Below, piece after piece: positions 1 to 35,605 of a stretch of DNA of 35,605 bases. A model generated the notes under the pieces. That model was not told where the DNA came from and searched no databases. It saw only the letters and a program-made list of their open reading frames with translations. This DNA is from Chrysochromulina tobinii. Lineage: Eukaryota; Haptophyta; Prymnesiales; Chrysochromulinaceae. Position 1 is the stretch's first letter; every line of letters begins with the position of its first letter. The stretch covers positions 1 through 35,605 of the forward strand of contig JWZX01001991.1 in the NCBI GenBank assembly GCA_001275005.1. The letters are read 5' to 3'. Position numbers and translations under genes: made by a program.

Positions 1-274
1 AGGGACCGGGGTTTCGCGCCGTCACCAGGCTGCTTGTGTAGCTGTGATGAATCGCAATTCTACGTTTCAACGCGCGACCAGGTTTACGGAGGACTACGTG
101 TGTTGAATTTGTGTGTACTGTTAATATTTGAACTCACGGCGACATGTGAACCTTACGAGCTTGTTAAATTAAAACTGGCACGCATCCACCTTCCACGCAC
201 AACGGTTTCGGATATTGCTACACGTATACCTGGTATTAGATCTGAAGAATATACTTCACCACATCACCAGTCGT

Positions 275-1969
275 TCACTCGAAGTCGGAGTGCGCGGTCT
301 CGAAGTCGGACTGCGAGGACGCGGAGGAGCCGTCTGACGAGCCCTCCTCGTCACCGCTCGAGTAGATGATGCCGTACAGCCCGGGCGCTTCCTCGTCCAC
401 GAGGCCATACAGGCCGAGTGCCTCGTTCGGCTCGTCGGGATCGTCCGCTCGGGACGGCGCTCGTCGGCTTTCCCTTGGTAATAAGGTCGGCAGTGCGGTC
501 GTCAATGCGGCCCCAGTATCCATAGCGGAGTTCAAAGTGGGCACGTTCGGACGGCGGCTCCTCCAGCCGAGCGCTTCGGCCAGGGAGCGGCGGCGCGAGC
601 CGACCAGTCGCGCGGTCGCCACGAGGCTCTCCACTTCAGACACGGTCGGCTGGGCGTGCGAAGCAGCCAACGAGGTCCTCCTCTGGTTACTCTTGGTCGC
701 CTGCTCAAGCTTGGCGCGGGCGGACGCTACCGCCTCGAGCAGCTTGGTCGCCGACTGCGCGTCTTCACACCGGCACGTGTAACGGACGACCGGTGCGGTG
801 CACTCGAGCTCCAGCGCCGTGTTGAGCGCCAGCAGCTGCGACGCCTCCGCGCCCATGCTCGACACGGCGCCTGTGCTGGACACGTGGTGCGTGCTGCTCG
901 GCCGTTTTTCGGCCACACCACGCGCGCGCGCGTTGGGCCCATATCCATATTTGGCAACGCGCGCTGGCTCGAGCGTGAGCGATCGCAACGGCAGCACAGC
1001 CTTGAGCGCGAGCGTCGTATTGAGCGTCGGCCCACCACTCGAGAGCACGCGCCGTCGCGGGCGCTTCAGGCGGGCGACCACGAGGCCATCGGAGAGCAAC
1101 GCGAGCCGATAGAGCTTACGCCGCGCGACGCGCGACGGCTTCGACATCTTGACCTCAACCTCGAGCAGTAGCGATCGAGAGGGGGCCAGTAGCAGCGGGA
1201 GCTTGCCTCCAAGCTCATGGTAAAGCGCGATCAGTCGCGCCCCGTCGGCGGCGTGCTTAATCTTGTTGTTCACCTCCTCGTTCACGCGGCGCACCGCTGC
1301 GGCCGCCGCCTCGAGCTCCGGCCTTGGCCCTGCGCGTGCAGGCAGCACGCGCAGCAGCGACTCGAAGAAAAGCGGATACTTGCAGATGCGCTGGACCGGT
1401 CGGATGAGCAGCGAGTCGAGCCGCTCGCCGCGGGCGCCTTCGAGCTCGGCGAGGGCAGGCGTGCTCGCGCGCGCGTTCTTCACGCGTGAGAGCACCAGGG
1501 CATACCCGCTGCAGTACGAAGAGTAGATGCGCAAAAAGGGCGTCAGCGTCGTGAAGGCGCGCGAGACCGCCCAGACGTCAGCGATGCCCGCATGCTCGAG
1601 CCGCTGCAGCAGCTCCTGGTGCACGCCGCGCAGCGAGCACGCCGCCGTCAGAAGCTCCTCGCCCGAAGACGCATCGATCACGGGCCGGAGAAGCGGCACG
1701 AACGCCGTCACGAGCGCATCCAGCGCGGCCACGTACGAACGCTCCGTCTCGAGCACCTCGCGCAGGATCTTGGTTATCTCCGCGCGTGCCGCGTCGCCTA
1801 TCGGATCGGTATCAGAGGGGCCAGCGGCTTTTCCGGGCGGTGGCTGCTCACTCTCGACCGCCGCTCCATCCACAGCGGATGTAAGTGGCTCCGTGAGCTG
1901 TCCGTCGGCCGCAGCTCGGCCGCGGCCGAAGAGGCCCGGGCAGATGAAGCTGCAGCACATGGTGGCCAT
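275..1969 (-). CDS. RhoGEF (Dbl-homology) protein with PH-like C-terminal domain
   Basis: About 564 aa. Residues ~62-250 form a Dbl-homology domain. Its first conserved region reads ILREVLETERSYVAALDAL, and its third reads LLIRPVQRICKYPLFFESLL (around residue 190), the diagnostic GEF surface. By family it would load GTP on Rho/Rac-type GTPases at membranes. A basic, beta-rich stretch (~270-430) follows where Dbl proteins carry a PH domain. It is interrupted by a Ser/Thr-rich loop, so the PH call is inferred. The N-terminus has MATMCCSFICPG, and its adjacent cysteines could be acylated. The tail is acidic and repeats SDFE. The reading frame stays open upstream to 2371, but that stretch overlaps the divergent gene and looks non-coding, so I start at the Met at 1969. 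No intron is visible. Confidence 0.8.
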   Translation of the reverse strand: MATMCCSFICPGLFGRGRAAADGQLTEPLTSAVDGAAVESEQPPPGKAAGPSDTDPIGDAARAEITKILREVLETERSYVAALDALVTAFVPLLRPVIDASSGEELLTAACSLRGVHQELLQRLEHAGIADVWAVSRAFTTLTPFLRIYSSYCSGYALVLSRVKNARASTPALAELEGARGERLDSLLIRPVQRICKYPLFFESLLRVLPARAGPRPELEAAAAAVRRVNEEVNNKIKHAADGARLIALYHELGGKLPLLLAPSRSLLLEVEVKMSKPSRVARRKLYRLALLSDGLVVARLKRPRRRVLSSGGPTLNTTLALKAVLPLRSLTLEPARVAKYGYGPNARARGVAEKRPSSTHHVSSTGAVSSMGAEASQLLALNTALELECTAPVVRYTCRCEDAQSATKLLEAVASARAKLEQATKSNQRRTSLAASHAQPTVSEVESLVATARLVGSRRRSLAEALGWRSRRPNVPTLNSAMDTGAALTTALPTLLPRESRRAPSRADDPDEPNEALGLYGLVDEEAPGLYGIIYSSGDEEGSSDGSSASSQSDFETAHSDFE

Positions 1970-2185
1970 CGTGTTGCTGCTTTCAGTCGTCTGTGAGTGT
2001 GCGCAGGTCCGGCAACACGGAGTAAGTAGACACAAGGTTGGACTTTGCGGACTCCATTTATCAGGGGTTTCGTCTGTGCGTACACGTTCCTTCACAGTGA
2101 CGTTGCCGTACTTTGAGGCATCCGGGACTCTGGCCGGTAGGTTGTCTACCGAAGTTCCGCCATTTGGCGCGAGAGAACCTCCGCA
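1970..2185. promoter_or_regulatory. Divergent intergenic promoter region
   Basis: These 216 bp separate the start codons of two head-to-head genes, the RhoGEF on the minus strand and the membrane protein on the plus strand, so both promoters must lie here or overlap the genes. I see no clear TATA box or initiator. This is inferred only from gene orientation. Confidence 0.35.
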
Positions 2186-3040
2186 ATGTCGACCACCGAC
2201 AAGTCCTTCAGTCCGCTCAAGGTGCTCGGCGCGACCGAGGATGAGGTGCACATCGAGCGCGCCTTCATCCTGTGCTCGAGCGCCAAAGAGAGGTCGTCCA
2301 CTGATAAGAGAGCCTTTGTTGAGTTCAGCATCGACACCGAGGAGGAGCTGGCGGCACTCGCAATCGCTCAAAACCCAAAGGTGGAGCGCGTGCTTGGTAT
2401 GAAGACCAATCCCCCACTCAACTGGCTCAATTTCGCATCGGACAAATCCAAAGACGACGCCATCAAGTCTAGCCGCGTGCTGCGCACCAAGGCGCTCAAG
2501 ACGCTCGGCGCCACAATAGACGACATCCGGATCGAGAAGGCGCTTCTCGTCCTCGGCGAGGCGACCGGGCGCGAGGTGCCCGCGGGCAAGCTGCCGCGGG
2601 CCCGGCCGCCGACGTGGGCCGCGCCGCCGCGCACAGCCGAGGCGGTGTCGGGCGTCTCGGTCTTCTTGCTCGCTGTCCTGCCGTGGGGCGTGCTCGCGCC
2701 GCTCAACATCCTCAAGCTACAGCTCAACAAGGTAAGTCCCGGCGCGCACCTATGGGTGCCAAGCGAGACTGAGCAGTGTCAGGCCGCGTGCGGCATCGCG
2801 CGCATGTGGGCCACTCTCTTCTGGTCCATGCAGTTTGCAAATGCGTGCGCGTGCCTCTACCTTCACTACAACCGAGAGCGCGGGCTCGCTCTGCTCGGCG
2901 CGTCGCACAAGATTTGCGTGGGCGCCATCCTGCTCAAGGCGTACCTGGGCGGGGTCATCTACTGGCCCATCGGCCTTGCCGGCTGTGCGGTCGAATGGGT
3001 CTTTGCGGCACTCTTTCTGCGTGAGCTGCGACTCCCTTGA
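2186..3040 (+). CDS. Uncharacterised multi-pass membrane protein with a duplicated N-terminal motif
   Basis: 284 aa if unspliced. I do not recognise the family. The N-terminal soluble part contains one motif twice: LKVLGATEDEVHIERAF near residue 11 and LKTLGATIDDIRIEKAL near residue 111, each followed by small/hydrophobic residues. After residue ~150 come hydrophobic segments: one around SVFLLAVLPWGVLAPLNIL, one around MWATLFWSMQFANACACLYL, and one or two more in the C-terminal 60 residues. It is therefore probably an integral membrane protein with three or four spans. A consensus 5' splice site (GTAAGT at 2732) sits between the first and second span. Splicing to the AG at 2776 or 2782 would remove 15 or 17 codons without changing frame. 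The Met at 2186 is the first ATG, and the first motif copy follows closely. Confidence 0.6.
   Translation: MSTTDKSFSPLKVLGATEDEVHIERAFILCSSAKERSSTDKRAFVEFSIDTEEELAALAIAQNPKVERVLGMKTNPPLNWLNFASDKSKDDAIKSSRVLRTKALKTLGATIDDIRIEKALLVLGEATGREVPAGKLPRARPPTWAAPPRTAEAVSGVSVFLLAVLPWGVLAPLNILKLQLNKVSPGAHLWVPSETEQCQAACGIARMWATLFWSMQFANACACLYLHYNRERGLALLGASHKICVGAILLKAYLGGVIYWPIGLAGCAVEWVFAALFLRELRLP
2732..2782 (+). other. Possible in-frame mini-intron (45 or 51 nt)
   Basis: GTAAGT at 2732 directly follows AAG, giving a consensus eukaryotic donor in phase 0. Acceptor AGs lie at 2775-2776 (GAGCAG) and 2781-2782 (GTCAG). Both lengths are multiples of three and contain no stop, so retained and spliced forms would both encode protein. 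It removes a short polar stretch between two membrane segments. No pyrimidine tract is evident, and RNA evidence is absent. Confidence 0.4.
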
Positions 3041-3078
3041 GAGAGACCTCAATGCGCGCCGCCGCTGCGCGTGACGTG

Positions 3079-3211
3079 AGCGATCCGTCCCATCAAAATT
3101 GACGAACCCTGAGACTGGAGCAGCGATCCGTCCCATCAGAAGTGACGAACCCTTAGACTGGAGCAGCGATCCGTCCCATAAGAAGTGACGAACCCTTAGA
3201 GCTGAGACTGG
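3079..3211. repeat. 43-bp tandem repeat, three copies
   Basis: Units begin at 3079, 3122 and 3165 with AGCGATCCGTCCCAT and each carries TGACGAACCCT. Copies differ by a few substitutions, and the third is followed by a partial unit with an insertion. It is intergenic, just after the membrane protein stop codon at 3040. The period is not a multiple of three. Confidence 0.85.
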
Positions 3212-3540
3212 CGCGCCACAGCTCAGGGCCCCCGCCACCGACGGCACGTTCACGTAGCACGGCTTCTCGTCTCGTCGCGCTCGGCGCACAACGTCAGCCA
3301 AATAGGGCGCACATCAGGCAGTCAGGCCCGCGGCCCTGCGGCCTCTGCTCGTCGGCCCGGTGATAAGCAACGCGAGATTTGACCTTTTGACGCGGTGAGG
3401 CGGTGACGGATCGTTCTCCGCACAATTTTGTATACGTTTTCACTTTAATTACAACTTTCTTGGTAGTAGTAGAGTGACACATCGGCCGCTCTTCCAGCGG
3501 CCATCCGTAGGGTCTTCCTACACACGCGCGCACGGCCCCA
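3212..3540. other. Intergenic stretch with no gene seen
   Basis: It lies between the 43-bp repeat and the 3' UTR of the peroxiredoxin gene. An AT-richer patch covers 3420-3465. I find no recognisable coding frame, RNA gene or long repeat. Confidence 0.5.
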
Positions 3541-3605
3541 GTATTATCAGCTCTCAGCAAGCGGGCTCCCCGTGCGGGGCGATTTCCGCTCGAAGCTTCA
3601 TTTCG
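3541..3605 (-). ncRNA. Candidate SECIS element (form 2) in the peroxiredoxin 3' UTR
   Basis: Read on the minus strand, it starts about 73 nt after the peroxiredoxin stop codon. ATGA (3601-3598) is followed by a 12-nt stem strand made of AGCTT and CGAGCGG. Next come AAA (apical loop) and a mini-helix of CCCC closed over GCAC by GGGG. The returning strand has CCGCTTG, a 4-nt bulge CTGA, and GAGCT, followed directly by GATAA. CGAGCGG pairs with CCGCTTG and AGCTT with GAGCT, which places ATGA opposite TGAT, the tandem G.A pairs of the eukaryotic SECIS core. AAA plus an extra mini-helix is the form-2 layout. The 4-nt bulge is unusual. I folded this by hand only. Confidence 0.6.
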
Positions 3606-3674
3606 GCGAGCGCGAATGTGCGGAACGACCCGGATTTGGCCGCTAACGTTGTCTACTGAGCGTGGACCTCACGC

Positions 3675-4283
3675 TCACTTGAGACCCTTGATCGCGGCGA
3701 GCACGCCAGCGGCCGAGGAGTTGGCATTGGCGCCAGGGGCGTCACCGGAGGGGTCAGCGCCATCGTCCGGCGTGCCGCTGACGGCGACGTGCTTGATCAC
3801 GCCGTTGTCCACGTACAGCGCGAAGCGCTTCGAGCGCACTCCGCCCAGGGCCTTCATCGTGCCCGCCGCCTTCATCTCGAGGTCCAGCGCTTTCGTCAGG
3901 GCACCCGTCGTATCAGCGAAGAACGAGATGTTGGTGCCGGCAATCTTCTGGTCCTTGGCCCAAGCCTCCATGACGGCTGCATCGTTGACGCAGTAGACGA
4001 GGACCTCGTCGATGCCTGCATTACGGACGTCATCACGTGCCTTCTTGTAGCCAGGCACCTGGTCCTTGGATCAGGTTGGCGTGAAGGCGCCGGGCAACCC
4101 AACGATGATCACCTTCTTCATGGCGATCTTGTCGGCGAGGTTGAAGGGCGTGGGAGGCCACGAGGCCTTTTCCACTTCCACGGAAGGGAACTTGCTGCCG
4201 ACGGCAATCGCCATCGTGCGCGCATGGCGCTCCGCAAGCGGGCGACCCGCACCGACGACGCGACGCAGTGACATCATAATCAT
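3675..4283 (-). CDS. PRDX5: Type-II peroxiredoxin (PRDX5-like) selenoprotein with Sec at the peroxidatic position
   Basis: 202 aa when the internal TGA at 4073-4071 is read through (U71). The two parts are in the same frame on each side of it. Around it the protein reads LPGAFTPT, then TGA, then SKDQVPGY. This fits the peroxiredoxin signature PxxxTxxC with the TGA exactly at the peroxidatic Cys. Downstream come VNDAAVMEAWAKD, FFADTTGALTKALDL and RSKRFALYVDNGVIKHVAV, all in Prx5 order. Prx5 enzymes reduce H2O2, organic peroxides and peroxynitrite using thioredoxin or GSH. The C-terminal resolving Cys of human PRDX5 is absent. The only downstream Cys is in VYCVND, so a one-Sec mechanism is likely. 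The N-terminus (MIMMSLRRVVGAGRPLAERH) is basic and Ser/Arg-rich, as in a mitochondrial presequence. A SECIS candidate in the 3' UTR supports Sec insertion over a pseudogene. Confidence 0.85.
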
Positions 4284-4686
4284 AACAAGGACCTGTGAAT
4301 GTGAATGCGCATCTATTCGCTGTCGGACCCCCCTGGCTCGTGCGCTCCCTGGGTCGCTCCGGAGGCGATCTCCAAAACCGCGAAACCCGCCCCCCGGTTC
4401 GACGCGTACAGTCGTCTGCGCCGGGGGCCCTCTTGGGTGTAGCTACGTGGTAGGATTCCTATCCGGATACGGCGTACACGCGTCGCGGGGACACGACGAA
4501 TCGATACTTGTAGTACGACCTAACACCCATAATTTACAATTCGATTTTATAATGGTCGTTATCCCGGGTTCATCTCTACATCGTCTGTTTCGTCTCTTTC
4601 TGACAAATTATCTACTTCTTACCCCCTCAGGAGAGTACTCAGGAGTGAACAAGCGGCCGTATCGGGTCCTGCTGACTATACAAGTT
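4284..4686. other. Intergenic region upstream of the Sec-peroxiredoxin
   Basis: 403 bp between the 3' end of the GTPase gene and the start of the peroxiredoxin, both on the minus strand. It must hold the terminator region of the first and the promoter of the second. It contains an AT-rich stretch (about 4515-4560, including TTTATAATGG on the plus strand). No coding frame is convincing. Confidence 0.4.
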
Positions 4687-7110
4687 TTACGCGCTGGTCT
4701 TGATCAGCACCGAGCGCAGCTTGCTCGTGCTCACGCCCTTTCTGCTCGCCGTCTTATGCTCCGATTTCGAGCCGTCGGCGATGGTCACGATGGCCCTCGA
4801 GAGGGCCGGCTGCTGCTTTGATGCCGCGTTGAGTGACGAGGACGGCTCACTCGAGAGCTTCTTTGGTGCCGAGGACGGCTCACTCGAGAGCTTCTTCGGT
4901 GCCGAGGACGGGTCCGGAGGCGCCTGCAGTGGCGGCGGGCTGCCGACTTTTCTGCGCGCGGCCAGCCGCACGCAGTCGAGCGGATTGAAGGGCTGGTTCT
5001 GGCTGTTGGCGCCGTCGATGGCTGCGCTCGCGCCCGCGGTGGGAGGCTCGCCGAGCGGGTTGCCGAGCTTCAGCTGGCTCACTCCTTCCTCCCAGGCCTT
5101 CTTAATGTCGAACGTACGTAGGCTGTCGCCCGTCTGCTTCGCCCAGAGCTCGAGAGAAAAGGCCCATGGCTTACCGGTACCTCCCATCGCGGCCTTCTGA
5201 AAGTCATCGCCCTGAATCCCCTCGAGGACCTCGTTGTAGTTGACACTTCCCGACCTGTCCTTGTCGAGCTTGTCGAAGAGAGCGTCCATTTGAGCCTCGG
5301 TCACTTGCGAGCTTGGCTCAAGTGACTTGAGCGCCTTGCGGAACTCGGCCGCATCGAGCTTGCCGGAGCCGTCCTCGTCCCACGTCTCGAAGACCTTCTT
5401 GAAGCCGTCTTTGGCCAAGCCTCCGAACCACTTTGCAAAGTTCTGCTCGCTCTCGCCGTGGTCCGGCTCGGGAGGTACCCTCGGTGTACTGGGCGGTAAG
5501 TGCATGCCCAGATTCTCCTTGAGCCGCTGCGCACAGCGTGCCACTGTGCGGAATACATGCTCTGCATGCTGCCACGCCTGGCGGGGATCGCCTCCGAAGG
5601 AGGTCTCCAGGTACGGCATGCGTCCGCCACAGGTGAGCATCCACTCGCGCACGTCCTCCTCGAACACTTGCCGCGGGCGCATCACGTCGACCTCTGCCTT
5701 GTTGCCCACGAGCACGAACGGGAAATTCTTTGGAGTTCGGCCCGTTAGCCGTGAGAACTCATGCAGCCAGCCACCGACCTCGCTCAGCGCGCGGAAGGAG
5801 CGCATCGACTTGACATCAAAGACGAGCAGCACGACATGAGCCTGCTTATAGAAGACCATCGAGAGGGCTTTATAGCGCGGGTTGCCCGCGGTATCAAGCA
5901 GTAGAAGCGGTAGCGGGTGGCTACCCGGGACAGTGACGCTCACCTCGTGGCACGTGGTGCCCATCGTCGGCCAATACGGCGCCTTGCTCTCGTATCCAGC
6001 ACGCTCCTCCAGCCCATCAGCGAGGTCGCGACTGAAACGAGGCGCGAGAGGTCCGCGAGACGTGCGCGTGCTGCGCGTGCTGCGCCCATGCATCGAGTCG
6101 CCGATGCCGGCGATGCCGCCGGCGCCGCCGGTAAGGCCGGCGAACATGCTTCCGCCGTGAAGGCTGATGCCGGCGACATCGCCGGCAAGGCTCCCGACGA
6201 TGCCGCCGAGCAGCCCGCCTGCCTGCGGTGGCCCTTTGCAGAAGGCCTCGATGAGAGTCGTCTTCCCCGCTCCGCTCGAGCCGAGCACCACGACTCGCTG
6301 GCGCTTGAGTGGTTCCCCATCGAGTCCAATCTCTCGCGGCAGGAAGGCCTGAAGCTCGCGCAGCATCGCCATCTCGTCCGCCTTCGCGTACGTACGAAGG
6401 AACGCGCGCACCCAGCACGAGCGGGGCATTCGCGAGAAGTGAGGCTGCACGATCGGAAGCTCGCTCACCGGCTTCGTCAAGTGCCATCGCAAGCGCCACG
6501 TCTCATCTTGGGCGTCGGGCGGCTTGCCGGGCGCGGTCGCGAGCGAGACGCGCAGAAAAAATGCTGGCCACTCGGTCTCCGGCCAGTCCAGCCACTTACA
6601 CAGCAGCGACGTCGAGTAGACCTCAAGGACCGTTGCACGGAACCAGCGGCCACGCCAGCACAAGGTACACAACTTGCCTGTGCGCGTCAGGATGCGCTTG
6701 ATCATGCCCGTCGAAAGCACGGCCTGCTCGGCGATGATGAGGTCCTCGAGGCTCACGAACGCGGGGTCCTTGAACACCGTGTCGCGCTCAAGCGGCTGCG
6801 GCGAGTAGTAGGCGACCAACTCGTTGCCAGAGTTGATGCTGTAGCGGTCGATGGCCATCATGTCGCGGAGCGGCACGCCGCGGAACTCGAGCTCGATCTC
6901 CTCAGCCTTTGGAACTACCTTGCTGCGAAGGTTACCCGTATCCTGCAGCAGGCGCAGCGCAATCTCAATCTTGACCTTCAGCACGAACACCATGTCGGAG
7001 TGGTCCACCGTCAGCGGCAGCAGCGGGCCCTCAAGCCCACGATCGAGCTTGACGCGCAGACGCACCGAGGTGTCAGCCACTGAGAAGGCGCTGCGCAGGC
7101 GTCGCTGCAT
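4687..7110 (-). CDS. Ubiquitin-like / Tudor-like / Ras-like GTPase / EF-hand multidomain protein
   Basis: 807 aa in one exon. Residues ~15-103 look like a ubiquitin fold, ending EIELEFRGVPLRDMMAIDRY then SGNELVAYYS. Residues ~140-200 contain CWRGRWFRATVLEV and CKWLDWPETEWP, resembling a Tudor or chromo-barrel module. A small-GTPase domain follows: P-loop GSSGAGKTT (~277), a long Gly-rich insertion where switch I should be, G3 DTAGNPRY (~405), G4 VGNKAEVD (~468), and ETS for G5. Two canonical EF-hand loops, DEDGSGKLDAAE (~577) and DKDRSGSVNYNE (~615), would bind Ca2+. The C-terminus is Ser/Pro/Lys-rich with PSSAPKKLSSE repeated. The G3 motif lacks the usual catalytic Gln (Asn instead), so GTP hydrolysis may be slow. 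This parallels Miro/Rab-EF-hand proteins in logic but not in order. The function is unknown. Confidence 0.8.
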   Translation of the reverse strand: MQRRLRSAFSVADTSVRLRVKLDRGLEGPLLPLTVDHSDMVFVLKVKIEIALRLLQDTGNLRSKVVPKAEEIELEFRGVPLRDMMAIDRYSINSGNELVAYYSPQPLERDTVFKDPAFVSLEDLIIAEQAVLSTGMIKRILTRTGKLCTLCWRGRWFRATVLEVYSTSLLCKWLDWPETEWPAFFLRVSLATAPGKPPDAQDETWRLRWHLTKPVSELPIVQPHFSRMPRSCWVRAFLRTYAKADEMAMLRELQAFLPREIGLDGEPLKRQRVVVLGSSGAGKTTLIEAFCKGPPQAGGLLGGIVGSLAGDVAGISLHGGSMFAGLTGGAGGIAGIGDSMHGRSTRSTRTSRGPLAPRFSRDLADGLEERAGYESKAPYWPTMGTTCHEVSVTVPGSHPLPLLLLDTAGNPRYKALSMVFYKQAHVVLLVFDVKSMRSFRALSEVGGWLHEFSRLTGRTPKNFPFVLVGNKAEVDVMRPRQVFEEDVREWMLTCGGRMPYLETSFGGDPRQAWQHAEHVFRTVARCAQRLKENLGMHLPPSTPRVPPEPDHGESEQNFAKWFGGLAKDGFKKVFETWDEDGSGKLDAAEFRKALKSLEPSSQVTEAQMDALFDKLDKDRSGSVNYNEVLEGIQGDDFQKAAMGGTGKPWAFSLELWAKQTGDSLRTFDIKKAWEEGVSQLKLGNPLGEPPTAGASAAIDGANSQNQPFNPLDCVRLAARRKVGSPPPLQAPPDPSSAPKKLSSEPSSAPKKLSSEPSSSLNAASKQQPALSRAIVTIADGSKSEHKTASRKGVSTSKLRSVLIKTSA

Positions 7111-7678
7111 GGGTCAACGACCACGCGGTGGATCGGCGACGCAGAAGTGAGTGGACGGGATCGCGTTCAATATTCGAGAAATTCGCGAACGTTGGATTTC
7201 CATTAAAAGCAAGTTTATACATGTAACGCCCGTGACCCTCTTCGTGCCCCTCTGGGCTCCGTCCTGGTCCTCGCAGGCCTCGCTCCGCATGTCGCTCCGC
7301 CAGTATCCTCTGAGACGTCGCCCAATGACGTCGCCTCTCCCCGGGGGCTGGGCAACACCTGCGTGCGGGCGCCTCTTGTCGCTGTCCTTCGTGCCCCCTA
7401 GGTGCATTAGGGGGTTGGTATGGTGCGGGCGTGTGCCCCTTAACCTAAACGAACATGCACCGGTGGGCTCGCCGTTCCGCCGTCTACTTCCGTGCAGGGA
7501 CTTAAAGATCCTCACTTACGGCTTTATCTCATGTCTGCGCTGTTTCGCACACATGTTTATGACATGATTCATGCAGATGGAGTAGAGCGAACAGACTGTC
7601 CGTTGGCGTGTCTCGAAGCGCGTTGATCTCGACGAACCCCCCAGCCGCGGACTGGGTGATTCACGGGGCGGCGTCTGT
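7111..7678. other. Intergenic region between the GTPase and SOD genes
   Basis: 568 bp upstream of the GTPase start and downstream of the SOD stop. A plus-strand frame is open across 7151-7567, but its translation has no domain, repeat or codon bias like its neighbours, so I do not call it. GC is somewhat lower at 7180-7230. Confidence 0.4.
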
Positions 7679-8659
7679 TCACGGCGCGTCGGGCCATTTG
7701 ATCTCGCCGCACGCAAGGCGTGGGCCCGCGTTCCCCGTGATCTTCGAGACGAACCCGTTTCTCGGCGGCCCCGGCATGCTCGCCATCGAGTTATCTCCGT
7801 GTCCGAGATCATCCGGCTCCGCATGCACCAGGATGCTCCGGCCAATGACCGAGAACTTGCCGCTCAGCTGCACGAGGTTCGAGAAGAGCTTGCCTTTGGC
7901 TCGCCCGTCGCGATCGGCGATGATGTTGCCCAAGTCGCCCACGTGACGATTCTCGTCCTCCAGTCCGCCATGATCCTTCCCGTGAGGGTTATAGTGGCCC
8001 CCGGCACTCAGGCAGCCGTTCGAAAAGTCGGCTGTCTCGTGAATATGGAATCCGTGAGCGCCTTGGGCGAGCCCGACAATGTCGTACTCGATCAGGCAGC
8101 CCGAGCCCTGTGGCGTGAGCTTCACGGTGCCCTCCACCCGCGCAGCGATGGCGGGTGCAAACTGTGGCACGTTGTTCTTGGGCGCGTTCTTTAATTTGGC
8201 ATTGGGCGTCATCGACGGAGCGAGGGCGGCTTGTCCGCAGGGCTTGCCATTCGGGCTGATTTTGCAGATCGCGTACTTCGCGCCGAGCCCGCCGTCGCAC
8301 CGCAGGGCCTTTAGCACTGCGCCGTAGAGTGAGCAGAAGAAGTTGTCCATCGTGTTGTTCGACACGGTGCCCTTGACTTTCGTGGGTGACTCCACTCCTT
8401 TCCTGGGTGACAGCTCCTCCGCTGCCTTGATGAATGCCTTGACGCCACCAGGTAGTGAACAGGCCTTGACATCATCAGCTTGGGCATTAGGCGTCAGCGC
8501 CTGCGCCGCTTTGTCCCATCCCATGCTCTTTGTGGGCGTCTTTGTGGGAGACCTTGCTGCACGTGCCGAAGCGCGCTTTTCAGCATCGGCGCGCACCTGG
8601 GCCTGCACGCGGAGCGACTCCGCATCTGCGTCCGCGACTGCTGCTGGACCTGTGGCCAT
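7679..8659 (-). CDS. Cu/Zn superoxide dismutase with a ~155-residue N-terminal extension
   Basis: 326 aa, whereas a bare SOD1-type domain is ~150. The C-terminal half is a clear Cu/Zn SOD. Metal-ligand motifs are GFHIHE (~residue 202), HYNPHGKDHGG, HVGDLGN (the Zn-ligand Asp) and VHAEPDDLGHG. NAGPRLACGEI holds the substrate-guiding Arg and the disulfide Cys. The second disulfide Cys is in NGCLSAGGHYNPHG. It converts superoxide to O2 and H2O2. The N-terminal part is unusual. It is Ala-rich and carries TPTKTPTK-like and SPRK/SPTK motifs, as in CDK sites or AT-hook-like linkers. A Cys-containing block with FFCSLYGAVLKALRCDG and KYAICKISPNGKPCGQ follows. No signal peptide is visible, so a cytosolic or nuclear location is inferred. 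The next minus-strand gene downstream is the GTPase. Confidence 0.92.
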   Translation of the reverse strand: MATGPAAVADADAESLRVQAQVRADAEKRASARAARSPTKTPTKSMGWDKAAQALTPNAQADDVKACSLPGGVKAFIKAAEELSPRKGVESPTKVKGTVSNNTMDNFFCSLYGAVLKALRCDGGLGAKYAICKISPNGKPCGQAALAPSMTPNAKLKNAPKNNVPQFAPAIAARVEGTVKLTPQGSGCLIEYDIVGLAQGAHGFHIHETADFSNGCLSAGGHYNPHGKDHGGLEDENRHVGDLGNIIADRDGRAKGKLFSNLVQLSGKFSVIGRSILVHAEPDDLGHGDNSMASMPGPPRNGFVSKITGNAGPRLACGEIKWPDAP

Positions 8660-8913
8660 GACGGCTTCGTGCGTCGCCGCGAACGTTTTGATTCAATGGC
8701 AGGGGTCCGATGGCACACAAGCGAATCCTGGAGTGTGCAAAAAGATTCTTGACTTGATGACGCTGGATGATGTGGATGACGTTCATGTTCAAGTTCACGT
8801 TCACGTCAAATTGCCACACGTTCATGTTTCACGCGGGTTCATTGCAGTTGTTGTGGTGGTACTAGTACAACTGCAAGGATCCTTCTTAGATGAAAACAAC
8901 AATCGCGAGGGAG
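8660..8913. other. Short intergenic region with TTCA(A/C)GTTCACGTTCACG repeats
   Basis: It separates the SOD start and the AlkB stop. Near 8778-8830 the plus strand repeats GTTCATGTT, GTTCACGTTCAC and ACGTTCATGTTTCACG, a degenerate hexameric array. It probably serves as the SOD promoter and 5' UTR. No other element is seen. Confidence 0.4.
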
Positions 8914-10803
8914 TTACGCTCGCAGACGAACCCACTCGCAGCCGGCTTCGCGCTTTGCCAGCACGAGGGTCACACGCGCCCGTTGCTTCGAGAGGACGCA
9001 CTGGCTCCTGCTCGGGTCGATCGCCCGATACAGCGCCCCCACGTCGAAGAAGAGGCGCTGCAGGCTGCCCGTACTCGAGAGTGCAACGACACGCAGCCGG
9101 CACGACGTCTCCGAAAACTCGCACGCCTCAACGGCAGGAGGTGCCCCCGGCGCCGTCACGGGCGCTGTAACGGCCGGAGGTGCGCCAGGCGCCGTCACGG
9201 GCGCTGTAACGGCCGGAGGTGCGCCAGGCGCCGTCACGGGCGCTGTAACGGCCGGAGGTGCGCCCGGCGCCGTCGCGGGCGCCATCGCGCGCGCCACCGA
9301 GCCGAGTGAGAGCACCACGCGTACCTGCCCGGCGGTTTGGCTCCACTGGTAGCCGCGCTTCTCAAGGGAGACGAGAGGGCCCAAACACGACGCCACGGCG
9401 CGCTCGCGATCGCTCACGAGAGTTCGCACGTCACCGACGCCATCAGCTTCATAGGGACCGTCCGCTAGTGGTTCGTCAGCTTCGTCAGCTTCATAGGGAC
9501 CGTCCGCTAGTGGTTCGTCAGCTTCGTCAGCTTCATAGGGACCGTCCGCTAGTGGTTCGTCAGCTTCGTCAGCTTCATAGGGACCGTCCGCTTTTGGTTC
9601 GTCAGCTTCGTCAGCTTCCTCAGCTTCCTCAGCTTTGTCAGTGGGACCATCCGTGAATGGTTGAGCGATTGGTGCCGCCGGCGCAGCAGGCTGCCCCCGC
9701 GACTGTGGCGACTGCGACTGTGGCGACTGCGACGATGGTGACGAGGTAGACGATGGTGGCGGCTGGGATGGTGGCGAGGAGGGGGGCGGCTGGGATAGTG
9801 ACGAGGAGGGGGGCGGCTGGGATGGAGGCGAGGAGGGGGGCGGCTGGGATGGTGACGAGGAGGCCGATGGTGGTGGGAGACGTGTGGGCAGCATGAGCGC
9901 CGTGCCGGCAGGCCGACCGTCACACAGCTCTGGCCACGAGCATGTGCACTGCTTCTCCGTCTCGAGGACGCGGCGAACGGTCACCGAGACTCGGCGCACT
10001 CGAGTATACCACTTCCAGGGCTCCTCCCGAGATCGCTCCTCCCGAGATCGCTCCTCCCGAGATCGCTCCTCCCGTGATCGCTCCTCCCGAGATCGCTCCT
10101 CCCGAGATCGCTCCTCCCGAGATCGCTCCTCCCGAGATCGCTCATCGTCGTTGAGTGCTTCCACAGAAGGCGTCGGCACTGCACAGCTGGCGGCAAGCTC
10201 CACGCGGTCGAACTTGCGGCCGCTGATCGAGTGCTTCCACTGATACCGTGCGGCTCCACGCAAGATCAGCAGCGAGCGCGGCGGCAGCCAAATGGACAGG
10301 TCCGCGCCGTCGCTCGCGCGCTGCAGTCGGAAGGCACAGCCGCCGCCGAGTGTGAGCGAGGCAATGCCGTCCTCAAACGCAGAGTGCGTGTCCACGTGCG
10401 ACGCAATGCCTATGCCCGGCACGTATTCGTTGATCGTGCACTGGATGCACGAGGCATCGGCGTTCAGCCAGGGCACCAGAGCTGGCTGCGCCGTGCACAA
10501 TCGCTGCACGAGCGGGATGCGCAAATCCTCTGGCAATGGCGTCGCGTCGTCGCCAACAGTCTTCTTATGGTAGTCGAACCGGCGGCCGTAATGCTGCGTG
10601 CGCCGCCGGATCGTCACATCCCACGACTGAGCGTCAATGGTCTTCAGCATCACGGACTCCTCATCTTCGGTGACGAAATCGTGGTGGAGAGTTAGTCCTT
10701 CGATGACACTCGGCACTAGCCGCAGTGCGAGCGGCACCTTTTCGGGGTCGTCGTCGGGCGGCAGCGAAGGAGGCTGGGACCGGGACGTGCCGTAAGGTGC
10801 CAT
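8914..10803 (-). CDS. ALKBH8-type AlkB Fe(II)/2-oxoglutarate dioxygenase with large repeat insertions
   Basis: 629 aa from the Met at 10803. The frame continues to an ATG at 10908, and the extra 35 residues are Arg/Ser/His-rich. Residues ~15-215 match the ALKBH8 AlkB domain: TINEYVPGIGIASHVDTHSA and FEDGIASLTLGG give the HxD Fe ligands (H136, D138), YQWKHSISGRKFDRV gives the distal His (H191), and its Arg residues would bind 2-oxoglutarate. After eight copies of REERS the protein resumes with RRVSVTVRRV and CTCSWPELCDG, matching the CxCxxPxxCD segment that follows the AlkB domain in ALKBH8. The RRM and methyltransferase domains of animal ALKBH8 are absent. Instead there are Pro/Ser, acidic EADEADEPLADGPY and TAPGAPPAV repeats and an unknown ~90-residue C-terminal domain. 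By family it would hydroxylate modified wobble uridine in tRNA. Confidence 0.82.
   Translation of the reverse strand: MAPYGTSRSQPPSLPPDDDPEKVPLALRLVPSVIEGLTLHHDFVTEDEESVMLKTIDAQSWDVTIRRRTQHYGRRFDYHKKTVGDDATPLPEDLRIPLVQRLCTAQPALVPWLNADASCIQCTINEYVPGIGIASHVDTHSAFEDGIASLTLGGGCAFRLQRASDGADLSIWLPPRSLLILRGAARYQWKHSISGRKFDRVELAASCAVPTPSVEALNDDERSREERSREERSREERSREERSREERSREERSREERSREEPWKWYTRVRRVSVTVRRVLETEKQCTCSWPELCDGRPAGTALMLPTRLPPPSASSSPSQPPPSSPPSQPPPSSSLSQPPPSSPPSQPPPSSTSSPSSQSPQSQSPQSRGQPAAPAAPIAQPFTDGPTDKAEEAEEADEADEPKADGPYEADEADEPLADGPYEADEADEPLADGPYEADEADEPLADGPYEADGVGDVRTLVSDRERAVASCLGPLVSLEKRGYQWSQTAGQVRVVLSLGSVARAMAPATAPGAPPAVTAPVTAPGAPPAVTAPVTAPGAPPAVTAPVTAPGAPPAVEACEFSETSCRLRVVALSSTGSLQRLFFDVGALYRAIDPSRSQCVLSKQRARVTLVLAKREAGCEWVRLRA
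9135..9296. repeat. 39-bp coding minisatellite in the AlkB gene
   Basis: Units start near 9141, 9180, 9219 and 9258 and encode a 13-residue Ala/Pro/Thr/Val repeat (TAPGAPPAVTAPV) on the minus strand. Copies are nearly identical, which indicates recent expansion. Confidence 0.85.
9449..9615. repeat. 42-bp coding minisatellite in the AlkB gene
   Basis: Four units, at about 9449, 9491, 9533 and 9575, encode the acidic 14-residue repeat EADEADEPLADGPY on the minus strand. The last copy has diverged (PKADGPY). Confidence 0.85.
9740..9875. repeat. Pro/Ser coding repeat of about 30 bp in the AlkB gene
   Basis: Repeated GGCGGCTGGGATGGTGACGA-type units encode SQPPPSS(S/P)PP on the minus strand. They form a flexible linker between the CxCxxPxxCD segment and the acidic repeats. 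Confidence 0.7.
10021..10140. repeat. 15-bp coding minisatellite, eight copies, in the AlkB gene
   Basis: The unit CTCCTCCCGAGATCG repeats eight times with one variant (CCGTG in copy 4). On the minus strand it encodes REERS, a charged, probably helical insert within the AlkB region. Confidence 0.92.
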
Positions 10804-11182
10804 CTTCGTGGAGCGGAGTGAGTGAGGGTAGGAGGAGCGTGCGCGAGAGTTTGCGTGAACCAAGGTGTGATCGCCGGTCCGGTGTCTTGGGTGTCGAATT
10901 ATAAACATTGGCTGTGAAGAAAAGAAGGAGAGATTGGGTGTCCTTGTACAATTGTATCTGAAGAGGAAGAAGCGGCCTCGGAATGGTTCCCCATCGTGCA
11001 GACCCGGACATCATGCTCGCGAGGGCGATCCGGCCGGGACCAGCCCGCACGCTCACAAACAGCACGCGCACACTCATATCCCAGCGTGGCAGCCCATCGG
11101 ATCTCACCCGACGCGAGACAACTCCGCCAGTTGGAGTGGCCGAGCTCGCGACGCCGCGCGACGCAGCCGTGGCCGAACAGAC
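10804..11182. other. Intergenic region between the AlkB and amidotransferase-like genes
   Basis: 379 bp on the promoter side of the AlkB gene and 3' of the amidotransferase-like gene. The first 105 bp could be coding if the upstream ATG at 10908 is used. I see no conserved frame or RNA gene. Confidence 0.35.
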
Positions 11183-11968
11183 TCACAATTCTGTCTCAGA
11201 GAGAGTGGCTGAGATTAAGTCCAAGAAGAGGTCATGCACCGGTTCGCCTTCAGGGCCGCCATCGTTCACGACGTCGGCATACCACGACTTCGTGGCCTCC
11301 GGGTGGGGCCCAATGACGCCCACTTTCCCATCACCAAACGGGACGACAATCGCAGCAGCATCGCCGTTGGTGTAGGTTGCGAGCACTTCTCCAGCGATTC
11401 GGCCCGTGACTTGTTCCGCCGGTAGCTTCACGAAAGACGGCCCGCCCTGGAAGAAGATGCGAGCATTATTTGATCTCCACTCAACTTCGACCAGTGTCTG
11501 GTTCATGTCTGTCACATCGGCGCCTTCCGTCTCCTTGTAATCGTGTGCATCCCAGCCGGCTTCAGAGAGCAAATCGAACCCTTCGAAGTCATCATCCTCG
11601 GCACCTTTTGACGAAAGGAAGGCACCCATGCAAATGCCGACATATCGCCCTCCGCCCCGAACGTACTCTCTGATAGCTGACTTCACTGGGCCTACAGCAG
11701 CCCACGCTTCAGCCATGTCATCACCCCCACCGGGTTGGATGTAAATGGCAGGTTGAAGTGTAGCCAGAGCAGTTGGCACGTCCATGTCGCAATGGTCACC
11801 AGCAAACACCACTTCGAAGTGCGATCCGAGCGCCTCCTGCACAGCTGCAGGGCATTCGGAGTCCTCAGGGGAGGCTGCTCCACAGTAGACCACCGCGACA
11901 GGGTTCGCCATCGATCGGGAGAGAGCCGAGCGCGAGTTTGCGGCGGACGCTCGCGCGAATGTGGTCAA
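11183..11968 (-). CDS. BPL_N / class-I glutamine amidotransferase-like protein
   Basis: 261 aa. From residue 20 (MANPVAVVYCGAASPED) it has the fold seen at the N-terminus of biotin-protein ligase and in stand-alone BPL_N proteins. IYIQPGGGDDMAEAW is the Gly-rich loop. YVGICMGAFLSS carries the nucleophile-elbow Cys. IGPHPEATKSWY gives the His-Glu pair of the triad, and FFQGGPSFV precedes it. The substrate is unknown, and a glutaminase activity cannot be assumed without a partner. The first 19 residues (MTTFARASAANSRSALSRS) are Ser/Ala/Arg-rich and could be an organelle presequence, so I keep the upstream Met. No intron is seen. Confidence 0.72.
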   Translation of the reverse strand: MTTFARASAANSRSALSRSMANPVAVVYCGAASPEDSECPAAVQEALGSHFEVVFAGDHCDMDVPTALATLQPAIYIQPGGGDDMAEAWAAVGPVKSAIREYVRGGGRYVGICMGAFLSSKGAEDDDFEGFDLLSEAGWDAHDYKETEGADVTDMNQTLVEVEWRSNNARIFFQGGPSFVKLPAEQVTGRIAGEVLATYTNGDAAAIVVPFGDGKVGVIGPHPEATKSWYADVVNDGGPEGEPVHDLFLDLISATLSETEL

Positions 11969-12418
11969 AATCTCAAAAACTCCAAGTCATTGCAAGCCAC
12001 GTGTCCATCTGGATCTACCGGGACCACCCACACCAGCTATCTGTATCTCCTGTACCCGATGGCAATATGGGCACTAAGCACTGATTCCGGTTATATCCCG
12101 CGCGGCCGATGTTACGTCTGAAGGTGACGTGTATTATTATAGGCCGATGGCGCTGCGACGTGCGAGCCAGCCGGATCCACACGCGCTTACGATTTAATGG
12201 ACGGTCGTATGAAAGAATTTCTTACTGATCTTAGACTCTCCGGCCGCCACAGCTCACTCGTCACTGGCGGCGCCCGACAGCACACTGTGGCGCACTCCAC
12301 TCGGTTTGTCGGTGATCGGTGCACGCACTGTCTGAAGTGTGCCGCACACCACATCAACACACCGCGCCCCTCCCAGACTGCACATAGGTCTGCGCCCCTC
12401 GCGCGCAGGCGTGGTGAG
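11969..12418. other. Intergenic region, nothing recognised
   Basis: 450 bp upstream of the amidotransferase-like gene and 3' of the next minus-strand gene. It includes a lower-GC stretch with TGTATTATTATAGG (about 12130). I see no coding frame, repeat or RNA gene. Confidence 0.35.
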
Positions 12419-12994
12419 CTAGCGTGGCGAACCGCGCCCACCGAGCTGCGCGAGGGCCTGCCATCGCGCCATGTCTGCGCGTAGCTTCGAGAGCTCCCAC
12501 ACAATCCCTGCAAGGTCCTTGTGTAGGTCCATGAAGCGTGTCTCATGCGTACGCTGCAGAGCCTCAATTTGCTGCTCCACGCGCTCCACTGTCGCCTGCA
12601 CGTTTGATTCGCTGATGCTGAGTGCGGCCTCGGTGCGCATCGAGAACTCGGCGAGTTCACCATCAAGGCTGCTCGCCCTGCGGCCTGATAGTGACCGGAG
12701 TGATGCGACGAGCCCATAGCATAGAGGGAAGATCGTCATCAGCAGAAGGAAGAACTCGTCGATCTCGAGCTGCGAAAGTAGCGTGGTAGCCTCTGCAACC
12801 ACTGCTGCAAAAACGTCCCCCACGAGGAGTGGCGGATAGATGGGTGGATGCTGAGGCGGTGAAGGCCAAGGGTGCGGTGCGGCTGGCGGCGGGGGATGAT
12901 GTACGACGTGAGCAGCGTTCATCGGCGGGGGATGGTGTGCAGCCGCGTTGCATTGGACAAAGAAAGAGAACAAGAGGATCAAGGACGATTGCAT
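12419..12994 (-). CDS. Small secretory/membrane protein with His-Pro-rich region and coiled coil
   Basis: 191 aa from the Met at 12994; the frame opens 17 codons further upstream. It begins MQSSLILLFSFFVQCNAAA, a good signal peptide. A His/Pro-rich stretch (HHPPPMNAAHVVHHPPPP) follows, then a hydrophobic segment DEFFLLLMTIFPLCYGLVAS that could span a membrane. The rest is a charged, heptad-like region (about the last 90 residues, e.g. ATVERVEQQIEALQRTHETR) likely to form a coiled coil. It may be a single-pass membrane protein with a cytosolic coiled coil, or an organelle membrane protein. I do not recognise a family. Confidence 0.55.
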   Translation of the reverse strand: MQSSLILLFSFFVQCNAAAHHPPPMNAAHVVHHPPPPAAPHPWPSPPQHPPIYPPLLVGDVFAAVVAEATTLLSQLEIDEFFLLLMTIFPLCYGLVASLRSLSGRRASSLDGELAEFSMRTEAALSISESNVQATVERVEQQIEALQRTHETRFMDLHKDLAGIVWELSKLRADMARWQALAQLGGRGSPR

Positions 12995-13677
12995 GTCTCT
13001 CAGCGTTATTCCCAGGGGAGGCGGGTTTTGCGGCAGCATTCGCACCCGCCAAATGCAGCACGGAGTGCGAAAAAGTCAAGTCAAGTCAAGTCAAGTCAAG
13101 TCGGCTCGAGATCGGCCCGTTTATTTCTCACCTACTTGTTCTCCGAGGGCACGTATGTCAGCACTTATGACGTGTCACCTCTAGATGGACCCCCTCCGTC
13201 ATCTCCGCCTACTCCCGTCCTCCCCTGCTGGCTTCCGGAGCACATTCGATAGGCTTCCGTATGGTTGTCTGTTGTTTATGTATAGACTTGACTTGACTTG
13301 ACTTGACTTTCGAGGGCCTTTCTAAATTAGGTTTGGGTGGGAGCAATGTTCACATCAGACGAGAAAGGTCTTTAACGACAACGAGAGTACCGACCTTGGC
13401 TCCGTTGGCTAGCCAAATCATGGGCCCTGGTCGCGCCGACAGGGAACCGAATGTATCCTGTTAGCGGCCCCTGCAGGAATCCAGCTGATGCTGTTCAACA
13501 CAACGCGCAAGCTCCGGACCCCCAAGCACGAGAGTCTCTATCGCTATGGACGGAGTTGTGGCCGAACTTGTCTCATTCACATGAACAGGCAGCAGCAAGG
13601 ACGGCTGCACAGAATGCTGCAGGGCAGAACAAGAAACCTTCACTCGCGATTTCCTCGCAGCAACACCCGGGGCGCGG
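12995..13677. other. Divergent intergenic region with two inverted pentamer arrays
   Basis: 683 bp between the minus-strand membrane protein and the plus-strand receptor kinase. It contains (AAGTC)6 at 13073-13102 and (GACTT)5 at 13285-13309, described separately. The remainder shows no convincing gene. Both promoters should lie here. Confidence 0.5.
13073..13309. repeat. Inverted pair of pentanucleotide arrays, (AAGTC)6 and (GACTT)5
   Basis: The left array is at 13073-13102 and the right at 13285-13309. They are reverse complements, and the bases outside them (GCGAAAA before the left array; TCGAG after the right) also largely mirror each other. The 182-bp spacer lies between the two genes' start sides. 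A transcript across both could fold into a long hairpin. Confidence 0.8.
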
Positions 13678-16600
13678 ATGAAAACATCGTGGGAATTACT
13701 CGTTGCCGCCGCCCTGCTGGGCGCGTGCGCCGAGAGCGCAAAGTCACTCGACCAGCACGTCGCCCCGACGCATGCACGCCGAGTGCTGTTCGCCGGTCTG
13801 CATTCGCCGCCTCGAGAGAATCTTGCACCACCGCAGCAACCGCTGGCGTCGCCGCCTTCGTCGCCGCCCTTGCCGCCTAAAAAGCCTCCCAGACCAGCGC
13901 AGCCTGGCTGGCACGTCGAGCGCCAGGGCCGCAGGCGTTACCCTCCCCCACGGGACTATGCGCAGGAGCTCCAGCCGGGCGGCCACCCGACGGCGTTCGC
14001 ACCACCCAACTGCTCGGCACGAGGGCGGGTGGGCTGCCTTGCGATGCCGAAGCCGGCCCGTGCGAAGCCTGCAGAAGGCGTTCGAGCTGCGCTCTTGCCA
14101 CCTACGTGCACCTTGTCCTCCGAGCCGGGGTGCCTGCGCCTTCCAAAGCCGTTGGCGAGGACGGGGCACGAGCTGCTTGATGGTGACGGACTTGTACTTC
14201 GATTCAGGAAGCTTCTGCCCAGCGGCAGCCCGTCCACGACATCGCTCGCGGTGGCGGACGTGGACGGCGACGGCGACCTCGACGTGCTGCTTGGGAACGA
14301 CGGCGATCCCAGCCTAGTGCTGCTCAACGCGGGCGACGGCACCTTCCCGATGAACATCACGCTGCCCGGCGGCGGCGCGACCACGCTTTCTATCGCGGCG
14401 GCGGACGTGGACGGCGACGGCGACCTCGACGTGCTGCTTGGGAACTGGGGCAGTTCCAGCGTAGTGCTGCTCAACGCGGGCGACGGCACCTTCCCGACGA
14501 GCATCGAGCTGCCACTGATTTCAAGCTTTTCTACTCTCACGGGCAACAAGTCGATCACGTACGCGATGACGTACGCGATCGCGGCAGCGGACGTGGACGG
14601 CGACGGCGACCTCGACGTGCTACTTGGAAACAATGGCAGTCCGAGCCGAGTGCTGCTCAACGCGGGCGACGGCACCTTCCCGACGAGCATCGACCTGCCC
14701 GGCGGCAGCGCGGTCACGCGCTCGATCGCGGCAGCGGACGTGGACGGCGACGGCGATCTCGACGTGCTGCTTGGGAACTGGGGCAGTTCCAGCCGCGTGC
14801 TGCTCAACGCGGGCGGCGGCACCTTCTTGACGAGCATCGAGCTGCCCGGCGGCGGCGCGAACACGCTTTCTATCGCGGCGGCGGACGTGGACGGCGACGG
14901 CGACCTCGACGTGCTGCTTGGGAACTGGGGCGATCCCAGCCGCGTGCTGCTCAACGCAGGCAACGGCACCTTCCCGACGAGCATCGCGCTGCCCGGCGGC
15001 AGCACGTACACGAGCGCGATCGCGGCGGCGGACGTGGACGGCGACGGCGACCTCGACGTGCTGCTTGGGAACTCTGGCAGCAGCCGAGTGTTGCTCAACG
15101 CGGGCGACGGCACCTTCCCGACGAGCATCGAGCTGCCCGGCGGCAGCGCGGGGGGCACGAAGTCGATCGCGGCGGCGGACGTGGACGGCGATGGCGACCT
15201 CGACGTGCTGCTAGTAAACGTTGGCAATCTCAGACTCCAAGTGCTCCTCAACGGGCTCAACGTGGGCGACGGCACCTTCCCGACGAGCATCGAGCTGCCC
15301 GGAGGCGGCGGCGGGGAAAAGACCTCGATCGCGGCTGCGGACGTGGACGGCGACGGCGACCTCGACGTGCTGCTTGGGAACTGGGGCAGTCCCAGCGTAA
15401 TGCTGCTCAACGCGGGCGATGGCACCTTCCCGACGAGCGTCGAGCTGCCCGGCGGCAGCGCGAACACGTTCTCGATCGCGGCGTCGGACGTGGATGGCGA
15501 CGGCGACCTCGACATGCTGCTTGCAAACGTTGGCAGTTCCAGCGTAATGCTGCTCAACGCGGGCGATGGCACCTTCCCGACGAGCATCGCGCTGCCCGGC
15601 GGCAGCGTGGGGGGCACGTACTCGATCGCGGCGGCAGACGTGGACGGCGACGGCGACCTCGACGTGCTGCTTGGTGGAAACGAGGGCCCCAGCCGAGTGT
15701 TGCTCAACGCGGGCGACGGCACCTTCCCGACGAGCATCGAGCTGCCCGGCGGCGGCGCGACCACGCTTTCTATCGCGGCGGCGGACGTGGACGGCGACGG
15801 CGACCTCGACGTGCTGCTTGGAAACTGGGGCAGTCCCAGCGTAATGCTGCTCAACGCGGGCGACGGCACCTTCCCGACGAGCATCGAGCTGCCCGGAGGC
15901 GGCGCGATCAGGTTCTCGATCGCGGCAGCGGACGTGGACGGCGACGGCGACCTCGACATGCTGCTTGGGAACTATGGCAGTCCCAGCGTAGTGCTGCTCA
16001 ACGTGGGCGACGGCACCTTCCCGACGAGCATCGAGCTGCCCGGCGGCAGCGCGAACACGTTCTCGATCGCGGCGGCGGACGTGGACGGCGACGGCGACCT
16101 CGACGTGCTGCTTGGGAACGATGACAGTTCCAGCGTAGTGCTGCTCAACGCGGGCGACGGCACCTTCCCGACGAGCGTCGAGCTGTCCGGCGGCAGCGCA
16201 AACACGCAGTCGATCGCGTTAGCGGACGTGGACGGCGACGGCGACCTGGACGTGCTGCTCGGGAACGAAGGCGGTCCCAGCCTTCTGCTGCCCTTTATCA
16301 GATGCTCTCAGCCTGGCACTGCACGCAGCCGCTTCGGCAACGGATGTGTTCGCTGCCCCGCTCCCTCCTCACGCCGCGACGACAGTTTTGATATCTGCTT
16401 CGAGTGTGAAGAGCACACGGAGCTCGACTACCGCGGCGAATGCTCCTCCTGCAAGCCCGGCAGCGATCGCTCCGTGGGAGCCGCGGAGTGCACCGCCTGC
16501 CCGCGCGGCAAGCGCCAAGGTAAGGCTGGCACATTCTGTGTCGACTGCTCCCCGGGCTCGTACGCTCCGTATGACGGCCTCTTTGGCCCCACGTGCTCGA

Positions 16601-18237
16601 CTGTTGATGCAGCCGCGAGTCTGGTTGCAGCAGCGCCTGCCGTAATACCGGTACAGATCGTGGCAGCCCTCCTCTCCATGGCTGCACTTCTCGTGGGACT
16701 TTGGTTGGCGGTTGCCTGCTGTCGCCGTCGCCGTCGGCGGCAGCTATGGCACAATCACATGTGCACCCAGCAAGATGAGGGTGTGAGCCTTCCGTTGGCC
16801 CAGTTGCGGGATCCTCTCAAGAGTTCGGGCGGAAGCTCCGACGCGGCAGTCCCAAGTGTGAGTTCCGACGAGTCGACGCACCTCGAGGTGGTGGACTTCT
16901 CGACGCTCACGATGGCCAGGCCGATCGGAAAGGGCGGCTTCGCAACCGTCTGGATGGCACGGTGGCAGGGCACGACCCTGGCTGTCAAAGTCCTTCACGT
17001 GGCGAATGAGAACTTTGACGGGTCGGCGCTCCAGGAGGTGGCCATCCTTCGTCGTCTGCGCCACCCGTGCATCTGCGCCCTCTTCGGCCACATGCGGTTT
17101 GAGCAGCAGCCCGCGCTCGTCCTCGAGTACATGGCCGGCGGCTCGCTCGCCGCGTACCTTTTCCAGCCTTCTCCGACGTCAAACGGGCATGTCCAGACCG
17201 GCCTGCACGACGCGTTCTCACGGGGGCTTTCGAGCCTGGCTTCCTTGTACCATCGTGTCACGAGTGGGGCGAGGTCCGTTTCCGCACGTGAAGCGGCGCC
17301 CGACGGCTACACACTGCAGGAGGCGCCGCGGTATCCGCGTCCAGCAACCCCTGATTTCGACAAGCACCTTGGGTTTGCTGTGCAGCTGGCAAGCGGGCTG
17401 AGCTTCCTCCACTCGAACGGCATCCTGCACTGCGACGTCAAGACGGATAATGCTCTGCTCGACGTGACCCTCACCGTGTGCAAGCTCGCCGACTTTGGCT
17501 TGGCGAGACTCTCCCTGAACCAGGTGAGGCGTACCGGGGGGGGCGCAGGCCTCCCCTGGGGGGGAGGGACACTGCGGTATCTGGCGCCTGAGATCGTGGA
17601 GGCGAACAATGCGAGCCTCGAACGTGGCGACTGTAGCAGCGTCAGCTCCAAACACCGCACGCTCGTCAGCTGCGCGGACCGCACGGATGTCTATGCCTTT
17701 GCACTGCTGCTCTATGAGCTCCTGCATGAGCGCCGCGCCTTTGAGGCGATGTCGGGGATAGATGCCTGCCTCAGCGCCATGCGGGGGCAGCGGCCGCCGA
17801 TCTCGCTACCCCCCAATCTCCATGGGCTCGCAGACCTTATGCAGGAGAGTTGGGCGCAGCGCCCAGAGGACCGCCCGATCATGAGCACCGTGCTCGAGAG
17901 GCTCGAAGCGTGCATGCAAGCCCATTGCGTGCGATCAGGCAAGCAGCCGCAATCTGTGATCTCAGAGGATCATGCTCATGGTCACGCTGAAGCATCCTCC
18001 TCTCGGCCCACTCATGTGGAAGCATCCTCTTCTCGGCCCACTGCTGAAGCATCCTCCTCTCGGCCCACTGCTGGAGCATCCTCCTCTCGGCCCACTGCTG
18101 AAGCATCCTCCTCTCGGCCCACTGCTGAAGCATCCTCCTCTCGGCCCACTGCTGCGCCTTCGAAGACCGACCAAATCGGAGAGCACATCCAGCGCAATCT
18201 CCAGTTTTGGCGCAACCTCAACATACACCAACCTTGA
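13678..18237 (+). CDS. FG-GAP/VCBS-repeat receptor-like protein kinase
   Basis: 1519 aa, single exon. It has a signal peptide (MKTSWELLVAAALLGACAES) and a Pro-rich juxta-propeller linker. Residues ~190-870 hold 14 FG-GAP/VCBS repeats of about 48 aa, each with the Ca2+-binding loop DVDGDGDLD and a VLLNAGDGTFP strand. Fourteen equals two seven-bladed propellers. A Cys-rich GCC2/GCC3-like module (e.g. CSSCKPGSDRSVGAAECTAC) follows, then a membrane span (~988-1010, IVAALLSMAALLVGLWLAVA) with a basic stop-transfer. The TKL-like kinase domain (~1076-1411) has GKGGFATVW, AVKVL, HCDVKTDN, DFGLA and APE. The Arg of HRD is Cys, so it is a non-RD kinase. A ~65-residue insert follows the hinge region. 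The tail is a 27-bp repeat (ASSSRPTAE). By analogy it is a surface receptor signalling through Ser/Thr phosphorylation. The ligand is unknown. Confidence 0.88.
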   Translation: MKTSWELLVAAALLGACAESAKSLDQHVAPTHARRVLFAGLHSPPRENLAPPQQPLASPPSSPPLPPKKPPRPAQPGWHVERQGRRRYPPPRDYAQELQPGGHPTAFAPPNCSARGRVGCLAMPKPARAKPAEGVRAALLPPTCTLSSEPGCLRLPKPLARTGHELLDGDGLVLRFRKLLPSGSPSTTSLAVADVDGDGDLDVLLGNDGDPSLVLLNAGDGTFPMNITLPGGGATTLSIAAADVDGDGDLDVLLGNWGSSSVVLLNAGDGTFPTSIELPLISSFSTLTGNKSITYAMTYAIAAADVDGDGDLDVLLGNNGSPSRVLLNAGDGTFPTSIDLPGGSAVTRSIAAADVDGDGDLDVLLGNWGSSSRVLLNAGGGTFLTSIELPGGGANTLSIAAADVDGDGDLDVLLGNWGDPSRVLLNAGNGTFPTSIALPGGSTYTSAIAAADVDGDGDLDVLLGNSGSSRVLLNAGDGTFPTSIELPGGSAGGTKSIAAADVDGDGDLDVLLVNVGNLRLQVLLNGLNVGDGTFPTSIELPGGGGGEKTSIAAADVDGDGDLDVLLGNWGSPSVMLLNAGDGTFPTSVELPGGSANTFSIAASDVDGDGDLDMLLANVGSSSVMLLNAGDGTFPTSIALPGGSVGGTYSIAAADVDGDGDLDVLLGGNEGPSRVLLNAGDGTFPTSIELPGGGATTLSIAAADVDGDGDLDVLLGNWGSPSVMLLNAGDGTFPTSIELPGGGAIRFSIAAADVDGDGDLDMLLGNYGSPSVVLLNVGDGTFPTSIELPGGSANTFSIAAADVDGDGDLDVLLGNDDSSSVVLLNAGDGTFPTSVELSGGSANTQSIALADVDGDGDLDVLLGNEGGPSLLLPFIRCSQPGTARSRFGNGCVRCPAPSSRRDDSFDICFECEEHTELDYRGECSSCKPGSDRSVGAAECTACPRGKRQGKAGTFCVDCSPGSYAPYDGLFGPTCSTVDAAASLVAAAPAVIPVQIVAALLSMAALLVGLWLAVACCRRRRRRQLWHNHMCTQQDEGVSLPLAQLRDPLKSSGGSSDAAVPSVSSDESTHLEVVDFSTLTMARPIGKGGFATVWMARWQGTTLAVKVLHVANENFDGSALQEVAILRRLRHPCICALFGHMRFEQQPALVLEYMAGGSLAAYLFQPSPTSNGHVQTGLHDAFSRGLSSLASLYHRVTSGARSVSAREAAPDGYTLQEAPRYPRPATPDFDKHLGFAVQLASGLSFLHSNGILHCDVKTDNALLDVTLTVCKLADFGLARLSLNQVRRTGGGAGLPWGGGTLRYLAPEIVEANNASLERGDCSSVSSKHRTLVSCADRTDVYAFALLLYELLHERRAFEAMSGIDACLSAMRGQRPPISLPPNLHGLADLMQESWAQRPEDRPIMSTVLERLEACMQAHCVRSGKQPQSVISEDHAHGHAEASSSRPTHVEASSSRPTAEASSSRPTAGASSSRPTAEASSSRPTAEASSSRPTAAPSKTDQIGEHIQRNLQFWRNLNIHQP
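14250..16285. repeat. About 144-bp coding repeat, 14 copies (FG-GAP blades)
   Basis: Each unit contains GTGGACGGCGACGGCGACCT, or a one- or two-base variant, and a GGCGACGGCACCTTCCCGAC stretch. Copies are nearly identical in nucleotides as well as protein, with small in-frame indels. The third-position conservation suggests recent duplication or gene conversion. Confidence 0.9.
17985..18162. repeat. 27-bp coding minisatellite at the kinase C-terminus
   Basis: Units of the form GAAGCATCCTCCTCTCGGCC plus CACTGCT recur about seven times (the first two are 30 bp), encoding ASSSRPTAE. The result is a Ser-rich disordered tail and possible phosphorylation array. Confidence 0.85.
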
Positions 18238-19405
18238 AACGGCTGTCGATAAAGGCGACGCGGCCGACCGTGTCGGCGGCACGCCCTACCGCATCTGCCG
18301 ACGGCAGAACATCAACCAGGCCAGCTACGACCGCGCTGGCGCTTGCGCCACCACCACGTCCGCTGGCCGCCCCAGCACCTCTGGGTCAAAGTCGCGGCCG
18401 AGGAAAACGAGCCCCCTGTGGCAGCGCCAGCCCCCTGTGGCAACGCCAGCCCCCCGCCATTTGCGTAAGCTGGCACACGTGTTCGTATGTGGGATCGTGT
18501 GGTGTGGTGTGAATGAAGCCTGGTGCGGGTGGGGCGGTGGCCTGGGATGATGTGATGATGCCGCTGTCGATGAGCCTGTGAGGCCGACCGCGGGCGTATC
18601 TACCATTGATAAAGCCTGGTGCCTGTCGTAGAGCCTATGAGCATGAGGCCGACGGCGGGCGCGTAGTCACTCGTGATACATTTCAATGTACATGTACCGA
18701 ACCCTATTCGATACGCATACCTCGACCGGCGAGTTCCGCGCGAGAGAAAGCTCGTTACGTGAATTTTTATGACTGGCGTGGAAGGTGAATGAAAAAACGA
18801 AAAATGTCCGGACGGGGGCGGCTCTAGCGTCTAGGGATCATTGCTAGGGATTCGAATCGAGTGCGTTGTTTCCTTCTTTACATAACCGCTACGGGACTAG
18901 CCCACCCGCACCCCATCGCGGCTCGCGGCCATCCGGGCGCTAAGAAGAAAGAACGCGGGGCGCTCTCGACGACTCGATCGAAACATCGAATAGCCGGCAG
19001 CTACGAAATGACAAGTTTGAATAATGAATTCGAGCTACACGTAGTTAGTATCAAAGTACTGGCCTACTGCCAGACAGATGACAGTGTCATTACGAACAGA
19101 TCCACAGTTTCACACCGTCATCGACACACACCGGATCACCGTGGGGCGTGGGCGCGGGCTCGTCTGGACGTGACGTACTCTGCACCTCTCACCAGCCTGT
19201 CGTCCGCTCGCGTTCGCGGACAGAGGCTTTTGCGGAGCCCGCGCGGGAGCGCGGGGTCCGAGAGCGACGCGCGAAGCGCGGAGCGAGGTAAGCCGCCCCC
19301 GCGCTCACGCCGGCGCGCCGCACTTTGAGATTTGCGGTATAGCTGTCGTGTGTAACTATGCGATTGCGAAGCAATGCGTGTTCCGCTTCCGGTGGCGTGT
19401 ACGAC
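18238..19405. other. Intergenic region without recognised genes
   Basis: About 1.2 kb between convergent genes (kinase on plus, acidic gene on minus). It has short open frames but none with domains or neighbour-like codon use. Local features are a duplicated CCCCTGTGGCA(A/G)CGCCAG near 18413-18450, a TGTACATGTAC palindrome near 18688, and an AT-rich part at 19000-19120. An 11-mer like the T-arm of a tRNA at 18850 was examined and rejected. Confidence 0.45.
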
Positions 19406-21501
19406 CTAAGCCGCATCTCCCCCCTCAGCCTGTGCCTCGCCACGAGCCTCGGCGGCCAGACCGAGCAGCGTGAGGAGCCGCGGGCGGTGGCGCGCGAGCT
19501 TGGCGCGGAACTGTGCACGCGCGTGCCTGATGACGGAGGCAATCAGCATGCAATCAGCATGCCATCAGCATGCAATCAGGGTCGAGGATTTGGCGCGGAA
19601 CTGCGCACGCGCATGCCTGATGACGGAGGCAATCAGCATGCAATCAGCATGCAATCAGGGTCGAGGATTTGGCGCGGAACTGTGCACGCGCATGCCTCTT
19701 GAGACGCCCGTAGTGGATCCGATGCCCGAGCCAGATGACGGAGGCAATCAGCATGCAATCAGCATGCAATCAGCGTGCCTCTTGAGACGCCCGTAGTGGA
19801 TCCGATGCCCGAGCCAGATGACGGAGGCAATCAGCATGCAATCAGCATGCAATCAGCATGCAATCAGCATGCAATCAGCATGCCTCTTGAGACGCCCGTA
19901 GTGGATCCGATGCCCGAGCCAGATCTGATCTGGATCGAGATGCGCCGAGGTCCACGCGCTCCCGCCCGCCACCTTGCGCCTGCCCTGTGGAACGCCATTC
20001 GTTGCTGCCCAGCGCTTCGGTGCAACATCCTGTGGCCATCAGGGGCACTCAGAGGCACTCAGAGGCACTCAGAGGCACTCAGAGGCACTCAGAGGCACTC
20101 ACTAGCCCTCATAGTGGCACTCAATGGCAATCAACGGCCAGCACCTGCGGTGGCTCGCGGCTCCACGAAGGCGGTCGGCGCTGACGCCTCTCACGCACGC
20201 CGCCCGGATCGCCGTCGAGGGCGCCGTCGCGGGCGCCGTCGCAGGCACCCCCACCCGGTTCACTGCTGCTGCCGCCCGCCCCATCGCTGCGTGACCCTCC
20301 AACCGGGCGGCGGGCGAGTTCATCGGTCGCTGCAGCGCCCGCGCCGAAGCCGCCGCCGCCGTCGTCGTCGTCTGGACTGCCGTGCAGCTCCGGGTGTGAA
20401 TGTGAAGAGCCATGGCCGTCCTCCGGGTGTGAATGTGAAGAGCCATGGCCGTCCTCGGACGCAGGGGCGGCTGCATGCCGCTCCTGAGTAGGGGCGTCAT
20501 CAGCGGCTGCTTGCCGCTCCTGAGTAGGGGCGTCATCAGCGGCTGCATGCTCCCAGATCATCGGAATTTGGGTCGAGCCATACGTGGGGGCGCCGTCGCG
20601 AGCGGCTGCATGCTCCCAGATCATCGGAATTTGGGTCGAGCCATACGTGGGGGCGCCGTCGCGAGCGCCGTCGGAAGCCGCCGTGGCGCGCGCGGCGCTC
20701 GCGACGGCGCTCATCGACACGGCGCTCGCGACGGGCGCTCATCGACACGGCGCTCGCTTCGCCTCCCGCGTTGGCGCTCGCGACGGCGCTCGCGGCGACC
20801 ACTTCCCGTTTGACCGGTGCGCCATCACGACCGTCCGCCGCCTCGTCGAGCGTCGTCCTGAGCAGCTCGTCGCGCGTCGTCCTGAGCAGCTCGTCGCGCG
20901 TCCAATCCATGCCCTCCGCACCCTCGGCCTCTCCACGTCCCTCGGCTGCTGCCGCTGCCAGCGCACCTGCCGGTTCCGCCTCTTCGTCCTCGCCCTCCTC
21001 CTCCTCCTCCTCCTCCTCCTCCTCGTCCTCCTCCTCGTCCTCGTCCTCGTCGTCCTCCTCCTCGCCTTCTTCGCCGCCGCCGTCGTCCTCGCCATCGTGC
21101 TCACCATCGGCACCCTCGTCCTCGTCATTGTCCTGGTCGCCTGTGGCCATCCTCGCCGCCGCCGCCGCTGCGGGTGCTGCTCCCTCTGCCTCGTCGTCGT
21201 CGTCCTCCTCCTCCTCCTGATGATCCATGACGGCCCGCTGCTCGCGCAGGTACAAGTGCTGCCCTGGTGGGAGCTTGGTGGTTTGCAGCGGCCGACGCGC
21301 CCGCAGTTGCGCCGCCGTAGGCTCACCGAGCGGGGGCAACTTGATGTGCCGAAGCGTGGGAGCTGGGGCGGTGCTGCTGCCTCCGGACATGACCGCCGAA
21401 TGAGCGTGTAGCCACGCACGGGCGAGCTCGTATCCGGAGGAATCCACCAGACGGACGCTGTTGGAGGCCGAGTCCATCATGTCGCCGCCCTCCATGCACA
21501 A
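19406..21501 (-). CDS. Acidic low-complexity protein, three exons, one apparent 1-nt frameshift
   Basis: My model is exons 20145-21501, 19884-20029 and 19406-19526 (minus), ~540 aa. Exon 1 starts MCMEGGDMMDSASNSVRL, then has a moderately conserved-looking block (HIKLPPLGEPTAAQLRARRP) and a long Glu/Asp run. DELLRTT is repeated. At 20733-20735 the plus strand has GGG where the adjacent duplicate copy has GG. Ignoring the extra base continues the Ala/Ser-rich frame into DGAPTYGSTQIPMIWEHAA repeats and ends phase 0 at CAG/GTGCTG. Exon 2 encodes DVAPKRWAATNGVPQG and LDPDQIWLGHRIHYGRLK. Exon 3 encodes HARAQFRAKLARHRPRLLTL and an Ala/Glu/Gly tail. I recognise no family. Without the correction, the exon 1 frame stops at 20536. 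The splice model is inferred from sequence only. Confidence 0.45.
19527..19883 (-). other. Repeat-built intron with GC-AG ends
   Basis: Exon 2 ends in AAGAG, and the intron opens GCATGCTGATTGCATGC and closes GTCATCAG, 357 nt. It consists of the 11-mer CATGCTGATTG, in higher-order units of ~80-105 bp that also contain copies of both flanking exon edges. One copy (19668-19733) carries the two edges joined without interruption. Joining here restores AAG AGG CAC (Lys-Arg-His), as that uninterrupted copy also encodes. GC donors are non-canonical, so RNA is required. Confidence 0.45.
20030..20144 (-). other. 115-nt intron of the acidic gene with 10-bp repeats
   Basis: The donor CAG/GTGCTG is at 20144 and the acceptor CCACAG at 20030, both phase 0. 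It removes an in-frame stop (20121-20123). On the sense strand it holds TTGATTGCCATTGAGTGCC, then six copies of a decamer with core TGAGTGCCTC (20041-20100). Confidence 0.5.
20041..20100. repeat. 10-bp tandem repeat, six copies
   Basis: The plus-strand unit is AGAGGCACTC (first copy AGGGGCACTC). It lies inside the proposed 115-nt intron. On the sense strand it is a one-base variant of the TGATTGCC decamer found in other introns here. Confidence 0.92.
20388..20666. repeat. Three adjacent in-frame duplications (33, 36 and 63 bp)
   Basis: A 33-bp unit is duplicated at 20388-20453 (Gly/His/Ser-rich), a 36-bp unit at 20467-20538, and a 63-bp unit at 20541-20666. All periods are multiples of three. 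They encode GHGSSHSHPED, QERHAAADDAPT and DGAPTYGSTQIPMIWEHAA repeats in the corrected frame, supporting this frame as coding. Confidence 0.8.
20990..21075. repeat. (TCC)n tract encoding poly-Glu/Asp
   Basis: A near-pure TCC/TCG trinucleotide run on the plus strand encodes the acidic run of the minus-strand gene. It is prone to slippage. Confidence 0.9.
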
Positions 21502-21670
21502 ACGACTTCCGATGGGGCCGAAAAAAGGGTTTCACAGCACAATCGCGTGACCAGAAGGGAAACAGCTGTTTGAAGACTGGCATAACTAAGAACTTGCGCC
21601 GATCCCGCGAGATGCAGCCCTCGACCAATTGCCGCGACCGATTGCCATCGATCGCTATCAGCCTCCAGAA

Positions 21671-22462
21671 ATGCGTACGGGCCTGTACACGCTCTGCGGC
21701 GCGCTCTCTGCGGCGGCGGCCTTCCGGCCGGCCGGCGTGGCGCTGATGCCAGTGCACGCGCCCTCGCCCGTGCTGCGCGCGGCGCACGGCCTCGCGATGA
21801 CGGCGGCCACTGGGGAGGTGCCGTCCTTTGTCCAGACGGAGATGCGCGGCGCTGCGATGGCGCTGCACACGCGAGACCAGGCGCCGCGCGAGGGCAAGCA
21901 GCCAGCCCAGCGGCCGATGAGCTCCTGGCAGCCGACGCGCGCAGACTACCTGCAGTTCCTCGTCGACTCGCGCAAGGTCTACAGGACGCTCGAGGAGATC
22001 GTGGAGGAGACGGAGATGTTCGCGAGCTTCCGCGCGTCCGGGCTGGAGCGGGGCGCGGCGCTCGACAAGGACATTGCATGGTTTGCCGCAACCCACGGCG
22101 AGAAGGAGCCGGCCGTCAAGTCGCAGGGCGAGACGTACGCAGCCGAGCTGCGGAAGATGGTCGCGGACGGCGAGCTGGAGCGCTTCGTGTGCCACTTTTA
22201 CAACTTCTACTTCGCGCACACTGCCGGCGGCCGCATGATCGGCAAGCGGATGGCGGGCATGCTGCTCGACGGGCACACGCTCGAATTCTACCAGTGGGAC
22301 GGCGACGTCGATCAGGTGCTGCTGCCTGGGCTCCGCACCAAGATCGATGCGCTAGTGGCCGGCTGGTCGCGTGAGCAAAAGGACAAATGCCTCGCCGAGA
22401 CGGCGAACTCGTTCAAGGGCGGCGGCGCGATGATGCAGCACATCAGCCCGCCCAAGGAGTAG
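21671..22462 (+). CDS. HO1: Plastid heme oxygenase (HY1 type)
   Basis: 263 aa. It cleaves heme to biliverdin IXa, CO and Fe2+ with ferredoxin as electron donor, feeding phycobilin/phytochrome chromophore synthesis and heme turnover. Matches to plant HY1 run along its length. ALHTRDQAPREG has the proximal heme His (H66). YLQFLVDSRKVYRTLEEIVE, FRASGLERGAALDKDIAWFA and CHFYNFYFAHTAGGRMIGKR (distal Gly-rich helix) follow. LEFYQWDGDVDQVLLPGLR and the C-terminal CLAETANSFKGG complete it. The Met at 21671 begins MRTGLYTLCGALSAAAAFRP: a short signal peptide followed by Ala-Ala-Phe, like the ASAFAP cleavage motif of complex red plastids. An upstream in-frame Met at 21629 would put 14 polar residues before the signal, which is less likely. 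It is divergent from the acidic gene, with 169 bp between. Confidence 0.93.
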   Translation: MRTGLYTLCGALSAAAAFRPAGVALMPVHAPSPVLRAAHGLAMTAATGEVPSFVQTEMRGAAMALHTRDQAPREGKQPAQRPMSSWQPTRADYLQFLVDSRKVYRTLEEIVEETEMFASFRASGLERGAALDKDIAWFAATHGEKEPAVKSQGETYAAELRKMVADGELERFVCHFYNFYFAHTAGGRMIGKRMAGMLLDGHTLEFYQWDGDVDQVLLPGLRTKIDALVAGWSREQKDKCLAETANSFKGGGAMMQHISPPKE

Positions 22463-23424
22463 GCGGCAGTAGGCTGCTGCGTGGCGCCCCCGCCCCCTCG
22501 CGGTGCTCTGAGCGCCCATTATGGCGTGACACGGCGACAGACTACGGTACATGGGGGGTCGAGGCACCCCACCGCGCGAGATCAGAGACACGGCGACAGA
22601 CGACATACGGACATGGCGGGGTGAGGCACCACACAGCGCGGGGTTGCAGCACACCCGCGCCCACCATGGCGCCCACGCAGCTTCGAGTGGCGCGTGCCCA
22701 CTGTATGGCGCCCATGCAGCTTCGAGGGACGGCTTTCACCACTACTTATCATCGACATCTTGTGTTTAGCACGCCACACCGACGCGCGCGTGTAGTCGGC
22801 TGCGGCTGAGGAGCCCCGCCTTTCTTTCTGCGTGTGTTTACATAGACCAGATTTTTGCGGTGCCAATAGAGCGCGCGCTGCAGCGGGCGCCGCCGAGACG
22901 GACGACGCGCTCGCGAGCGACTGTCCATCTACAACGTCGCTCCGGCCGCGCGGCCGGGGCCCGCCGCTCCCCCCTCGCGCCGCCAAACATGCCCCTCCGC
23001 ACGGGATGGTCCTAACGGGGATGGTTGGGCACAGACCACATAATTGTTATCGACATCCGAGATCCGTTCAAACTTCAATCCGTTTTCAATGATCAATCCC
23101 CGCGGTTACCCCCGGGTGTACGTAACGTGCTGAATAACGTGCCACGCGCACAGTGCGAACCCGACAAAGCTCATGGGCGACACTCTCCAACGCCTCATTA
23201 CGGCACGCCAAGGCCATACAGCAACCTTTTCTCTGTATCTCCACTGCTACAGGGGCACCCCCATGATCAAGATAAGGTCGAGAAGGCCGAAGCCAAACAC
23301 GACACGGGCTCCTAATAAGCCCTTCTTGGCGTTCAGCCCGCCACCTGCCGCGGCCATCCCCGGCCCCCGTGCCGACACAACCTCTTCCGCTGTCGCCGAG
23401 GCCGCTGTCTCCATGTTTGACGAA
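22463..23424. other. Intergenic region, short local duplications only
   Basis: 962 bp between the 3' ends of heme oxygenase and RRP1 (convergent). A ~60-bp segment with ACACGGCGACAGAC is repeated at about 22529 and 22588, and GCAGCTTCGAG(T/G)G recurs at 22676 and 22715. No gene is recognised. Confidence 0.45.
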
Positions 23425-23659
23425 TTAGGCTGCCTTGCGCTTCTTGCCTACTCCGGCAGGCGGCGGCGGCTCGGGTTCGTCAAACATGGCATCCGCGAGC
23501 GCCTGCTCCTTTTGCGCATCAAACTCGGCGACGCGCTTGGGAGCCTTCTTACCGGTATCCTTACCGGTACGCGCCGCCGCGGGCGCCGCAGGCTCTGCTG
23601 CGGCCACAGGCGCCAGGGGCGGCGCTGCCGACTGCTGCTGCTGCTGCTGCTGCTGCCGC

Positions 23660-23693
<34 letters not shown>

Positions 23694-25471
23694 CATCGAG
23701 GTAGTACCCCAACCCCTGGGCCCCACGCTTGAAGACGTACCCAATGCGAGCGCCCCCAAACTTGGCCGCCTGGACGAAGGCGGCGGTGGCGCTCGGGACG
23801 GCGCTCGTGCTGGCGGCGGCGGTGGCGGTGGGCGTGGCTTCCTTGGCTTCCTTGGCTTTCTTGGCTGGCTTGGCTGCCGCTTTCGCCGCCGCGGCTGCCG
23901 CCTTCGCCTCCGCTGCCTCCGCTGCCGCCGCTTTCTCCGCCGCCGCCGCCGCCGCCTCCGCCTCCGCCGCGGCCGCGGCCGCCGCCGCCTTGAGCCTGCT
24001 CTTGCTCAGCGCCGCCTCGGCCTTGGCTGCTTTTTTGTTGATTGATTTGGTAAGGAGATTGCGCACCGCATCAAGCTGCTGCGGCGCCGGTGCAGACGCC
24101 CGCGACGACGCCGCGCCCGCGCCGCTGGCCACGGCGGCGGCGGCGCCCGCGTCGGCGCTGCCCTTGCCAGCTCTGGCTGCCTTGGTGTCATTGACGCTGC
24201 CGCCTGCCTTCGCCGCTGCCGCCTTGGCGTTGCCCACCTGCGGCGTCACGCCCGCCTTGGCATTGGTGGGAACGTTCACACCCGCGTTCACACCCGCCTT
24301 GGCCTCCTCCTTCACGTTCACACCCGCCTTGGCCTCCTCCTTCACGTTCACACCCGCCTTGGCCTCCTCCTTCGCGATCGCCGCCGCCTTCTCAAGCCGT
24401 TGCTGCAGAGCGTAGAGCCGAGGGCGCGGTGGTGAGCACTGGCATGCAAGGCAGGTCATCAGAGGCCATCAACGTACCTGCAGCTCGTAGAGTTGCTTCC
24501 CGAGGGCGCTGTGGTGAGCACTCGCATGCAAGGCAGGTCATCAGAGGCCATCAACGTACCTGCAGCTCGTAGAGTTGCTTCCGGTTACGCTCGTGGGTCG
24601 TCTTCGCGCTGGCCAAGTCGAAGACACGCTCAGCGAGCCACCCCAACGGTCGCGGCAGCGGCACCTCCTCGTCGTCCTCGTCGTCCTCGTCCTCGTCGTC
24701 CTCGTCGTCCTCCTTCTCGTCCGTCTCGTCCTCCTCCATGTCCTTCCCGTCCGCCTTGCCCCGCCGCCGCGTCAGAGGCTCAAGGACGCCATTGACCACC
24801 CGTTGGATAACAACCGAATCCTCCGCGACGCCCAGCAGCGCCACAAAGGGCTCGAGGAGCACGCAGACGGCCTTCTCGGTGAGCCCGTCGGCCGCCTCGC
24901 GCCCCGTCGCCACGATCGCCCAAAAGTAGTCTGCCATGAAGAAGCGGATCGAAGCAGGGCACTCGACATTCAACGGTCCCGCTGAGAGTGCCGCGGCGAA
25001 CGCTTGCAGCTCGTCGTCGGACCAGCCGGACTCGCGCACGCGCGCGACGCAGTGGACGAGCGACCGGCGGATCAGCTTGTAAAACTTGTCGAGCCGCAGC
25101 CGGTCGATGCCGGTCCACTCGCGCACCATCGTCTGCCAGAAGACGCGCACGAAGAGCCACTCGCGCCCTGGGGCCACCGAGTGGACGAGGCCGCCGAGCT
25201 TGTCGGCGAGCTCGGCCTGGACCTTGGGCTTGTCCGAGTGCCACATGCAGTAGAAGAGCGCCTTCCAGATCTTTCGCAGCTCGAGCTCCTCGATGTCGTG
25301 CGCGCGCCGCAGGTACCGCTCGAGCGCTTTGACGGCCTTGTCGCGAACGTCCTTGTCGCTGGATGCCAGCGCCTGGCCAAATTTGGGCGTCGGCCCAGAG
25401 AGAGCGGCCTCCTCGGGGCGTGGCCGCGACGAGGTCGGCGAGGTGGTCGCAGGGGCCTTCTTCTTGCCCAT
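23425..25471 (-). CDS. RRP1: Ribosomal RNA processing protein 1 (RRP1/Nop52), two exons
   Basis: Exon 1 is 24560-25471 and exon 2 23425-24402 (minus), ~629 aa. The N-terminal ~215 residues are the Nop52/RRP1 domain: KFGQALASSDKDVRDKAVKA, KIWKALFYCMWHSDKPKVQ, and DRLRLDKFYKLIRRSLVHC. RRP1 is a nucleolar factor for 27S/32S pre-rRNA processing and 60S assembly. An acidic run (residues ~245-275) and LGWLAERVFDLASAKTTHER follow. The first frame would stop three codons after LYELQ. A donor CAG/GTACGT there and an acceptor CTCTGCAG/CAACGG, both phase 0, join LYELQ to QRLEKAAAIAKEEAKAG. Exon 2 is Lys/Ala-rich, has KEEAKAGVNV repeats and poly-Gln, and ends GVGKKRKAA, a nuclear/nucleolar signal. I chose MGKKKAP (25471) rather than the Met 14 codons upstream. 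Confidence 0.82.
23632..23697. repeat. CTG/CAG trinucleotide repeat encoding poly-Gln in RRP1
   Basis: About twenty CTG-type triplets on the plus strand, interrupted by CCGCCG, are read as Gln with two Arg on the minus strand. Confidence 0.92.
24403..24559 (-). other. RRP1 intron containing a second copy of its own 5' splice junction
   Basis: 157 nt from GTACGT (24559) to CTCTGCAG (ends 24403). The length is not a multiple of three and an in-frame TGA follows the donor, so removal is needed. Nothing in the sequence suggests exon skipping. The internal junction copy makes it a possible two-step (recursive) intron: 82 nt (24559-24478), then 75 nt (24477-24403). Confidence 0.65.
24419..24582. 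repeat. 82-bp tandem duplication spanning the RRP1 exon-intron boundary
   Basis: Two nearly identical units (starts 24419 and 24501) each contain the end of exon 1 (sense GGAAGCAACTCTACGAGC plus TGCAG), the donor GTACGT and the intron body. A third, diverged partial copy (CTCTACGCTCTGCAG) forms the acceptor. Confidence 0.88.
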
Positions 25472-25872
25472 GTGTCTCGCGCGAGCGTCGGGTCCGGCCA
25501 CTTGTTCAGGCACGTCGCCGTGTTCACCACGGCGCCTCCATCAAATTCGTAAGGCGAGCACATACGGGAAAATGTACGAATCATTCTCGCGCACTCGCGA
25601 GTTTCTATTCACGCTCTTAAAGAGTCCGGGTCGCGTTGGACGACCTTCCGGGACATGCCTTGCGGCCCCGTCGCACCCATCCGAGAACACAATCGAAAAC
25701 GAGCCTGTAGAGAAGCGGTGCTTCAAGAATCGCGAAGTAACGGTCTACCGGTACGTGCTCCATGCTTCGTCTGGAATGGAAAACCGAGCGTCCCACTGTC
25801 GCGTCCCAGCAAACTTGCCAGAGTCCTCGCCCTTCATCCCTCCTCCGCAGAGGGACGACGGAAGGAGAAGCA
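25472..25872. promoter_or_regulatory. Divergent promoter region between RRP1 and the AP2/Tudor/RING gene
   Basis: 401 bp between two head-to-head start codons as modelled. The last 111 bp are open in the frame of the downstream gene and could be coding if its upstream ATG (25762) is used. No TATA-like element is certain. Confidence 0.35.
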
Positions 25873-27604
25873 ATGCCGAGGCGCAATGAACGCGCACCGT
25901 CTGGAGCTGACTGGCTGGCGCCGGAAGCGGCCGTCGAAATCGTCATGCAGGACGAGGGTCTGGTCGGCTCGCGCTATCCAGCCATCATTTTGTCTGTTGA
26001 CCACGCCCAGAAGCAGGCTCGGGTTGAGCACGAGCAGTTACTTGAGGATGATGCTGCAGATGCACCACTTCGCGAGAACGCATCATTCGCGCAGATCACA
26101 CCACGCCCGCCACCGCCACCCGCCGATTTTGCCAAGAGCCTGTGCGTTGGCATGCCACTCGAAGTTTTCCATGAAGATGGATGGTGGGAGGTGACCCTGC
26201 ACGAAATCAAGCGCGGCAGCAGTTCGCAGATCAACTATCTGGTCCGGAACGACATGTACCGCACCAAGCGCTGGGTTGGCGTGGATGCGTTGCGGCCGCG
26301 GTGGCGCTTCTCGAGTGGCCACTGGCGAGCTGGAAGCGTCCCTGGCCCCGACGCAGAGGAGGCTGAGGAGGATGAGGCGGAGGAGGTGGAGGAGGCGGAG
26401 GAGGAGGAGGAGGCCGAGGAGACGGCGAGAGCCCCAGCGCCGCAGCCGCTCACGGCAGACGAGGCCAGGGCGGCCGCGGCGGCCGAGGGGCTCGAGCTGG
26501 TGCCTTCGTCGAAAGGTGAGACGGGCTTCAAGGGCGTGACCAGGAGTCATGGCAAGTACACAGCGCAGGTCTGGGAGAACAAAGACAAGCTGCGCTATCT
26601 CGGCATCTTTGCGACACCGGAAGAGGCGGCCTTGCACTACGCGAGGCATATCGGGGCGGAGCAAGCGGCGTTGGAGGCGGCGAAGGCGGCGAGGGCGGCG
26701 AAGAAGAGGGGAGGTTCTGTGTCGCGGGATGATGATGTCCCCCCAAAGGAGCTTCCTGATGAGGATGCGAAAAGGAATGCGCTGGCTTCAACAGAGAGTG
26801 CTAGCCGACCGAAGCGGCGGGCAGCAGTTGCGGCTGTTGAAAAAGCTGGCCGCTGCCTTCAGATAGAGAAAGCTACCATTGAAGAGGCATGCTATGGCAT
26901 GCCAATTACAGTTCGTCAGCCGCAGCCGTTTTATGTCGGCCAACGCGTAATGGCACGCTATGGATTTGATGCCGCCGCCGTCCGCAAGCCCACCCGCTTC
27001 TATCCTGGCGTGGTGCGCGCAGTGCATACGGCGCCCGGCGAATCAGCGTGCTATGATATCGAGTACGACGACGGCGATCGTGAGGTTGGCGTGCGGGCAG
27101 ATCTGGTCCGTGACGTTTCAGGCGACGCCGATAAGAGAGTGTGCGCTGCCGCCGTCCCCTGGCAACTGCCATCGCTGTACCAAAGTGCGCCGAAGGAAAA
27201 GAGCACCGTGCCACAGCCGCTCACGCGTGAAGAGGCCAGCGCGGCCGGGCCACCCTTGCTCAAGCGGCCCCCGGGGCGTGCGCCTGGGGGGAAGCAGTGG
27301 GATCCGAGGGCTGGGTGGGTACCAGTAGAGGCGGCGGAGGAGGTGGCGGAGGAAGAGGCGGCGGAGGAAGAGGCGGCCGAGGCGGAGGCCGACGCCGAGC
27401 CGATGAACAGCGAAGGCGAAGGTTGCGATTTGGGTTCCACTCTGGGGCCCGTGGCGGCGCCAAATATAACTCGGTGTGAGCAACTAGGCCCCGAGCGCGA
27501 CCTCGAGCAACAACCACCGCTGCCGCCAACGCCGCCTCCACCGCCGCCTCCGCCGTCAACTCCACCGCCGCCTCCACCGCCGCCTCCACCGCCGCCGCCG
27601 CCTC

Positions 27605-27635
<31 letters not shown>

Positions 27636-30600
27636 TCCACCGCCACTACCATCACTGTGGCAGCCTCCACCTGATGCTCTAAACTTGCCCATTCGGCAAT
27701 GGCTCGATACAATCTATCCTAATTTTGGCAATCTGTATGGCCCTGCGCTCGAAGCCGCGGGCTACGATGAACTCTTGCTCATCGACGGCGATGACGAAGA
27801 GTTCAACGAGATGATGAAGACGCTTCGGGAGTCGACCGGGAACAAGAGTGCACACTTTAGGAAGATAGAGAAGGCAGCACGAAAGGCCCTGGGCCTTCCC
27901 CCCGGCCTGAGCCAGCCTCACGCCGCGCCTGAGGCTGCCCCGAACCAGCCTCATCCGGCCACTTTCACGACCTCTCAACCCGTTTCCTCAGCTACCGTAC
28001 CCGAGGCTGCGGCCAGCCAGCCTCTACCAGCTGCCGCGCCTGAGGCTAGGGATCTCGCCCTTGCGCCTCCTGATGCTTTCACACCGATGGCGATCGCTTC
28101 AAAAACCACCTCATCAGAGCTTGAGAGTGCCGCACCGTCACATGCGGATACAGCGGAGGCGGAGGCGGCGGAGGCAGCTGGTATGGAGGAAGTGGAAGAG
28201 GCGAGAGAGGAGGAGGCGGCCGATGAGGAGATGGAAGCGGAGTCGATGAACGCCGTATCCACCACGTCAACGAACCTCGGATATTTGAGGGCTGAGGCAG
28301 AGGCATCCGAAGCGAAGGCGGCAGCCTTGAGCTCTGAGGCAGAGGCAGCCGAAGAGAAGGCGGCAGCCTTGGCCACCGAGGCTGAGCAAGCGGAAAAGGA
28401 GGCGGTCGGCCTCGCGCGCAAGGCCACGCCACCCGTGCTGCGGCTCACGGTGGTGGGGGAGATGGACAAGACCACAAAGGACACCGAAGTCCCAGCGAAG
28501 ACGCCGGCGCTGGCGGCGCTGCCGGAGCGCCAGCCTCCGATGGCTATCGCTTCGGAATCCACCTCCGACAAGGCCGATCTGATCCAGTGCGGTCGCGAGG
28601 CAATTGCGAAGAGCTCTTCAGCAGGAAGTGCACCACTGTCATCAGGAGAAGAGCCGGCCGCCGCCCAAGCGCCGCCTCCTGCATGCGCTCCCGCTGCAGC
28701 TTCCGCCTCCGCCCCCGCCCCCGCCACTGCCGTCAGGCCGGCTTCAGGTCACGATGTTTTGGTCGGAGCGGGATTGGACAGCGATGATGACGAGCTTCCC
28801 CTAAACGGCAGCCGCAAGCTGCCACGCACATGCTCCTCACCGCCTGCGCAGAAAGACCTTGAGAATGCAGATACAGCGGTGGCGGATGCAGTGAAGGCGG
28901 TAGAGGGGGAGGAGGAGTCAGAGGCGGCCGATGCGGAGATGGAAGCGGAGTCGGAAGCGGAGTTGACGAGTCAGCAGATGATACCCACCACGTCATCCGA
29001 AGCGAAGGCGGCAGCCTTGAGCTCTGAGGCAGAGGCAGCTGAAGCGAAGGCGGCAGCCTTGGCCACCGCGGCTAAGCAGGCGGCAAAGGAGGCCGAGGAG
29101 GCGAAGGCACGGGCCTCAGCGCTTGAGGCCACCAAGGCGGAGGCTGCACGGGCAGCCAGGGCTCAGGCGGAGGCGGCGGATGGGGAAGTGGAGGCGGGCG
29201 AGCGAGCGGTCAATCTTATACTTGGACTAACAGACCCTGGTCAGGCTGGCACTGCCACCGATGCGCCGCCGACTATCGCTTTGCCCGCCGCACAGCCGAT
29301 CCCCATCTCACCGGCCGAGGGGCCACCAGCTGCGGTCGGCGACCGCATGGAGCTCACTTATTTTGACGAGGGACTATTCGACAGATGTCGACCCGACCGA
29401 CAGATGGAAGAGGAGCGCGACAGATGGGGTCCCGACAGATGGGATGAGGTCAAGATTGTCGCGCTCGAAAAGGAAGGCGATGCCGACGCCGTCGCCGGCA
29501 AGCCCACAGGACCGCGCGCTCTCGTGACCTACACGGCGTACCCCGGAGAAGACCAGAAGTGGGTGTCATTCAATCGGCTACGACCCGCGCATCCCGCGAC
29601 GCCTACCGCGTGGACGCGCCGGCTTATAAAGGGCGACCAGGTCGAGCTCTTCTATGAAGGCGGCTGGTGGGAGGTTCAGTACCTCTGCCGGACAAAGAAG
29701 AAGCAAAGCCTCGTGCTCGCCGTGCGCTATGGAATAACGCACGAGGTGAATGCTCTGCAGCTGCGTCCAGGCTGGCAGCGCCGCGCTTCCGATGGCGAGT
29801 GGACGCTCATGCTTGGCGGCGTGGCTCGTACCGTCGCCGAGGTTGAGTCGATGCTTCACTCCAAGGCCTCATCGAACACCTCATCGAACGGAGAGATGAG
29901 GCTCCCTGCGAGCACTCCGGCGACAGATGGTACTGCTGCCGTCGCTGCCGCCGCTGCCACCGCGGCGCTATCGACACCAGACCTCGAGCAGTGTATCATC
30001 TGTGATCCCGAAGATGCCGGACGTCTTGGATACACTACCTGCTGCTCGAATTTGATTTGCTTCAAGTGTTTCAGGAAGCCGGGTATGGCGGGGTTCGAGG
30101 AGGCCGTCGCCTCAGATGACGACTCACAGGATGTCCATCAGCCAAGTCGTTGCCCATATTGTCGAGAACCTTTCAAAAGCTTGTCTCCCAGTCGCGCGCT
30201 CAACTCGATGCGATCAACTCGACGTTCACAGCGGGAGGACTTGATGTCAAAGACGCCTGGCGAGGAACTATTAGCAGGAACTATTAGCATCTTTGCACGC
30301 GATCTATGGACGAAGTGCAAGGTGGTCGAGTTCAATCCTCATCTGCGAGTCCATCGTATTGAAGGTCGTGACTTGCATCGGGTTGCCTCATCGAACACCT
30401 TCTGGGTGGATTTACAAAGAGATCCCGACAACTTGCTCGTGTCGATGCGCAAGCTTGCGCTCGAAGAAGCAGGATTGGCCAATGCAGGGCAAGATCCCTC
30501 GTCGCTGCCACAAGGTGCCCAACCGTATCGATGGGTGACTGGGACGGTGTGCTGGGCAGTGGGGACAAGCTGCATGAAAGAAGACCGACACACAGGGATA

Positions 30601-31611
30601 CATGAAAATGACTTGGGAGGAGTGGACAGTTCAGCGACTGCAAATCGAGACAACGACGGAGGAAGCCGCAGAAGCCTCAGAGATCGCAGTGGCAGTGGAA
30701 CCGCGCTCGATGAATCGTCAAAAACTGCCCCCCGTAAACGACCTGCAGAAGCTAGTTGTTCTGTGGATCCGGGTGCATCAACGTGCCCACGTAAGCGGTG
30801 GACTTTTGGGTCTGAAAAAGAGGGCAGTGATGACGATGATGACGAGTGCCCAAACCGTGCTGCGCTGGGTGCCAATGACAATACGGGCATTCGAGCTCCA
30901 ATCTCGAGCTCCAATCTCCCATCTCGAGCTCCAATCTGCGAGGAAGGGTATTGCGAGCTCGAATGCCCGTATTGCCATAAGCATTATAACCTCGCGAAAC
31001 GTATCCCCATGCAGCTAAGGCCGTGCGAGCACCAGATTTGCAACCTATGCCTACCTAAGTATACTCAGAAGGGCACTTGCCCGATGTGCGAAACAGTCCT
31101 CGACGACTCACAGCCTTCGTGTGAGGATGGCGTTTTGGTTGCAGAGCTTCGTCGCCTTAACGAGCGTACTTCCATGTTGACCGCAACAGCGTCGACCGTC
31201 CTCCAACTTGCTGCGGCAAAGGCACAACGTGCAGCCCTGAGCGCCGCTCCGCCCGCTGCAACGTCTGCTGATCAGCCCGCGGGCGGTGGGTATTCATGTT
31301 CACAGCCCGCGGGCGGAGGGCCAGCTGCAACGCTCACACTCGCTTCTGCAGGCGTGCAGGAGCACCGCCAACGGGACGACGCGATGCTTCGGTGGGCCAA
31401 GGAGCGCGGGCAGGCGGGGGTGCCATGGGCCCAGCACTGGGCGAGCCCATTGGGCGAGCCCGTATCGATGGCGACCGAGCTCGCGCGTCGAGATGCGAAG
31501 GCCGAAGCGGAGGGGACGGACGACTCCTTTTCGGGGCTGCGCGACGAGGATGAAGACGACGCAGGCGGCGGAGCAGCGGCTGAAGAGGAAGACGACGCCA
31601 TGGGCGACTGA
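25873..31611 (+). CDS. AP2 / multi-Tudor (Agenet) / SAM / dual RING-finger giant protein
   Basis: 1912 aa from the Met at 25873. A Met at 25762 adds 37 residues with poorer codon use. In order: a Tudor-like repeat (~13-57); an Agenet-like repeat with GMPLEVFHEDGWWEVTLHEI (~90-147); an AP2/ERF-like domain, GFKGVTRSHGKYTAQVWENK and LRYLGIFATPEEAALHYARH (~215-262); a Tudor with GVVRAVH and YDIEYDDGDREVGV (~355-414); a poly-Pro run (~547-597); a SAM-like domain (~605-670); Ala/Glu-rich coiled coil with repeated SEAEAAEAKAAALAT (~760-1110); a second Agenet pair with GDQVELFYEGGWWEVQYL (~1150-1310); RING 1, CIICDP...CCSNLICFKCF...CPYCREPF (~1370-1435); and RING 2, CPYCHKHYN...CEHQICNLCL...CPMCETVL (~1693-1743). 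It is probably a chromatin reader with ubiquitin-ligase activity. That role is inferred from domains alone. Confidence 0.78.
27505..27657. repeat. (CCGCCT)n tract encoding poly-proline
   Basis: CCG/CCT/CCA triplets encode roughly 45 Pro with a few Ser/Thr between the third Tudor and the SAM-like domain. Confidence 0.9.
30875..30978. repeat. 24-bp inverted repeat flanking the RING-2 start
   Basis: The left arm 30875-30898 and right arm 30955-30978 are reverse complements with one mismatch. The central 20 bp (GAGCTCGAATGCCCGTATTG on the right) match perfectly. Between them CTCGAGCTCCAATCT recurs. The right arm encodes ELECPYCH, the first Zn knuckle of RING 2. Confidence 0.9.
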
Positions 31612-32105
31612 GCCGGTCCGGCTTATCTTTAGCCTTTACAGCCGAACTTCAACTTGAAATGCACGTCGGTGGACCTCGCTCGGCCTGCTCCGAGGTCGGA
31701 CGCGAGATAAAATGGGCGCTAAATTCGGAAGTAGCGGACGGCTAGGAATTGCGTTGTGATGCTTTCTTCCGGTACTTTGCGACCGACGCACTATCCGTCG
31801 ATCCGCCTACGAGTACGACGGTACCACATGGTGCATGGTGTTAAGGTCGTGCGATGGTGTGCGTGTTTCTTTAATATTTTTAATATTTCACGGAGAGAGA
31901 ACTTCGTTCGTTCCTGTCCCGCCTCTCGCAAGAGATCAAGCTCACCACTGAGGTGTGGTTGTGCGACTCGACTCAGGTACCTCCGCCTACTCATTCTTTA
32001 CTCATTCAGCCGTACCGTACTGATGTCCTCATGACTGTCCTGTGTGTGCAATGGGGTCCAGCCCCGGTCGAAATGATTTCTGCTGAAATAAAAACGATAT
32101 ATTAC
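31612..32105. other. Convergent 3' intergenic region
   Basis: 494 bp between the stops of the AP2/Tudor/RING gene (plus) and the TBL-like gene (minus). Relatively AT-rich patches lie at 31865-31895 and 32080-32110. The latter includes AAATAAAAACG on the plus strand, which could be a poly(A) signal, though weakly supported. No gene is seen. Confidence 0.45.
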
Positions 32106-34024
32106 TCAATCCCGCCGATTAAGCATGCTCACCAGCTGGCGGTTGAGCGCCTCGTAAACTTCACAGCGATAGTGAAAATTGTCCGTGTACGGCTTGTAGC
32201 CGTGCGGCCTCGCCGTGCCCGTCGGATCGCCCGCAAGCGGTGAAGCCTCACGCAACAACAGATCTTGGAAGCCGGACTGGTTCTGTCTGAAGGGAAGCAC
32301 GAGCGACGATGCCCAAAGCGCATCGGTGGTACGGAAGGCATCAAGAAGCTCCCAGCCAGTCTCGTTGAGCAAGTCGCGCCACGTTTGGTCGCAGCTCGGG
32401 CCGTTGGAGCAACCGCGTGTCTCGCGCACCGTGTCTGATGTAGAGAAGACCTGGGCGAGTGTTGGGTAGGGTGAGGGTGCGCATGAGAATATGGGCGTGC
32501 GTTCAGGAGTGTGCATGGGAGGCAGATCCATGCGAGCTCAGGCCAGATCCATGCGAGCTCCGGCCAGATCCATGCGAGCTCCGGCCAGATCCATGCGAGC
32601 TCAGGCTAGAGCAGCCACGCTTGCACGATGGCAGCAGGCGCGTGATGGCGCGGTCGCGCGCGTGTGCGAGAATAACCGAGGATGGCCGCAGCCCAGCCCT
32701 CCCCTTCGCGTCAACCTGGGCACTGCCCTGTCACTCACTGCTCCTCTCGGGCAATCAGTGGCAATCAGTGGCAACTCCCCTTCACGTCAACCTGGGCACT
32801 GCCCTGTCACTCACCGCTCCTCTCGGGCAATCAGTGGCAATCAGTGGCAACTCCCCTTCACGTCAACCTGGGCACTGCCCTGTCACTCACCGCTCCTCGC
32901 GGGCAATCAGTGGCAATCAGTGGCAATCAGCATGCACTCACCGCCCCTCGCGGGCAGCTCTTGAAGATCGCGTGACCACTCGCGCCCACCAGCTGCTTCA
33001 CCGCATGCATGAACCGCCGAAGCTCGTCGAGGTCCTTGTCGGCGGGCGTGTACCATGGGCCCATCCCAAGGACAAGCGCGTCACCCTCGCGCAGCAGGTG
33101 GCGCATCCGTCCAGTCACATTGGTCCAGCCGTTGAACACTTGCGGCGTTGCCTTGCACTGCGGGCTGAGAAGGCTTCTGGCACAAGCGTCGCCAGCGGCG
33201 CGGCGGACGGCGCTAAAGCCTCTGGACCACGTCGTGTCCTCCTCTCGCACAAGGCTCAGCAGGCTCGGGCCGGATAATTTCAGGAAGGCGAGTCGAGCAC
33301 TGCCGAGCTCAAACCAGCGGTTCTCCATTCCGCGCTCCTGGTTGCACTCGCAGACCTCGCGGCCTTCGAGCAGAGTCGTGCTTTGGTTGTGAAAGGCAGC
33401 CCACTTGAGTGTGAGCCACGTTGAGTGCACGCCACGCCGTGCGAGCCACTTGGCGTGGCTCGCATTCAAATCGTTGGAGCGCCATGGGACTGTCGTTTTG
33501 CTCAGTGGCACCGAAACGTTCGTGGAGCTCTCGCTGCATATGCTGAACGCAGCGTCGCGTGGTGACCTCGGATACGACCCGGAGCTCAGCATCATCGCGA
33601 GCGACAGGTACTGGTAACGCGTATTCGAGTCTCCCATGAAATAAGTGGTGCGTCCAGCGAGGCTACGTGGCGGCCACCCAGGCACATGGCGGCCAAGTTC
33701 CTCGTGCGCCAAGTTTTCTTCCGAGAAGGTGAGCCTTCCATCTGAGAGTGACCAATGAAGCGGCGAAGATGGCGCGATGACGGCATTGCAATACCCGTGC
33801 GCGACGCTCGAATTCACGCGCCTCACCACACGGTTTGCCGGGTGGTTGGTCAGAACCCTCTCGCACTCAGTCGCAGGTAGACGGTCCTCGCACGAGCTGC
33901 CATTGACTGCAATGCAGAAGCCACAGGTCCTCTGGCAGTGGGAGCATGCGAAGGTGGTCGCTGTGCACGATGTCGGCGCTGCACCCAGCGGTAACTGCGG
34001 TAGTTGAAAGCAGGGTTGTGCCAT
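32106..34024 (-). CDS. GDS...DxxH acyltransferase/esterase-like protein (TBL / PC-esterase type), two exons
   Basis: Exon 1 is 32942-34024 and exon 2 32106-32450 (minus), ~475 aa. Exon 1 has a Cys-rich start (FACSHCQRTCGFCIAVNG) and then TTYFMGDSNTRYQYLSLAMM, with the GDS catalytic motif of trichome-birefringence-like/PC-esterase proteins. DALVLGMGPWYTP follows. Exon 2 supplies the matching end: YKPYTDNFHYRCEVYEALNR, where the Asp and His (DxxH) complete the triad. Each exon alone lacks half of the active site, which supports the join. The donor is GCG/GTGAGT and the acceptor CTCGCCCAG/GTC after a pyrimidine-rich run, both phase 0. The family O-acetylates cell-wall or surface glycans in the Golgi. 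Several N-glycosylation sequons fit a luminal enzyme, but no signal anchor is present. A 5' exon may therefore be missing, or the upstream Met at 34117 may be used. Confidence 0.7.
32451..32941 (-). other. Repeat-rich intron of the TBL-like gene
   Basis: 491 nt, GTGAGT to CCCAG. Its 5' part is TGATTGCCAC decamers within a 76-bp tandem unit that repeats the exon-1 edge and donor. Its 3' part includes four 21-bp units (32523-32606). The length is not a multiple of three, and a TGA follows the donor within four codons. Confidence 0.7.
32523..32606. repeat. 21-bp tandem repeat, four copies, in the TBL intron
   Basis: The unit CAGATCCATGCGAGCTCAGGC (third base from the end varies A/C) begins at 32523, 32544, 32565 and 32586. 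Confidence 0.92.
32697..32955. repeat. 76-bp tandem repeat with embedded decamers and splice-donor copies
   Basis: GTCAACCTGGGCACTGCCCT recurs at 32710, 32786 and 32862 (period 76). Each unit carries two or three GGCAATCAGT decamers and, on the sense strand, GAGCGGTGAGTG or a near copy, matching the real donor region GGGGCGGTGAGTG at 32941. Confidence 0.88.
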
Positions 34025-34398
34025 GACTTTCGCAGGCTCGGCACTCAGCGCGGTCCCGCCATGATGTGAATGCGTGTGTGTGAATGTGAATGTGTGTCTG
34101 TGTGACTTCTGACACATATGAATAGGAAACTTCAGTCAATCACAGTTTCGTCGCGGTCCCCCCGCGCTCAAACATGACGTATTATGTTGCGATGATAAGT
34201 TAATGAGTGCGAGCTGACTACCCGGTACATGTACATGTACCTCAGTCAGTCAGTCAGTCAGTTTCATCGCGCCCCCCCCCGCGCTCACCACACACCACCG
34301 TCTCAGGGGACGGCACCACGGCTCCGCTCCCCTCGGTCAACACAAGTACTGAGTACTACCTCGAATAAACGCCCACCCCCCGTATACAGAGTAAACAT
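34025..34398. other. Intergenic region with TG-rich microsatellite, palindrome and (CAGT)n
   Basis: It contains a degenerate TGTG/TGAATG run (34066-34105), the perfect 18-bp palindrome GGTACATGTACATGTACC (34224-34241) and a CAGT run (34243-34262). It lies upstream of the TBL-like gene and 3' of the partial membrane-protein gene. If the Met at 34117 is used, the first 93 bp are coding. Confidence 0.6.
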
Positions 34399-35605
34399 CT
34401 AGATTCGTTGGAGAGGAGAAGCGGTGTCGTCACCAGCATCTTCTGTGCCAGATCCCGCACGCTTGGCAAGGATGCGTAGCGCGCGGAGTCTGCGACGGGC
34501 TCGCGCGTACGAAAGCACCGCTTCGGGATAAAAGTCATCGAACTGCACGCCCTCTGGCAGCTGCGAGAGAACCTGGTTCTGAACGCCCTGCGTCATCTGC
34601 TCGGTGATCGTGCCTCGCACTTCGAAGCAGTCGTCTGGCAGCGCTGACTGTGCGGCCAGGGAGTCCCAGCAGGCCAAGCATCGCCCTGCGGGATGGTGCG
34701 TGATCGGTGTCGCCACCGCCGTCAGCCGCGCTGCTTGGAGCGTGGCATGCGCGGCGCTGCTACTTGGGCGGGCTGCGAGGGTGGCAGAGCCCACGGGGAG
34801 TGAGGCGTGCCATCTCTCGAGATGATCCCGCACCACTTCACGGCAGGCTGTCTCGCCGTGCTCGGTCATTTCGACGCCGCTGTCGACATCCCGCTTCTTT
34901 CGGGGCCTGCGCTCGCCACGCCTTAGCTCCGCGAGTTGCTTGCCTCTGATTGCGGCTGATTGCCTCTGATTGCCGGTGCCGAAGGCTCCTCGGATTGCGG
35001 CTGATTGCCTCTGATTGCGACGACGAATCATGTAAAGAAGTACGAGTAGCGTGCACGCGCAAGCGGCCGCGAAAGCTCCAGCCATGATCCAAGCGATCAT
35101 GAGCAAGGACGACGACGAGGCACTCTCGCTGGCCGGGAGCGCTGCGGCCGAGTTGCCCATGTTTGGCGGTGGCGCCGGCTCGACGAGACGAATGGTGGGC
35201 GTGCTGAGGACCGTCGCTCCAAGTGTGGCAGACAGAGCCGATGGCGGCTGATCCAAGGTATTTTGGACGCGCGAACGGCCTGATGCACTCGAAAGGAAGA
35301 AGGACGCGGTGACTGTGAGCGATCCTGACACGATGTTGAGCGCAATGGCGGAGGCTGTGACGCCAGTTGCACGAGCCAGCTGTAGAGTGAAATGGGTTGC
35401 GTTGAAGGACTCAATGGTGCCTGCAATCTGGAACGTCGCAACTAGAGATGGTTCCGTCTGAGGCCTTGACGGCGGTGGTGGCCTCGGCGACGGCGGTGGA
35501 GGGGACGGCTCTGGAGGGTCTGGCGATGGCGGCGGCGGTGGAGGCAGGTGAGGCTCGGGGAGGTTGTAAGAAGGGGGTGGGGGAGAAGGCTCCGGAGGCG
35601 ACGGG
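34399..35605 (-). CDS. Proline-rich single-pass membrane protein, 5' end beyond the window
   Basis: The frame is open from the stop at 34399 to the right edge, so this is a partial CDS of at least 402 codons. The visible N-terminal part is Pro/Ser-rich (pherophorin-like PPPPSP runs). It is followed by a beta-rich extracellular module with VATFQIAGTIESFNATHF and ALNIVSGSLTVTASFFLSS. I associate this with repeated adhesive domains of algal surface proteins, from memory only. A membrane span (LLMIAWIMAGAFAAACACTL) precedes RRR and a cytosolic tail. The tail opens with RNQRQSAAIRGAFGTGNQRQ, a translation of the dispersed GGCAATCAG decamer. The rest of the tail, rich in charged residues and Ala, is unrecognised. 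The function is unknown. Confidence 0.6.
   Translation of the reverse strand, partial: PSPPEPSPPPPSYNLPEPHLPPPPPPSPDPPEPSPPPPSPRPPPPSRPQTEPSLVATFQIAGTIESFNATHFTLQLARATGVTASAIALNIVSGSLTVTASFFLSSASGRSRVQNTLDQPPSALSATLGATVLSTPTIRLVEPAPPPNMGNSAAALPASESASSSSLLMIAWIMAGAFAAACACTLLVLLYMIRRRNQRQSAAIRGAFGTGNQRQSAAIRGKQLAELRRGERRPRKKRDVDSGVEMTEHGETACREVVRDHLERWHASLPVGSATLAARPSSSAAHATLQAARLTAVATPITHHPAGRCLACWDSLAAQSALPDDCFEVRGTITEQMTQGVQNQVLSQLPEGVQFDDFYPEAVLSYARARRRLRALRILAKRAGSGTEDAGDDTASPLQRI
34941..35030. repeat. Decamer array within coding sequence (sense GGCAATCAGA / CCGCAATCAG)
   Basis: On the plus strand TGATTGCCTC and TGATTGC(G/C)G units recur six or seven times. The minus-strand gene therefore reads GGCAATCAG, the opposite sense orientation from the intron arrays elsewhere in the window. 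Confidence 0.75.

What the first reader, a model, noticed from the sequence alone, without database searches (positions are those of the whole stretch)
3675..4283. Type-II peroxiredoxin with selenocysteine replacing the peroxidatic cysteine
The sequence shows two PRDX5-like halves in one frame, separated by a single TGA exactly where PxxxTxxC requires the catalytic Cys (LPGAFTPT-TGA-SKDQVPGY). No GT/AG pair flanks it, and both sides are intact with no other lesion. Sec in place of Cys is known for several peroxiredoxin-fold proteins in algae. A Sec-PRDX5 lacking the C-terminal resolving Cys would be a fast one-Sec peroxidase, probably mitochondrial by its leader. Standard gene callers would truncate or split this gene.
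Basis: partly seen in the sequence, partly recalled or inferred. Interest (0 to 1): 0.85.

Follow-up and report, generated by a model that had tools for sequence, protein, structure and literature searches.

The report
Selenocysteine peroxiredoxin 5 in a haptophyte
An alga, probably a haptophyte, carries a gene for a likely peroxide-removing enzyme (peroxiredoxin 5 type) in which the catalytic cysteine codon is a UGA that is very likely read as selenocysteine, a known kind of algal selenoprotein that standard gene callers cut in half.

Summary
One in-frame UGA (codon 71, window 4073-4071) sits exactly where Prx5-type peroxiredoxins have the peroxidatic Cys, and both halves are intact. Selenocysteine is strongly supported. 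A SECIS-like hairpin (ATGA..AA..TGAT) lies in the 3' UTR at 3601-3546; the same fixed scan finds one behind 13 of 15 UGA-containing redoxin and GPx genes of this genome (this one included), 10 of 15 held-out Sec loci and 0 of 9 held-out non-Sec loci. The genome has tRNA-Sec (TCA), SepSecS, selenophosphate synthetase and a PSTK fragment; EFsec was not found and SBP2 was not sought. Four paralogues have UGA at the same codon. Of 120 listed relatives, 45 begin just after this column, 57 show Trp there (probably UGA read under another code), 12 show Cys; 80 of 80 bacterial loci kept have Cys. The genome is probably Chrysochromulina tobinii. Sec-containing PRX is already reported as one of the most widespread algal selenoproteins, so this is a new member of a known kind. 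What stands out is how thoroughly protein databases hide this clade.

The parts
3675..4283 (-). coding sequence of a Prx5-type (type II) peroxiredoxin, 202 residues with Sec at 71
4071..4073 (-). in-frame UGA, codon 71, at the peroxidatic-Cys column (PxxxTxxU)
3546..3601 (-). SECIS-like hairpin in the 3' UTR: ATGA, 12-nt stem strand, unpaired AA, apical hairpin, 3' TGAT; 4-nt bulge in the 3' strand
   Evidence: stronger of the 2 scan hits in both strands of the window
3675..3677 (-). terminator, also UGA; a second in-frame UGA follows two codons on (3671-3669)
3990..3992 (-). codon of Cys98, the only cysteine of the ORF; candidate partner for the Sec
   Evidence: column is Cys in 108 of 120 relatives
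3834..3836 (-). codon of Arg150, a conserved Arg taken to be the active-site Arg of peroxiredoxins (role recalled)
   Evidence: column is Arg in 118 of 120 relatives
4212..4283 (-). Arg-rich N-terminal leader, possibly a mitochondrial targeting peptide (by composition only)
   Evidence: not run through a predictor

Best explanation
This is a gene of a likely haptophyte alga (probably Chrysochromulina tobinii) for a Prx5-type peroxiredoxin in which a UGA stands at the peroxidatic-cysteine codon and is very likely decoded as selenocysteine under the direction of a predicted SECIS hairpin in the 3' UTR. Shown: the frame, the UGA at the active-site column, four same-genome paralogues with UGA at that codon, tRNA-Sec, SepSecS and selenophosphate synthetase genes in the genome, and a hairpin of the form that follows most UGA-containing genes examined in this genome. 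Inferred: a SECIS-binding protein and EFsec bring Sec-tRNA to UGA 71, while the UGA at codon 203 terminates. Inferred: the Sec selenolate, activated by Thr68 and Arg150, reduces H2O2 or organic hydroperoxides to water or alcohol; the selenenic acid is then resolved by an external thiol system (glutathione/glutaredoxin or thioredoxin), since the C-terminal resolving Cys is absent, or alternatively by Cys98.
For: UGA exactly at the Cp column and no other lesion. 120 listed of 630 homologues: 45 start after the column, 57 have W, 12 C, 2 D, 1 G, 3 a gap there; the Emiliania huxleyi model skips the site. Paralogue C1787, whose codon is TGA in DNA: of 120 listed of 2150 relatives, 31 truncated, 69 W, 17 C, 1 D, 1 R, 1 gap; its best full-length hits (P0245, P0084, P0249) are W. 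SECIS-like element in 13 of 15 Sec genes against 5 of 600 shuffled regions and 1 of 15 antisense regions; held out: 10 of 15 Sec, 0 of 9 non-Sec, 12 of 550 shuffles. Machinery. AlphaFold model (pLDDT 84.2) matches human Prx5 1oc3 and 2wfc. Purifying selection after UGA in paralogues C1835/C1515: dN 0.078, dS 0.35.
Against: No transcript, peptide or 75Se data. Rfam gives no SECIS match, though it gives none behind the GPx genes either. The window's hairpin has a 4-nt bulge and a 3' TGAT (shared with C1310) where GGAG is commonest (6 of the 13), and its folding energy is no better than shuffles (z -0.01). The scan criteria were shaped on the first 15 genes, and some held-out labels were changed after the scan (see Tried and rejected). 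EFsec was not found: the 16 matches of the SelB profile are other GTPases, six fragments by PDB search (IF2, LepA twice, BipA twice, eIF2-gamma), the others by eye only. The gene's own stop is UGA too.
Confidence: 0.93

Rival explanations
1. A recent nonsense mutation or sequencing error (TGC or TGT to TGA) in a Cys peroxiredoxin; the gene is dead or the base is wrong.
For: Cys is the residue in prokaryotic-type relatives: 80 of the 80 bacterial loci kept, 5 of 5 viral-contig loci.
Against: Four paralogues share the UGA; 45 of 120 listed relatives begin just after the same place; a SECIS-like element follows; coverage of the published C. tobin assembly is stated as 111x (PMC4580454, passages).
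Confidence: 0.03
2. UGA is read through with another amino acid (for instance Trp), not Sec.
For: 57 of 120 listed relatives carry W here.
Against: Trp cannot do the peroxidatic chemistry (established knowledge); none of the 7 relatives that have a source other than jgi, lgn or ena has W; paralogue C1787 has TGA in DNA where its relatives show W; UGA ends the window gene itself; a tRNA-Sec with anticodon TCA is present.
Confidence: 0.03
3. UGA truly terminates; a 127-residue C-terminal protein is made from the GTG at 4058 or nothing is.
For: The mechanical ORF list shows that piece.
Against: It would lack the N-terminal part of the fold and the PxxxTxxC loop; the N-terminal half is conserved with E. 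huxleyi and with full-length relatives.
Confidence: 0.01

Closest known systems
PRX selenoprotein family of algae (PMC7539508 and PMC2375036, passages seen)
   Same: Peroxiredoxin with Sec in unicellular algae; [quoted passage not shown] huxleyi
   Different: The passages seen do not state the Prx subtype, and the 2020 main text does not contain the word Chrysochromulina; figures and supplements were not seen, so identity with this Prx5 clade is inferred
Human PRDX5 and plant type II peroxiredoxins (1oc3, 1tp9, 2pwj)
   Same: Fold, PxxxTxx(C/U) motif, conserved Arg
   Different: Sec instead of Cys; no C-terminal resolving Cys; its only Cys lies two residues after the second Cys position of PRDX5 (that position is recalled)
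AhpC_a selenoprotein (TGGUT motif, PMC7539508, passages seen)
   Same: Peroxiredoxin-fold selenoprotein; a TGGUT gene is present in this genome at C2246
   Different: A different motif and subfamily from the window gene (PrxQ-like by eye)

Membership tests
Prx5 / type II peroxiredoxin | Redoxin domain over the curated cut-off | tested here: met
   95 bits against 26.6
Prx5 / type II peroxiredoxin | PxxxTxxC with Cys (or Sec) at the peroxidatic position | tested here: met
   PGAFTPTU, UGA at the Cys column; that it is read as Sec is inferred
Prx5 / type II peroxiredoxin | Fold | tested here: met
   AlphaFold pLDDT 84.2; top PDB matches are Prx5-type chains incl. 1oc3, 2wfc, 1tp9
Atypical 2-Cys Prx5 (human type) | C-terminal resolving Cys | tested here: not met
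   only Cys98 remains in the ORF
Eukaryotic selenoprotein | in-frame UGA aligned with Cys of homologues | tested here: met
Eukaryotic selenoprotein | SECIS element in the 3' UTR | tested here: met
   own scan with shuffle, antisense and held-out controls; Rfam gives no SECIS match; function untested
Eukaryotic selenoprotein | Sec machinery in the genome | tested here: inconclusive
   tRNA-Sec, SepSecS and SPS found; PSTK fragment below the cut-off; EFsec not found; SBP2 not sought
Eukaryotic selenoprotein | Sec in the protein (75Se or mass spectrometry) | not testable with these tools
   -
Algal PRX selenoprotein family | sequence grouping with the published members | not tested
   published sequences not seen; text passages only

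The most novel reading that the evidence does not exclude
In marine algae (haptophytes, diatoms and others) Sec is the rule and Cys the exception in a large Prx5 clade, yet public protein collections hold it almost only as wreckage: C-terminal halves that start just after UGA, proteins with a false Trp at the active site, frame-shifted Asp versions and models with a false intron. Read properly, selenium-dependent Prx5 would be one of the commonest peroxidases of ocean phytoplankton.
Probability: 0.6. Interest if true: 0.5.

Novelty: new member of a known kind. Interest (0 to 1): 0.36.

Why it matters
If true it ties peroxide defence in an abundant group of algae to selenium supply, shows by example how selenoproteins vanish from automatic annotation, and gives a working description of SECIS-like elements in this alga (ATGA..AA or CC..xGAx, often GGAG) that Rfam's models miss and that flagged three held-out genes as selenoprotein genes before their UGA had been noticed.

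Tried and rejected
Rfam: no SECIS match in the window gene region or in 11 loci; only five sub-threshold matches to unrelated families. A covariance model was planned from the hairpins, but MAFFT did not align them (A1, A2), so none was built. Viral contigs: 8 stretches and 0 relatives with the single protein, 14 stretches and 5 relatives with the alignment, all 5 Cys. EFsec: three profiles, no convincing hit (checks in 54, 56-58, 63, 64, 67, 74, 76). Pseudogene, Trp readthrough and true termination were considered and rejected as above.

Held-out labels: the script labelled 11 loci Sec and 13 Cys from the 'stops inside' column and counted 7 of 11 and 3 of 13 with a hairpin. L150's TGA is not at the MsrA active site, so I moved it to non-Sec; five SelU loci labelled Cys were moved to Sec because one search showed UGA just upstream of their domain match. 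This gives 10 of 15 and 0 of 9. L155 and L157 are probably two pieces of one gene, L141 and L142 probably copies of one another; L143 had only 381 nt to scan; the 13th MsrA match (C1201) had no locus and was not scanned.

Full report
What is there. On the minus strand, 4283-3675, an ATG-initiated frame of 203 codons holds two stops only: TGA at codon 71 and the terminal TGA. The read-through protein is a Redoxin-family protein (95 bits). It aligns with solved Prx5-type chains; of the three alignments shown, the residue facing codon 71 is Cys in 4f82 and 3uma and Ser in 2wfc. Its predicted fold (pLDDT 84.2; alignment A3 of 19 rows, the query plus 18 of the 120 listed relatives picked by hand) matches human Prx5, Arenicola Prx5 and plant type II Prx. 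The mechanical ORF list shows only the 127-residue piece from a GTG at 4058.

Organism. The window is contig C930 of a 53.15 Mb, 2253-contig genome. Its SepSecS gene lies on contig C322, 25,805 bases long, and the best named homologue, P0124 [Chrysochromulina tobinii], lies on a contig of exactly that length. P0124 is a partial model of 430 residues, 90% identical over 92% of my query, so the match of letters is not perfect. The window's GC is 63.1%; the published C. tobin genome has 63.4% GC, 59 Mb and 3,472 contigs (PMC4580454, passages), so the genome held here is smaller. The identification is strong but inferred.

The column across relatives. Of the 120 listed (of 630) homologues, 45 begin after the column, 36 of them at the residue aligned with the Val of VPGYK (77 in P0002); 57 carry W, 12 C, 2 D, 1 G and 3 a gap. 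The E. huxleyi model P0047 is conserved before and after but lacks 18 residues around the site, which looks like a false intron; it also lacks a second stretch further on, so it is a poor model altogether. The 57 W proteins come only from jgi, lgn and ena, which I take to be mainly metagenome predictions; the 7 entries with another source (eukprot, merc, ncbi) are 4 C, 2 D and 1 gap (read off). For paralogue C1787, whose codon is TGA in DNA, 69 of 120 listed (of 2150) relatives show W, 31 are truncated, 17 C, 1 D, 1 R, 1 gap. W therefore most likely is UGA translated under another code; the DNA behind the W proteins was not seen. The D forms (PPDPS, PNDPQ) read like a frame shift across T-GA-T; that transcriptome peptide callers do this is recalled. 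Bacterial relatives: 80 of the 80 kept (of 550) have Cys.

Same-genome evidence. Six of 14 redoxin matches contain a TGA: the window, C1787, C300, C1835 and C1515 (Prx5-type, at the PxxxTxxU position) and C2246 (TGGUT). GPx: 9 of 13 matches with TGA. SelW/T-like Rdx: 6 of 6. MsrA: 5 of 13, 4 of them at the active site. SelU-like: 5 of 6 by inspection. That is 30 Sec-type loci in five Pfam families; C253 and C1490 may be one duplicated gene. Paralogues C1835 and C1515 show dN 0.078 against dS 0.35 after the UGA; the window gene against C1787 and C1835 is more diverged (dN 0.51 and 0.46, dS 0.9 and 1.1).

Machinery. tRNA-Sec at C2181 (70.7 bits, cut-off 47; ARAGORN anticodon tca); SepSecS (417.5 bits); selenophosphate synthetase as the later part of a long frame (292.8 bits); a PSTK fragment at C1352 (52 bits, below the curated cut-off). 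EFsec was not identified with PF21208, PF21131 (controls silent, so uninformative) or the SelB profile. SBP2 was not sought.

SECIS. Rfam gives no SECIS match here, nor behind the GPx genes. I scanned for ATGA, a stem of at least 8 pairs, unpaired AA or CC 9-15 nt on, and a 3' xGAx from a list of eight, energy -12 kcal/mol or better. After two exploratory scans had shown the shape, the fixed scan found one in the 330-1000 nt region of 13 of 15 Sec genes (the window's included), 5 of 600 shuffled regions and 1 of 15 antisense regions. C1835 and C1494 missed; looser hairpins lie there. It gave 0 hits in 76,398 nt of other loci, Cys paralogues included. In the whole window, both strands, it gave two hits, the stronger one 3601-3546 behind this gene. 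Because the criteria were shaped on these genes, I tested them on three families not used before: 10 of 15 Sec loci, 0 of 9 non-Sec loci, antisense 0 of 24, and 12 of 550 shuffles of the 11 loci first labelled Sec. The relabelling after one search is told under Tried and rejected. The window's own element is plausible but not perfect: minimum-energy folding leaves ATGA facing TGAT in an internal loop and AA in the loop, yet its energy equals that of shuffles.

Mechanism. Sec71 as the peroxidatic residue with Thr68 and Arg150 follows from the Prx family (catalytic roles recalled). The C-terminal resolving Cys of PRDX5 is absent; Cys98 is the only Cys, in a column that is Cys in 108 of 120 relatives, while the Cys after the conserved Arg (RCKR), found in 94 of 120 relatives, is Ser here. 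I favour an external thiol reductant. The UGA terminator lies 73 nt before the SECIS core; that UGA codons close to a SECIS are recoded poorly is recalled, not tested.

Known or new. [quoted passage not shown] huxleyi; PMC2375036 (passages) lists Sec peroxiredoxins in Ostreococcus and Thalassiosira; PMC6254913 (passages) lists several Chrysochromulina species among algae whose growth selenium supports. The main text of the C. tobin genome paper does not contain words beginning with seleni, seleno or peroxiredoxin, and the search for Chrysochromulina with selenoprotein lists two papers, a review of selenium in microalgae and a tea-plant study. So: a new member of a known kind, with a well-supported lesson about hidden annotation.

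Noticed in passing
G000, 30 loci in five Pfam families: Large selenoprotein set, not described in the papers found: 6 redoxin, 9 GPx, 6 Rdx, 4 MsrA and 5 SelU-like loci with UGA at the Sec site or inside the domain match (literature).
   Followed up: partly
window 3669-3677 (-): The Sec gene ends with UGA and a second in-frame UGA two codons later, so the cell must tell UGAs apart in one mRNA; the four other Prx5 paralogues end in TAA or TAG.
   Followed up: no
L029 (G000:C157:7400-11239): Selenophosphate synthetase is the later part of a long frame (1168 aa open frame) and reads GCGAKVG, with Ala where SelD proteins usually have Cys or Sec (that position is recalled).
   Followed up: no
window 3079-3200: Tandem repeat, 43-nt unit, 2.8 copies, between the gene's 3' end and the neighbouring plus-strand frame.
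   Followed up: no
window 7679-8659 (-): Cu/Zn superoxide dismutase frame (Sod_Cu, E 4.2e-43) a few kb away.
   Followed up: no
window 13678-18237 (+): 1519-residue frame with FG-GAP repeats followed by a protein kinase domain, a receptor-kinase-like layout.
   Followed up: no
window 4687-7110 (-): Ras/Roc GTPase domain followed by an EF-hand pair in one frame.
   Followed up: no
P0029, P0091, P0321 (eukprot proteins, diatoms by the names shown): Asp at the active-site column within PPDPS or PNDPQ strings, probably frame-shifted readings of the UGA codon.
   Followed up: partly
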